Source: Prorocentrum cordatum
Taxonomy: Eukaryota; Sar; Dinophyceae; Prorocentrales; Prorocentraceae
NCBI GenBank assembly: GCA_963575745.1
Contig: CAUYUJ010020615.1
Coordinates: 967,236-1,031,235, forward strand
DNA length: 64,000 nucleotides
Direction of reading: 5' to 3'
Shown: positions 1 to 64,000 of the stretch, piece by piece
Position numbering within the stretch: the first letter of the stretch is position 1
Layout of the letters: each line of letters starts with the position of its first letter
Translations under genes and position numbers: made by a program
The notes under the pieces: generated by a model
Seen by the model: the letters and a program-made list of their open reading frames with translations, nothing else
Told to the model about the DNA's origin: nothing
Database searches by the model: none

Positions 1-92
1 ACTCTGTCTCTAAATTCGGAATGTGCGCAGCGAACCCGATGCGGCCTCCACCCACCATCCCTGTCAAAAAAACAATACAAGAGTAATTACAC

Positions 93-197
93 TTGGCGGC
101 GGCGGCGGCTGCGGCGGGGGCAGCGGCTGCGGCGGCGAGCAGCGCGGTGGCGGTGGCAGCGGCGGACAGCAGCGGCGGCGGCGGCGGCGGCGGCGGA
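93..197. repeat. GGC/GCG microsatellite
   Basis: Imperfect (GGC)n with GCA interruptions. It reads as poly-Ala or poly-Gly in forward frames, with no other coding sign. Confidence 0.9.
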
Positions 198-427
198 TTG
201 GCCCCCAGTAGCTGGGCATCCAAAGACGACTGCTGCATATGCTGCGGCTCGGGCCAGGCTCGGGTGCTACGTATGTGTTGGGAGGGCGGGTGGGAGTGAG
301 CGAGACGGCTTGCGGGCGGGGAGGGAGACTCTTAACCCCTTCCCCTACCCCCTCCCCTGGACTTTTTTCGGGATGCGCGAAGCGTGAAGAAGTTCTCCAG
401 GAGCCCTCTATTGGGCGATTGACACCC

Positions 428-613
428 TCGGCTTCACGTAAGAGTGACCCTGGGTAAGAGTGACCTCTGGTGCGCGGCTCTTTGGAGGCCGCGGGGGGGG
501 CAAAGACAAGCGCGCAAGACGCCTCTGCCGCCTCGATTTCGGCGATCGGGGGGCCCCAGTGGGCTCGCACCAAAGGTCACTCCGACGAAGGGTCACTCTT
601 ACGTGTAGTCGAT
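428..613 (+). mobile_element. Foldback element family A, copy 1
   Basis: About 185 bp with inverted ends. The left arm runs ACGTAAGAGTGACCC, then a second AGAGTGACC unit, then TGGTGCG. The right arm is the reverse complement of the same motifs (CGCACCA, GGTCACTC, GGGTCACTCTTACGT). Two more copies occur at 49.4 kb and 60.0 kb. The left arm contains GTAAGAG at 438 and the right end contains GTGTAG ending at 608, so a GT...AG span of 171 bp exists. No target-site duplication is obvious. Confidence 0.8.
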
Positions 614-737
614 ACCCGTCGGTCGGGATAAGTTAGTAGAAACATGAAGTCGAAAGGCGTTGGAAGTAGACTGGGCTTCCGCCCGGCCCCTTGAGAGGAG
701 GGGGGAGGGGAAACAACTCGAGTTTGAAGTCGGAAGG

Positions 738-800
738 CGCCTAAAGTAGATTGGGATCTGGGAGTCCAGCAATGCCTACTTTCAACGACCGGCGTGTAAG
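738..800 (+). repeat. Dispersed repeat N, copy 1
   Basis: About 60 bp that recurs at 61,050-61,108 with scattered mismatches; both share GATCTGGGA followed by CCTACTTTCAACGA. It runs into the left end of the family B copy that follows. Confidence 0.65.
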
Positions 801-930
801 GATGCAAAGGGCCTCGGAAGGCCGACACGTTGCGGGCGGGGCGCGACCAGCGGCCAAGGATGGGTCGACGGGGAAGGATGCAAGGGCAAGCTTGGAAAAT
901 GGCTTATCCCTACTATGCGGGTTGACTGTA
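777..930 (+). mobile_element. Foldback element family B (Tc1/mariner-like MITE), copy 1, degraded
   Basis: The right end (GGTTGACTGTA at 920-930) is intact. The left end is degraded (TACTTTCAACGA), followed by the internal AAGGATGCAA motifs that all copies share. It lies about 130 bp from the better preserved copy at 1,063. Confidence 0.6.
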
Positions 931-1062
931 GGGCCTCCCCCAGACGACCGGGTGGAGCCCCTGGACAAGGAAGACGAGGCCCCGCGCCGGCAGGCAAGCA
1001 AGGAGGGGCACGCCAGACCCCTGGCTGCAGGAGCGATTAAGGCCGCCGCGCGACGAATCTAA

Positions 1063-1239
1063 TACAGTCAACGAGTATAGTAAGGATGCGCGATAAGGAT
1101 GCAAGGGCCTTGGACGCCCATTTCGAAGCTTTCCGAGCGGGGCGCGGCCAACGAAAGCGGCGAAGGATGGACCGAGGAGGCAAGGATGCAAGGGTACCCT
1201 TGGGAAGGTTGCCCATCCTTACTATACTGGTTGACTGTA
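1063..1239 (+). mobile_element. Foldback element family B (Tc1/mariner-like MITE), copy 2, best preserved
   Basis: A 177-bp element whose terminal inverted repeats match over about 26 bp with one mismatch: the left end begins TACAGTCAAC and continues AGTATAGTAAGGATG; the right end is its reverse complement ending GTTGACTGTA. The outer TA plus CAGT start matches the usual ends of Tc1/mariner elements, which insert at TA. It has no transposase and would depend on one supplied elsewhere. The interior carries AAGGATGC repeats. Confidence 0.82.
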
Positions 1240-1379
1240 TCGTTTCACACGCACTGATCTTGAGACGCCTCGAGCCACCCTGGGAAGGAACAGGGAGTCT
1301 CTGGGGGCGTCTTGGATGCCCTAGGGGCCGGCCCGACAGGGTAACCAAATCGAATTTCGGATGCTTACATTTTCGAGAC

Positions 1380-1560
1380 GGCCCACGAGGCTCCAAAGAT
1401 CGCCCCAATACGGCCCCAAAACCTCCAAGAGGGGCCCAAGAAACCCGCAGGAGGTCCCCGAGAGGGGCCCCGAGAGGGGGGGAGCTCGAAAGGGTTGTTG
1501 GGGCCCTCCACTCCAAGATGGTCTCGCCCCGAAGGCCACTAAAGAAGGGCCCCGCCTTGG
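1380..1560 (+). repeat. CCAAGA-rich degenerate repeat block
   Basis: Short, loosely spaced units such as CCCCAAAACCTCCAAGAGGG and CCCCGAGAGGGG. This is the first of about ten blocks of the CCAAGATGGCCCC type in the window. Confidence 0.6.
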
Positions 1561-2039
1561 TGCCACACAACGGGCAACGGGGTGATTTAGGGTCCCCACC
1601 TTGGGCCAACGTCGCGCGGGGGAGCGTGAGGAGCTGGCCAAGCCCTCCGCGCCCGACGACGCCGAACATTGGGGTCTCCAAATCCTCCTGACTGTCGCCG
1701 TTGAACAAGATAATTCCCCTCCTCCCAATATTCCGCATCTTCCTCCACCTCATAAGAACCCTCCTAAGGCACGTACATCATCGATCCTCCCTGGTCCCTT
1801 TTCATCATTTGCCTCCCTCCGCCTCCCCCTCCTTTTCCTTCTCATACTCCTCCTGGACTTTGTCCCTGATCATCCTCTCTCCCTGAATTCAAGTTTGCTC
1901 TACGGCGTCGGCCGGGCCTGTTGCTGGAATCCGCGTCCAACAACATCCGCCAAGCCTCAGGAGGGAGAGGTCACCGCAGAAGAATTCACCGAAGGGTGGC
2001 GGAGGGGGGGCATTCTATATATATATATATGTATATATG

Positions 2040-2640
2040 ATGCTCTCTGATTATACGGTTGTCTACCTAACCTTGGCAGGTTGACCATTCGCGCATCGCC
2101 TGAATCATGAGAAACTGGCGTATACACTCTGCGCGGGTGTCTCTTGGCTTCTCTGCCTAAGAATGGAGGAGGAGGGGGATGGGGGGGCGGTATCAATGCT
2201 TTCAAGAAGGCTTCAAAAGGAGAGCAGGGAGATATTGAGGGCAGGAGGGAAGAAGGGCGGCGAAGATGACGACTACGACGAGGGCAACAGAAATCGGAGG
2301 GCAATTGCGAAGCATCGCCGACTACTACCTTCGACATCTGGTAGCCGAACGATTGTCCGCATTTTCGCGTGCGCGTGCATCTATATGCTTAGCCATCGCG
2401 ATGTCAACCAATATACTTATGCACAAGGCGCACGTTCTGCACGCACCACACAATGATTCTCAGATGCTCGTCTTCGCAAGGCCAACATCCGACAACGCGT
2501 GAGGCGGGCCCTTGAAATGTTGTGTAAGTGTAGATGTACATCTCGAAGCAAGGGAGCCGAGCGGTATTGCACTGTTCCTGGGTGCGTGCCTGAAATACGG
2601 TTCCACGGTTCTGATTGCTGTTGTATTTTACTGGTGTCAT
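2040..2640. other. Mostly unassigned sequence with one weak forward open frame
   Basis: A forward frame at 2,266-2,502 is open for 78 codons and looks moderately protein-like, but third-position G/C is only about half and no splice sites or motifs stand out. An AT microsatellite lies at 2,014-2,035. I see no recognisable gene. Confidence 0.3.
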
Positions 2641-2649
2641 CTTCACCCC

Positions 2650-3360
2650 TGTGACTCGCTCCGCGACCCATCCCCCGCGACCCACCCACGACCTGAAAAC
2701 GACCCACCCGCGACCCAATCCACGCCCGCGACCCAAGCTCACGACACACCCACACTCAATTAAAACAACCCGCTGCCTGCACAGGGGTGGCTGTGTTTTT
2801 CGTTATACACACATCGGCGCCTATAGCGGGCTTCTTCACGTTGGCTTTCGAGCCTGACGACCCGCCGCGCCCCTCTCTGCGACCAACCCCTTCTTGCTTT
2901 GCGTACAGATCGGTGGCTGCAGTGGACTGATTGCGGTTCGGAAAAAATTGGCGCCTGAGTCGGGCTTTTTTTCAAGAGCCCTCCACGAGCCCCCCCGACA
3001 GACATCTCAACAGACCCGAATGCGAATACAGAAAGCCTCTGACCCACACCTTGACGTGGGCGATCGGCCACTTTTCTTTACAAGTAAGAAGCAGGTCCAA
3101 ACTGCACATCAAGTGAACATGCAACTCTCAAACATATGATACGTAGCAACCCGCAAATGCGGATGTCGCGGGCCGGGCCGCGGGTTGGTCGCGGGTGGGT
3201 CGCCTGCGGGTCGTGGGTGGGTCGCTTGCGGGTCGTGCGTGGGTCGCGGGGTTTGTCGCGAGTTGGTCGCGGGTGGGTCGCAACGTCGGTCGCGGGCGGG
3301 TCGCGGGCGGGTCGCGGGCCGAGTCGCGGGCGGGTCGCGGGCCGGGTCCCGGGTGGGACG
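2650..3360. repeat. GTCGCGGGTGG-type repeats in opposite orientations
   Basis: From 3,165 to 3,360 the plus strand is a run of GTCGCGGGTGG/GTCGCGGGCGG units. From 2,650 to 2,755 the complementary CGACCCACCC units appear, so the two blocks are inverted relative to each other across about 400 bp of ordinary sequence. Confidence 0.8.
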
Positions 3361-3369
3361 AGGACAAGA

Positions 3370-3640
3370 AACACAAACAACAGACAACAAACAACACACA
3401 CCAACCAACAAACAAACAACAAACACAATGCGACACATCAAACACAACAGCAACAATAACCACAACAACGCCACCAACAACAACACCACCAACACCACCA
3501 ACAACACCAACAACAACCACAACCGCAACCACACCCACAACCACCACTAAACCAACCACAACAACAACACCACCACCAACAACAACAACAACAGCAACAG
3601 CAGCAGCATCAGCAACAATAACAACAACCAATTCAATCAG
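3370..3640 (+). repeat. CAA/CAC-rich low-complexity tract
   Basis: Nearly pyrimidine C plus A only: interleaved ACA, CAA and CCA trinucleotides, with almost no G or T for about 270 bases. This is an extreme strand asymmetry. Confidence 0.9.
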
Positions 3641-4620
3641 GTTCGCTCTTGTCTGCCCGCGTGTCATTCATCACGTATATCCCAAACCCTCGGTACCCGC
3701 CCTCTTCGTCTTCGATCGCACCCCCTTAGGGGTATATCTTTCTTACCTGCAACATGTTTCTCTTGCAGCCCCTACGGCAGGGGAAGAGAGGACGGATGGA
3801 AGGGACAAGGGGGATGGAGGAGGATGGAGCACGAGAGAGAGCAGCAGGAGGGAGGCTTGGAACAGAAAACACGTGGCAAAACCAGACGGGCAGATCAGGC
3901 GGGTAGACCCTAACGGGCGGGTCGGGGAGGCGGGCCCAGAGACGGCCAGGTCGAGCAGCCGGATTGCTGAAGCGTGTGTCCTGCATGAATCGCGAGGAAG
4001 TCTCGAGCGCTAGCGCGATTCCCAAATCAATCGTGAGGAAATCCACAGCGAGAGCATGATTCGAGAGTGTCGAGGGCGAGGGGCCTGAATAAATTGCGAG
4101 GAAGCCCCATGCGAGAGCGCGATTCCTGCATACACTGTAAGGAAGCCCCGCGCCATATCGTGACTTGGGAGTAAATTGAGAGGAACTATCAGGCGGGAGC
4201 CGCTGTTGCTGTAAACCGAGGGCCAGGGGCACAGTTTGGTGACATTTAACGTCAATCAGGATGCGAGCCCCGGGATATGCACTTCAATTGAAAAATTCAA
4301 CGGTTACCAGGTAGGGGGGGATTAGCAATAACTCTCTTCTTGAAGCGGAACTTCAACCACAAAGACGACACTGCACCAAGACACCCGATGCACGGGTACT
4401 GAATTCAACGGTTGCCCTTAAAGGACGCCCATTGACCTAGACCCTCGGTGGTCGGCAATCCGGTCCACCCAGCAACCAGCAACCAACTCGCCCCTCAAGC
4501 TAGGCTTGCAACCTGCCAACCTTCTAGACCTTGTTCACACGACCCCATGGACGGGCGCTCTCGACGGAAGATGTGCGCGCCGGCGAGGCGCGGAACCTGC
4601 TCGGGTCCCTGCGCCATCCC
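3640..4620. other. Unassigned; weak degenerate repeat near 3,990-4,200
   Basis: Units resembling GCGAGGAAGTC, GTGAGGAAATC and GCGAGGAAGCC recur about every 50 bases between 3,990 and 4,200, each followed by AGCGCGATTC. I see no gene. Confidence 0.4.
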
Positions 4621-4659
4621 TACAGACTTGGATATTGCTGTACAGGAACCCTTAAAGCC

Positions 4660-6180
4660 CAACTCAGGCTTCCCTACTCAGCGTGGCCCACTCAAGATTC
4701 CCTACTTCGAAGTCCCTGCGAATGCCTTCTTTAACTTCCATGCGCAGGATTCTCCACTGAATATTGCCTACCAAGAATTTCCGACTAAGACCTCACCACT
4801 AAAGATTCCCTACTAAGGATAACCTTGGGAAGCAATTAAGGAACCCTCTGGGGTTATCCTTAGCACCGCACCGTAATTAAACAACCATTAGGGGGTTCTC
4901 GCCGAACAATATAATTAGCATCGCGCAAATGGAAGGAAAATAACAAATCCCCGCGCCCCAGCTCAGCTGGCATACCAGTTGGAATTGGAATAAGGATTCC
5001 CCCGTAGCACTGCCCCATAAGACTCCCTCATGGGACTCCCCCGTAGGACACCCCACAGGACTCCCCCATAGGACTCCCTCATCGAACTCCCCCCCTCCCC
5101 CATCGGACTCCCCCCCCCAGAGGACTCCCCCATAGGACTTCCCCACAGCAGGCGCGTCTGCGTTCAGAGCAGTTTCTGAGGATGTCACAGGCCAGGCGCT
5201 TGTTTCAGAACCACACAGGGGACCAGATGCGCGAGAATGTCTCAGGCGGTTTGCTTGTTTCGGCGGGCAGACTCGTCTGCGTTCTCAGCAGGTTGCGAGG
5301 TGCCAGGGTCTCGCGGGAGAGGGGGGGGCAGGGGGTTCTGAATTGCTTCCTCGGGTTGGGAGTCTCCACTAAGGATGCCCTACTGAGGATTGCCGACTAA
5401 GCCTTCCATGTTAACGCTTCCCGACAAAAGAAATCCTTGGCCAGGAATCCTGAATCAGGAGTCCGTAGTGCGACTTCTTTGTAAGAGACCCTTACTACGA
5501 ATTCTTTGGTGTGATTTCCTTACGTGGTTCCTTACTGATAATTCTTTGGCAACGAATCCTTACTCAGGATTACTACGGAATCCTTACTGAGGATTTCGCA
5601 CTTTGGATCAACCACTGAGGTTCCATGTATAAAACTTCGTTAGAAAAAGGGATTTCTTAGTCCGGATTTGTTACGCACTATATTAGGATTCACTACCAAG
5701 GGTTCCTTACCACGGACTCCTTCGTAAAGATTCGCTACGTACTAAAACCCCAGACACGTTTTTTCCCCAAAGATTCCTTATTCAGGATTCCTCACTGAAG
5801 ATTCCGTAGTACAATTTCCTTTGAAACAACAACCCCTCATTCACGATCCCTTGCTCAGGACGCGTTACTAAGGTGTCCCAACCAAAAATTCCCGACCAAA
5901 GACCGGGGTTCCCGACGAAGGATTCCCGGCTAAGGATTCCCTACTGAGAGTTACTTACTAAGGACTTCTTGTTAAGGACTCGATAGTAAGGATTTGTTGT
6001 ACCAGGCTGCCTCACGGTGGATTCCATACGAAGGGTTCCTTAGTAAAGATTCCTGAGTAAGGAGGGATTCCATTTCAACGAAACCGTATCACGAAGTCCT
6101 TAGACCCCTTACCGAGGACGCCTTTACTAAGCAGCCCGCACTAAACATCCCTTAATGAGGATGCTTTACTCAAGACATTA
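4660..6180 (+). repeat. Degenerate AGGATTCCCTACTA array
   Basis: Decayed units of the type AAGGATTCCCTACTA / GAGGATTCCTTACT recur for about 1.5 kb. A CATAGGACTCCCC sub-block lies at 5,000-5,150. The units are imperfect in length and sequence, so the array is old. Confidence 0.75.
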
Positions 6181-6309
6181 GACAAACGGAACAACGGGAC
6201 AAAAAAATGTGTCGGAGTGATGGAGATGTGGGAGTGGTGGAAAGGTGGGAGTGGTGGAGAAGTGGAAGTGGTGAAGGATGGTGGGGTGGGAGGGGCGGAC
6301 AGGAGGTAG

Positions 6310-6518
6310 GAGGATAAGCATGAGGATGGTCCTCCTCGTCCTCATCCTGATCATCATCACCACTACCATCCAGTACCATCTCCATCACCATCAGCACCAA
6401 CATAATCACCATTACCATCATCAACGTCAGCCTCATCATAATCAACCTTGTCACCATCCACATCCCCATCCCCATCAATATGAACACCATCCTGTCATCA
6501 ACACTCCATCACCATCAC

Positions 6519-6571
<53 letters not shown>

Positions 6572-6597
6572 GCATCAGCATCAGCATCAGCATCATC

Positions 6598-6631
<34 letters not shown>

Positions 6632-6715
6632 TCATCACCACCATCATCATCATCATCATCATCAGCATCATCATCATCATCATCATCATCATTATCATCC
6701 TCATCGCGACCTCCC
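6310..6715 (+). repeat. CAT/ATC microsatellite
   Basis: A long (CAT)n run with CAG and CAC interruptions, purest at 6,515-6,690. Confidence 0.95.
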
Positions 6716-6839
6716 CCATCAACCTCGACAAACAAAAGTCATAACGCCTTGATGAACTCCAGGGCTCTCTTCGGAACAGGATCCCCCAGGGGGCCCCGTA
6801 GGGATCCTTTGGAGTCCGACAGGGATCCATGCGGAATTG

Positions 6840-7830
6840 CGCACTGATCGTCAAGAATCCATCATGAATCCTTTGGAATTCTGTCATCTCCGGAATCTTG
6901 AGAAACCTTTCGAAATGCCTTAGGTCCTCTGACGAATCCTCCTGTGATCCCTCGGGAGACCATTTTGCGAATCCTAAATAATGCCTACGGAATCCTTGGG
7001 TAATCATTCAAGAATCCCTCGGGCATCCCTTTTAGGAATCCCTCCGGAATCCTTCACGGATCCCTCAGGGATCCATGAGGCATTGCTTCAGGAATCGGAG
7101 GAATCCCTCGCGAATCCTCAAGAATCCTTCAGGAATCCCTCACAGGAACCACTCAGGAATCCCTCAGGAACCCGCCAGGAGCTCTTCTAGAAGTCCCCAA
7201 AGATCCTTTAGGAAACCTCAGGGATCTTTCAAAAACCCATGAAGAATCCTCTGGAATCCTTTTTATCGGGCCATCCCACAGGAATACCGTGCGGAATCCA
7301 AAGGAATCCTCCGGAATCCATAGGGACCCCCTCAGGACTCCCTCGGAAGTCTTGAGGGATCCTCCAGGCATCCCTCCAGAAATCCTTCGGGAATGCCCCA
7401 GGAACCTTCCGAAAAAAACACAAGAATCCCCCAGGAATCCTTTAGGAATAATAGAAAGGAACAGTTATGTTTTAGGAATTCCGAAGGAATCTCTGAACGC
7501 ATTTAGAAAACCATAAGCGATTCACACGGCGTCCTCCAAGAATCCCCCGGAATCCCTCAGGAATCCTCAGGGTTCTCTCGGGTCTCCCTGGGGATCCCTC
7601 TGGAATTCTCTCAGGCATCCCATGAGAAACCGCAGAAATCCTCCAGGAATCCGTCAGGAATCCTTCAGGAATCTCCAGGAATCCACCAAAGATCCCGCAG
7701 GAATCCGCCAGGAATCCCTCAGGAATACGCTGGAATCCCCGGGGATCCTTAGGATCCCTCAGGAATCCTTCAGGAATATCTCAGAAATCCCGAAGGAATC
7801 CACAGGCATTCCCAACGGATCCAACAACCC
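6840..7830 (+). repeat. GGAATCC array
   Basis: About 1 kb of AGGAATCCCTCAGGAATCC-type units with an 11-13 base spacing. It is related in motif to the 4.6-6.2 kb array and is bounded on the right by a T10 G12 run at 7,870-7,893. Confidence 0.9.
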
Positions 7831-7904
7831 CCCAGGGGGGCCGAAGGCTCCCCTGGGGGGGGCTGGTTGCTTTTTTTTTTTGGGGGGGGGGGGCGGGGAT
7901 CTAG

Positions 7905-8060
7905 GTCGCGGCAGTCCGCACCTCAGACTCTCACTTCAGCAACCAACAACCCACACTCTCACTTCAGCACCAACTCTCACTTCAGCAACGTCACGGCGTG
8001 CCCACAACCAACAACGGCAGTCCGCACCGCAGACTCTCACTTCAGCAACGCGCCCAAGGA
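7905..8060 (+). repeat. CTCTCACTTCAGCA repeat
   Basis: Four copies of ACTCTCACTTCAGCA with variable spacers. Two of them sit in a larger repeated block beginning GCAGTCCGCAC. Confidence 0.85.
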
Positions 8061-8399
8061 CAGTGAATGATCGTGCGGCCCCGTCACTCTGACAAACACA
8101 ATGTTTCTCAAAACCATATAACATGTAAATGCCGCTTTGGCGGCGGCTCGAGACGCACAGTCCAACAAATCCAAGTTGGCCACATAACCTACCCAACACG
8201 CGTCTTAAACAAGGGGGTCGACTGGTAGAAGCATGCCCATCACAATCCACATCCCAGCACTGGTGGCGGCAGGGGCCGAAGGCAACCAGATACATGAACT
8301 CACTGGAATTAGGCCCATACGTCAACAACGAGGACAGCGACGAGGGAGGCGCCGCTGCCCAGGCTGCACGGGAACGCCCGAAGTAAGGAACAACCCGCC

Positions 8400-8760
8400 G
8401 CCTCCTTCCCATCTTCCGACCCCTCCTCCTTCCCCTCCTCTTCCTCCTCGTCCCTCTCTTTATTATCCGTCTCCTGCTCCTCGTTCTGCGCTCCCTTCTT
8501 GCCATACTCCCTCTCCGCAGCTGATCCCCCCTCCTCCACATCCTCCTCCTCCTCTCCTCCTCCTTCTCCTCCTCCTCTTCCTCCTCTTCCTCCTCCTTCT
8601 CATCCTCCTCCTCCTCTTCCTCCTCCTCCTCCTACTCCTCCTCCACCCCTCCTCCTCCTCCTCCTACTCCTCCTGCTCATCCCCCACATATCTTCATTCA
8701 CTATTACCCTCCAATTTCTCTGTTCCCCCCTCTTTTCCTCCTCTCCCTCCTCCTAGCTCC
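8400..8760 (+). repeat. TCC-rich tract
   Basis: Imperfect (TCC)n/(CCT)n. On the minus strand it is GGA-rich, so any Glu or Arg runs read from it are low complexity. Confidence 0.9.
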
Positions 8761-8802
8761 CCCCGCTTCTTCTTCTCCAACCACCGAACCTAGCCACACT
8801 CA

Positions 8803-8960
8803 TCTGGAACAGCTCCCCTGCACCGCAAACGACTTCTCCCACCGTCCCGCCTTCACGAACGTTTTGTAGTGCTTGAGGAAGAGCATCTCGGGCGCCCAAC
8901 CCCGAGGACCGAGCATGCGTGACGGCCCCGCCCGATCCTTGCCGCCCCAACTCCCAATGT
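8803..8960 (-). CDS. Exon-like coding fragment, function unknown
   Basis: The minus-strand frame ending at a TGA near 8,803 reads ...GPRGWAPEMLFLKHYK and on to QGSCSR. About three quarters of codons end in G or C while second positions are mixed, which is the pattern of coding sequence in this window. No family is recognised. Exact exon ends are uncertain; no clear GT donor follows. It may belong with the minus-strand exon-like pieces at 10.5-13.1 kb. Confidence 0.4.
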
Positions 8961-9192
8961 TGCTGCTACTCATACGTGCAAGTATCCAACTCATGGGAAA
9001 ATAAGTTCAACATCGGCACTGGCACACACGTGACCGAAAACATGGCATGATCCCGGATACGTCCATTCAGTCCCGACTGGTCGGGTTCACCCCAGGGTTA
9101 ACCTCGACGAATCCGGCTCAATGGTCCCTTGACGTGGCTTGATCGCCCTCAGGCGTGTTGACGAATGCCTCCCAAAAACTGCCTCCTCATGC

Positions 9193-9325
9193 CTCGACAT
9201 CGCTCGGACATCCATGTCCCGTGCACTTTGGGACTTCGTGCGTTTGTTGTCTCACAAGATGGTCCAAATGCTCCTCGATGGCCCTCGCCGAGACTAAATT
9301 CACACGCCCCAGCGATGCTGAGACA
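9193..9325 (+). mobile_element. Foldback element family G, copy 1
   Basis: Inverted arms: GACATCGCTCGGACA on the left and CACACGCCCCAGCGATGCTG on the right. The middle has the shared ATGCTCCTCGATGGCC. Copies recur at 35.3 kb and 60.6 kb. Confidence 0.65.
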
Positions 9326-9394
9326 CCGGGAACAGCGAAACACAGGCCGCGGCGCCCCCCTCCCCTCTCCCCATCCGTTCCTCCTGCTCCCGAC

Positions 9395-9545
9395 CCTCTC
9401 CTCCTCCTCCTCGTCCTCCTCCTCCTCCTCCTCCTCCTCCTCCTCCTCCTCCTCCTCCTCCTCCTCCTCCCCCTCCCCCTCCTCCTCCCTCCTCCTCCCT
9501 CCTCCTCCTCCTCTCCTCCTCCTCCTCCTCCTCCTCCTCCTCCTC
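9395..9545 (+). repeat. TCC microsatellite
   Basis: Nearly pure (TCC)n with a few CCC interruptions, followed by a short TTA/ATT-rich stretch. Confidence 0.95.
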
Positions 9546-10009
9546 TTATTATTATTGCTTAATAATATTATTATGGTTCGCCTTATTATGCTAATGGTTA
9601 TTGTTATTATTCTTTGATTCTTCTCATTATATAGATACTAGTCGTTTTCTTGTTATTCTTATTCTTCCTCGTCCTCCACCTCCTCCTTCTCCCCTGCGGC
9701 CGCCCAACCCCCCTCCCCGCGATCCTCCGCCACGCCCGGGCCCCGCGAACGCCCGCGCGGGGGCCCCCCCCGCCCCGCGGAAAAGAACAAACGCGACCGC
9801 CGCGACCACGGCCGCTCGGCGCCGCGGCCGCCCGGCGCCGGAACGCGCGACTCTCGGCTCTGCGACGGGGCTTTCGGGCGGCGCGTGCCTGCGTTCGATC
9901 ACGGGGCCCGCAGGCAAAGAAGGGCTTGGGTCGAACGGCAGGGCGGGATGCCCGCCAGCCGCTCTTGGCCCGCCCAGCCAGGCAAACATCTCCTGAGGAC
10001 TACTGCCCC

Positions 10010-10200
10010 TCATCATCCACCCCCTCCTCTCTTCCCCTCCTTCCCATCCTCCAACCCCTTCTTTTCCTCCTCCACCTCCTTTTCCTCCCCCTCCCCTCTC
10101 CCTCGCCCTCCTGCCCCGTCTCCTTCTCCTCCTCCCCTCCTCCAGCTCCTCCTCCTCTTCCTCCTCCTCCTTCTCCTCCTCCTCCTCCTGGCACCTGGCA
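10010..10200 (+). repeat. TCC-rich tract
   Basis: Imperfect pyrimidine tract ending at a duplicated CACCTGGCACCTGG. Confidence 0.9.
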
Positions 10201-10489
10201 CCTGATGGCATGATAGATCTCCGATCGTTTCCAACGCCCACCCCCCCCCGCGCCGCCGTTCGGCATGCGAAGGGGGGCATTCATGGAAAACGGCGCGCGC
10301 GACCGATGGGGGGCTGGCGGGCGAGCGGGACGAGAAGGAGACGACACGAAGGGGGACCGGAAAGGGAGGCGAACCGAGGGACCGAGCGAGCGAGGGACAA
10401 GAGAGACAGGAACGAGGGCCGCGGCCCCGGCGGCGCGCGGACCACTCAGAGTGGACCACCAGAGGAGGGGCGGTGGGCGGGCAGGCTGG

Positions 10490-10726
10490 GAGGCCCAAGG
10501 GGGGGAACCAGCCTGTGGTCCGCCGAAGGGGGTCTGAGAAGCCCACTTTCCCCCAGCGCACGCTGCCCAACCTTCTCCCCTTCCTCCTCTTCCGGCCCCT
10601 CCGGGCCGTCCCCGAGTCGCTGCTGGTGCGGTCCGGGGAGTTCGTGATAGCCTCGTGGACGAAAGGACCTGTGAGCACGACGCGGACCAGCATGTCCTGG
10701 GCGCCGCAGTCGTGCTCGTCGGCTTC
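10490..10726 (-). CDS. Exon-like coding region, function unknown
   Basis: The minus-strand frame reads EADEHDCGAQDMLVRVVLTG and then FVHEAITNSPDRTSSDSG. About 84% of codons end in G or C, the strongest coding signal in the first 13 kb. A possible 3' splice site (GCGTGAG or GCGCCCAG) precedes the start of the conserved-looking part. The 3' limit is not clear: the frame stays open into proline-rich sequence and then a TCC tract. I do not recognise the family. Confidence 0.45.
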
Positions 10727-10854
10727 TCACGCATGTGGGTGTCGCTGTTGGTGCTGGGCGCGAAGGGCGCTGCCCGGCATACCGCGCAGCACCTGTGGCG
10801 CTCTGAGGCCCGTTGCTGCGAAAGCAGCCTCGTCCTCGCCTCGGCGAGGCGTCC

Positions 10855-11110
10855 GTCCTGCTGCTCGCGGTCATGCTGCTGGCGATCGTCGTGCCGGTCC
10901 CGAGGCTGCTTGTGGATCCCGTCGTGCTGCTCACGGTCGCGTTGCTGGGGCCCGTCGTGCTGCTCATGGTCGCGCCGCTGGGGCCCGTCGTGCAACTCTC
11001 GATGATGTTGCTGGGGTCCGTCCTGCTGCCCACGACGGTCGTGTTGCTGGAGTCCATAGTGCTGCTCACGATGGTGTTGAAGGAGTCCGCCATGTTGCTG
11101 ACGCTCGCGC
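10855..11110 (-). repeat. 33-bp tandem repeat, protein-coding-compatible
   Basis: About eight degenerate 33-bp units. On the minus strand they stay open and encode an 11-residue repeat of the form EQHDGPQQRDR; on the plus strand they encode a hydrophobic 11-mer. Because the unit is a multiple of three, either frame survives expansion. I cannot tell whether it is translated. Confidence 0.8.
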
Positions 11111-11149
11111 TTGTGCTGGTGCTGGTGCTGGTGCTGGCGCTCGTGCTCA

Positions 11150-11220
<71 letters not shown>

Positions 11221-11222
11221 CT
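11105..11222 (+). repeat. GTGCTC hexanucleotide repeat
   Basis: (GTGCTC)n, reading Val-Leu on the plus strand and Glu-His on the minus strand, running straight into a TCC tract that ends near 11,370. Confidence 0.95.
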
Positions 11223-11370
11223 CCATCTCCTCCTCCTCCTCCTTCTCCTCCTCCCCCTTTTCCTCCTCTTCCTCTTCTTCTTCCTCCTCCTCCTCCTCCT
11301 TCTCCTCCTCCTCCTCCTTCGCCTCCTCCTCCTCCTCCTCCTCCTCCTCCTCCTCCTCCTCCTCCTCCCT
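11222..11370 (+). repeat. TCC tract
   Basis: Imperfect (TCC)n. A consensus minus-strand splice donor (CCAG|GTGAGTG) lies just beyond it near 11,388. Confidence 0.9.
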
Positions 11371-11614
11371 TTCTCACACTCACCTGGCTGTCCCTCCTGC
11401 GCCAGCATGAGGAAATTGAGAGGAAAAAGGGACGTGGGATCATCACAGCCGTCGTGCTACCCAGAGGAACGCAGACTGAGGCAGAAATATGCTTTCCTGG
11501 AGACGGCGAGTTTCGAGCACGCGTCGGTTCCACGACCTCGATTGAAGGAGTGGCTGGAAACCAAGAGCCCATCATGAGCCCCAAGTGGTCTATCTTTCAG
11601 CCACCCGCCCTCAG

Positions 11615-12260
11615 GACGTTGGAGAGGAGGAGGAGGAGGCGGAGGAGGAAGAGAAGGAGGCGGAGGACGAGGGGAGGCCAAGGAGGAGGAGGGGGATGAG
11701 GGCGAAGGGAGGAGAATCGAGGGAAGCACAGAAGGGGAATGCAGGCGAGGGGGGGGGAGGAGGCAGAGGGGAGGAAGAGGAGGAGGACGAGAGTGGTGAG
11801 AAGGACGGGAATGGAATGGAATGGGCCCCCTCGCAGTGCAAATCTCGAGTGAAAATTGCCTCCCCTGCAGGGCAGGAGGAGGCGGTGAGGAGGAGTGCGG
11901 GGGGGGGAGGGGTCGGCGCCTTCACCTCCTCCGCCGCCTGCTGGTTCGGCGGCACGTGCAGGAACGGGGGGCACTGGGGGCCGAGCGGGGGTGGCGCTAC
12001 CGCTCCCCCAGTGGGAGGGGAGGAGCAAACTCGTCCCAACACTGGCCCAATCCCGACCACATCGGTGCCAATCCCGCCCAGCTTTCGCACGAGAAACTAA
12101 CCAGTTGATGGGGGGCTTCTCATGTCTTCCCACCCCATGAGAGACCTATGAGAAGTGCTTCTTCTCACAGTGGGCATGGATGGGGGGGGGAGGATGGAGG
12201 GAAAGGAGGGAAAGGGAGGGAAAAGGAAGGGGGGAAGGAGGTGGAGGGGGGGGGGGGTAG
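11615..12260 (+). repeat. GGA-rich tracts
   Basis: Two purine-rich blocks, at 11,620-11,790 and 12,180-12,265, with mixed GC-rich sequence between them. Confidence 0.8.
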
Positions 12261-12339
12261 CAAGCTAGGGGGGAGGAGGGGGCACGGGAGACGAAGGCAA
12301 GCTTGGTGCGTTCGCCCATCCCTTCCCGCTGGGTGTAAT

Positions 12340-12640
12340 TCAGATATGCCTCCCCAAGATGGTCCAAGAGAGCTCCAAGAGGGGCCCCACAAGGCTTCAA
12401 GACGGCCCCAAGAACGCCCAAGAATCGCCCCGGAGCGTCCCAAGAGCGCCCCAATACGCCATTTTTGAACCTCCGACGGGGGGATTTTTTCTTTTACTAC
12501 CCGTATCTTGAACCATGGGGCCCAAGACAGCTCCAAGACCTCCCAGACCCCCCAAAAAGCCCCAATAGGGCCCCAAGACGGCCTCAAAAGTGCCCCAAGA
12601 GGGCCCCAAGAGGACCCCGAGAGGACCCCCCCAACATGGC
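12340..12640 (+). repeat. CCAAGA-rich repeat block
   Basis: Degenerate CCCCAAGACGGCC / CCAAGAGGGCCCC units, interrupted at about 12,465-12,530 by a more AT-rich insert. The same family appears at 13.3, 44.6, 46.4, 52.0, 54.2, 54.6, 55.1 and 55.4 kb. Confidence 0.75.
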
Positions 12641-12798
12641 TCACAACAACACCGCAGCTGGCGTGGGCATCGGTTCTGGATGGGCTGGTGGGGAAATGCG
12701 AAGCGTCAGGAGTTGGTGTTTGAAGGTTTGGGTGGTGACGCACAGTGAAAGCACATGCATGTTCAAGTGTTTCCTGCGCGTCGTCCGAGAGTACTCAC

Positions 12799-13117
12799 CA
12801 GCTGGCCCTCCAATTCCAGAAGAAAGCGTGCGATCACAATGACGGCGACGACGACGACGACGACAAGGGGAGGCAGTAGCAGGAGAGGGAAAACCGACTC
12901 CATCAACAAATTGGCGTGGATGGGGGATGATGGGAGACAGCAACACAGGAACGGGGCAAACAGATGCCTAAGATGGTCAAGGGAGACGCCATGCGTCGTG
13001 TCGCCAAGCTCAGCCCCAAGCATCGCGACAGTTTCCAGCCGCTGGGCCAGGAGCGAGTCCCACTCTGACCACGCGGGCAAACAGCCCGTGCCGTAGTGGC
13101 GATCCGCCACCGTGCCC
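12799..13117 (-). CDS. Internal exon-like coding segment, function unknown
   Basis: On the minus strand a 319-nt segment lies between a good 3' splice site (CTCCGTGCAG, exon from 13,117) and a consensus 5' splice site (CTG|GTGAGTACT, exon to 12,799). It is open throughout. It reads CLPAWSEWDSLLAQRLETVA and then LGAELGDTTHGVSLDHLR, followed by a hydrophobic stretch with a Val run. About 70% of codons end in G or C. The hydrophobic part (roughly the last 45 residues) could be a membrane segment or could reflect a GAC microsatellite. Family unknown. A further minus-strand frame just upstream (13,140-13,270) is also protein-like and could be the preceding exon. Confidence 0.5.
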
Positions 13118-13269
13118 CTGCACGGAGCGGGCGTGTCCTCAGCTCCCTTGGTTTTCCCTGGAGCCTAGATCCTCGATCCTGAGGCTTGAAAGGGCCCCGA
13201 TCACGTAGAAACGATGTTTCGTGGCTGTGTCGCTGTCCTCCTGCGCAGCGTCGCGTTTTGTCGCATGGA

Positions 13270-13437
13270 TTTGGCGGGCCCCACGGGGCGCCAAGACGGG
13301 CCATGGGGACCCCAAGAGGCCCCCGAGACGGTCCAAGATGGCCCCGAGACGCCCAACGATCGCTCCAAGACGGCTCAAGAGGCCCTCAGGACGCCTCGAA
13401 AAGCTTCCAACAGGCGTCCCAAGAGGGCCCAAATAAA
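13270..13437 (+). repeat. CCAAGA-rich repeat block
   Basis: Units of the CCCCAAGAGGCCCCCGAGACGGTCCAAGATGG type, decayed. Confidence 0.7.
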
Positions 13438-13454
13438 TAACAATCATTGATGTT

Positions 13455-13665
13455 CCATCGTTAACAAGCCGATCAGGCGCCAACCAGCCGAGCAGCCGAT
13501 CGGGCGCCAGCCAGCCGATCAGCCGATCAGCCGATCAGGCGCCAGCCAGCCTATCAGCCGATCAGCCGATCGGGCGCCAGCCAGCCGATCACGCGATCAG
13601 CCGATCAGGCGCCAACCAGCTGATCGGCTGATCGGCTGGTTGGTGCCTGATCTGTTGATCGGCTG
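13455..13665. repeat. GCCGATCAGGCGCCA repeat ending in an inverted copy
   Basis: About eight units of AGCCGATCAGGCGCC. From about 13,618 the orientation flips (CTGATCGGCTGATCGGCTGG), so the right end can fold back on the array as a hairpin. Confidence 0.9.
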
Positions 13666-14037
13666 GATTAAATAATGACCCCGGGGAGCCAGCGCAATGG
13701 AAATATTCCAATCGAATCAACAATACACCTCATGTTCATATTACACAAGAATTCTAAATCAAATCTGGGATTCGGCGCGAAACCACATTCCACGTTCAAG
13801 ACCCGAGTGACGAAGCCCAACAAATCCGCCGGCCCCCTTGTGGGGCCACCAGGCTGCGAGGAGCGGGATTCACAGTTTCCTGTACCAGTTGTAGCTTGTA
13901 GTTTCCAGTGTTACAGTTCTGCTTATTGCTGGTTACTGTAACTAGTTGATTGACCGCGCGAGGGGGGGGGGGCCCAAACCAGATTTTTAGCACCCCCTGG
14001 GCGCGTTGTCTGAATTGCTGGGGGGGCTCGAAATCGA

Positions 14038-14930
14038 CACCCCTCACGCAGATCCGCGGGGTCAGGGTCCAAAAACACATGGGATTTGCCACATTTCTGA
14101 AATTCGGTGCCACCCCTCACGCAGATCCGCGGGGTCAGGGTCCAAAAACACAGGGGATTTGCCACATTTCTGAAATTCGGTGCCACCCCTCACGCAGATC
14201 CGCGGGGTCAGGGTCCAAAAACACATGGGATTTGCCACATTTCTGAAATTCGGTGCCACCCCTCACGCAGATCCGCGGGGTCAGGGTCCAAAAACACAGG
14301 GATTTGCCACATTTCTGAAATTCGGTGCCACCCCTCACGCAGATCCGCGGGGTCAGGGTCCAAAAACACATGGGATTTGCCACATTTCTGAAATTCGGTG
14401 CCACCCCTCACGCAGATCCGCGGGGTCAGGGTCCAAAAACACAAGGGATTTGCCACATTTCTGAAATTCGGTGCCACCCCTCACGCAGATCCGCGGGGTC
14501 AGGGTCCAAAAACACATGGGATTTGCCACATTTCTGAAATTCGGTGCCACCCCTCACGCAGATCCGCGGGGTCAGGGTCCAAAAACACATGGGATTTGCC
14601 ACATTTCTGAAATTCGGTGCCACCCCTCACGCAGATCCGCGGGGTCAGGGTCCAAAAACACATGGGATTTGCCACATTTCTGAAATTCGGTGCCACCCCT
14701 CACGCAGATCCGCGGGGTCAGGGTCCAAAAACACATGGGATTTGCCACATTTCTGAAATTCGGTGCCACCCCTCACGCAGATCCGCGGGGTCAGGGTCCA
14801 AAAACACATGGGATTTGCCACATTTCTGAAATTCGGTGCCACCCCTCACGCAGATCCGCGGGGTCAGGGTCCAAAAACACAAGGGATTTGCCACATTTCT
14901 GAAATTCGGTGCCACCCTTCACGCACATCC
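14038..14930 (+). repeat. 73-bp minisatellite, about 12 nearly identical copies
   Basis: A 73-bp unit starting CACCCCTCACGCAGATCC and containing GGGTCCAAAAACACATGG and TTTCTGAAATTCGGTG is repeated about 12 times. Copies differ mainly at one or two bases after AAACACA; one unit is 72 bp. Short open frames exist on both strands only because the unit has few stops. The homogeneity shows recent expansion. Confidence 0.98.
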
Positions 14931-15060
14931 ATCGCAAGGCGTGGTAACCCAAACTGCGAGAACTCCCTCGGCCCTTTAATCGCAAGGTGTGGTAACCAAG
15001 CCCGTAAACCATACACGTCTTACCAATCGCCAGGTGTGGTAACCCCTCTTGTGATCAGTT
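14930..15060 (+). repeat. Triplicated AGGYGTGGTAACC motif
   Basis: Three copies of ATCGCAAGGYGTGGTAACC (third copy ATCGCCAGG...) at about 14,930, 14,980 and 15,027, roughly 50 bp apart, abutting the 73-bp array. Confidence 0.8.
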
Positions 15061-15256
15061 GGTTTTGCTGATTGCGAATCGGCTTCGCATGAAGTTTCGA
15101 TACTGCTTCACGACAGCGCCAAGACCTCATGACTTAGCTGCTCCATGGCCCATTCTCCGAGAGAAGGGGCCGACGGCAGGGGGCGAACCCCTTACGGATC
15201 AAAAACGAGAGAACAAACAACAACAACTCCCAACATGATTTGAGATAGATCAGCTT

Positions 15257-15480
15257 GTGCGCGGGGCCCTCTCGTATAGTATCGCCTCAGGAGACAAATT
15301 CGTCGTTGGATCGGCTTCTTATATTGTCGCTTGCTCTGCTATCTTCCGGCTCGTTGCGATCGTCGCTCGATTCGTAATTGACTACCTGGGCAAAGACCTT
15401 TTCGTTGCCAATGTCTTTCTTTCACGTCGACGGGGGAACGCGGGACGAAGCGACAGATGTGGGTGCAAACCCTCAAGAAG
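15257..15480 (+). CDS. Weak candidate coding segment with hydrophobic stretch
   Basis: A forward frame reads ASYIVACSAIFRLVAIVARF and then VIDYLGKDLFVANVFL. It is protein-like and could be a membrane segment, but third-position G/C is only about half and there is no motif. A possible 3' splice site (GATAGATCAG) precedes it. It runs into a GAC repeat. It could be chance. Confidence 0.22.
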
Positions 15481-15589
15481 ATGTTTTGTATCCCCCCCTC
15501 CCGAAACGTCCGTGACTAGGGGGGAAAGGTGCCGGGCCACCATGGGGGTCACGGTCACGTGGGCGAGCCCCGCACGGGGGGGTCCTGGG

Positions 15590-16830
15590 CGCCGGACGAC
15601 GACGACTACGACGAGGACGAGGACAAGGACGAAAAACGAGGACGACAACAACGACAACTAGAACGACAACGACGACGACGACGACAACGACGACGGCCGC
15701 AACTGAAGGTCTCCAGAAATCTCCAGAGGCCTCCGGATGTCTCTGGAGGCCTCTGCAGGCGTCTGTAGGCCCTTCGAGGCCCTCGGAGACGATGACGACG
15801 AGGAGGAAGAGGACGAAGACGGGGAACACAACGAGAACGACGACGACGACGCCGACGCCGACAACGAGGGCGAGAGTAAGGACGACGAAAAAGACGAGGG
15901 CGAGGACGACGAGGAGGACTTCGACGACGACGACGACGATCACGACGACGACGACGACGAGGACGGCCGCCTCTGAAGATCTCCAGAGGTCTCTACAGGA
16001 TTCGGGAGGTCTCTGGAGGCTTCTGGAGGCCTGGAGACCCTTTGAAGCCAGCGGAGACGACGAGGAAGACGACGACGACGACAACGACGACGAGGACGAC
16101 GATGAGGGCGACGACGACGAGGACAACGACGACGATGACGACGACGGATGCCGCTGCAGGTCTTCGAACTCTCTGGAGGCCTCTGGAGGCGTCTGCTGGT
16201 CTGTCGAAGCCCTCGGAAACGACGAGGACGATGAAAGACGAGGACGAGGAGGGGGACAACGACGAGAACGACGCTGACAACGACGACGCAGGCGACGACG
16301 ATACTGACGAAGACGAGGGCTAGGACGACCACGACAAGGACGAGGACAACGACGAGGGCGGCGATGACGACGACGAGGACGACGACGGGCGCCAGTGAAG
16401 ATCTCCAGATTTCTCCACAGGCTTTGGGAGGTCTCTGGACGCCTCTGGAAGCGCCTGGGGGCCCTTCGAAGACCTCGGAAACGACGACGACGATGACGAC
16501 GACGACGACTACGACTACGACGCCGACGACGATGACGACGACGCGGCTACGGCGACGAAGACGACGACGACGAGAAACTCGACAACGATGACGACGATGC
16601 GGTCACCACACCACGACGATGCCGTTGGAGACGACGACGATGATGACGGCGCCGACGCCGACAGGACGACGACAGTGACGACAAGACAAGGCAAGATCCC
16701 ATAGAGTCCTGAAATCTGCACCACATGTGAAACCAGAACTCTGGGTAGGCTACCACGCAGCCAACTGCAGTAACATAAGCGGCCACGATCTGCGACGACG
16801 ACGACGACGACGACTGCCGCCCTTGGAGGC
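15590..16830 (+). repeat. Compound GAC array with a higher-order unit
   Basis: (GAC)n and (GAG)n tracts alternate with a roughly 90-bp block that starts GAAGATCTCCAGA and contains TCTGGAGGC repeats. The block recurs at about 15,708, 15,972, 16,157 and 16,396, with a partial copy near 16,810. Intervals are about 264, 185 and 239 bp. Confidence 0.9.
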
Positions 16831-16985
16831 GTCTGTAGGCCATCCGATGCCTGTCAACACCACACCATGCCTGTGAGCACGGTGCCATAGCTGTTGGGGT
16901 GTCCCCCCCCCCCCCCCTGTACGCTCGCTACCGTGACGTGAGGGGGCGACCCCCCCCGTCACGGACGTTACAGGTTCAACGAATG

Positions 16986-17136
16986 ATTGATGGGCCTGTT
17001 TTCCACCACCACCACCATAAGTTGGAGGGGGGAAGACGAAGAGGAGGAGGACGAAGAGGAGGAGAAGGAGGATGAGGACGAGGACTCCCTCCCCCTCCAA
17101 CTTATGGTAGTGGTGGTGGGAAACAAGCCCATCAAT
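16986..17136. mobile_element. Nearly perfect foldback with 46-bp arms around a GAG loop
   Basis: Left arm 16,986-17,031, right arm 17,091-17,136: ATTGATGGGCCTGTTTTCCA on the left and the matching reverse complement ending GGGCTTGTTTCCCA on the right, with only three or so mismatches over 46 bp. The 60-bp loop is GAG/GAC-rich. The arms also contain ACCATAAGTTGGAGGGGG. Single copy in the window. Confidence 0.85.
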
Positions 17137-17494
17137 ACTAAAACATTACAGGAATTGGGCACCCAGAGCCCAAAAGGGCCCCCCCCGGTCCCAATCGAGC
17201 CTCGCGGCGCATTCCCAAGCCTTACGGGCACGTGAACTTGAAGTTCCCAAGCCATCCCAAGCCACCACAATCACTCCCTAACCCTTGATGACGTCGGGCG
17301 CCTCAAGGTAGCTTCGGGCATCTCTGGGTCGCCCCAACGCGCTCTGCAACGTTCTCTAGCAATTTGCGAAAAAAGTGCGGCTCGTACTTGATTGGAATCA
17401 CAAAGGCACCAACACATTCAAACCAATATTGAAAACACCATGAATCCAAGCGAACTCTGGAATGCAGAGCAAATCCAAGCAACCAGAAACAAAC

Positions 17495-17536
17495 ATTATC
17501 CTGGCGAAGGACCCGACTATGTGCAATTGTGAGTAA
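17495..17536 (+). repeat. Head motif of satellite-carrying element, copy 1
   Basis: ATTATCCTGGCGAAGGACCC followed by TGTGCAATTGTGAGTAA. The same motif precedes the arrays at 19.3 and 25.2 kb, and in inverted form ends the array at 50.7 kb. Confidence 0.85.
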
Positions 17537-17559
17537 GCAGTTGTGGGTACCGTCCTCGG

Positions 17560-17965
17560 TGAACCTCTCTCTAGGGCCACAACGCGTGTCACGGGTGTGC
17601 CAAAATTGGCACGGGTACGCCATGCGGACGCTGCCACCGAAACGTGTGAGGGGTGCGCCGAACTGAAGTATAACTGCATGCGAACGCTGCCACTAGGGCC
17701 TTTGGCGGAGCTCCAGCTGGGGCCATGAGACGTGTGAGAAGTGCGCCGAAATTGAGAGTGTAACTGCATGCGGGCGCTGCCATTGGGGCCTTCGGTGGAG
17801 CACCCCATGGGGCTACGAAACGTGTGAGGGGTGCGCCGGTTTGGGGGTGGAACTGCATGCGGATCCTGCCACTGGGGTCTTCGGTGGAGCACCTTATGGG
17901 GCGACCGAATATATACGAGGGGTGCGGCGAAATAGAGGTGGAACTGCATGCGGACCCTGCCACTC
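17560..17965 (+). repeat. 88-89-bp satellite array 1, plus-oriented half
   Basis: Units containing GTGCGCCGAAAT, GTGGAACTGCATGCG, CTGCCACTGGGGCCTTCGG and TGGAGCTCCCTATGGGGCCA. It ends abruptly at about 17,965 where orientation flips. Confidence 0.95.
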
Positions 17966-18835
17966 GCATGCAGTTCCCCCCCCCTCCAGTTCGGCGCACC
18001 CCTCACACGCTTCGTGGCCTCATAGGGTGATCCGCCGAGTGCCCCAATGGCAAGGTCCGCATGCAGTTCCACCTCCAAACCGGCGCACCCTTCACACGAT
18101 TCGTGGCCCCCTAGGGAGCTCCACCGAAGACCCCAGTGGCAGGGTCCGCATGCAGTTCCACCTCCATTTCGGCGCACCCCTCACACGATTCGTGGCCCCC
18201 TAGGGAGCTCCCCCGAAGGCCCCAGTGGCAAGGTCCGCATGCAGTTCGACCTCCATTTCGGCAAACCCCTCACACGTTTCGTGGCCCTTAGGGTGCTCCA
18301 CCGAAGGCCCCAGTGGCAAGGTCCGCATGCAGTTCCACCTCCATTTCAGCAAACCCCTCACACGTTTCGTGGCCCAAACGGATGCTCCGCCGAATGCCCC
18401 AGTGGTAGGTCCGTGTGCAATTCCACGTCAATTTCGGCGCATCCCTCATACGTTTCGTGGCCTCATAGGGCGCTCCGCCGAAGGCCCCAGAGGCAGGGTC
18501 CGCATGCAATTCCATCGTCATTTTCGCGCACACCTCACACGCTTCGTGGCCCCCTAGGGGGTTCCACCGAAGGCCCCAGTGGCAGGGTCCGCATGCAATG
18601 TCCACCTTCATTTTCGCACACTCCTCGCACGTTCCGCGGCCACACAGGTTGCTCCGCCGACGGCCCCAGAGGCCGGGTCCGCATGCAGCTCCCCCACCTC
18701 CATTTCGGGCCTCATAGGGTGCTCCGCCGAAGGCCGCAGTGGATGAGTCCGCATGCAGTTCCACCTCCATTTCGGCGCACCCCTCACACGTTCTCTGGCC
18801 CCATAGGGTGCTCCGCCGAAGGCCCCAGTGGCAAC
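17966..18835 (-). repeat. 88-89-bp satellite array 1, inverted half
   Basis: The same satellite in opposite orientation starts immediately at CGCATGCAGTTCC (about 17,966), so the junction is a clean head-to-head inversion with no spacer. About ten units. Confidence 0.95.
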
Positions 18836-18854
18836 ACTAAGGCGACATGGAAGG

Positions 18855-19145
18855 GGGTCGCAGTTGCCCTCTCGCACCCTGCCAGCGCAAAATGAATGGG
18901 GGAAACTGGTTGGGGCAGAGGATGTTCTTTCTTTAGTTCGTTATTTATGTCTGTCTCTCTCTCTCTCTCTTTTCTCTCTCTCTCTCTCTCGCTCTCCCTC
19001 TCTCTACATACATATGTATATATATATATATGTATCACCTCCCACACAGAAACACACGCAACACAGAGTTGGCAATGGGAGGGGGCGAGCGGTTGCCCTC
19101 GCACCCTCCACACTCACGCGCAAAGAAGGGAATGGAACGGGGGAA
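18855..19145 (+). repeat. TC/AT microsatellite flanked by a direct repeat
   Basis: A TC-rich run and (TA)n at 18,950-19,035 lie between two copies of GTTGCCCTCGCACCCT followed by CGCAAA and AATGG...GGGGGAA (18,862-18,905 and 19,094-19,145). Confidence 0.8.
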
Positions 19146-19301
19146 TGCTTGCACTGTCGCTCTCAGTTATTGTCTCTTCTGATTTGTTCCTCTCTCTCTC
19201 TCTCCCTCTCTTCCCTCGGATGCATCGTGAGCGATGGACAAGCCAGATATCGACATAGATGGATGAGCAAACTAGTGTGTGAGAGAGAGTATACGACAAC
19301 G

Positions 19302-19344
19302 ATTATCCAGGCGAAGGACCCAACCATATGCAGTTGTGAGTAAC
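19302..19344 (+). repeat. Head motif of satellite-carrying element, copy 2
   Basis: ATTATCCAGGCGAAGGACCC then AACCATATGCAGTTGTGAGTAACG, directly before array 2. Confidence 0.9.
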
Positions 19345-21295
19345 GCAATGGTATATACTGCCCTCCGTGGAACCCCCTATGGGGCCACGAGCCTTGTGAT
19401 GGGTGAGCCGAAATGGGGGGTGGAACTGCATGCGAACTTTGCCACTGGGGCCCTCGGTGGAACTCCCCATGGGGCCACGAACCGTGTGAAAGGTGCGCCG
19501 AAACGGGGGTGGAACTGCATGCGAACTTTGCCACTTGGCCCCTCGGTGGAACTCCCTATGGGGCCACGGCCGTGTGAGGGGTGCGCCGAAATGGGGGTGG
19601 AACTGCATGCGAACATTGCCACTGGGACCTTCGGTGGAACTCCCTATGGGGCCACGAACCGCGTGGGGGCGCCGAAATGGGGGTGGAACTGCATGCGTAC
19701 TCTGCCACTGAGGCCTTCGGTGGAACTCTTTATGGGGCCACGAACCGTGTTAAAGGTGCGCCGAAACGGGGGTGGAACTGCATGCGGACTTTGCCGTTGG
19801 GGCCTTCGGTGGGGCTCACTATGGGGCCACGAACCGTGTGAGGGGCGCGCCGACATGGGGTTGGACCTGCATGCGAACTTTGCCATTGGGGCCGTCGGTG
19901 GAGCTCCATATGGGGCCACGAACTGTGTGAAGGGCGCGCCAGAATGGGAATGGAACTGCATGCGAACGTTGCCAATGAAACCTGCAATTAAACTACTTAT
20001 GGGGCCACGAACCGCGTGAGGGGTGCGCCGAACTGGGGGCGGAACTGCGTGCGAAATTTGCCACTGGGGCATTCGGTGCCATGAACCGTGTGCCAACATT
20101 CGGTGGGACTGCATTCGAACGTTACCAATGAGGCTTGCAATCGAACTCCATATGGGACCACGAACCGTGTGATGGGTGCGCCGAAATGGGGTGGAACTGC
20201 ATGCGAACTTTGCCGCTGGGGCCTTCGGTGGAGCTCCCCATGGGGCCACGAACCGTGTTAAAGGTGCGCCGAAACGGGGGTGGAACTGCATGCGAACTTT
20301 GCCGCTGGGGCCCTCGGTGGAGCTCCCTATGGGGCCACGAACCGTGTGACGGGTGCATCGAAATGTGGGTGGAACTGTATGCGAACTTTGCCGCTGGGGC
20401 CTTCGGTGGAGCGCCCTATGAGGCCACGAACCGTGTGGAGTGTGCGCCGAAATGGGGGTGGAACTGAATGCGAACCTTGCCGCTGGGGCCTTCGGTGGAG
20501 GGGGTGGAACTGCATGCGAACTTTGCCGCTGGGGCCTTCGGTGGAACTCCCTATGGGGCCACGAACCGTGTGGGGTGCGCCGAAATGGGGGTGGCATGGC
20601 ATGCGAACGTTGCGCTGGGGCCGTCGGTGGAGCTCCCCATGGGGCCGCGAACCGTGTGAAAGGTGCGCCGAAATGGGGGTTGGAACTGCATGCGAACTTT
20701 GCCGCTGGGGCCCTCGGTGGAACTCCCCATGGGGCCACGAACCGTGTGAGAGGTGCGCCGAAATGGGGGTGGAACTGCATGCGAACTTTGCCACTGGGGC
20801 CTTCGGTGGAGCTCCCCATGGGGCCACAGACCGTGTGGACGGTGCACCGAAACGGGGGTGGAACTGCATGCGAACTTTGCCGCTGGGGCCTTCGGTGGAG
20901 CTCCCCATGGGGACACGGACCGTGTGGAAGGTGCGCCAAAATGGGGGTGGAACTGCATGCGAACTTTGCCACTGGGGCCTTCGGTGGATCTCCCCATGGG
21001 GTCACGAACCGTGTTAAAGGTGCGCCGATATGGGGGTGGAACTGCATGCGAACTTTGCCGCTGGGGCCCTCGGTGGAGCTCCCTATGGGGCCACGAATCG
21101 TGTTAAAGGTGCGCCGAAATGGGGGTGGAACTGCATGCAAACTTTGCCGCTGAAGCATTCGGTGGAACTCCCTATGGGGCCACGAACCGTGTGGAGGACG
21201 CCGAAACGGGGGTGGAACTGCATGCGAACTTTGCCACTGGGGCATTGGGTGGAACTCCCTATTGGGGCACGAACCGTGTGAAGGGTGTGCCGAAA
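19345..21295 (+). repeat. 88-89-bp satellite array 2
   Basis: About 22 units of the same satellite, all plus-oriented, with unit-to-unit spacing of 88 or 89 bp and one shortened unit near 20,500. Long open frames across it are products of the repeat. Confidence 0.98.
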
Positions 21296-21360
21296 CAGAG
21301 ACATGCAAGGGGCAGAGGCAAGAAGGGGGAGGGGAGGCAGCGAGAGGAGAAGGAAGGAGG

Positions 21361-21413
21361 ACGCGGGCGCTCTCTTCAAAACGAGGACCCAACACCACGG
21401 GATGGTTGGGAAC
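21361..21413 (+). repeat. Tail motif of satellite-carrying element, copy 1
   Basis: CGCGGGCGCTCTCTTCAAAA then CGAGGACCCAACACCACGGG and ATGGTTGGG. A closely related sequence ends array 3 at 26,732-26,789. CCCAAC...GTTGGG can form a small terminal hairpin. Confidence 0.8.
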
Positions 21414-21559
21414 AAGAGAGAGAGGGAGAGAGGGAGAAAGAGAGACAGAGACACCGAGTCGGCCTTCTCTGGGCCCTCTGAAGAACCACTTGGGGCGTCC
21501 TGGGAGCCTCGTCAGCCGCAGGCGCATACAAGCCGCGCGCATCCCCAATCCACTCGCGC

Positions 21560-22250
21560 ATCCAAACAACACCTCCAACATGTATTACCACGCGGGGAAA
21601 TAATTACTTAGTGGTAGTACAACAAACAGTACGCAAACCGTCAACGCATAGACAATATGAAGCAATTGCACGGTTCGGTTGCATCATGCACAGTCAAAGT
21701 GCCTGCGATTTGTTCGTGATGTTCCGATGTGAATTGTCTATATTTGTCTGAGATGTGCTGCTATATTCATTGGCATTTTCAAAGTTGAATTATTGCTAGA
21801 ATTTCGGTATGTGTCTCGCATGTCGAAGAGAACCGCTGTTCGGGCTGTACGGGTGCAAGGGCTAAATGCCTCGTCACTGACGCCAAATCTTATCGTTTGA
21901 ACTTGTATGGTAGCGAGAGGGGTAGTGCCGACTGGGGCACCGATGGCCTGCGCTACGGGCTCGCCTGAAAGGACCGCATAACCCAGATCGAGCAGGGGGC
22001 CCTGTCGCTGTTCCTCCTGCTCCTCCCAGGGCTGAACCTAAGCGGTGTTGTTCGTGCTCGTGTTGTGTTCGGTTGCCCTCGCTTTGTTTGCAGCCCACCC
22101 CTGCCGCAAAACGAAGTCGAAACGAAACGGCCCACGAAATCGTCAACACACCGTTTAGGTCCAGCCCTGGCTCCTCCTTGCCTTCTCCTCCCCCGTCGTC
22201 TGGGGGCAGAGCCTTCCACTTGTCCAAGAAGAGGAGATCCTCCTGGAGCG
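21560..22250. other. Unassigned, locally AT-richer
   Basis: No repeats and no protein-like frame that I trust. A minus-strand frame at 21,874-22,227 is open but has no motif. Confidence 0.4.
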
Positions 22251-22254
22251 CACT

Positions 22255-22640
22255 CTCGCGATCTCTTTCTCGCTCTCTCTCTCTCTCACTCCCTGTCTTT
22301 ACTCATCTTCCCCTCTCTCTCTCTGCCTCTCTTTTGTTGTATCCCTCTCTCTCTATTTCTCTCTTTATGCACATTTACTGACATGATTTCTCATCTCTCA
22401 CCTCCAACCTCTCACATGCCATCTCTCATATCAGACCTACCGCTTCCATGGTTTTTAATACATCTGCATAAATGTATGACGTGAATTATGTGGGTTGTGC
22501 TTAGCTGTATCTCTCTCGCTCTTTCTCTCTTACGGTTTCCTCTCTCCCTCTCTTGCCTCTCGTATGTGCCCTTTTGTTTGTTCTCCCTCTCTCTCTATGT
22601 GTGTGTGAGTCCGTCTCTCTCTCTCTCTCTTTCTCGCTGT
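22255..22640 (+). repeat. TC-rich tracts
   Basis: (TC)n-rich sequence at 22,255-22,375 and 22,505-22,640. Confidence 0.85.
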
Positions 22641-22813
22641 CACTTCGTGTGTTGGGAGGGGACAGGCAGGCAAGCGTGACGTAATCAGCCCTCCCTTAGC
22701 CTCCGCAGCCACCCTGGGATGCAGCGGGGAGGTCGGGGAGGGAGGGTGCTGAAGGGGACGGCCCACCGATCTCGAAGCCAACCCTCACCAAATCATGTCT
22801 TGGGGGACAGAAC

Positions 22814-22936
22814 GGTACCGATGCCACTACTCCCCGGACCTCTCCCCGAATACATCCTGACAAGGACTGCGAAGAGAATCCAGCCGTGCCGAGTGGCGAC
22901 GAGAGCTCCCCAAGACGAGCAGCGGTATCGGTATCT
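22814..22936 (+). mobile_element. Foldback element family C, copy 1
   Basis: Left end GGTACCGATGCCACTACTCC; right end AGCGGTATCGGTAT is its approximate reverse complement. The interior has GCGAATCCAGCCGTG-like and GTGGCGACGA motifs shared by all copies. Confidence 0.75.
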
Positions 22937-23181
22937 GTTTCACCTCCGAGTTTCAACATCCGCCAAGAGCCCTGCACTGCAAGCGCTGATTGGGGAAACC
23001 TATTGTAGAAAAAGGTGGCCTTGAACCGTCCTGGCCTCGGCAGCGGCGGGCGTACAACGCAAGCGACCACGAATCGATGCTCCTATCCTCCTCCTGCTCT
23101 TGACCTTGCTTCCTCTGGCTCTCCCTGGTTTGCCCCTCCGTTTAAACAAGAAAAGCGTCATGAGCACTGGGGGGACCTCAA

Positions 23182-23319
23182 GGTACCGATACCGCCACTC
23201 CCTGGACCTCTCCTGGGGTGCCTTCTGACCAGAACTGCGATGCGAATCCAGCCGTGGCGACGATGGCCTCCCAGGAGGCCCACAAGGGGATAACAAGGGA
23301 GGGGTAGCGGTATCGGTAC
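23182..23319 (+). mobile_element. Foldback element family C, copy 2
   Basis: Left GGTACCGATACCGCCACTCC, right GGGGTAGCGGTATCGGTAC, a good inverted match. The interior is close to copies at 42.9 and 43.4 kb. Confidence 0.8.
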
Positions 23320-23446
23320 TTTTCTTCCTCTGAAGCACACGCTGTCAGGAGGGTGTGGTTTGCAAAAGGTTTTGTCTGAAACCCACGCCTGGGGGGCGGG
23401 CGAGGACCCCGACAGAGATATCTGCCACGCCCCAGCGAGGATCCAT

Positions 23447-23592
23447 CGCTCGAGAGATCCTCGGAGAACGACCCGAGCCCCAAAACCGTGCGGTGACCCC
23501 ACACTCCCCACCGGCTCACCGCACGGTGCGGTCACCACCCCGTGTGGGGGACCCCCGAAGCTCCCCGCCCCCGCCCTCGCCCGGGGCGGGGC
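23447..23592 (+). repeat. Dispersed repeat K, copy 1
   Basis: CCTCGGAGAACG then CCGTGCGGTGACC, CACCGCACGGTGCGGTCACC and CCCCCGAAGCTCC. It is matched with mismatches at 61,830-61,950 and contains internal inverted GCGGTGACC/GGTCACC motifs. Confidence 0.65.
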
Positions 23593-23697
23593 CTCGCCGC
23601 GGAGGGGGGCGCGCGTCGCGGAGAAGGGGTCGGCCACGGCCACGGGGGGCCACGGCCACGGTCGAGGCGCGGAGGGCCCGGGGGAGAAAAAAAAGCC

Positions 23698-23890
23698 TCC
23701 TCCTCCTTTCCCTCCTCCTCCTCCTCCTCCTCCTCCTCCTCCTCCTCATCCTTCGCCTCCTCCTCCTCCTCCTCCTGCTCCTGCTCCCCCTCCTCTCCTC
23801 CTCCTCTCTCCTCCTCCTCCCTCCTCCTCCTCCTCCTTTCCTCCTCCTCCTCCTCCTCCTCCTCCTCCTCCTCCTCCTCCTCCTCCATCC
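23698..23890 (+). repeat. TCC microsatellite
   Basis: Nearly pure in 23,845-23,885, imperfect elsewhere. Confidence 0.95.
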
Positions 23891-24659
23891 TCTCCCGCCC
23901 TCGCCCACGCAAGCCTCGCCACCTCCAGGGATCTCCACGCCGCGACCGCGCTCGGCCGCCGCGCGGGCCCCTGGACACCCACCGCCACCAGGAGTGAGGG
24001 AATCTGGGGAAGGCTGCTGATGGGACGCAGAGGGGCACACTAATACGACGTGTCCTCCTCGGAGTCTCGGAGGCGTGCGTCCGACCAGAACACGTAGTAT
24101 AACAAGACTGCAATCAGTCGCTTGCCGAGACATGTGGCAAGAAAGCGCTGGCCACGAAGCATCTACACATAGTATGAGTACGTTGGGGTGTCGCCGACCT
24201 GATGTCAAGGACTGGAGCAGCTAGCTCCTCGCGTGGATGGTCAAGTCTTCACTCCTCCCCTCACTCTCCGCCTCCTCCCCTGCACCCCTCCCGCCCCGGG
24301 AGACGGGACGCCTGCACGATCGCCTTGGCGTTTCGCTTGTCCAGGCCGTTGAACAGTAGCTGCGGCAGCCAGGCCAGAAGCAGCGGGCGGAGGCAAGAGG
24401 GGTGGAGGGTCCCCTGGTAGCTGGCCTAGCCTTCCTCGCGACGGGTGACGAGGCTACCAGGGCCAGGCTGGCGCGCGTCTCGAATTGCCTCCCTTTCTGG
24501 GGAGGCAGGAATGAGGGAGGGGGGAGCAAGGAGCACGGGAAGCGGAGAAGGACGGAGGAGGCAAAAGGTGAGGGGGGAGGGGGAGGACGGTGAGAAGCGC
24601 AGAGAAACAGATAGACGCGCCTGCGGGGGGGAGAGATAGACAGAGAGAAAATGAGAGGC

Positions 24660-24682
24660 AGATGACAGAAACGAAGAGAGAG

Positions 24683-24713
<31 letters not shown>

Positions 24714-25000
24714 AAAAGAGAGAGAGAGAGAGAAACAGAGACAGCAGGAGAGAAAGAAAACGAGAGAGCAGCGGAATAGAGGACTGGAGGAGAAAGGATG
24801 GAGGGGAAGAGGAGGGGGATCAAGGGGAAGGAAGGGGCAGCCGAAGGGCGCCTTCATGCTGGGCATCTTGAAGCCATAGGATCGTGCCGCCGTGACGAAT
24901 TCCTCGCCGGGGCTGCGCCTGCACCCACTCCTACCCCCCCACCAAACGAAAACAAGCAAACAAACAAACAAACAAACAAACAAAGAAACAAACAAACAAA
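24660..25000. repeat. GA tract and AAAC tetranucleotide repeat
   Basis: AT then GA-rich run at 24,680-24,765 and (AAAC)n at 24,950-25,000. Confidence 0.9.
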
Positions 25001-25233
25001 CAACACCGAAATCCGCCGACCCGCGCTTGCCAGGGGTGGGAAGGCATGTCAAATGATTGGCGGCAGCCCCTCCCCCGGTCCCCCTCCCCCAGGGTCCAGA
25101 ATCCCGTCAGAGAGGGGGGGGCGGGGGGCACGAGTTTTTCAATGTACCTCCGCTTCTCTTCCTGCAACCACCTCTGCACATCCCCAAGGGCGACGACGGA
25201 ACGCAATAAGAGTTGTTCGAAGCAAGCTTCCAA

Positions 25234-25275
25234 ATTATCCTGGCGAAGGGCCCAACCACGTGCAGTTGTGACTAC
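25234..25275 (+). repeat. Head motif of satellite-carrying element, copy 3
   Basis: ATTATCCTGGCGAAGGGCCC then AACCACGTGCAGTTGTGACTA, directly before array 3. Confidence 0.85.
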
Positions 25276-26350
25276 CGTCGTTGCGGGTATCGCCTTCGGG
25301 GGATCTCCTCATGGGGCTATGGAGCATGCGACGGGTGTGCCGATATGGGGCGGGGCCGCCATGTGGGCGCTGCCATAGGGGCTTCAAGTGGAACCGTGCG
25401 GGAAAATTGTGAGGGGTGCGCCGCAATGAGGCGGGGCCGCCGCGCGGGTGGGGGAGACGCATGCGAAGACCGCTGCTGAGGTCTTCGGTGGAGCTCCCCA
25501 TGGGACAACTACTGACCGAAGAATACGCATGCGAACACCGCCACTGAGGCCCTAGGTGGAGCTCCCTATGGAGCCACGAAGCGCTGTACTGGGCGGGGAA
25601 TGCGCATGCGAACACTGCCACTGAGGCCTTTGGTGAAGCTCCCTAAGGGGCCACGCAACGCTGGACAGGGTGGGGGAGACGCACGCAAACACCGCCACTG
25701 AGACCATCGGAGGAGCCCCTTTTATGGGGCCACGAAGCGCTGCACTGGGCGGCGGAGACGCATGCGAAGACCGCCACTGGGGTCTTCGGTGGAGCTCCCC
25801 ATGGGGCCACGAAACGTTGAACCGAGTGGGGCGGACGCATGCAAAACATCGCAACTGAGGCCTTCGGTGGAGGTCGCTATGGGGCCACGAAGCGCTGTAC
25901 TAGGTGGGGAGGACGCATGCGAAGACCGCCGCTGATCCCGGGTAGCTCCCTATGGGGCCACGAACCGCTGCACTGGGTGGGGGAGACGCATGCGAAGACC
26001 GCCACTGAGGCCTTCGGTGGAGCCCCCATATGGGGCCACGAATCGCTGTACTAAGTGGGGGGGACGCCGCATGCGAACACCGCTACTGAGGCCTTCGGAG
26101 GAGCCCCCTATGGGGCCACGAAGCGCTGTACTGAGTGGGCGAGACGCCGCATGCGAACACCTCCACTGAGACCATCCGAGGAGCCCCTTTTATGGGGCCA
26201 CGAAGCGCTGTACTGAGCGGGGGGGACGCATGCGAACACCGCCACTGAGACCATCGGTGGAGCCCCTTTGATGGGGCCACGAAGCGCTGTGCTGGGTGGG
26301 GGATACACATTCGAACACCGCCACTGAGACCATCGGCGGAGCTTCCAAAC
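25276..26350 (+). repeat. Diverged satellite array 3
   Basis: About a dozen units that share CGCATGCGAACACCGCCACTG and TGGAGCTCCCTATGGGGCCA with array 2, but have a different spacer (GCGCTGTACTGGGTGGGGG). Same orientation as its head motif. Confidence 0.95.
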
Positions 26351-26391
26351 TCTCCATGGGGGGCGCGACCGAGGAATGAAGAGGCGGGAGG

Positions 26392-26568
26392 AGAATGCGG
26401 GGCGCTGCCTCTTCAAAAATCCGGGCGAACAAATGAAGACGGTAGTGTGGACACCGACAATGATGATTAAAACGATGATGTTGATGACCGTGATGGTGAC
26501 GGTGACGATGACGATGACTATGATGGTGATAATGATGAGGATGAAGTTGTTGATGATGCTGATGATTG

Positions 26569-26600
<32 letters not shown>

Positions 26601-26789
26601 ATGATGATGATGATCACGATGCTGATGATGATGGTGATGATGATGCTGATGATGATAACGGTGATGATGATGATGGTGATGATGACGATCGTGGTCATGG
26701 GAGGAGGGGGTAGCGGGATAAATGATGGAAGGAACGCGGGGCGCTGTCTCTTCAAAACGAAGACCCAACACAACAAGATGGTCGGGAAT
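26392..26789 (+). repeat. Duplicated tail motif enclosing a GAT microsatellite
   Basis: GCGGGGCGCTGCCTCTTCAA at 26,392-26,427 and GCGGGGCGCTGTCTCTTCAA at 26,732-26,789 bracket a (GAT)n run at 26,455-26,690. The second copy continues AAGACCCAACACAACAAGATGGTCGGG like the tail of array 2. Confidence 0.8.
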
Positions 26790-27163
26790 TATGAATGCGG
26801 AAACTGATAATCACACTCTGAACGGAAACTGTTTCAAGCATGTCGCGTCCTAGCGTCGCCGGTTTTACATCGCATTCCCATAATTGTCGGTAAGACGGGC
26901 CAGTCGTTTCGCCTGAGCATTCCTGACCGCGCACGATCCTGCAATTTGATCTCAATAATCGTCATAAGGATGGAGGGGGTCGTCTTCGTGCTACTAAAAG
27001 CCGCAGCGGCTACACAGTGTGAGCCCGTGCCATCTTCAACACATGGCTCTCGCCTCAGTGCCGCGCACGCTCGTATTCACATCTTCCAACAACAACAGGC
27101 GTGGAGGGCGTATATGTTCAACAGTGGGCTGTTTGTTTGTGACGTGCACATTATTCTAGACAG

Positions 27164-27430
27164 CTAACGGCAGTGGCAAACGATAAAGGGCGGCTCCTTT
27201 TCAAAATTGGGTTCCTGCTTGGGCTTTCCTAGAAGTTGAGGACCAGAAAAGTAATCTTGTGCAACGGTTAGGACCTCGAACTTGAGGACCAGGACACGAC
27301 AGCTCGTTCCCAAACCTGGGCGATCGTCTGAACGGTAGGCCCATCGGATGCTGGTCCTTCGAGGTGGCAGTTCTTGTGCTAAAAGGAAAGCTTTTGCGGC
27401 TTTATGAAGGGTGACCTTGGGCTGGGGTGG
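27164..27430 (-). CDS. Weak candidate coding segment, function unknown
   Basis: A minus-strand frame is open and reads ...AAKAFLLAQELPPRRTSIRW and later CRVLVLKFEVLTVAQDYF, ending with a TAG at 27,164. It is protein-like in appearance but has no third-position bias, so it may be from a transposon or chance. Confidence 0.25.
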   Translation of the reverse strand, partial: PPQPKVTLHKAAKAFLLAQELPPRRTSIRWAYRSDDRPGLGTSCRVLVLKFEVLTVAQDYFSGPQLLGKPKQEPNFEKEPPFIVCHCR

Positions 27431-27585
27431 GGGGCGTATTGCAACATGGTTGGTGCACCTTGGGTTCACTCTGATCTCACTGACAACACCACGATGTCGT
27501 TGCCTACTTAACACCACCGTCACCATCATCATCGTCACCAATCATCGTCGTGGTCATCATTCTGCTCATGCTTCCCCGACCAACA

Positions 27586-27934
27586 CTATAAATCCGCAAG
27601 GGTCGCCATCAAAAATGCCGCCATGCCCCTCGCCGTCTCGGCAAGGGCGCGCTCCCGGTAGCGCAGTTTCTTGAGCTTGCTCTTGTCGAAAGCCTGGAAC
27701 GCCGACGCGGCATTCCCGAAAGTCTCCTCAGCAACCGATCCACGAGGGTGGGGAGTGGACGTGGACTGGATAGGAGCCTCCCACATGGGGTCCGCCAATG
27801 CTTCGCATCGCATCTGCGTCAGCGACGCATCGGCGTCGGCAGCGAAAAGGACATCGGGCTCCACATCGAGCCGCATCGCCGAGGCATCCGCGGCTCCACA
27901 TCTGGCACAATGGGGAAGGCGCGGAGATGATGAT
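27586..27934 (-). CDS. Probable 3'-terminal exon, function unknown
   Basis: On the minus strand a pyrimidine-rich 3' splice site (CTCTGACCCCCCAG) precedes an exon from 27,934 that stays open to a TAG at 27,586. It reads LPHCARCGAADASAMRLDVE, then DVLFAADADASLTQMRCEAL, and ends FLMATLADL. About three quarters of codons end in G or C. A CxxC pair is present near the start (CARC). The family is not recognised. Upstream exons would lie to the right, beyond a GA/AT microsatellite and the CCCCACTGT element. Confidence 0.5.
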
Positions 27935-28019
27935 CTGGGGGGTCAGAGGGAGGGACGTGGAAGCAGAGCGGAGGATACTTTGCGGCAGCATCCGAGACGA
28001 CCGAACCCATTCGATGAGC

Positions 28020-28118
28020 GAGAGGCCGATATACAAATACATACATGTGTATATATATATGTACACATACAAGGTAAGGTATATGTGAGAGATGGAGAGA
28101 GAGAGAGAGAGAGAAACA
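28020..28118. repeat. AT and GA microsatellites
   Basis: ATATATATATGTACACATAC then (GA)n. Confidence 0.85.
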
Positions 28119-28189
28119 ACAAAAAACGTAATCCACCGCCGCTCTACTGTGAAACATCCCACCCCTCTTCCTGCGGAGCCTGGGGTTCC

Positions 28190-29560
28190 CCCCCCTCCGA
28201 AAATCCGGCCCCCCGCTCGAACCCCCGCCCCTTCTTTCCCCCAGCCCCCCCTCCTTACCCCTCCCCCCCCTCCCCGAAAACCAAGCGGCGAAAACCGGGG
28301 GGGGGTCACTACTGGTTCGACCGCCCTCACCTTCGCACTCGCCGCCGGCAAACAACCCCCGGGTCCCCACCACCGTCCTCATCACCACCCTCACCGCTGT
28401 CCCCACCACCACCGTCCCAACCACCACTGTCCCACTGTCCCCAGTGTTCCCACCACTGTCCCTCTGTCCCCACCACTGCCCCCACCATTGTCGCAGTCCC
28501 CACTGTCCCCACCACCACCGTCCCACCACTGTCCCACTGTCCCCACTGTCCCCACCACTGTCCCACTGCCCCCACTGTCGCCGCCGCTGTCTCACTGAGC
28601 TGTCCTACTGTTCCCACCGCTGTCTCAGAGTCTCCACTGGCCCCACCACTGTCCCCACTGCATCAATGTCCCACCACCGTCCTCGCCACCGCCCTCACCA
28701 CTGTCTCCACCACCACCGTCCCCACCACTGTCCCACTGTCCCCAGTGTCCCCACCACTGTCCCACTGTCCCCCCGCCACTGTTCCCGCCAATGTCCCACT
28801 GCACCCGCTGTCCCCACCACTGTCCAACTGTCCCCACTGTTCCCACCATTGTCCCCACTGTCCCCACCAGTGCCCCCACCAGTTTCTCACTGTTCCCACT
28901 GTCCCCACCACTGTCCCCACCACGATCCCACTTTCCCCATTGTCCCCACTGTCCCCACCAGTGTCCCACTGTCCCCACTGTCCCCACCACTGTCTCACTG
29001 TCCCCACTGTCCCCACCGCTGTCCCACTGTGCTGTCCCACTGTCCCAACTGTTCCCACCACTGTCCCACTGCCCCCACTGTCCCCGCCGCTCTCCCCACT
29101 GTATCACTGTCTACACTGTCTCCGCCACCGTCCTCAATACCGCCCTCACACTGTCCCCACCACTACCGTCCCCACCACTGTCCCACTGTCCCCACCACTG
29201 TCCCACTGTCCCCCCGCCACTGTTCCCACCACCACCGTCCCCAGCACTGTCCCACTGTCCCCACTGTCGCCACCTCTGTCCCACTGTCCCCACAACACTG
29301 TCCCCACCACCACCGTCCCCACCACTGCCCCACTGTCCCCACCACTGTCCCACTGTCCCGATGAGCGGGAATCGTTTGCTGGCGGCAAGGGGGGGGGGGT
29401 CGAACCGGTAAACACCCCCTCGTCTTTTCATGATGGACTGGGGGGGAGGGGGGGTGGTTCGAGCCAATAGTGACCCCCCCGTTTTCAAGGTGGGGGGGAG
29501 TTCGGGTTGGGGCCCCCCAGTGATCCCCCCGGCTTTCCGCCAGCAGCGGTATAACACGCT
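28190..29560. mobile_element. CCCCACTGT minisatellite enclosed by inverted arms
   Basis: From about 28,370 to 29,362 the plus strand is a 9-base-type repeat of CCCCACTGTCCCCACCACTG. It lies between arms that match in inverted orientation: AAAACCGGGGGGGGGTCACT...GGTTCGACC and CCGCCGGCAAAC at 28,285-28,350, and the reverse complement (GTTTGCTGGCGGCAA, GGTCGAACC, GGTTCGAGCC, AGTGACCCCCCCGTTTT) at 29,375-29,490. The right arm carries extra sequence, so the fold is imperfect. Confidence 0.7.
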
Positions 29561-29564
29561 GTTT

Positions 29565-29672
29565 CAGAAATAAACAAATAAATACATAAATGAATGAATA
29601 AATAAATAAATAAATGAATAAACAAATAAATAGAGAGAAAGAGAAAGAGACAGAGAGAGAGAGAACAAAAAA
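29565..29672. repeat. AAAT tetranucleotide repeat and GA tract
   Basis: (AAAT)n with variants, then GA-rich. Confidence 0.9.
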
Positions 29673-29739
29673 AACGAGAGAGATGCGACACGCTGAGACC
29701 GCGCCGCCCCCCCTCTGCTGCCCCTGCAAGGGGCCAGGG

Positions 29740-30190
29740 TGTGCAAAAGACTACCCCGCGAGGCCAGGGCAGTTTACACCTGCGGAGCAGCGCAGGCTGC
29801 CGTGGCCGGAGGATGCCGTCGCTGACCCTGCGCTCCTCGCCGCACGTCCCGCGAGGCCCAGGCAGAAGCTATGCAGGGAGAGAGCCCGTGGAGCCAGCGC
29901 CGCGAGGGCCTGCGGCGGGAGCCTCCCGTGGCAGGGCAACCGCCGAGCTCTTGGCGAGGAGGATCTCGCGGCCGGCGTGCCAAACCTCGTGGCCGGGGCA
30001 AGCGGAGAGCGGCGGCAAAGAGTGGCTGCCAGCGGCTCTGCTCTTCGGGGAGGGGGCCCTGCCCCTGGGCCGCGGTGTGCCGCTTGTGCGGAGCCACGCC
30101 GCCACCTGATGAATTGCGCGATGGGCCCCCCTCCAAGACTGTCCGCCCGCCCCAATGGCTGGCGAGGTGCCCGCTCTGACCCGACGTGAG
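29740..30190 (+). other. GC-rich region with coding-like frames on both strands
   Basis: Long open frames exist in all plus frames and on the minus strand. One plus frame ends CPWAAVCRLCGATPPPDELR with paired cysteines. GC content is too high here for third-position bias to choose a frame, so I do not call a gene. Confidence 0.3.
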
Positions 30191-30619
30191 GACGATCCCC
30201 GGCGCGGGCCAAGGCGCTCGGGCGGATGGTACTGGGGGGGTGGCCTGAATGAGGAGTGTTGGAGCCAGCAGGGGAAAGGCCCCTTGACAGGGACGGTCCG
30301 AGTGGGGAAGGAGAATCGCGCCACATCGTCGATGCATCGTCGTTGCATCGGCGACGTCGGCGCGGAGAAAATCGGGCCTCGCCGACAGCGAACCCGAATC
30401 AGAATGAACGAGAACTGCTGTCGGTCTCTGTGCCCACTCTTCCCGTATCCATTTTGATCGACCCGAAGAGAGCGGTGACCCAGGGGACCCCCGGAGGGCA
30501 CGGCGGGGGGGCGGCCAGGGCATGACACACACCCACAGCGAACAGGAAGCTCCGAACAGACAACCTAAGTGAAACCCGCAGGCTAAACATAGGCGCGCGC
30601 GCTCAAGGAGACCTGAAGA

Positions 30620-30628
30620 GAAGAGAAG

Positions 30629-30675
<47 letters not shown>

Positions 30676-30682
30676 CGAGACA
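30620..30682 (+). repeat. GA microsatellite
   Basis: (GA)n with AA interruptions. Confidence 0.95.
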
Positions 30683-30974
30683 AGAAGGACAGAGTAGAGA
30701 CAGGATGTGCCCAACCCAAGCTCCTGTGCTCCTGCGCTTCGCTGGCGCGGCACGGAGGGGAAGGGAGGGAGTGCCCATACCAGATGCCACCTTGCAATGG
30801 CCCACTATCCAACTGAAGCTCCTCTGGGCATCCCCTTACGAGCGTGAAGCTGGGCCTCTGCCCCCCTGGGCGTGGCGCCCCCCCTCCCCCCGAGCGGCCG
30901 AGGGGTCGGCGTGCCGAAGTGAGCTAGGCAGCGCCGCCGTGGGCAGGACGCACAAGGGCATACTCACACGTACT

Positions 30975-31178
30975 AGTGCGGTCGGACCTGGGACAGAAGA
31001 ACATCCCTCAAGAACATGAGACCCTCCGCTGGCCAAAACAGACGGAACATCCAAGGGTACCCTCCCCAGGGTGCACAAGAACATTCGACAACCACCAAGA
31101 ACATGAGGGTACCCTCCCCGAACCGACCTCGATCATATACCTCGGTCCGACCGTGCAATGTGTCCTCCTTGGAGGCGT
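30975..31178 (+). mobile_element. Dispersed element family I, copy 1
   Basis: Starts TGCGGTCGGACCTGGGACAG and ends GGTCCGACCGTGCA, giving a short 12-14 bp inverted terminus. It contains CATCCAAGGGTACCCTCCC and a repeated AAGAACATGAG. Close copy at 43.7 kb. Confidence 0.75.
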
Positions 31179-31589
31179 GCGTCCGACCCGACCCTGTAGC
31201 ATCACCATTTGTGGTATATCGCTTCCCGGGCGGTATGGCTAGCACGCGCCCGCCACGGAGCTTCTATTGTGAGACTTCTTGGCGCGCGCGTCGCCCTTGG
31301 GAGGGGGGGGGGGGGGGCAACGCACACGTCGCATCAATATGCTGGGGTGGCATGGTGGCACCGAGTGGGTGCCCGAGCGCGTCTGGAGCGAAACGCCGCA
31401 GGCTGGGACGCCAGTGGCCCAGAACAGGGCTCGACTCGCCACCGCTCGCAGGAGCGTGGAGCAGCGTGGAGCTGGAGGTGGCCTGGAGGCCGGCCCGCGC
31501 TGTTGGCGGTGCGCGAGGGCGTGGGCTCTGGGGAGGGGTAGGGACGGGCAAAGGCTGGGGCAGAGATGGGAGTGGGAGGGAAGAGGAGA

Positions 31590-31594
31590 TATAC

Positions 31595-31629
<35 letters not shown>

Positions 31630-31815
31630 CAGAGGGAGAGAGAGAGAGCGAGAGCGAGGGAGAGAGAGAGAGAGAGAGGGAGCACAGAGAGAAAGGGAGA
31701 GAGAGAGAGAGAGAGAAGGGAGAGAGATGGATAGAGAGGGAGCAAGAGAGGAAGAGAGGAAAAGAGCTAGAGGGAGAGATACGAGAGAGAGGGAGCGAGA
31801 GAGAGAGAGAGCAAC
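31590..31815 (+). repeat. AT then GA microsatellite
   Basis: ATATATATATATATAG followed by about 200 bp of GA-rich repeat. Confidence 0.95.
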
Positions 31816-32186
31816 AAGAAACGTGAGCAACCGCTGACAGGCACATACTGGCCCCCGCACGGGGCGTAGGGCACAAAGCGAGGTTAGGGGAGGGGGAGGG
31901 AAGGCCTTGCCTGCTCCTCCTCCTCCTCCTCCTCCTCCTCCTCCTCGCTAGCCCCGAGCCCCTTTCGGCCTCAACGGGGGTCTTCTGGGAGCGCACTTGG
32001 AAGGGGCGCAGCCCCCAGGGCCTCTCGGACGACCTGGCATGGCATAGCGGGACGGCAGCGACGCTTCTGCTGCCCCGTGGAGGCAGATGTCGGCGAGGCC
32101 CAGCCAACCTCGCTCGAGACGCGGAGTGGATCTGGACCTCGTGGAGAGGGCTATGGCGGCGGCGGTGATGGCGGCGGTGGCGGCCG

Positions 32187-33425
32187 TTGTGCCAGCCAGG
32201 CCCCAGCCACGGCCAGTGTTGCAGGCGACCATCGCAGGCCCCGATGTTGGCGGTCGAGCATGGTGCGATGGAGGCGGCAAGCAAGGTGGCTCCACCCTCG
32301 TCGCTACCAGGGCGCTGGTCTCCTCTTCCTGTTCGTGTGCGGCTTCGAAGGTGGAGCAGGACCGCCACGGAGCACCTGGCGACGGTGGAGGGGCTTCGGG
32401 CACCGTGCGCCGCCCCGAAGGTGTCGGACCCGCCGATGCTGTGAGAGGGCCGCAGCCCGTTGGGCGACAGCAGGACGCAGGACGAGAAGGAGAAACATAA
32501 AAAAAACAGAAGAAGGACACGGGCCGCGCGAAGGAGAATCGAAGGCGCAGGAGGAGCCGCTCTCGTTCCCCGCGGCTGGTGGCCCGAAATACCTCGGCAG
32601 CCACCGCACGGAGTGGCACGACATCCGGAGCGAAGCCGGCAGCCTCGCGTGTCTCGAGGACGTCGATGAGGAGGTCGACCCGTTCCAGGAGCTCATCGTG
32701 AGTGAGTTCAACGGGTTCTACGCGGATAGTTCGAGGACGGGGGCGCTCTGAAGTGCAAGAAGTCGTTCCCGATGCTCGCCGGCGAGCTCGTAGAAACAGA
32801 GCAAGAGAAGATCGCGCAGCCGTCCCTAGCCTTCTGAGGGGGACCTCGGATTTGGTTGTTCGGAGCACTTCGTGAAGCCGACCCTGTAGCCCTGCGGGGA
32901 GGAGCTTGCGGATCGAGGCCCTGGCGGGATCGTCGCCAAGGATGTGTCGGGGTTCTAGCAGGACTTGTCCAAGCTCAACCTCAGCATGTACAAGAAGCAG
33001 GTGCAAGCCCGCGCCCAGCGGGAGGCCGCGTGGAGCCTCCAGTCGGACAAAATGGTGCAGGTCTTACACGGCGACAGGTGCCAACATCAGGAGGAGTGCG
33101 TGCAGAAGGCGCCAATGCCGAATCCCTAATAGGACCATCAAGGTCATGAGGACGAGCAGCTGGAGGACAAAGATGCCAACAGCGTCGGCCTCAAGGACGT
33201 TCACAATGGCGAGACTGGTGTGGTGCAGCTGATGAGGGACTGGTTCGGCGAGGTCCTCCAAGTGGTGGAGGCCGCAGGTGTCGATCGCACCGCCTCCATG
33301 CGCTGGCTGCAGGACCAGCCTGAGTACATCGCCATCGGCATCAATTTCTCCGGAGCCGGCGGCGGCTGATCGTGCCGTTCGGTCAGGCGGCCGAGGACTT
33401 CTTGAGGAAGCAGGCCGAGGTCTGA
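32187..33425 (+). pseudogene. Decayed protein-coding gene, function unknown
   Basis: Plus-strand coding signal is strong (most codons end in G or C, second positions are AT-richer) but the frame is broken many times. Readable segments in order: EHLATVEGLRAPCAAPKVSD to a TGA at 32,442; RTEWHDIRSEAGSLACLEDV and FQELIVSEFNGFYAD in a second frame to about 32,750; KCKKSFPMLAGELVETEQEK in a third; then 32,839-33,369 with in-frame TAG at 32,887 and 32,956, TAA-TAG at 33,127-33,132, and a TGA at 33,367; finally PFGQAAEDFLRKQAEV after one more frameshift, to TGA at 33,423. A long open minus-strand frame over the same bases is its antisense shadow: it lacks the third-position bias. No family recognised. 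Confidence 0.65.
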
Positions 33426-33664
33426 AAGGATGGGGGGGGCGGCGGGGTGGGAACTACTCGAGACTGCTTCGTGGTTTGTGGTTTTGCTGTCCATGTCTCT
33501 CCTCCCGGGCCCTGGGTGGGCCTGCACGGCCGTTTCCGTGGTTGGGCTCGTTGTGGCTTGAAGGTGTTTCGCCTCATCGCAGTTTGGGGCAATCCCTGCC
33601 CTGCTGCGCGCGGCTGTGGTGCCGAGCCGATCTTTGGATTGGATTCAGTCAGTCCATCCTTGCT

Positions 33665-33800
33665 AGCCCCTCCTCCTCCTCCTCTTCCTCCTCCTCCTCC
33701 TCCTTCCCCTCCTCGCTGGCTCCTCCTCGTGCTCTTCCTATCCGCCTCCTCTTCGCCGCCACCTCCTGCTGCTGGTCCTCCTGCCTCCTCCTCGTCCGCG
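33665..33800 (+). repeat. TCC-rich tract
   Basis: Imperfect (TCC)n. Confidence 0.9.
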
Positions 33801-33810
33801 CTGCTGGAGG

Positions 33811-34311
33811 ATGGCAGACTGGCAACGAGAGACCCTCATCCCCCTTGCGAAGCAGCCCAGGCCCAAGGCAATCTCGGCCGAGGCACGAGCCCTGAAGGGA
33901 GCGGCGCGTCTCCCCGACGAAGATGTGAAAGTGCGCGAGGACTTGCGCCTCGTAGGGGTCAAGTTCCTCGGTGGGCGAGAGGCGGGAAGTGGCGCGAAAA
34001 CGCAGACAAGATCGGGACAAAGTCGGAGCGGGATAAACATCTGGATGTATTTGAGATCCCGCGGTTATGGGATGCGTCTGGCGCCGCAACCTTCTCAGAG
34101 CGATACTCTGAATAAAGCGTTCTGGAACGCTCTCCGGTCCAGATCCTTTGCCTGCCTGAAACGCCGCACGTGGAGCCGCATGCAACCACTCAAAAACGGA
34201 ATCCAGAAAGCGCTCGAGGCATGCAACATGCGCCTGCAGGAACAACAAAGCAAACGCCTGAGAATCGGGCAGGGGGGGGCGCAGATGACTCTCTAAGGGC
34301 ATCAATGGATT
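33811..34311 (+). pseudogene. Possible coding relic, function unknown
   Basis: Two plus frames look protein-like in succession: 33,811-33,985 (SAEARALKGAARLPDEDVKV...) and then a shifted frame reading KWRENADKIGTKSERDKHLD and FEIPRLWDASGAATFSERYS, interrupted by a TAA near 34,110 and continuing to about 34,311. The first frame also stays open to 34,296. Bias is moderate. This could be the 3' continuation of the decayed gene ending at 33,425, but nothing proves it. Confidence 0.3.
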
Positions 34312-34675
34312 AATTGGGGATGCCTCGGGGCGGAAGAGTGGCGAGGGCGACAAGTCAGCTCGGCAGGGCATGGTGTGCCCTGTGGAGCAACGGTGCGGGA
34401 ACACCAACGAGAGACCAATGTTCGACACGTGCTCCCACACAGGCGCGCCCACTCTCGATTGCCAGTGGCGCGTTGAGACGGCATCCTCGCGGTACTTGAG
34501 AGATGCACACTATGGTGTTCCCAAGATCGAATGTTTGCCTCAGCAGCTTTGCGGTGGCATCGGTACTTGTGAAAACCTGAACGATCGAGAATTTCCGATA
34601 GCTCAACTCAATCGGCATCAACCGAGTCCAGGGCACTGGCTGCGCTCAACCTGGAACGCCCTCTCTAGGGCAGGG

Positions 34676-34878
34676 CCTGGAATCGAATCGATGAATCGGA
34701 TCGGCGATCGAAACGAATCAGATCGGCAAAAGTCGGCAGCCGAGTCGGGAGAGGTCGAATCGGCGGAAATCGGCAAGTTAGTAAACCTCCAGTGAGACAT
34801 CGGAATCCGAATCGGGATCCGAAGTCGAACCGAATCGGAAGCCTTTGCAATCGAATCGAATCGGAGGAATCGGAAGGC
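34676..34878 (+). repeat. Dispersed repeat J, copy 1
   Basis: GAATCGATGAATCGG..., CGGCGATCGAAACGAATC and GGTCGAATCGGCGGAAATC. The same order of motifs recurs at 62,518-62,722. It is rich in AATCGGA units. Confidence 0.85.
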
Positions 34879-35085
34879 CCCCTCCGCGTCAACGCGGCGC
34901 GACCCTACCGTACGCAGGAGGATGGGAGGTCAGGCGCAGTGCCTGCAACGAGGCAGCTCGCGGCCGCTCCCTGACTCGCCTCGAGCCCGTCTTGTGCGGT
35001 TACTTTGCCCTGTTGCGTCCCATTTTGGGCTTGGACCCGCCGCGCGACCGCTGACGCCACGCCAGAATACTGTAAAGGGGTACAA

Positions 35086-35229
35086 ATACAACTGATGGTC
35101 AGGATGCGCGATAAGGATGCAGGCTCCTTGCACGCCCGTGTCGAGACCCTTCGAGCGGGGCTGGCCATCGGAAGGGGCTACGGATGGACCGAGGAGGCAA
35201 GGATGCAAGGGGGACCCTTGGGAAGGTGA
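35086..35229 (+). mobile_element. Foldback element family B, copy 3, right end lost
   Basis: Begins TACAACTGATGGTCAGGATG and follows the family B body (CGCGATAAGGATGCAGG, GGATGGACCGAGGAGG, CCCTTGGGAAGG). The right terminal repeat is absent. Confidence 0.75.
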
Positions 35230-35328
35230 CCCTTTCGTTTGCAGCCCTCTGCTGGAGGTCACCAGGGCGGTCTTGTGAGCACGCAGTCGCGGGGAGCAAG
35301 GCGAGTGTCCCGAGCCAGCCCCGTGCAT

Positions 35329-35422
35329 TTGTCGGTTTCGCACGTGTACTTTCGCAAGATGACCTCAAATGCTCCTCGATGGCCCTTACCGCGAAAATAT
35401 ACACATGTCCGACGATGCCGAG
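35329..35422 (+). mobile_element. Foldback element family G, copy 2
   Basis: Left arm GTCGGTTTCGCACGTGTACT and TTTCGC; right arm GCGAAAATATACACATGTCC then GACGATG. The arms pair as an imperfect inverted repeat. Confidence 0.75.
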
Positions 35423-35505
35423 CCCAGGGTAATTTGGCCCTTGGGGCCCCCAAACGGTCCGCGGACAGACCTAGATGAGCAAAACAGCAGCTGCCAAGAC
35501 ATACA

Positions 35506-35632
35506 CTTCCGGAGGTCCGCGTAAATTTCTGTAATCGGCGCTGACCCCTCTCCCCGGCGCGCAGAGCGCGCAAGAGGCGGCGCCGGAGGCGCCAACAGGG
35601 GGGCTCAGCGCAGATTCACGAAATCCACGAGA
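35506..35632 (+). mobile_element. Foldback element family E, copy 1
   Basis: Left arm CCGGAGGTCCGCGTAAATTT and CTGTAATCGGCGCTGA; right arm TCAGCGCAGATTCACGAAAT and CCACG. Related copies lie at 37.7 and 61.1 kb. Confidence 0.7.
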
Positions 35633-35710
35633 AGCTTCGAAAGCTTATGTTGATGTAGTTTTTTGTCCTTCGATGATTGGGCCGATGGGATTCGCAAGTC
35701 GTTGAGCAAC

Positions 35711-35833
35711 CTGCAGTGCTGCCTCGCCGCGACATGGAGGCGGCTCCTCCATGGACACGTACCCGCTGTCATCCTTGTCGAGCGTCTTGTACAGAAGCCG
35801 CACGTCGCCCTGCCAGCCCATGTGGGTGCACGC
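35711..35833 (-). CDS. EF-hand exon of a calcium-binding protein
   Basis: On the minus strand a polypyrimidine 3' splice site (CGCACTTCAG) opens an exon at 35,833 and a GT donor (CTGCAG|GTTGCT) closes it at 35,711: 123 nt, 41 codons, phase 0 at both ends. It reads ACTHMGWQGDVRLLYKTLDK, then the loop DKDDSGYVSMEE (35,744-35,779). That loop has Asp at positions 1 and 3, Ser 5, Gly 6, a hydrophobic residue at 8 and Glu 12, a canonical EF-hand calcium site, preceded by a matching helix. EF-hand proteins are unusually abundant in dinoflagellates. Codons end almost always in G or C in the first two thirds. The last residues (PPPCRGEAALQ) fit less well, so the exon may end earlier or a frameshift may be present. 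Confidence 0.68.
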
Positions 35834-36592
35834 CTGAAGTGCGTTTTGGGGGGCGGAGCAAGGGAGAGGGAGAGTGAAACGAAGAAGGAGGGTGAGAGAA
35901 GCCGTTTCGACACGATGCTCGATGGTGTGCCAGGCCGTGGCAATATCACAACATTCTGCGAGCGCCACACGTGCGCACGCCATCACGCCAGATCCTGCCA
36001 GCACCGCGAGTGCCCATGAGCGCCACGATACTTCTGTGAAAACCAATGCACGCCTGTGAACGGCTTGCGGGCTTTCGGTTAATGCTTGGAGGCCAGGAGG
36101 GAGGGGGAAAAGCATGCGCTATGCCTAGGATATGGTTTAGTCTCGAGGTCTAGAGGCGGGGACAGTCGGTCCTACTACCACAGCACTTTTTCGCGTCCAA
36201 GTCCTCCTGCAGGAGGAAGGCGAAAGGAGAAGGACATAAACAAGGCAAGGGAGAAAGATCGAACACAGCCGCGACGGACAGATCCTTCGACGCCAACCTC
36301 TCGGAGCCCGTTTCGGGCCTGGGGCCCGTCACCCGGGGTGAAACACCGCCTGAGATCCACCCGACACGCCACTCTGGGAGGAGGACACCGAGAGAGCGAG
36401 AGATCGAGGAGTCGAGGATCGACAGAGCGAGGCTCGAGAGGTCGAGGTCTGAGGCCAGGGGCCTTCGAGGAACGAGAACCGAGAGATCGAGGATGCAAGG
36501 GGCACCAGTCTTGAGCGGACTCCGGTCGGGACACCCCGCGGCCGGGACACCCCGCGGCCCGACCCCCCTGCGGGGTTCTGAGCTGACTGCAG

Positions 36593-36660
36593 CCAAAGTT
36601 CCGACGCGGGGATCCTTGGACAAGGAACAGCGCGCCTCTCTGGGCCAGAGCTGCGCCCAG
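36593..36660 (+). other. Weak plus-strand exon candidate
   Basis: A 68-nt span between GACTGCAG and GCCCAG|GTGCAC reads KVPTRGSLDKEQRASLGQSC. It is too short to be trusted, and neighbouring exon-like pieces favour the minus strand. Confidence 0.15.
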
Positions 36661-36954
36661 GTGCACGAGGGGGGGTCAGAAATTGAGCACCGAGCCCAGT
36701 CAAACCATGGTGGACTTTATCCCAAACGTTTCACCGTATGTTCTCTATCTTCGGCGTCTGCCATCCTCAGACAACGCGTCAGGCTCAGACAGCCGTCGTT
36801 CGGACCAAGGACTGAGAGATAGGGGGGCGGAGGAAAAGGAGGAGGAAACCAAGGGTCGCAAGGGTTGTGATCTCCAGGGTCTCAACGCCTGGCCTGGGCT
36901 GCCTCTGGATGGCTCCTGTGAGGAAAGTGGGCGGGCGAGTGTTGCTGCGGCGTT

Positions 36955-37008
36955 CTCTCTCTCTCTCTCTCTTTATCCCTTTCTCTCTCTCTCTCTCCCT
37001 CTCTCTTG
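36955..37008 (+). repeat. TC microsatellite
   Basis: (TC)n in two runs. Confidence 0.9.
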
Positions 37009-37013
37009 TGCAG

Positions 37014-37124
37014 TCATCGCGCTACCACAAGGAAGTTTGAGGGAGGAACGAATGGGATGTTCTGGGCACGGTGGTCCTCTGCCACGAACCGGTTCCCCGA
37101 CCTGGATCTGAGGAACGGCCAGAA
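37014..37124 (-). CDS. Possible terminal exon with an FWPxLRxxSGNxxVAE motif
   Basis: On the minus strand a 3' splice site (AGGCTCAG) precedes FWPFLRSRSGNRFVAEDHRA and then NIPFVPPSNFLVVAR, ending in TGA at 37,014: 37 codons including the stop. A related segment at 41,889-41,950 (minus) reads FWPSLRVGSGNLLVAEARRG, with many of the differences at third codon positions, which argues that selection on protein acted on one or both. Function unknown. Confidence 0.42.
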   Translation of the reverse strand, partial: FWPFLRSRSGNRFVAEDHRAQNIPFVPPSNFLVVAR

Positions 37125-37345
37125 CTGAGCCTGCTGAACCCAAATGGCCCTTCCTTCAGCGTTTTGTTTTTCTCTGGAAGCGCGCTTTCGAACGGACACA
37201 ACCCAGGGGTCGAGTCCCTGCTTAAGCGAGGACTCGATCCCTCGTCCGTTCAGCACGCGCGCGCAGCCCCACGCTCCGTGAGGAGAACAAAACCGACTGC
37301 GGCGCGCGCCACTGCACAAATCCGAGGTGCCTTTCGCACTCTCAC

Positions 37346-37464
37346 AAGTGTCCAGGGAGGTTGTGAAGCCATGTGCCACGTGCTCTCTTGGGGAACGCAC
37401 GGGCCAGACGCCCCCTTGGACAACGAACCCGCCGGTGCCGTGCGTGTCGCCCCGCTCCGTCGGG
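37346..37464 (-). CDS. Exon-like coding segment, strand not fully certain
   Basis: The minus-strand reading between GGGCCTCCAG (3' site) and ACTT|GTGAGAG (5' site) gives RGDTHGTGGFVVQGGVWPVR and SPREHVAHGFTTSLDTCE, about 76% G/C-ending codons. The plus strand is also open here (37,356-37,520, GGPEMLGKVTPWDREVDR) with equal bias, so orientation rests on neighbouring minus-strand exons. Function unknown. Confidence 0.33.
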
Positions 37465-37544
37465 CTGGAGGCCCGGAAATGCTCGGGAAGGTGACGCCTT
37501 GGGACCGGGAAGTGGACAGGGTGTCGAGCCAAAGCGTGGTCCCT

Positions 37545-37593
37545 CCTCCCTCCTCCCTCCTCCCTCCTCCCTCCTCCCTCCTCCCTCCTCCCT
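37545..37593 (+). repeat. CCTCCCT heptanucleotide repeat
   Basis: Six or seven tandem CCTCCCT units. It would act as a polypyrimidine tract on the plus strand. Confidence 0.95.
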
Positions 37594-37600
37594 GGGCCAG

Positions 37601-37692
37601 AACTGGCGGAGCGACACGCTGTCCAGAAGTTCCCAGCCGTACTCCGACACCATCCAGGGGGGCGTGGGCACGAGAACAAGCAGCTGCATCAA
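37601..37692 (-). CDS. Exon-like coding segment, strand not fully certain
   Basis: The minus reading is QLLVLVPTPPWMVSEYGWEL and LDSVSLRQFWPR, about 86% G/C-ending codons, and it looks natural. The plus reading (NWRSDTLSRSSQPYSDTIQG) follows a good polypyrimidine-CAG acceptor at 37,600 and is also biased. I favour minus because both neighbours do. Family E copy 2 follows directly on its right side. Confidence 0.33.
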
Positions 37693-37698
37693 CTATCA

Positions 37699-37838
37699 CT
37701 GTTGGAGCTCCGCGCGGATTTCCTGGATCGGCGCTGGACCCCCCTCCCTGGCGCGCTCCGCGCGCCAGGGGCGGAGCCAGAGGCGCCGCCAGTGGGGCCC
37801 AGCGCCGATCAAAAAAATCCCCGCGGACCTCAGAGCAT
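37699..37838 (+). mobile_element. Foldback element family E, copy 2, between two exon-like segments
   Basis: Left arm TTGGAGCTCCGCGCGGATTT and CCTGGATCGGCGCTGGACCC; right arm CAGCGCCGATC, AAATCCCCGCGGACCTCAGA. The arms pair over about 40 bases with mismatches. It separates the coding-like segments at 37,601-37,692 and 37,830-37,949. Confidence 0.78.
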
Positions 37839-37949
37839 GCATTTCTGTGCCTCCTTGTATCCTGCGAGGACAGGAGGACGACCCGCGGCACCGGCCTTGA
37901 AGACGTCCCCCTTCGACACCACCATCGAGTCGGTGGGGCTGAGCGCCAT
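37830..37949 (-). CDS. Short coding-like segment, function unknown
   Basis: The minus-strand frame from ATG at 37,949 reads MALSPTDSMVVSKGDVFKAG and AAGRPPVLAGYKEAQKCML, ending in a TGA at 37,830 that lies in the family E terminal repeat. About 70% of codons end in G or C. The real exon probably extends upstream (right) and is spliced before the TGA; a noncanonical GC or GA donor would be needed, as is known in dinoflagellates. Confidence 0.42.
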   Translation of the reverse strand: MALSPTDSMVVSKGDVFKAGAAGRPPVLAGYKEAQKCML

Positions 37950-38714
37950 GCGCCTGCGCGCCGACGGCCGCCGCCGAGGCCGACGCCGCGCGCCCTCGGC
38001 CCAATGCCGCCGGAGGGCGCCGATTGGCCAGCGATCGGGTGCCGAAGGCAGGCGGTCAAGAAAGAGGGGGGGGGTCCTGCTCCTCCTCCTCGTCCTCCTC
38101 GTCCTCCTCCTCCTCCTCCCTCCGCGCAAACTCGTCGTAAAAATCACAAGAGCTTCACGGATGGAGGGTGGCTGTTTTCCAAAATGTGACTCTCGCCTTA
38201 GCGCTGCGCACATTCTTCTTAACCTTTTGCAGCAGTGTCAAATATTATCATGGTGAACGTCCAATAAGTGGCGTTCTGGCGTGATGTCGGATTTTCAGGG
38301 CGTAACAATCAGGCTGATTCGCGGTGTTGAAGTCCCAGGATGTTTGTTCTCTTACGATTCGGGATCGTCAAGACGCAAAAACAAGGGTGATTCAACGCTG
38401 GACGAAAACGGCCTGGGACCGACACCGACGGACCTGGACCCGCACAAACGACGGCCGCGACGCCCTCTCGCGAACCGAAAACGGAAAATTCCTGAATAGA
38501 CGAGTCAGGGTAGGAGGTTTATCCACCTCCGAGTGATTCACGGCGTTGAAGTCTCAAGATTGGCTTTCTGAGACAGTTCTGGATTTTCAAACGGTTGTCT
38601 TCCAACGGGGCGCTTCCCTCAATGAAAATGAATCCTTGTAGGGGCCTGAGAAGAGGGAACTTGGAGGGAGGGTCTACTGCAAGTTCGTTGATGAGTCTTG
38701 GGTTTACTCTGGTC

Positions 38715-38820
38715 CTCCTCCTCCTCCTCCTCCTCCTCCTCCTCCTCCTCCTCCTCCTCCTCCTCCTCCTCCTCCTCCTCCTCCTCCTCCTCCTCCTCCT
38801 CCTCCTCCTCCTCCTCCTCC
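38715..38820 (+). repeat. Pure TCC microsatellite
   Basis: About 35 uninterrupted TCC units, the purest in the window. Confidence 0.98.
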
Positions 38821-38989
38821 CCCCTCCCTCCCCCTCCTCCTCCTATATCCGCCTCCTCATGGCCCTACGCCCAGTACACATGTGCACAGCTTCTTTAACA
38901 TTCGCAAGAACTCACCCCCTGGGAATTCGACAATGCTACAGCCAGCTCAGAATTGTCTGGACTGCGCGGGTGGTAGCGACTTGGATTGT

Positions 38990-39449
38990 CGAGAAAATTG
39001 GACGGTGGGCGAAGTTTGAGAATGCAGCACAACTGAGCACCCATACGTTTGGACATAATGACATTATAAACATTGAACAGTGGAGACAAGTTGGACGGCC
39101 ACATGACATCAGCAACTTGAAAATATGCAGCGAGGCAAGAGGGTCAACAATCCATCATCGGCATGTCAGAACTTACATCTGGGATTATAATGGGGAATAT
39201 GGGCTGCGTTTTAGGTACCACTATGAATGTAATTGCACCTGATACCAAACATACGAATGCCAGCCTTACGTTCACAAGACAACACGACCACACAGCGGAA
39301 GCAGATATTTGTGGACGATGATGAATCAGATGTACGTGGACGAGGATGAGTCAGATGCCGAAGCCATGATGCAGGCCCTGCCCGAGGACAAGTCAACGGA
39401 GGTGTTCGACATTCCTCCTGGGTGGTATCGCAGCGCCTCTTCGAGCTAA
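38990..39449 (+). pseudogene. Possible coding relic with acidic C-terminus
   Basis: One plus frame reads RWAKFENAAQLSTHTFGHND and INIEQWRQVGRPHDISN, passes a TGA at 39,240-39,242, and continues to MYVDEDESDAEAMMQALPED and STEVFDIPPGWYRSASSS before TAA at 39,447. A 25-bp near-duplication (GTGGACGATGATGAATCAGA / GTGGACGAGGATGAGTCAGA) puts a second VDDDESD in another frame. Bias is present only in the last 40 codons. Function unknown. Confidence 0.33.
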
Positions 39450-39904
39450 ATGTAACCGAGAGCTGCGCATTCACAACTCCAGGAAGCTTCGCACGCTGGC
39501 CTCATAGCATGTGTGTTTAGGCGCCGGCCAGGAAACATACGGCCTCGTAATCTTGAGCGCTGTAGCTGTCTATAAAGCGTGGGAGGAGCTTATGCTGTCT
39601 GCGACCTGCGCAGAGTGGACTACCACCTCCCCGCAATTCTGAGCGAATCCCACTCAGCCCTTGCCCCCCGCTCTGCACACCCTCGTACCGACTGCGCTCG
39701 CTATCTAGCCTCCCCTCGCTTCCCCCACCGCGCTCAGGGAAGGATCTACGGGGAGTATAGGAGTGGGGCATGATCCACAATGACGCGCTGCTGACCTGCC
39801 GCTCGCGTCGCATGCTCTACATGTGGGGCGAGACTCTGTCAGGAGCCGCTCACCGGGATCAGACTTACCAGGGGTTGCGCAGATGAGTTGTTCAGAGACT
39901 CGTA

Positions 39905-40903
39905 TCAAAGATAAAGGGGAAACATTTCGCGAAAAAAGAAAAAAGGGGAAGAAACCGCGACACAATCCAACGAGGGTGTAGAAACGGACCCGCAGGGTAA
40001 TGAGCGGAAGGGAATGTAGCGAAACCCCTGCAGCAAAGTGGGCGCACCTTCGATGCACAGCGACAGTGGCATCATGACGAGCCAGTCCAATGACCACAGG
40101 GACAATGAATCATCCTCCGACTCCAGTTCCTTCACTCGGCGGGCGTATCGTTTTCCCAACGGGCAGAGATACGCGAGCCTTCTGCACGATTCGGACATGA
40201 TGAAGGCGGCCCGTCTGGCTCTTCCAAATGGTATTCGCGTGGGTGCTGGGTTATTCCTACGATACTGGTTCACATCGTGAGAGCGGGCACTGCCATGAGT
40301 CCCTCGGGCAATCGCTGACCTAATCCTCTTCTTGATCCGGCAGATCCTCGGCCTCCTCCTCCTCAGGGGAGCCGCACCGACCACAGACCGGCGCCCAGCC
40401 CTCGACGGCGAACCCGCTCGCTCCTGGGCGGCGCAGCACCCGCCTGGCACACAGGTCAAGATCGACGGCGAAGGGGCGAATCGTCGATCCCCCGTTTCGT
40501 TTTCCTTCCCCCGTGACGCTCCGGAGACCCAGGTTTGCACTTCTGGCACGCTGGGTCCAAAAAATAGAAGAGTTGATGCTTCACGGGACGCTTCGTCCAG
40601 CGCGATTGCCTCTGCCTTGAAGACTGCTACACGGCAGACTGCCTTGAAGACTGTGCGCGCCCAGTCTCCCCCTTGAAGGACTTCATGCCCTCCTCCTCGC
40701 CCTCCTCGCCTTCTTCTAATTATCCACTCCCACCCCATGTGCCCGCTGACACGCTGAGACCGGCGCCACCCGCGGATGTAGTTGCCATGGGTTCTCTTCA
40801 GGAAGGCCTGGCGCCGCATCACCGGCGGTGCCACACAGGGTGAAGTGCGGAATTGGGTGGAACGAGCAAGGGGGAATGAATCCTCATCCTGCTCCTTCCA
40901 CAA
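39905..40903 (-). CDS. Long minus-strand open frame with an EF-hand-protein-like helix motif
   Basis: 332 codons are open on the minus strand in largely non-repetitive sequence. Near its start, bounded by GCGCCAG (exon from 40,807) and CG|GTCTCA (40,761), it reads AFLKRTHGNYIRGWRR. That resembles the helix, with a GWRR motif, that precedes EF-hands in many dinoflagellate proteins, as I recall them. Later parts (CRRLAYLCPLGKRYARRVKE, LESEDDSLSLWSLDWLVMMP) look protein-like, but the plus strand is equally open at 40,048-40,280. It is probably a mix of a real short exon and chance openness. It lies upstream, on the same strand, of the EF-hand exon at 35.7 kb. Confidence 0.3.
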   Translation of the reverse strand: MWKEQDEDSFPLARSTQFRTSPCVAPPVMRRQAFLKRTHGNYIRGWRRSQRVSGHMGWEWIIRRRRGGRGGGHEVLQGGDWARTVFKAVCRVAVFKAEAIALDEASREASTLLFFGPSVPEVQTWVSGASRGKENETGDRRFAPSPSILTCVPGGCCAAQERAGSPSRAGRRSVVGAAPLRRRRPRICRIKKRIRSAIARGTHGSARSHDVNQYRRNNPAPTRIPFGRARRAAFIMSESCRRLAYLCPLGKRYARRVKELESEDDSLSLWSLDWLVMMPLSLCIEGAPTLLQGFRYIPFRSLPCGSVSTPSLDCVAVSSPFFFFREMFPLYL

Positions 40904-41100
40904 ACAGGAGTCAACTCGTGGGAGGTACTCGCAAGAGCAATCGAAGGCTGTGTCTGCCTGGTTGCAACCATTGAGCCAGACAAGGCCAGAATAAGCCCAG
41001 GAGTAAGCCCCACATGTACAAAAGGGTTCGACAGAACAAAACCAACACGGGATCCTACAGGATTGGGAAGGTTTTCGGTCACGAATACACTAGCCCCGAT
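40819..41100 (-). CDS. Weak candidate coding segment
   Basis: A minus-strand frame after TTGGCAG reads INIGASVFVTENLPNPVGSR and VGFVLSNPFVHVGLTPGLIL. It looks protein-like but third positions are not G/C-biased. A TAA lies just upstream in frame. Possibly transposon-derived. Confidence 0.25.
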   Translation of the reverse strand: MGASVFVTENLPNPVGSRVGFVLSNPFVHVGLTPGLILALSGSMVATRQTQPSIALASTSHELTPVCGRSRMRIHSPLLVPPNSALHPVWHRR

Positions 41101-41129
41101 GTTGATTTGACCTGCCAAGAGTTATAGCC

Positions 41130-41680
41130 TAACGCCACCCTTGCCTCCCGCCCCTTCTCACGAGGCGGACGTAGACAGACAGGGGGGGAAGGCAGGATGG
41201 GACGGGAAGGAGCGGGAGGGGGGAAGTGGAGAGGGAAGGCGGACCCGGGCAGGGGATGGGGGGGGAAGACGGATTGGGGTGGGTAGGACAAGAACGAACG
41301 AACGAACGAACGACCACCGCTGCGGACGGACAAGAGTCAGGACCGAGCTCGGACTAGGCGGTTGTGGCCGTGGCCTCTGGATTCTGGCGTGTCTGGGCAC
41401 ATGCAGTTCGAGGTAATCAAAAACTTGAGGGCAGGGAGGCCACGAAAGGACGAGAGGCAGGAGGGCGGGAGGGGAATGGGGAAGAGACAGCGATATGTGA
41501 AGGTAAGGAAGGATTGGTCACGAGAGACGTGATGAGCGCCGTGGATGCTTCGTGCGAACGTAGCCAGTGGAACGACAACGAATGGAGTTCGCGAATAGGC
41601 AAGTGGATTAGCCGATCGGCACAGGCAGCAAACGTACAGAAGTATGGGCAAGGGGTGGGGAAGGACGGAGGCGAGCAGTG
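41130..41680. other. Unassigned; purine-rich patch
   Basis: GGGA/GGGG-rich at 41,185-41,300 with (CGAA)n at 41,296-41,312. No gene seen. Confidence 0.4.
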
Positions 41681-41888
41681 AGCCGAATCAACCCTCAACG
41701 TCTCCTGAAACGCCTTCGCGAGTGCCTCCTCTTCGCGGCCTCATCGCAGTCGGGATCTGGCCGAGGCTGTATGCTGACCGATCGCCTCGCGCCGCTGCCA
41801 GCGAGCGAGCGGGCCCGCCTCGCGCCAACAGTCACCGCGCCCAACACAGTGAACACCGCAGAAAGGAACGGAGGGGGGCCGTTCTCGC

Positions 41889-41950
41889 CACGGCGAGCCT
41901 CGGCCACGAGCAGGTTCCCCGACCCAACTCGAAGGGACGGCCAGAAAACC
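41889..41950 (-). other. Second copy of the FWPxLRxxSGN coding-like segment
   Basis: Reads FWPSLRVGSGNLLVAEARRG on the minus strand; it parallels 37,070-37,124. No clear splice sites here, so it may be a relic or a dispersed repeat. Confidence 0.4.
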
Positions 41951-42190
41951 ACACAGTCGGACTTGATTGGGGAGGACACGCGAGAGGACACGAGACCCTT
42001 CCGACGGCTACACTGCCATGGGAATGTAAAAGGCACGGGTCTCTAAAGACAGGACACAAGGTTACCCCTGCCTTGGCAGGGTCAACCTACTAATCAAGGC
42101 CGACTGTAGAACCCTCCTGATCCCTCCATGGCCCCCATCTTAAGTGCACCCGCTCGCCAATGTGCAGCGGGCGCAGCCGCAACCGTGCCA

Positions 42191-42390
42191 GAGCACGGCA
42201 AGTTCGTGTCGTGCCGACTTCGGCGTTGGCTCCTGACACTGAGAAGATCGCTCGACGTTGAACGATCGGCCGCTTCAAAAACGCCAGATCCTTCAACCTC
42301 GACCGATTCTGGATCGCCGGCGGCGTTCAACATTGCACGCCCGCAGCGGGGTCGCCGTCCGTCGACACGACGCGAACCTACCGTGTGCAC
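42191..42390 (+). mobile_element. Foldback element family F, copy 1
   Basis: Left arm GAGCACGGCAAGTTCGTGTC then GTGCCGAC; right arm GTCGACACGACGCGAACCTA then CCGTGTGCAC. The reverse complement of the right arm matches the left over about 28 bases. The interior has GATTCTGGATCGCCGGCGGC and GTTCAACATT. Confidence 0.78.
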
Positions 42391-42411
42391 TGCTCAGGCT
42401 CAGGCCCACAA

Positions 42412-42572
42412 CCTAGTCAAATCTGATAGCAAGGATGCGCGATTATAAAGGATGCAGGCCCCTTGGACGCCCATGTCGAGGCCCTGCGGGCGGGGCTGGC
42501 CATCGAGAGTGAGAAAGGAAGAACCAGAGAGGCACGGATGCAAGGGCACCCTTGGGATGGTTACCCATCTAG
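42412..42572 (+). mobile_element. Foldback element family B, copy 4
   Basis: Starts TAGTCAAATCTGATAGCAAG, keeps GGATGCGCGATTATAAAGGA, CCTTGGACGCCCATGTCGAG and CCCTTGGGATGG, and loses a clean right end. Confidence 0.75.
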
Positions 42573-42690
42573 AGGAACAAAACACGGCATAAACATGAAC
42601 ATTCGGAGGTACATGCGGATGTCTTGCACCTGCGCAGGACCACCCGCCAGGAGGCTCCAACGCGAAAGTTTATGTCTATGCCGCTTGTTT

Positions 42691-42906
42691 GAGGGGCAAC
42701 GATCGGGGGGGATAGGCGTACTGGGGGAAACATCGACCTGTAATCGGCGATACATTGCCGACAGATCGGCGACAGGCCCCCGATGACGAACCCGCACGTT
42801 CCTTGGCGGGGTGGGGATATCGGGCCCCTTATCGGCGATCAATGTGCGATTGGGGGCCGATGCAGCACCCCCCCTATGCCTATCCCTCGTATCGTTGCCC
42901 CTGAGA
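42691..42906 (+). mobile_element. Foldback element family D, copy 1
   Basis: Left end GAGGGGCAACGATCGGGGGG then ATAGGCGTAC; right end CTATGCCTATCCCTCGTATC then GTTGCCCCTGAG, an inverted match of about 36 bases. The interior is ATCGGCGAT-rich (ATCGGCGATACATTGCCGAC, CCCCTTATCGGCGATCAATG). Confidence 0.82.
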
Positions 42907-42942
42907 CGACAACCCCGCTTCCTTCGACTGGGGAAACCAGAA

Positions 42943-43042
42943 CGTACCGGTACCGCTACTCCCCGGACCTCTCCTGGGGTGCGTTCTGACCGAAACTTCA
43001 AGGCGAATCCAGCGGTGGCGACAAGGGCCCCCCAGGAGGCCC
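42943..43042 (+). mobile_element. Foldback element family C, copy 3
   Basis: GTACCGGTACCGCTACTCCC, TCCTGGGGTGCGTTCTGACC and GCGAATCCAGCGGTGGCGAC. The right inverted end is not preserved. It abuts family D copy 1. Confidence 0.75.
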
Positions 43043-43065
43043 AAACAGGAGGAAATCGATGGCCG

Positions 43066-43108
43066 TCCCCTATGCCTATCCCCCCCTGTCGTTGCCCCTA
43101 ACTTTCCT
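43066..43108 (+). repeat. Solo right end of family D
   Basis: CCCCTATGCCTATCCCCCCC then TGTCGTTGCCCCTAAC matches the family D right terminus with no body attached. Confidence 0.6.
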
Positions 43109-43436
43109 CCTTCGACCATCCTTACCATCGGCTTCGACTGTAACTCCCCGCCGCCTCGCCCGCCGCCCTCCCCCCCACCGCTCCCTCCCCCCACCGCGGG
43201 AGCGGCGGAGCGTGAGGCGGAGCGGAGCGGAGCGGGCGCTGGCTTGGGCTGGGAGGCTGAGGCCCTCGACTCTCTTGTGAAGGGACCCATGGACACACAA
43301 ACAAACATACCCAAATCCCAAGATTCCCAATATCTTCTGGATGTTCGTCTCACCATCCCGCTGCCTTGCCGGCCGTCTGCTATTTTTCGACCTGCCGCCC
43401 TATCGCTCTCGCCCTGCTCCCGAGGGGAAACTGAAA

Positions 43437-43541
43437 GGTACCGATGCCGCTACTCCCCAGACCTCTCCTGGGGTGCGTTCTGACCAGAATTTCGAAGCGA
43501 ATCCAGCGGTGGCGACGAAGGCCTCCCAAGAAGCCCAAACC
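43437..43541 (+). mobile_element. Foldback element family C, copy 4
   Basis: GGTACCGATGCCGCTACTCC, TCCTGGGGTGCGTTCTGACC and GCGAATCCAGCGGTGGCGAC, nearly identical to copy 3. Confidence 0.78.
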
Positions 43542-43705
43542 GGGGGAAACGGCGGGAAGGGTTAGCCCGTGTGCGCGTCCCGCTCGCGCCCGCCGCGGTT
43601 GATGATCCTCAGAACGTGTGTTAGCGCCAACGTGTGCTGGTCCGCACAAGCCCTGTCAATACGACGGAGGTGCTGTAACGATGGCCGTCGCAGGCCGAAC
43701 AGGGC

Positions 43706-43884
43706 ACAATCGGACCCAGGACAGAATAACATCCTTCAAGAACACGAGACCCTCCGCCGGCAAAAACACACAGAACATCCAAGGGTACCCTCCCGGAGGT
43801 TCACAAGAGCACCCAACGAGCACGAAGAACATGAGGGTTCCCTCCCGGAACCGACCTCGATCTTATACCTCGGGCCGGCTGTAA
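43706..43884 (+). mobile_element. Dispersed element family I, copy 2
   Basis: CAATCGGACCCAGGACAGAA through CATCCAAGGGTACCCTCCCG and AAGAACATGAGGG to CTCGGGCCGGCTGTA; collinear with 30,975-31,160. Confidence 0.78.
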
Positions 43885-44404
43885 CACACGCCCAGGGGGA
43901 TCATCGACGCGGCCGCGGCGGTCGGGGGCCGAAGCGAGGAATGGGCGCCCGCTCGGGCGCGAGGTGGGCTCCGCTCGTGGAGCGCTGTCCTTCCTGCGCA
44001 CGCCTCCGCCTCCTCCTCGACAATTACACCATATGAATACCACACTCCTCTCTCCCCTGACTCTGTCCGGAAAATGTTCGGGTTCGGCCCCCCTCCGCGT
44101 ACGTACTGTTTGCTTACACGCAAGCTTCTGGCAAATCGGTCTTCATAAGTGTTTTTACACATCCGATCTTTTCAAACGTTCAAATCCCACCAGCCCTTTG
44201 GGCGTGAGTGGTTTAGAGAGCCCGCTCTGTTCTCAACCCCCCTTCTTCCCCTTCGGGGAGGGGTTTACCCCTCCCCCTACCCCCTCCTCCTGGGCCTGGA
44301 GAGGGCGCCCCGCGGGTGGTTGGAGGGGTCTTTTTCGACTCCTGGGAGGGCTAAAAAACGACACCCCTCACAAGGATTCTGGCCCCGACGGGGGGAGGCA
44401 GAAA

Positions 44405-44600
44405 AATGCTCCCCTCTTCTTTGAAGCCAAAATCATTGATGTTACTACGGTTTTGGCCCTATGTTGGCCTTCTGAGGGGGCATCGCTAATTAAAGCTCCC
44501 CTCTTCTTTCAAGCCAACATCATTGATTTTACTAAGGTTTTGGCCCCATTGTGGCCTTCGGAAGGGGGCAGCGCTAATTAAAGCTCCCCTCTTCTTTGAT
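44405..44600 (+). repeat. 87-bp tandem repeat, about 2.2 copies
   Basis: GCTCCCCTCTTCTTT starts at about 44,408, 44,494 and 44,583; between them CATCATTGAT, GGTTTTGGCCC, TGGCCTTC and GCTAATTAAA repeat. Confidence 0.9.
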
Positions 44601-44750
44601 CGATTTCCTCCAAGATGGCCCCAAGAAGCGCCCAGGAGGCACCAAGAGGCCCCAAGATGGCCCCAAGAGGCCCCCAGGAGGCCCCCAAGAGGATCCCAAA
44701 CGGCCCAAAGAGGCCCCCCCGAGGCACCCAAGACGCCGAAAAGCCCATCA
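44600..44750 (+). repeat. CCAAGA-rich repeat block
   Basis: CCCCAAGATGGCCCCAAGAG type units, among the best preserved of this family. Confidence 0.85.
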
Positions 44751-44799
44751 GGACGACCCTCTACTCGCCTGGGCGTCGTTTCTGGACGGGCAGGAGGAG

Positions 44800-45000
44800 G
44801 GGCCCGAACGACTCACACCAGGACGAGGGGCCCGAACAACTCACACCACGAGAAGCCCGAACGACTCACACCAGGACGAAGAGCCCGAACGACTCACACC
44901 ACGAAGAGCCCGAACGACTCACACCAGGAAGAAGGGCCCGAACGACTCACACCAGGACGAGAAGCCCGAACGACTCAAACCACGAGGAGCGCTTTCTCTC
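44800..45000 (+). repeat. GAACGACTCACACCAGGACGA repeat
   Basis: About eight units of 24-27 bp built on GCCCGAACGACTCACACCA. Confidence 0.92.
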
Positions 45001-45379
45001 CCTCCTCCTCCGCCTCGTCCTTCTCCCGCTCCCACCACAAGGAGGATGTACAAGGAGGCGGGAGGAAGGGGGAGCAGGGGAGATATGCGGGGGCAGGCGG
45101 AAACACGCCTGAAAAACACGACTGTCGGCATGCTTCGCTAGAGTTGCTGTTTTGAGATGGGCTGGTGGGGATACGCGAAGCGTGAAGAATTTTGTTCCCG
45201 CTACAGCGCTGGCCTCATGTTCGGGCTTCCGCTCGTTCCGGGTCGTGCTTCCGCTGCAACGCCGACCTGAACTCCGCGCTTCCGCTCATTCCGAATCGTG
45301 CTCCCGCTGCAACGCGCAGCGCTGGCCTCAATTTCCGCGCTTCTGCTCGTTCGTTCCAAATCGTGGTCCCGCTGCAGCG

Positions 45380-45570
45380 CTGGCCTCATTTCCAGCGCCA
45401 TGCCATGGCATGCAATGCAATGCTATGGTGTGCTCCGCTGTGCGATACCATGCCTTCAGCTGCAGCGCTATGCTATGCAGAGCTTGACTACGCAGTGCCA
45501 CGCCATGCTATGCCATGCTACGCGTTGATCTTCAACGCCATGGTATGCCATGTAATGCTATGGCATGCTA
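45380..45570 (+). repeat. GCCATGCCATGC-type repeat
   Basis: Degenerate CCATGC/AATGCTATG units with an approximate 5- and 10-base rhythm, similar in style to 53.0-53.4 kb. Confidence 0.7.
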
Positions 45571-45659
45571 CGACATCCGACTGCGAGAACGGAGTGAAGA
45601 TCTACGCCAAGGTAAGGGATGGGAGGGAGGGGTAGGACGACAGATAAGACGCTTGTGCA

Positions 45660-46210
45660 CCTAACTTGTCTCCATCGCCTCCTCCTCCTCCTCTTCCTCC
45701 TCCTCCTCGTCTCCAACCCTCCTCCTGAACCCCCCGGCTCCTCCTTATCCCTCCATTGATTCACCTCTTCCTCCAACTCCTCGTCACTGTCATCCGTCTG
45801 ACTGTGGCCCCGTCGCTTCGCCTCGACCTCCTCCTCCTCCTCCTCCTCCTCCTCCTCCTCCTCCTGCTCCTCCTCCTCCTCCTCCTTCTCTCCATCTCCC
45901 GCTCTTCGGCATCCTCTTCCTGACGGGGGGGTGAAATGAAGAGGGGACGGGAGGCGAGCCCTGCACGGTGCCTTGAAGTCATTCAGACATGCGCGGCCGC
46001 CCTTCCAGGTGGACTTCCTCGGGGTCGAGCGGTCGCGGTTGCAGGCGAGCTGTCGCGGACCGCCAGTATGGTACAAGAGCAATGTGTGTGTGTGTGTCCC
46101 TTCCTCCCTCTTCTTCCTCACCCTCCTCCTCGCCTTCCTCCTCCTCCTCCTCTTCCTCCTCCGTCTCCTCCTCCTCCTCCTCCTCCTCCTCCTCATCCAC
46201 TCTCCTTCTC
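45660..46210 (+). repeat. TCC-rich tracts
   Basis: (TCC)n at 45,670-45,900 and 46,100-46,200 with mixed sequence between. Confidence 0.9.
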
Positions 46211-46369
46211 TCTCCGCTTCCCCCATCCTCCTCCCTTAAAGCCGAACGGGTCAAAGGCGAGCTACGAGCTCCAGTAAGAGTTCCAGAATGTTTGTATATT
46301 TCGCTCTCCCGCGCGTCGGTCCCATCACCAGGCCAGAACTGGCCCAGAACTGGAAACTCTGACCAGAGA

Positions 46370-47030
46370 TAGTTGATCTGCTGGGCGCGGCCCTCAGGAC
46401 CCCCACGACAGCCCCAGGATCGCCTCAAGGAAGCTCCAAGAGATCCCACGAGCGGCCCATGAACGGGGATCAATGGATTGACAGGCCCCAACATGGCCCC
46501 GGTAGACCCCAAATTAACCCAGAGGTGACAAAAGACATCTCCCAAGAGGTCAACAGCAGATGCTTTGGCAATAACCCCTTACGCCTCAAGATGGTTCAAA
46601 CATCGCCCAAGATGGTCCCAAATTGGGACTGCAAGGGCTCGAAAAGGGCTCCGAAGACTCAACAGGACGTCCCCAGAGAGACATCAGAGAGCTTCTACAG
46701 TGTCCCAGAACGACACAAGACTGGGGATACGTGTGGCAGGCCCCAAGATTCACCCAAGACAGCCCCGAAAGGACCCAAGGTAGCCCAGAGGTGGTCCAAG
46801 ATGGTCCAAGACAGCCCCCAAGGGAACCCAGAAGCCCAAAACCTTCGAAAACGCAGGATTGGTTCATGCTTCTGGCATTCTCGCCCTTTGTCGTCCCATG
46901 GGCTTCTTAAGCCTCAAAAAAGCTCCATCACTGCCAAACATGGCCCCCAGTGGGGCTGGAAGGGCTCCAAGAGGGCCCCGAAGACTCCCAAGAGCGCCCC
47001 AGGGGAGGCCCAAGCCATGAGAGCTCAACG
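46370..47030 (+). repeat. CCAAGA-rich repeat block with a duplicated segment
   Basis: Long decayed CCAAGATGG block. A segment near 46,515-46,560 (GAGGTGACAAAAGACATCTC, then AGAGGTCAACAGCAGATG) recurs at about 47,255-47,310 with mismatches. Confidence 0.75.
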
Positions 47031-47559
47031 ATAGCTCAGATGCGGAACCAACAGAACTGAGGCCTCAACATGACCCTTCGGTTGACCGCCTACCATACCA
47101 CCCCCTAAGCCGAAGACCCCAATTTCGTGTTGGGGGGGTTTACTGGTTCCACATGCGTTTCTTCAATGATCCCCGACGCCCCCCCACCAGCAATGGAGGG
47201 CAAATTGGGCCGTCGGGTTGGGTTGGGGTGGTTCGGTGGGTGGTGAGAGATAACCAGGTTACCTAGCGGTGACAAAAGACAACCTCCCAGAGGCCAACAA
47301 CAGATGGTGGTTCGATGAATTCGGCTTCCGCCTTTCCGCTTCCTATGAGCTTTTCCAACCTCAAGATGGCTCCAACATCGTCCCATTTGATTCCACATCG
47401 GGACTGCAAGGGCTGCGGGTCAAATGCGAAAAACTATTAAAACACATGTAGTCACGAATCCTGTACAGAGAAGAGAAGACCATGACATAGATTGTCAACG
47501 AAATTCTAATGCCCGTGCATCGGGTTTACCCAATCGAAGAGCGCGGTCAGAGATTCAAG

Positions 47560-48130
47560 CTCCCAGGATTCTCAGAGGTCCGAGAAAATGGACCACGAAG
47601 CCTCAAGTGCGGCACCTGATCGACCAAAAGATGACTCGCGGGGCCCTCTTGGGGCCATCTCGAATGTCGGCGATAAGAGGACAGGCGACACTCATGGAGG
47701 AGGAAGAGGACGCCGAGGACAAGAACGAGGACGATGAGGGCGAGGATGAGGACGAGGAGGAGAAAGGGGAGGAGGAGAAGGACGAGGAAGAGGAGGAGGA
47801 GGAGGAGCAGGAGGAGGAAGAAGAGGTGGAGAAGGACAAGACAAGACAAGACCACTTACGAGCCAGTTGTTCGATGTCTTGAGGACAAACGTCATCGCCG
47901 ACGACTTTCAGATCCTGGAGGCCCAGATGGAACGACAAAACTTCAGGGAGGGGCCGCCGTCGCCCTGATGGGCCCCCCTCGGAAACAGACTCTCCAGAGA
48001 TGCCCAGACTCCGAGACTACGACGAGGTCGTCGCCGTCTTCACCCTCGGCGTCCCTGGGATCCGACGTCTCGACCACATCGAGGCATCGCCGAAAACCAC
48101 GACTGGAGCCCCAGGCCCAATCCTTCTCTG
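47560..48130 (+). pseudogene. Possible frameshifted coding relic with an acidic tract
   Basis: A plus frame runs through a Glu-rich GAG tract (47,690-47,840). After it, G/C-biased plus frames read TNVIADDFQILEAQMERQNF (47,888-47,947) and, in a second frame, MPRLRDYDEVVAVFTLGVPG and IRRLDHIEASPK (about 48,000-48,090). They are separated by a frameshift near 47,965, so the gene is broken or spliced there. Function unknown. Confidence 0.38.
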
Positions 48131-48284
48131 AACCATCTTGCCCAAGCCGCACCGATCTGCGAGGGCACCGGGGCCCGAGTCTGGGGGGACACGCCGGGCT
48201 CGAAGCAGTAGAGACGCCAGAACTTCAGGGGTCTTCGTCGTCGTGGCCGCCCGCCCTTGGTTGGCGGCACGCGCAAGGGGGTGG

Positions 48285-48416
48285 AGGGGGGGGGGAAGGC
48301 TTCTTCGCAGGAGACTGCTTCTTAGCAGGCGCCGGCCTTACGTCTGCAGACAAGGCCCCTATACAGACGCGAAGCACGGGCTCTTTTGAGAAGCCCTTCC
48401 CCCTCCCCCGTCCCCC
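48285..48416 (+). mobile_element. Foldback element family H, copy 1
   Basis: Left end GGGGGGAAGGCTTCTTCGCA; right end TTTTGAGAAGCCCTTCCCCC is its approximate reverse complement. Interior GCGCCGGCCTTACGTCTGCA, ACAAGGCCCC. Second copy at 60.1 kb. Confidence 0.78.
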
Positions 48417-49371
48417 CTCTGCGCGTGGCCGACGCCACTCAGGGCGCCGAGCGACCGGGGGCAACGCCGCCCGGCCCGCCGCCGGTCCTCAGCGCGTTGG
48501 TCAGGGCGGCCTTTTTTCGGGCCTGCTCCTTCCGGGCGCCGCCAGGGTCGGAGAGGCAGCGATCGGGGGCGGGCTGGCTCAGAGGGGGAGGAAGCGCTGA
48601 GCCAGAAGCGGCGACGCGTCGCGTGCAGATCGGCGGTCGGTGGCGGAGCCGCAGGCTCCAGTTCCAGTGCAGGCTGCCAGGCCACCCTCGGCGATGAGAA
48701 TGGGCGATTTGGGGGGACGGGCGAGCAAGCCCCGGACAGCAGAAGCATCATCGTGCAGGGCGGGGGCTTGTCCATATCCGCCGCCTGGGAACCGACGTCC
48801 TGGTGCACGCACCAGCGGGCGGTGGATATGGACATATGTTGGTCCCCAGGGCCCCGAATCTATATCCACGGCCTACGGCAGTGGTTATGGATAAACCCCC
48901 GCCTCGGAGTAGCAGTGCCACGACAGTCCGACGACTCGGTGTGTGACCGTTGCCGAAGCATCAAGGCTTGAAACACGCGGCAAAACTCTCATGCAACAGT
49001 CGCGGTCTTGCCGTGAGAAACGAAGCCCCCTGTTCGCGCCAGCCGCGCCTGGACTTACGAAGAGTGCCCCCTCCACTCCCTGCCGAAGCCAGTTGTTTCT
49101 TTCTTCACGGTCTGACATGTGTGCCCCGCGGCTGGAGGGCTAGCTAGCATTGGCACCACGCTAGATTGGGCAATCCTCGACGTGGCATTTCGTGCCCTCC
49201 TCTCGTACCGTGCTTCCTCTGCTTCGTGCACTGCAGCCCCTGCTTCAGCCCTGGGGTGTGGCCGTAACGCCGCCCCGCGCCCACTGCCTGGTGGCGCTGC
49301 ACTGGCTGGCCGCCCCGGCCGCTCCGCGGTGACGCGCCTTGCCATGTGAGTGCCCAACTCCCTCCTCCCGC

Positions 49372-49536
49372 TCGGCTACACGCAAGAGTGACCCTGGGTA
49401 AGAGTGACCTTTGGTGCGCGGCTTTCTGGGGGCCGCGCGGGGACCAAACACGAGGGCGCAGTCGCTACTATCGCATCGCATTCGGCGATCGGGGGACAAT
49501 GGGCCCGCACCAAAAGTCACTCTTCCGTGTGACCGA
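49372..49536 (+). mobile_element. Foldback element family A, copy 2
   Basis: Left TACACGCAAGAGTGACCCTG then AAGAGTGACCTTTGGTGCG; right CGCACCAAAAGTCACTCTTC then CGTGTGA. It has lost one GAGTGACC unit on the right. Confidence 0.82.
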
Positions 49537-49979
49537 TCCCGCTTCGAGGCCGCTTCCTACCGCCGGTTGACTTGCAATTCTCGTTTCCCGGACCGGCTGA
49601 GCGCGCATGCGGACTGCCTCTGCCGCGCTGCGGCGTGCCCCGCGGCTTCTCCGGCCGCCCGGTCGGCGCGCCAGGCCGGTGGAGTTTGCGCCTGCTGGGC
49701 CCACGAGCGACGGGGTCCACCCCACAAGAAACGGGAGCGGATGCACGTGGAACTGCGGCATATCGGACCATGGAGGGGGGAGCCGGGATTAGTCGTGTCC
49801 CCGATCCTTATTCGACACAGGTATGTACTAGAATAGCGCGCGAGCTTCGCGCGCGCTCAGGTTCTAGCCAAGGCAGAGCCAGCGTCATATTTATCAGCGG
49901 ATGGGTACGTACGCCATCCCACCACGATCACCACGTGGGAACACCTGCGTTATCGTACGACGCGGGCATACATATTTGA

Positions 49980-50660
49980 ATAGCGTCTCCCCACCTATTC
50001 TGGCCCATCCTTCACAGGGATCGTGCCCTCAGGGAGCTCCACGTACGGCCCCCCACCCACTCACAGGGAGCTCCAACTACGGCCCCATCGCATAGCGGCA
50101 CACCCCTCACGCGGATCGTGCTGCCCCGCAGGTGAGTGCACTTAGAGGGACACTTCGCATAGCGGCGCCCCACTCACGTCGGCACACCTCTCACACGGAT
50201 CGTGCCCTGCAGAGAATTACACCTACGGCCCCAGAGACAAGGTTCGCATCCCGCCCCCCCGCCTACTTCGGAGTACCTCTCGCTCTGATCGTACCCAACA
50301 TGGAGCTCCACCGACGGCCCCAGGGACAAGATTCGTATAGCGCCCCCCTCCCCCGCCCATTGCGGCACACCCATCACGCGGAACGTGCCCAAACGGGAGC
50401 ACCACTCACAGCCCCAAGGACAAGGTTTGCAAATCGTCCCTCCGCCACGTCGGCACACCATTCTCGCGAATCGTGTCCTGGAACGAGATCCATTTATGGC
50501 TCCAATGGACAACTTCGCATGGCGTCCCCCCGCCTACTTTGGCACATCCTCACACTGGCCACGCCCCACAAGCTCCACCTGCGGCCTCAATGGGCGGGTT
50601 CGCTCGAGGGCACCCGGATTATTCCGCACCCCGTTCGTACGGATCGTGCCCCACACGGAA
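49980..50660 (-). repeat. Diverged satellite array 4, inverted
   Basis: Units with CGGCACACCCCTCACGCGGA, TCGTGCCC, GGGAGCTCCACC and TACGGCCCC are the reverse-strand version of the 88-89-bp satellite, more diverged than array 3. Confidence 0.85.
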
Positions 50661-50721
50661 TTCTGCGCGCTTGTGCACGCTTTCTCTGCAGCAGCCCGCT
50701 ATCAACTTAGTCCCGCACCCT

Positions 50722-50763
50722 GCCCTACACATAATTGCATTGGGATGGGTCCGTCGACAGGCC
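50722..50763 (-). repeat. Head motif of satellite-carrying element, copy 4, inverted
   Basis: On the minus strand: GGCCTGTCGACGGACCCATC then CCAATGCAATTATGTGTA. It sits on the right side of a minus-oriented array, as expected if the array and head move as one unit. Confidence 0.7.
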
Positions 50764-51891
50764 GGTTGTTCGCACGTCCATGGCCTTCGGACCCTACCGC
50801 CACCGTGCCCGAGCTTTGGGCAGGAGGCTTCTTGGATGCCTATCAGGAGGGGGGCCTCTTGGCATGCTTCTCGGGCGCCTCGTGGAGCGAGCTTCGAAGC
50901 TTCTCGAGGATTCTTCCTGTCCCGCGCGCCAGGATCGTACGAAACGCGGCTCCCCGGCCGAGAAGCCGGCGTGCCGCCTCCACACAGGGGCAGGGCGTCC
51001 CCCCTCGTCCTCATGACCCACGCGTCTGATAATGTTGACGTCGTCGCCCTCTGGCAGGGCACTTGGCGCCCAGTGACCAGCAGCACGTCTGCACCCCAGA
51101 AGCCGTACGTGAACACCCACAATGCAGCCCTGGATGTTGCTCTTCTGCGAGCCAGACGCGGATTCAAATGACAGCTTCAGCTTGAAATTATCTGCGTGCC
51201 GCTCTGGGAGCTTCTTGCCGACGATGGGCGTACCGCCAGGACAGCGCGGTGCAAATCTGTCCACAGCGACTCGCGCTGCTCCGCTCCAGCTTCGCTGAAT
51301 GTGCGCGCTGAGCGTATTAAACAAAGCTTACCTTCCGATCTCGCGGAAGTAATGTACCACTTCCTTCACCAGTGCACGTTCCCCTCCCTCTTGCAGGGCG
51401 CGACGTCGAATGCACGTCTGGTCGCTCTTATGGAGGTTGTCGAGGTATGACAGAAATTCTGACTTCGATTCGTGTAATTAATCAAGATCATACACTTTTG
51501 TCGACTCCCCTTCGAGCTTGCACTTTGCACCAAGACTCTCAACTGCCGTGGGGGCCTGTTGGACCTGCTGCGTCCATACCTGCACAAGTTTACCACACGT
51601 CGCGCGAATGTCTTCGTCAGCAGACTTCCCAGAAAACATGTTCACGATCTTGCCGATCTGGGTTCCCCTCATTACAATGACAACAATGCACTGGAGTACG
51701 ACGAGGCAGTCTTGGGCCTTGAAACAAGCTGCCGTCGACGGTGTGTAATCCTGCAGGATGCATTTTGACTCAATGGCTGGCGGCAATCGCGTCGCAAGCA
51801 CCGTGTCCTGCAGCCATGACAGCTCAATCAATGGACCGGCGCCAGGTAATACCGAGCCACTGCGCGAACAGTACGGCCTCGAGCCACACCT

Positions 51892-51906
51892 CTTGAACCA
51901 AAATGG
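51892..51906 (-). other. Truncated relict spliced leader
   Basis: CCATTTTGGTTCAAG on the minus strand: the last 15 bases of the leader, one base different. It follows the full copy exactly where a second trans-splicing at the AG of CCGTAG would place it. Confidence 0.85.
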
Positions 51907-51928
51907 CTTGAACCAAAATGACTACGGA
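51907..51928 (-). other. Dinoflagellate spliced leader (DinoSL) copy
   Basis: The minus strand reads TCCGTAGTCATTTTGGTTCA then AG. The known leader is D-CCGTAGCCATTTTGGCTCAAG; two C-to-T differences in 22. It is not an SL RNA gene, because no GT donor follows; another leader fragment does. Confidence 0.88.
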
Positions 51929-51939
51929 AGCTTCTCGGG

Positions 51940-52350
51940 GACTCTTGGGGGCAGTATGGGGACCTCCTGGGGCCTCTTTTGGTGCCCTTGGAGGCCTCTT
52001 GGGGGCCTGCTGGCGGCCTCGGGGGCCCACTTGTGGCGGAAGACTCGAAATGTCAACTTGAATTCCTCCTCTTGGACCTCTCTTCGGCCGTCTGGACGCC
52101 TCTTGGATCGTCTTGGGGCTCTCTCGGGCAGTCCTGGGGCCCTCTTGGGGGGTCTCTTGGGCTGTCTTGGGGCGATCTTGGGTTGCTCTTGGGCCGTCTT
52201 GGAGGCAGTTGAAGCCCCAAAAGCGAATATAGCAAAAGTTCAAGTCTTCCTTCAAGAATGTAGCAATTTTGGCATCCTGCGGCCCTCACGGGGGCGATTT
52301 AAAGCCTTTTTGGAGCGTCTTCGGGGCCTCTTGGGCCGTCTTGAAATAAT
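51940..52350 (-). repeat. CCAAGA-rich repeat block, inverted
   Basis: GGGGCCTCTTGG / GGCCGTCTTGGAGG units, the reverse complement of the usual orientation. It lies immediately upstream of the leader-tagged retrocopy. Confidence 0.8.
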
Positions 52351-52753
52351 CTTCGAGCGTGGTCGTCCCTATTTGTGGCACTCGAAATGGGCACGGAAAA
52401 CGGGTACGGTGCCGAATATCAAATATTGTCTAAAACCGGCCGCGCCCGCTGATGGGCGGCCTTCCTTCTGTCTCCAATGCACAACGTCCGCGATGACGCC
52501 GACAACGAGTCCTGCTCAAAATGAACAGAGACTGCTGTGGCTCTTGGTACCCTTCTTTCCGTAACCGTGTCGACCGTCCCGACTCGACTGTTGGGCCGCT
52601 CGCTCTGGTCGCTGCTGCATGTCCTCCACCACTGCTTTGGGCCGCCGGGAGTGGGCCCGAGAGGCCCAGGAGGGGGTCCAAATTTCGGGTGCCGAGAGGA
52701 GGGAAATCCGAGACGGTGTCCCAGCCAGGGGCTGGACCCCCGGTACTCCAGAA

Positions 52754-52754
<1 letters not shown>

Positions 52755-52811
<57 letters not shown>

Positions 52812-52865
52812 GTGATGGTGATGGTGATGATGATGATGATTATGATGATGCTGATGATGATGATA
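52755..52865 (+). repeat. GAT microsatellite
   Basis: (GAT)n with GGT and GCT interruptions. Confidence 0.97.
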
Positions 52866-52999
52866 CGAATACATTCACTAACCAGAGTGGATCCTGAACT
52901 GTGATTTGATGCAATAAATGCGATGCAGTGCAGGTGATCCCATCAGTGTGTTGCAATCTAGGGGGTGCAATCCCTGTAGCGCAATGCATGTGGCGCAAA

Positions 53000-53410
53000 G
53001 CATAATAAAAAACTGCAGAGCGCTGCAAAGCGATGCAATGCAAAGCAAGACAAAGCATTGCAAACAAATACAAAACTGCAAAGCAAAACAATAGAAATCA
53101 AAACACAACAATGCACGACGTTACAAAGTAACGCAAAGTAATGCCCAGCCATGCAAAGCAACCTGAAATGATAAGCAATGCAAAACAATACTATGCAAAG
53201 CAACGCAAAGCAATGCAAAGCAAGGCAAAGCAATGCAAAGCACGGCAAAACAAAGCAAGGCGAAACAATGCAAGGCCGAACAATGCAAAGCAACGCAACA
53301 CAATGCAAAGCAATGCAAAGCAATGCAAAGAACCGCAAACCAATGCAAAGCGAGGCGAAGCAACGCAATGCATAGCGATGCACAGCAATGCAAAACAAAA
53401 CAAATAACGA
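53000..53410 (+). repeat. 10-bp repeat AATGCAAAGC
   Basis: About 40 degenerate units of (A/G)CAATGCAAAG. Period close to 10 places AAA once per helical turn. Confidence 0.9.
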
Positions 53411-53414
53411 CTGG

Positions 53415-53695
53415 CGGCGTTGAGGCAGCGACGGCGGGCACATAGCCGCCAGACCGGCACAGAGGCCCAGACGACGGGCGGCGACGAGGCGGCGACGGGG
53501 CGGCCACGGCGAGCACGCGCCGCCAGACCTGCACGCAGGCCCAGACGACGGGCGGCGACGATGCGGCGACGGGGCCGGCGACGGGGCGGTGACGGCGAGC
53601 TCGGCGCCGCCAGGACGGCACGCAGGCCCAAACGAAGCGGCGACGGGGCGGCGACGGCGAGCACGGAGCCGCCAGACCTGCACGCAAGCCCACTT
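53415..53695 (+). repeat. GC-rich tandem repeat, about 65 bp
   Basis: Four to five units built on GGCGGCGACGGGGCGGC, GAGCACG, CGCCGCCAGACCTGCACGCA and GGCCCAGACGACGG. Confidence 0.9.
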
Positions 53696-53739
53696 CTTTA
53701 GAAAAGAAATCAAAGCCCCTTAGTGCAAGCACTGATTGG

Positions 53740-53945
53740 GGAATACATACATGCATACATATATAGATGTATATATACACAGGCATACATACATAACATC
53801 ATATACATACACGTACATGTACGATTACACAAACATGCAAACAAACACACCATACATGTATATGCATGTGCACCTATATATATATATATATAAAGTCAAT
53901 TTCGGATATATGTAAATGTATATATGTACATATTTTATTATGTAT
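53740..53945. repeat. TACATACA/TATA-rich microsatellite
   Basis: Degenerate (TACA)n and (TA)n, the most AT-rich 200 bases of the window. Confidence 0.9.
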
Positions 53946-54179
53946 ACAAATCACCGCGCTGGGAACCGATCTCTCTGGACATCGGGTGGCAATGAATATG
54001 GACCTCTTTGCGCCCCAGGGGGCGCACATCCGCCGCCTTCGTGGGGGGTGCAAGGCTGTGAAAATTCCGGCTGTACTGCGGTCTTGTTGTATGACATGTG
54101 TTGCTTGCACCTTGCCTCTCCAGTCCTCTCTCCACCGCACTGTCTACTCAAAGGGGCCGCACGATCCAATCAGAAGCCA

Positions 54180-54900
54180 CCTGGAAATGCGTGTTCCTAG
54201 GACGCTGCAAGATTCCTGCAGGAACGCCACCAGACCAACCGAGAGGGCCCACAAGGCCTCCAGGACGGCCCCGAGAGGCCCCCCCAAAGCCCAAGACGTC
54301 CAACACATGCCCCAACATGCTCATGCGATGGGCCAGGAGGGCCCCAAGTTGCTCCCCGGAGAAAAATTATCCCAGCAAAGCACCCTAGTGGCAGCAAAAG
54401 GGAAGAGGCTTGTCGAGGAGTAGGAGGTCGGCTTCAGGTGACCCATGTTCACCCGAACGTGTTTTTATCGTGGCCGTCCAGGCCGAACATTTAGCCGGCA
54501 CTGAGGCGAGAGCACGTTTCCCGAATACTGCGTGAAGACGTCTCAAGCGAAACGGCTGCCGGCAGAGGGCAGACACGGGCTCCCCGTTCCTCCTGTGGGA
54601 TTCCTCTGTGGTCCTTTCAATCCCGCAAATTGCCCCCAGGGCCTCAGAGATTGCCCAAACCTCCAAACTTGCCCCCAAAGGGCACAAGGTCCCGCCAAGA
54701 TCGCCAAGGACGGCCCAACAAGGCCACAAGATGCCCCCCAACTGAGCCCCCGAAGCTCCAAGATAGCCCTATGATTGCGAAATATTTGTCCGGGGTATCC
54801 CGAAAGGCCCCACGATACCCCCGAAGAGGCCCCAGGATGGTCCTGGAAGGCTTCAGCACTGTTCCAATGTATAGCCACAAGGTGTCCCCAGGTCGCCTCG
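54180..54900 (+). repeat. CCAAGA-rich repeat blocks
   Basis: Decayed blocks at 54,230-54,360 and 54,600-54,900, with 54,420-54,600 between them being unique-looking sequence without a call. Confidence 0.7.
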
Positions 54901-55069
54901 GGCCCCAAATATTGATGTCGAACGGGGCCCGCACCTAAAACTCGCGGAAATCTCGGGGCTTGCCGCGTGAATGTTGTGGCTTGTTAAGCGGCTATTCCCG
55001 AAGGCGGAAGTCGCCACACACCCTTGTGCGTGAAGGTATGCTTTGTTTGCTGTCTGCCCCGGAGGGGGG

Positions 55070-55970
55070 AAAGCACAGACCTCACGAGGGCCCCGCAGAG
55101 GCACCCAAGAAGCCTACAAGAAACTTGTAAGAGGTAATATAAGAGGCCTCCAACCGGCCCCCGAGAGGCATCCCACACGACCTCAAGAATCGTCATCCAA
55201 CAGGCCTCTGACCCGCAACCCAAGCACGGTGGCAATGTTGGCCGAAGGCCACAATACCCGCCGCCCCCTGTGGCTTGCCACAATGGTCTGGGTTTTTTTC
55301 CAGCCCACCGGCCACCCGGACAGCGAGGGAAAATCTAAGTCCCATTGCTCAAATCACCTCCAAGACGACCAAGATGGCTTCCAAGTTACCTCCAACGGCC
55401 AAGATGGCTCCAAGAGAGCCTAAGATAGCCCCAAGATGGCCTCCAAGACGGTCCCAAGATGCCTCCAAGACTGCCAAGATGGTCCAAGGGAGCCCGAAAC
55501 GCAGAAAAGGCCCATAATTAAAGACGGCCTAAGAGGCCTCCAAAAGGTATTACAGGAAGGTCCGAAGAGGACAAAATCATGGATGTCCATTGCATGGTTG
55601 GTCAAGATGTTGGCATTTGCTTCAGAACAGGCTTCCGACCGCCAAGATTCCCCCAGGAGATCTACAATATGGCCTCAGGACGGCCCAAGAGGCTCCCAAG
55701 ATGGTCCCCAAAGGGCCCCAAGACGGCCCAAGATGCATCTAAGACGCCCAAGATGGCCTTCAAGACGACCCTGAAGCTCCCCCAAAGTGCCCCAAGATGG
55801 CCCAGAGACGCTCCCAAGACGGCTTCCGACTGCATCACACGGGGTAGAAACGCTGTAAGCAGGCCAAAAAGGCCCCCCAAGGAAATTCCACAGGGCTCCA
55901 AGAGGCCCAAGGAGACCCCCAAGAGGCATCGGAGAGGCACCCAGAAGCTCTCAAGAGGTCTCCTCATCCT
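55070..55970 (+). repeat. CCAAGA-rich repeat blocks
   Basis: Two blocks, 55,070-55,240 and 55,350-55,970. The second contains the cleanest CCAAGATGGCCTCCAAGACG runs. Confidence 0.8.
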
Positions 55971-56246
55971 TCTCCTCGTCCTCCTGTTTCCTGCTCTCCT
56001 CATCCTCCTGTTCCTCCCCCACATGTTCCCCGGAGGACGTTCCACAACGGCTGGGGGAACGCATGGTCCAATCGCGCGGCCAAACTCTGCCAAAACGTTT
56101 GGCCATATATAGAGGTATCCTACAAGGAAGGGGGCGGCGGTGATACGCTGTAGGGGTCTTCAGATCCTATATCCACTACCCCATCGAGCCGTGGAAAGCC
56201 GTTCACGAAGAGACGGATACAAGAACTTGTGCCTTGGAGGGTGGAG

Positions 56247-56508
56247 TCAACGCTGCTCCTTCCGTCGCTGGCGGCGCTTCTCGATCTCGAACCACTTGAG
56301 GTGCTCCAGCCCGAGGACGGCACTGCAGCGGCGCAGCACCCCCCCCTTGCTCTATCTCCCGCTCACGCGCTCTGCTTCCCGTCCCTTCCCCCGAACCCCA
56401 CCTGAAGCGCATGCTCGAGGCATCTCCGTAGTAAACTGTCTGTTTTCGTGGCGACGTCATGAGTCGAGCCCATCCGCGGCGCTTGGGGTGCCCAAGGCCA
56501 GAACTCTG
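56247..56508 (-). CDS. Two-exon 3' end of an unknown gene
   Basis: On the minus strand exon 1 (56,508-56,402) follows TCCACCGCAG and ends CGCTTCAG|GTGGGG. Exon 2 (56,322-56,247) follows GCCGCTGCAG and ends in TGA. The 79-nt intron keeps the frame: exon 1 reads GLGHPKRRGWARLMTSPRKQ then VYYGDASSMRF; exon 2 AVLGLEHLKWFEIEKRRQRR then KEQR. 22 of 24 exon-2 codons end in G or C, the strongest bias in the window. The C-terminus is a basic, helical-looking segment. The first ATG that could start a short protein is at 56,460, but the frame is open upstream, so more exons likely lie to the right. No family recognised. Confidence 0.5.
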
Positions 56509-56509
56509 C

Positions 56510-57520
56510 GGTGGAACATAGTTCGGCCCCCCTTTACCTTATGCCAAAAAAGTGCATAGAGTTGAGAAGGCTGGCAACCAGAGCAAGGAACGCATACATT
56601 ATTTTAAGTATGGTTCGTGCGACTGCCTCACTTTGTTGTGGAGTTTACGCTGCTGGAGTGAATTGCATTGAACTATATATATACTGCAGTGCGCATTCGG
56701 GCTGCCCTACAAGTGTCTGGCTGACGGCACGATTGTAGTGAGGAGATTCGGTTGGGGCGATTATTGCGGATGCGTTCCTCAACGTGTAATCTCATGCTCG
56801 AGCTTTTTCTTCACGTGCGGAACATCGAGGAGCATGATGCATGGTGAAAGTCTCTCCTAAGTCAGGCGCGGTTGTCCGGCTCGCTTTTCTACAACGGAAC
56901 TTCCCCCGGCGGAGATTCCCCTATCAGGCCTTGCACTGAAGGGGTCCCAGCGGAGATTGCAAAATTTGGCGAAAATGCAAGGCCGGTTTTGGTAGGCGGC
57001 CGGGTTCTCGGTTTCCTGGTTCTGGGCTCCCGGGTTCCCGGTTGCTGGTTCCGGACCGATTTCGTTGGACGGCGGGGTTCCCGGGTTTCCGGGTTCCCGG
57101 GTTCTTGGTCGATCTCCTTATCGCTACCCACCTCTCTATTGATCACATCACAATCGATCCCACTGGAGATCGCTAGAACGATCTCACGATCGATCTCACT
57201 ATCGATTTCGCTGAACCGACTTCACGATCGGTTTCACGATCGATCTCAATATCCGTGTCACGAACTTTCAGACCATCCACTGATTCGGGTTCTTTCCCTG
57301 GTGCAATACGATTGGGCGGCATCTTCGCTCCCTTGTTGCAGGGTGTGGTTAGTGATGTCGTTCGCAACACGACCTGACTTCGCCTTGTCTTGAAATACGC
57401 AATTATCGGCCGTGCCTCCCGTGAAATGCAGCGTCCGCGCACGGAATTGTCATCTGGTGCTCGCGGTGCTCAGCCTCGTGCTCGCTTTCGGCCTGGAGCT
57501 CAGGGGAAACTTGCGCATTG
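56510..57520. other. Unassigned
   Basis: Contains repeated GGTTCCCGGGTT-type phrases at 56,990-57,110 and CGATCTCA/ACGATCG phrases at 57,140-57,250. No gene seen. Confidence 0.4.
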
Positions 57521-57523
57521 ATT

Positions 57524-57719
57524 TCGTCACGTTCGTGTCGTCACGACCCTGGCGCTGGTTTCTGACGCCGCGTGGATACTTCAACCTAAAACAATCGGTT
57601 GTTTTCCGATCGCCAGATCGCGCCAAATTGGCCGATTCTGGACCACAGGCGGCGTTCGACAAGAAACGCCTCCGGAAATGTCGACGCCGCGTCGGCACAT
57701 CACGAACCTGATGTACACG
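57524..57719 (+). mobile_element. Foldback element family F, copy 2
   Basis: Left TCACGTTCGTGTCGTCACGA; right TCGGCACATCACGAACCTGA. Interior GATTCTGGACCACAGGCGGC and GTTCGACAAG parallel copy 1. Confidence 0.72.
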
Positions 57720-57782
57720 AGGGCTGCGATCCCTGTAATCCCCCCCCACCCCACCCCATCCCCACCCCTCCCCGCCCCCCCC

Positions 57783-58040
57783 GTGAGGGGGAACGTTAGG
57801 GGGGACTGATTCAGAAGCAAAACATCGAACTGGAATCGGCGATACATCGATGCTAGGCCCCCAGGAGCGAATCCGTACGACCCTTGGCAGGGCGAAGCTA
57901 TCGCTGATAGACCCACCCGGCCCAGGAGCGTACATATTCGCCCATGAACGTATAGGGGCCGACAGCCTATTGGCCCCTTATCGGCGATGAATTGGCGATT
58001 CGGGGTCGACGCATTCTCCCCCTGACACTGTCCCCTGCTG
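57783..58040 (+). mobile_element. Foldback element family D, copy 2
   Basis: GTGAGGGGGAACGTTAGGGG, interior GGAATCGGCGATACATCGAT and GGCCCCTTATCGGCGATGAA, right end CTCCCCCTGACACTGTCCCC. Longer than the other copies. Confidence 0.72.
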
Positions 58041-58319
58041 TCTTCGCCGCTGTCCATCGTTTCTGCTCTGGCCTCTCCTCGGCAACAGGTAGCCGATGAA
58101 AAAGGCTTTCATACGTACGGCAGCGTGGAAATAACTCAGTTCGACAATGTTTTACATAAGCTTATACGAACCGCCGCTTAGTCGTTATTGCCATCGAACG
58201 CGTTTTCATTACCTTGACCATTCTCGAAAAGCCTGAAGGCCAACCACCCCTGGGCCTCCGGTGGCACTGGCTGGGCGGTTGGAGGAGGGGGGGAGAAAGG
58301 CTGGGCGAGAGGGCTGGAA

Positions 58320-58435
58320 GGAACGAGCAAGAGAGAGAGAGAGAAAAAAATAAAGGAAGAACAACAAAGGAACTAAGACATAAAGAGAGAAAGAGAGAAA
58401 GAGAGCGAGGGAGAAAGAGAGAGAGGTGGCTGGCG
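58320..58435 (+). repeat. GA-rich microsatellite
   Basis: (GA)n with AAAGA variants. Confidence 0.9.
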
Positions 58436-58530
58436 GGAAACAACAATAAAAACCGACGACGGAGATGGCGATCAAACCTACGTGGAGGGACAGGGAGGGG
58501 AGGGGTGAGACGAACACAGGGGTGGACCAG

Positions 58531-58698
58531 CTCAGGGGGGGCATATCGAGCCTGCGTCGGCGAATGCATCGCCGATAGATCGGCGATAGGACTCCATAGG
58601 TAAACCGCATGCTCTTGGGCGGGGTGGGCTGTCGGGCCCCTACTGGCGATGAGTGAGCGAATTGGGAGTTGCGTTCCCCCTTAACGTTGCCCCTGAGA
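58531..58698 (+). mobile_element. Foldback element family D, copy 3
   Basis: CTCAGGGGGGGCATATCGAG, interior GCATCGCCGATAGATCGGCG, right end CCCCCTTAACGTTGCCCCTG then AG. Confidence 0.75.
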
Positions 58699-58699
58699 G

Positions 58700-58915
58700 G
58701 GGGTGGTAGAGTGGGGGGAAGGAGGGATGGGGCAGGGGGGGAGGGGAAGGGAGGTTGAGGGTGGAGGGGGAGGAAGGGGGAGGAGGAGAAAGGAGGGGGG
58801 CAGGGACGTGGGAGGAAGAGGAAACGAGCCGAGGGACGGCAGGAGGGGAGGGGGCCCGGGGGGAGGGGGCCCAGGGGGTGGGCGGGTGGGAGACTAGAGC
58901 GGCGGGGGAAGGGGG
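58700..58915 (+). repeat. GGGAGG-rich tract
   Basis: G-rich purine sequence with many GGG runs; G-quadruplex potential on the plus strand. Confidence 0.8.
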
Positions 58916-59464
58916 GAGGCCTTGGAAACCCCTGCGGAGGCCGCGGAGAATCCGTCGAGCCCAGCAGGAGCGTCCTTCCGCCGTCCTCTCTCCTCCCTCG
59001 TGAAGGGGCCCAGGAGAACACACACACACACAAACACACACACAAAAGAAAAATATACGCAAATCCCAGGACACCCCCGAATTGTTCCATACCTTCGGGA
59101 TGTTCGTCCATCCCCCATCTTGTCCCATCTCTTCCCATACTTTCTGGGGGTGTCGACGATTCTTGGTGTCTGCGCCGATTTTGCCCTCCTGGGACCCCCC
59201 CCTGCGTTCACAATGGGGGGCCAAGCGTGATCACTTCGCCGGCGAAGAGCGTTCGCCCCTGTCGCGCGAGGGGAGGGAACGCCGAGGCTGGGGATGCTCG
59301 CAGGCCGATGCCGTCCCGCGCGGTGGGGGTGCGAAGGCAGAGGCGGTGGCTGGCGGCGAGCACAAAGCGAAGCGGGGGGGGATGGCAGGGTCGGCTACAC
59401 GTACGACCAGGGAAACGCAAGGCTCGGAGTCGGGGGACTGGGCTCAGGCCGCCTCCTCGGGCTC

Positions 59465-59555
59465 CTCCCTCCTCCCTCCTCTCTCCTTCCCCCTCCTCCT
59501 CCTTCTCCTCCTCCTCCTCCTCCTCCTCCTCCTCCTCCTCCTCCTCCTCCTCCTG
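59465..59555 (+). repeat. TCC microsatellite
   Basis: (TCC)n, pure at its right half. Confidence 0.95.
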
Positions 59556-59934
59556 GGGTACTTCTGGCTAAGGACATCCAGGGCACTTCTGGCCAGACAC
59601 CCGGCACCGCCAGCTCGGCCGCCCGTGCTGCCGCAGGCCCGCGGGGCGTGGGAGCTGCGCACCGAAGCGCCGGCCGCCACCGGTCGGGCGTCAGCCACCC
59701 CCCGCCCGTCGAGGCCGCTCGTGTGGCGGGGAGCAGCAGAAGTCGGGGAGACGTAGGGCTCGGGTTCGGGGGACTCGGGTTGGCCTGGCGGGGCCATCCC
59801 GAAACGGACGAGGCCCCGCCAGAAGTTTGGCGCGACCTCCCGCTGCAACCGTCCCACGGACACTGGCTGGACCGTCAAAACCCAGGACGCGCTCGGCCAA
59901 AAGCGCCAGCGAACCCGAGTTCTGGTGTACTCGA

Positions 59935-60070
59935 GTCTTACGTTTTCCCGATAAGAGTGACCTGGGCAAGAGTGACCTTTGGTGCGCGACTCAACGGGGG
60001 ACGCGGGGTGGACAACATTGGGCCCGCACCAAAGGCCACTCTGGCGAAAGGTAACTCTTACGTGTAGTCG
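59935..60070 (+). mobile_element. Foldback element family A, copy 3
   Basis: Left ATAAGAGTGACCTGGGCAAG then AGTGACCTTTGGTGCGCG; right CGCACCAAAGGCCACTCTGG then CTCTTACGTGTAG. It is followed after about 10 bases by family H copy 2. Confidence 0.8.
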
Positions 60071-60075
60071 GGTAG

Positions 60076-60212
60076 GGGGATGGGGGAAGGCCTTTTAGAA
60101 GGAGGCTGCTTACTAGAGGGCGCCAGCCTTGCATCTACAGACAGGGCCCGCGCCTTCTAAGAAGCAGGGGTGTTTCTAAGGAGCCTTCCCCCCTCCCCCT
60201 GTCCACCCCTGC
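60076..60212 (+). mobile_element. Foldback element family H, copy 2
   Basis: GGGGGAAGGCCTTTTAGAAG, GCGCCAGCCTTGCATCTACA, right end AAGGAGCCTTCCCCCCTCCC. Confidence 0.75.
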
Positions 60213-60619
60213 GCGTGGCCGAGGACGGCCCGACACACCCGATGCAGGAGTGCGGGTGGACGGATTTGAGCCCGAGGGTAGGCAAAGGCGCCTGACTTCG
60301 TGCTTCGCGCTGCGCGGAGCACGAATAGCTTCGCGCGCTCGCGCCGCCCCCCGGCGGAGAAGAGAAGGATGACGAGGACTCGGAGCCGAACCGCGAAGCG
60401 CGAAGAACTTCGCGCCCTCGAGGGCGCCCTTGGAAAGCGGTGCGCCCGACCCACCTCATGCAGGAGTGCTGGCGGATGCATTTGAGCCCGAGGATGAGGA
60501 TGCTGGGCCGAACGCGCACACGGACGCGTGAATTCCGTACGCCTCGATCCCAGAACCTCGTTCCTCGATCATCACCCATCCACCCCCCGACTTGCCGTCG
60601 ATCTGACGTCCATTTCCAA

Positions 60620-60722
60620 TGTATGTGTCGGTTTCATGCGTGTTTTTTGGCTCGATGATCCAGGATGCTCTTCGATGGTTTTCGCAGAAAGGAAAAATGC
60701 ACACGTCCGAGCGATGCCAGGC
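60620..60722 (+). mobile_element. Foldback element family G, copy 3
   Basis: GTGTCGGTTTCATGCGTGTT, GGATGCTCTTCGATGGTTTT, then AAAAATGCACACGTCCGAGC and GATGCC. Confidence 0.68.
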
Positions 60723-61049
60723 CGATGGACGAACGACCCAAGCTTCACCAGTGCAGGGGCCGAGTTCGCGACTCGTCTTGCTGGGGACGCGCTGCAAGCT
60801 CGAGGGCTGGTTGGTGGCTGAAAGACGAAGGCCACCGTCGGAACGGGGACTGGGGACCCTCGTCCGACACCTTCCGCGTGCGGCCCTGGTGAAATCAGGC
60901 ACTCTGGATCCACAGGGGCATCAGGTCGGTCGAGAGAAGTAGGTAAACACAGAAAGTAGGAAGACAGATCAAGTAGATTGGGCTGAGGCGCTATCAGAGA
61001 ATAACACAATACAGAAAAGGCAGATCGATCATTGAGGTAGTACAGCGCT

Positions 61050-61108
61050 TGAAATAGATTGAGATCTGGGAATCTGGAGATACCTACTTTCAACGAACGA
61101 CGGGTAAT
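61050..61108 (+). repeat. Dispersed repeat N, copy 2
   Basis: ATAGATTGAGATCTGGGAAT through CCTACTTTCAACGA; see 738-800. Confidence 0.65.
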
Positions 61109-61132
61109 AACAAAACAGCCTGCGTTCACATA

Positions 61133-61262
61133 AACTTTTGGAGCTCCGCGCGGGTTTATTGGAACCGCGCTGTCTCCCCCTCCCTGGCGCGCGGAGCGCG
61201 CCAAAGGTGGCGCTCGAGGCGCCGCCAAGGCTCCAACGCCGATCCGCGAAATCCGCGCGCCT
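61133..61262 (+). mobile_element. Foldback element family E, copy 3
   Basis: TTTTGGAGCTCCGCGCGGGT, CTCCCCCTCCCTGGCGCGCG, then ACGCCGATCCGCGAAATCCG. Confidence 0.75.
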
Positions 61263-61829
61263 TGGCCAGCGTCGCCGGCGCGCCAACGCCGCATTAAACC
61301 ACCGTGTGCCTGTTCTCGATTTCTTGGTGCGCACCAGGGAGGCGCCACTTCGCCGATGGCCCCAAATCGACCCCGCGTCGTTGAAGACCACTGCGCGCCG
61401 AAGGCGCTGCGACCCCCGTCGCGGCGCACCGACGTTCAGAGGCTGGCCCCCGTTGGCCCCCCCGCGCTGGTGAAGAATCGAAGAATGAAGGCCAAAAGCT
61501 CACACAGCGCGCCGCGGCTTCTGGGTAGGGCCGATGCTACCGCAACTTTCGATGCGCCATCTCCGCGCAAACTCAGGACTGGCGCAACGTGATTCTCCGA
61601 ATTCGAAGCTCCTCCGCACAGTCACACAGAACGACTGTGCCAATGCCAGGCCACGAAAGTGTAACGCCCGCCCCTGGGCTATCCACCCTAACCCGAGCCT
61701 CCTATAGTTTACGGGGTCCCAAAACGGTGCTGTAACAGACCTTGCGGTGACCTCGGAACCCCCAACGACCTCATTGCACGGTACGTCACCGCACGGCTTT
61801 GAGACCCCAGAGGCCCCAGTCGCCCGAGA

Positions 61830-61950
61830 AGTCCTCGGAGAACGGATCAACTCCCGAAGCCATGCGGTGACCGCGACTACCCACTGACTCACCACACAGT
61901 GTGGTCACCTCACCGTTCGGGGGCCCCCGAGACCTCCTCTCCCCACCTGG
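61830..61950 (+). repeat. Dispersed repeat K, copy 2
   Basis: TCCTCGGAGAACGGATC, CATGCGGTGACC, GTGTGGTCACC, GGGGGCCCCCGAGACCTCC; parallels 23,447-23,592. Confidence 0.62.
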
Positions 61951-62004
61951 GTGCGCTGCCGGGGCGGGCGCGCGGCGCCTGTCCCCGTCACCGCCGCCGC
62001 CCAC

Positions 62005-62109
62005 CAGGGCCTGAAAGACGATGTTCTCGAAGCCCTGGCCGTACCCGAGAAGCTTGAGGTTCGCCGTGAAGGTCACAAGGTCCAGAGTCGCCGCCGGCGC
62101 GTGCTTCCC
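62005..62109 (-). CDS. Internal exon, function unknown
   Basis: On the minus strand a 3' splice site (CTGTGGCCAG) and a 5' site (CTG|GTGGGCGG) bound 105 nt, 35 codons, phase 0 at both ends. It reads GKHAPAATLDLVTFTANLKL then LGYGQGFENIVFQAL. About 82% of codons end in G or C and the peptide looks like a folded-domain sequence. The plus strand and the other minus frames over it are much less natural. A second minus-strand exon-like piece lies upstream near 62,400-62,450 (QRKDTTLQRDFAQGAG). Family not recognised. Confidence 0.55.
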
Positions 62110-62139
62110 CTGGCCACAGGACGAGGAGGGCGCTCTTCC

Positions 62140-62268
62140 TTTTTTCCTCCTCCGCCTCCGCCTCCGCTTCCGCCTCCACCTCCTCCTCCTCCTCCTCCTC
62201 CTCCTCCTCCTCCTCCTCCTCCGCAGCAGCAGCAGCAATAGCAGCAGCAGCAGCAGCAGCAGCCACTG
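62140..62268 (+). repeat. TCC and GCA microsatellites
   Basis: (TCC)n at 62,150-62,222 followed directly by (GCA)n to 62,265. Confidence 0.95.
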
Positions 62269-62517
62269 CCGGTGCCCCGCCTTCTTTTTTCCCGCCCCCG
62301 CCTCGAGCCGGTATCCTTCCTGGTGGGCTTGTGGGCGGCCCAAGGGGTGGGTGAGGTGGGCCGGTGTGAGCCCGCCCGCCCCCCTCTTCAGGTGATCGGC
62401 CCGCGCCCTGCGCGAAGTCTCTCTGCAGCGTCGTATCCTTCCTCTGCACACTCTTATTCAGTGCCTCGCTGCGGCCGCTGTTGTGGTTCGATGGCGCCAG
62501 GGAGGGAACACAGGAGA

Positions 62518-62722
62518 GTCACGCATCGAATCGATAAGTCGGGTCGGCGATCGAAATGAATCGAATCGACGGAAGTCGGCAACCAAATCGGAAGAAGTCG
62601 AATCAGCGGAAATCAGCCGGCCAGTAAGGCCTCCATTGAGAACCCCGGAACCCAAATCGGAATCCGAAGACGAATCGATTCGGAATCGGAATCGATCGAA
62701 TCGCGCCGACTCGGATGAGTCG
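62518..62722 (+). repeat. Dispersed repeat J, copy 2
   Basis: GAATCGATAAGTCGGGTCGG, CGATCGAAATGAATCGAATC, GAAGTCGAATCAGCGGAAAT; collinear with 34,676-34,878. Confidence 0.85.
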
Positions 62723-63092
62723 AAACTAGCCCTGAAAAGGGGGGGACGAGAATGGAAAGGTGGAGCAGGAAAAAAGGGGACGCGGGGAGGGAGGTGTTGC
62801 GTCAAGTTGCGCGCGCACGCGTTAGCATGGGGGAACCGAATCCCGAAAGAAACGGGTCCTGAAACCCAGGGCCTTCCCCCAGGCCCGCCTCCTCATCCGG
62901 AACCGTTTTCGGACGGTCCTGGGGCCCGTGGAGGGCCCGGGGGCGCCAAAAAATGACGACAAACCTCGGGACCCGTTTCCCTCAGGACCCTACCCCCTGG
63001 CGAGCGCTGCGCGGAGCTGCCCGCACGCCCGCGGGCACGCGCATCCCACGCGGGCCAGAGCGCCCCCGCAGCATCGCGCGGCGGCCCCAGGG

Positions 63093-63116
63093 AGGGGGGG
63101 GGGGGGGGGGGGGGGC
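63093..63116 (+). repeat. Long G homopolymer
   Basis: Roughly 24 consecutive G. The length is likely to be unreliable in any assembly. Confidence 0.9.
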
Positions 63117-63254
63117 GCGTCGTGCGCCAGGAGCCGCCCTATGGGGCCGCTGCGCTCCCGTTCCCAGAGGGAAGGGCAAGGACAGATAAGGAAAAACAAA
63201 GAAAAAACAAGGAAAAGCAAGGGAACACAAGGACAAGCAAAGAACAAAGCAACC

Positions 63255-63320
63255 GGGGGAGGAGGAGGAGGAGGAGGAGAAGGAAGAGGAGGAGGAGGAG
63301 GAGGAGGAGGAGGAGGAATC
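63255..63320 (+). repeat. GGA microsatellite
   Basis: (GGA)n with AAG interruptions. Confidence 0.95.
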
Positions 63321-63634
63321 TTGAACCCGCGTGCTCTCGCCCGTGAGTGGGTGCCCCTGGTCTCGGCGCCCCGCGCAGGCACAAAGCAGCCGAGGCGGGG
63401 TGGGCCAGCGGCCTCATCGCACGGCGCCCTTGCTGCCGCCACTCGTTTACTCCTCGAGTAGCCCCTCGAGCGGCAGCAGTCTGAAGCATTGCTGCCGCCT
63501 CCCTCAGAGCTTGAGGAGCAGCCTGATGGACGGCCGCTGCCGCTCCTCTGCTCTGCGCTCTTCCAGGGGCCGCTCTGGCCGCTGGTCCCTGGGCCCTTGG
63601 GCATTCGCGGCCTCCGTGCCTGGCGCGGGGCTGT

Positions 63635-64000
63635 GGCCTAACCCCTCGCCACGCTGGGGTTCTTTGCGGCCTAACCCCTCGCCGCGCAGGGGTCCTCCGT
63701 GGCCTAACCCCTCGCCGCGCTGGGGCCTGCTGCGGTATGGCCCCTCACCTCGCTGGGGTCCTCCGTGGCCTAACCCCTCGCCACGCCGGGGTCTGCTGCG
63801 GTCTGACCCTTCACCGCGCTAGGGTCCGAGGTGGCCTAACCCCTCGCCGCGCTGGGGATCTGCGCGGTCTAACCCCTCACCGCGCTGGGGGACTTGGTAG
63901 CCTTACCCCTCGCCACGCTGGGGGCTTATGCGGTCTGACCCCTCACCGCGCTGGGGTGCACAGTGGCCTGACCCCTCGCCATGCGGGGGCCTGCTGCGGT
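63635..64000 (+). repeat. 34-36-bp minisatellite, continues past the window
   Basis: About ten units of GGCCTAACCCCTCGCCGCGC then TGGGGTCCTCCGT. Alternating variants carry GGTCTGACCCCTCACC. The array is still running at base 64,000. Confidence 0.95.

Follow-up and report, generated by a model that had tools for sequence, protein, structure and literature searches.

In a 64,000-nt stretch of the genome of Prorocentrum cordatum (of which we take P. minimum to be a synonym), a broken copy of a gene with a TFIIS-N/Med26 domain is best explained as a twice-recycled, leader-tagged mRNA that was inserted with a target-site duplication and then decayed (probability about 0.83). The whole stretch, with a GC content of 59.5%, is called the window below. 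According to this account, mRNA of the gene would have received a spliced leader, been reverse-transcribed and been inserted as a first retrocopy. This retrocopy would then have been transcribed, and a new leader joined at the AG within the CCGTAG of the old one; layout and genome-wide count suggest that such re-splicing would leave the last 15 bases of the old leader as a relict. The second mRNA would have been spliced, reverse-transcribed and inserted into a dispersed repeat at the window site with creation of a 20-nt target-site duplication; the insertion and the absence of one intron are directly visible in the DNA. The length of the duplication suggests that non-LTR machinery (LINE-type, target-primed) made the insertion, after which the copy would have decayed to a pseudogene, with the frame change and stops that it now carries.

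On the minus strand, positions 51907-51928 hold a copy of the 22-nt dinoflagellate spliced leader with 20/22 bases identical (TCCGTAGTCATTTTGGTTCAAG vs DCCGTAGCCATTTTGGCTCAAG). Directly behind it, without a gap, 51892-51906 on the same strand (CCATTTTGGTTCAAG) repeat the leader's last 15 bases (14/15), so that leader and relict together have 3 mismatches in 37. The same C-to-T change is common to both. An earlier note, made from the letters alone, had described this pair, and its description was borne out: a search for 21 nt of the leader with up to 3 mismatches found this single site in the window and no match in any of 100 shuffles that preserved dinucleotide composition, and with up to 5 mismatches the only window matches were the leader site and its overlap with the relict. 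The 15-nt relict with up to 3 mismatches had three additional matches in the window, two in an 89-nt tandem array and the third on the plus strand within the retrocopy; elsewhere in the window there was no second site with leader plus relict. Phage records gave no match, and viral contigs had no two exact relicts in tandem.

The assembly searched for comparison comprises 4,128,499,153 bases in 21,875 contigs. In a genome of this size a short motif could match by chance beside an ordinary gene, and the relict alone does have a background (72,065 matches vs 4,255 for the reversed control). Such a coincidence is nevertheless exceedingly improbable here, in view of the 0/100 shuffles, of the insert boundary, which lies at the leader's first bases and is placed there by the target duplication, and of the gene homology downstream. 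An SL RNA repeat, which the earlier note had named as the finding that would overturn its reading, was also considered. The leader is followed by CC with no GT donor behind it, the relict and a protein gene follow, and Rfam, which may not include dinoflagellate SL RNA, gave no match in the window at gathering score. An SL RNA gene was therefore rejected.

Genome-wide, the full leader with up to 2 mismatches occurs at 33,832 sites (9 for the reversed control), 14,218 of them exact (control 0). The search for leader plus 15-nt relict that the earlier note had called for (CCATTTTGGCTCAAG, up to 2 mismatches) returned 2,747 sites and none for the control; the window pair, with 3 mismatches to this 36-nt pattern, lies outside the 2,747. 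A leader directly after the end of a full leader, with one base between, was found at only 25 sites (control 0) with a pattern that is shorter, and hence more permissive, than that of leader plus relict. The cut form is thus in 110-fold excess, which agrees with the note's proposal that CCGTAG supplies the AG for a new leader, and thereby with two rounds of retroposition. Re-splicing at this AG is stated in the accessible part of PMC3229502. Two rounds are the best reading that we infer from the layout together with these counts.

A single retroposition would be enough if leader and relict had been trans-spliced at once from a tandem-SL RNA gene. Genes of this kind with partial units are reported from Fugacium kawagutii, where tandem-SL and SL-like RNA genes resemble the window site in having a leader followed by partial leader units (PMC6616646, available part). 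The one substitution that leader and relict have in common agrees with such a source, and it counts against two separate leaders, which need not both have it. In the genome, neighbouring units of which the first has the T but is otherwise exact occur at 31 places, and pairs with T in both units at 3, of which two sit in one array. Unlike the Fugacium genes, however, the window leader lacks a GT donor and has a protein gene behind it, and the 2,747 leader-plus-relict sites, which among the matches listed are spread over many contigs, are in our judgement more easily made by recycling. We consider the one-step origin unlikely. Even less probable is that, after insertion, 15 bp at the end of the leader were duplicated locally in tandem: duplication after the C-to-T mutation would account for the shared change, but the register of such duplications is expected to vary at random, whereas the unit starts exactly after the AG, the 22+15 layout recurs 2,747 times in the genome and the full-leader register only 25 times.

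Behind the tandem, the copy can be read as a gene. The putative 5' UTR (51818-51891, minus strand) extends to an ATG aligned with residue 1 of P0001, a protein of 254 amino acids from JGI data and the only one at E <= 0.001 among 595 candidates. The broken coding region (51094-51817, minus strand) was delimited by tblastn alignment to P0001: over residues 16-254, 146 of 244 aligned positions are identical (60%), with two in-frame stops, 23 gap positions and no intron-sized gap. P0001 residues 1-13, from which the ATG and the end of the 5' UTR are placed, match in a different frame (frame +1) and weakly when taken alone (E 0.019). Because the two parts align in different frames, the reading frame seems to shift near 51775, with the ATG in one frame and the rest in another. 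Within the broken frame, 51562-51675 (minus strand) match the TFIIS-N/Med26 helical-bundle domain PF08711 (E 3.4e-6; 27.2 bits vs a cut-off of 20.6). The frame change and the two stops argue against a working protein, and on this sequence evidence the retrocopy reads as a pseudogene.

The earlier note had also suggested comparing the downstream sequence with an intron-bearing parent gene, and had regarded the lack of any matching parent as fatal to its reading; such a relative was found. A genome search with P0001 at E <= 0.001 gave two matches, one to the window copy and one to an exon of contig C15074 that is identical to the end of P0001 over 25/25 residues. Positions 761-917 and 919-1008 of the copy match two stretches of C15074 (157 nt at 77.7% and 92 nt at 76.1%) that are adjacent in the copy and about 882 nt apart on C15074, and the part of the 3' UTR at 50916-51093 (minus strand) joins them at about 51012. 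The intron of about 882 nt between the two C15074 exons is thus missing from the copy. In the spliced alignment of the copy with C15074, the top-scoring junctions take out 880-884 nt, with a maximum of 127; the score is 123 for a candidate GC...AG intron of 882 nt and 124 for a CT...AG intron. Donors G-C and G-A are permitted in the gene models of PMC10666404, in the part accessible to us.

Because copy and C15074 sequence differ at about 22-24% of sites, the C15074 gene may be a relative and not necessarily the direct source. A search of the 27.8 kb upstream, which contain one 100-N gap, did not reveal the remainder of that gene with its 5' end, and no other C15074 exon was present among the 18 genome matches to P0001 at E <= 10 (best 149 of 207 candidates), of which the 16 further ones are all weak. 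Likewise, the first-round retrocopy that two rounds would imply was not found, the C15074 exon being the sole other P0001 match at E <= 0.001; the two rounds claimed in the earlier note stand as an interpretation supported by the count of 2,747 vs 25.

The insert spans about 50916-51928 and is flanked by 20-nt direct repeats. AAGAGTCCCCGAGAAGCTTC (51927-51946, minus strand) stands directly before the leader, its last two bases being the leader's first two, and AAGAATCCTCGAGAAGCTTC (50896-50915, minus strand) stands 1,013 nt further on and matches it at 18/20 positions. None of 1,460 upstream 20-mers reached 18 matches against the same 3 kb. In 124 local trials, a repeat as good was obtained in 14% at 12 nt, in 6% at 16 nt and in none at 20 nt. 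This local null was used because the window-wide null was poor: 133 of its 1,595 trials reached 18/20, a frequency that we put down to microsatellites.

The target DNA itself, 50850-50915 and 51927-52010, belongs to a dispersed CAAGAGGCC-rich repeat family. The part behind the insert (50850-50895, minus strand) matches at least 38 other places in the genome (DNA search, best 40 of 474 candidates), and these matches start inside the duplicated site or right at it. Among the listed matches, four places also match the sequence in front of the insert. We fetched six related loci, those four and two others; all cross the junction without an insert and have one copy of the target each. L044 and L045 are identical in the stretch shown, leaving five distinct empty-site loci. 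At its other end the copy has no poly(A) tail and closes with GGACAGG before the target repeat. C15074 reads GGACAAAAAAGAGAC at the point of the copy's 3' end, and GGACAAAAAAGAG where the copy has its GGACAGG end; priming inside an A-rich stretch is possible.

Target-primed insertion of the LINE type leaves a long, variable target-site duplication of about 7-20 nt, and LTR integrase a short, fixed one of 4-6 nt. Mammalian LINE-1 processed pseudogenes are intron-free copies between direct repeats of about 20 nt. The window duplication, 20 nt long with 18/20 identity and with empty-site relatives, has the length of the LINE type and lies outside the 4-6 nt of LTR integrase, which suggests target-primed insertion. 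The copy resembles LINE-1 processed pseudogenes in being intron-free between direct repeats of about 20 nt; it differs from them in lacking poly(A) and in having a trans-spliced leader at its 5' end. Since it has no poly(A) or A-rich 3' end, we do not class it as a LINE-1-type processed pseudogene and say only that it looks target-primed. Retropseudogenes without a tail, which the window copy resembles in this respect, are the subject of PMC5322556, as far as its available part goes. In the accessible text of PMC6050394, the type of element mediating retroposition is given as unknown, with LTR elements such as Ty1/copia thought more likely, and in that of PMC10235124 LINEs are suggested for endogenised viral genes. 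The long duplication with empty-site relatives bears on the question of which enzyme integrates the copies.

Since a full-length copy begins exactly at its leader, target duplications and landing sites become measurable at other leaders as well. For comparison we took 20 loci around relict sites at the start of the list for contig C1 (three sites there were left out), which gave 19 leaders with up to 2 mismatches after removal of repeats from overlapping loci. One of the 19 has a convincing long target duplication: in L028 (G000:C1:2257000-2266999), at locus position 4770, leader plus relict are accompanied by a 19-nt direct repeat, AAAARGTGCCTTGCATGCG, whose copies are about 5.1 kb apart and which comes without an empty site. 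Four more leaders rank above at least 99% of local trials at 20 nt: L027 (18/20), L021 (16), L012 (16) and L022 (14). The repeat of L027 is a microsatellite, that of L021 a pyrimidine stretch and that of L012 a weak purine-rich match. Within about 5 kb, the other 14 of the 19 leaders show nothing exceptional at 20 nt; L014 comes nearest, at 6%. The case for a long duplication is thus made for the window copy and, probably, for L028; it does not extend to the class as a whole.

Many leaders adjoin TCC or GGA tracts. At 8 of the 19 leader sites from the 20 loci, at least 18 of the 24 preceding bases fit a TCC or a GGA tract. By the same measure 1.4% each of random positions (n = 77,340) fit. Genome-wide, (TCC)4 lies no more than 6 nt ahead of 1,536 of the 7,017 exact reverse-strand leaders (21.9%) and (GGA)4 ahead of 603 (8.6%), with 0 in both reversed-pattern controls. 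Both shares greatly exceed the base rate for such tracts, a local one of roughly 0.55% of positions in the window and 0.71% in the window plus the 20 loci, which were themselves chosen around leaders. These counts were taken from the reverse strand, since the forward-strand listing repeats many sites two or three times; they were judged, from the matches listed, to hold one entry per site, and sites repeated through duplication or within gene families would be counted each time. L017, L019, L021 and L026 are examples of leaders that adjoin a tract. The window copy itself is not beside one.

If TCC tracts act as polypyrimidine tracts when a leader is re-spliced to the CCGTAG acceptor, this could account for their excess. 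GGA tracts must owe theirs to something else, for example a preference during insertion. We tentatively suggest, at somewhat less than even odds, that leader-tagged copies are inserted by target-primed, LINE-like machinery and that either this machinery or the selection of survivors favours TCC/GGA microsatellites. Within 5 kb downstream, the tract resumes at 2 of the 8 sites (L026 and L027) and is absent at 6, which argues against simple insertion within a tract unless the inserts are longer. Among the papers listed in a literature search, none dealt with a link between leaders and TCC/GGA tracts, as judged by titles and the beginnings of abstracts. As far as its accessible part goes, PMC2488372 describes trans-splice acceptors without a simple primary consensus and simple sequence repeats in the intergenic spacers of some dinoflagellate genes.

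A model of mRNA recycling in dinoflagellates was reportedly put forward by Slamovits and Keeling in 2008. mRNA recycling itself has been known since then, and the model for the window copy is the published one; newer are the long duplication with empty-site relatives and the association of leaders with TCC/GGA tracts. Both PMC3229502 and PMC6050394, in their available parts, report the recycling model. The same 37-nt tandem serves as the signature in a survey that, in its accessible text, gives DinoSL-DinoRL in 6,213 of 6,544 retrogenes from transcriptomes and 477 retrogenes in P. minimum (PMC12014239). DinoSL-DinoRL retrogenes have a leader, a relict trimmed at the AG, after nucleotide 7, a protein gene downstream and intron loss. 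In keeping with this, the window copy has the leader at its 5' edge, where the target repeat abuts, the relict after the AG, and no intron where the C15074 relative has one; unlike those retrogenes, it is a dead copy in genomic DNA, flanked by a target-site duplication and with empty-site relatives elsewhere. Dinoflagellate genomes are believed to have been shaped by mRNA recycling, and here its genomic anatomy is nearly complete, with a parent-like gene, a landing site in duplicate and relatives of this site that lack the insert. The long duplication together with the tract counts makes the mechanism testable on thousands of sites.

Several further arrangements of relicts and repeats were observed. 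L015 and L016 (G000:C1, near 562078 and 569289), 7 kb apart, have the same relict and the same next 20 bases, with an ATG start, and are perhaps a tandem gene pair with one common relict. L025 (G000:C1:1741686-1741736) has inverted beside direct leader relicts, and at G000:C10624:272992-273051 four or more relict units form an array in which three show the rare T variant. In the window, 17633-21295 and 25457-26342 are long arrays of similar 77-90-nt tandem repeats, and 14038-14930 holds 12 copies of a 73-nt tandem repeat at 98%.
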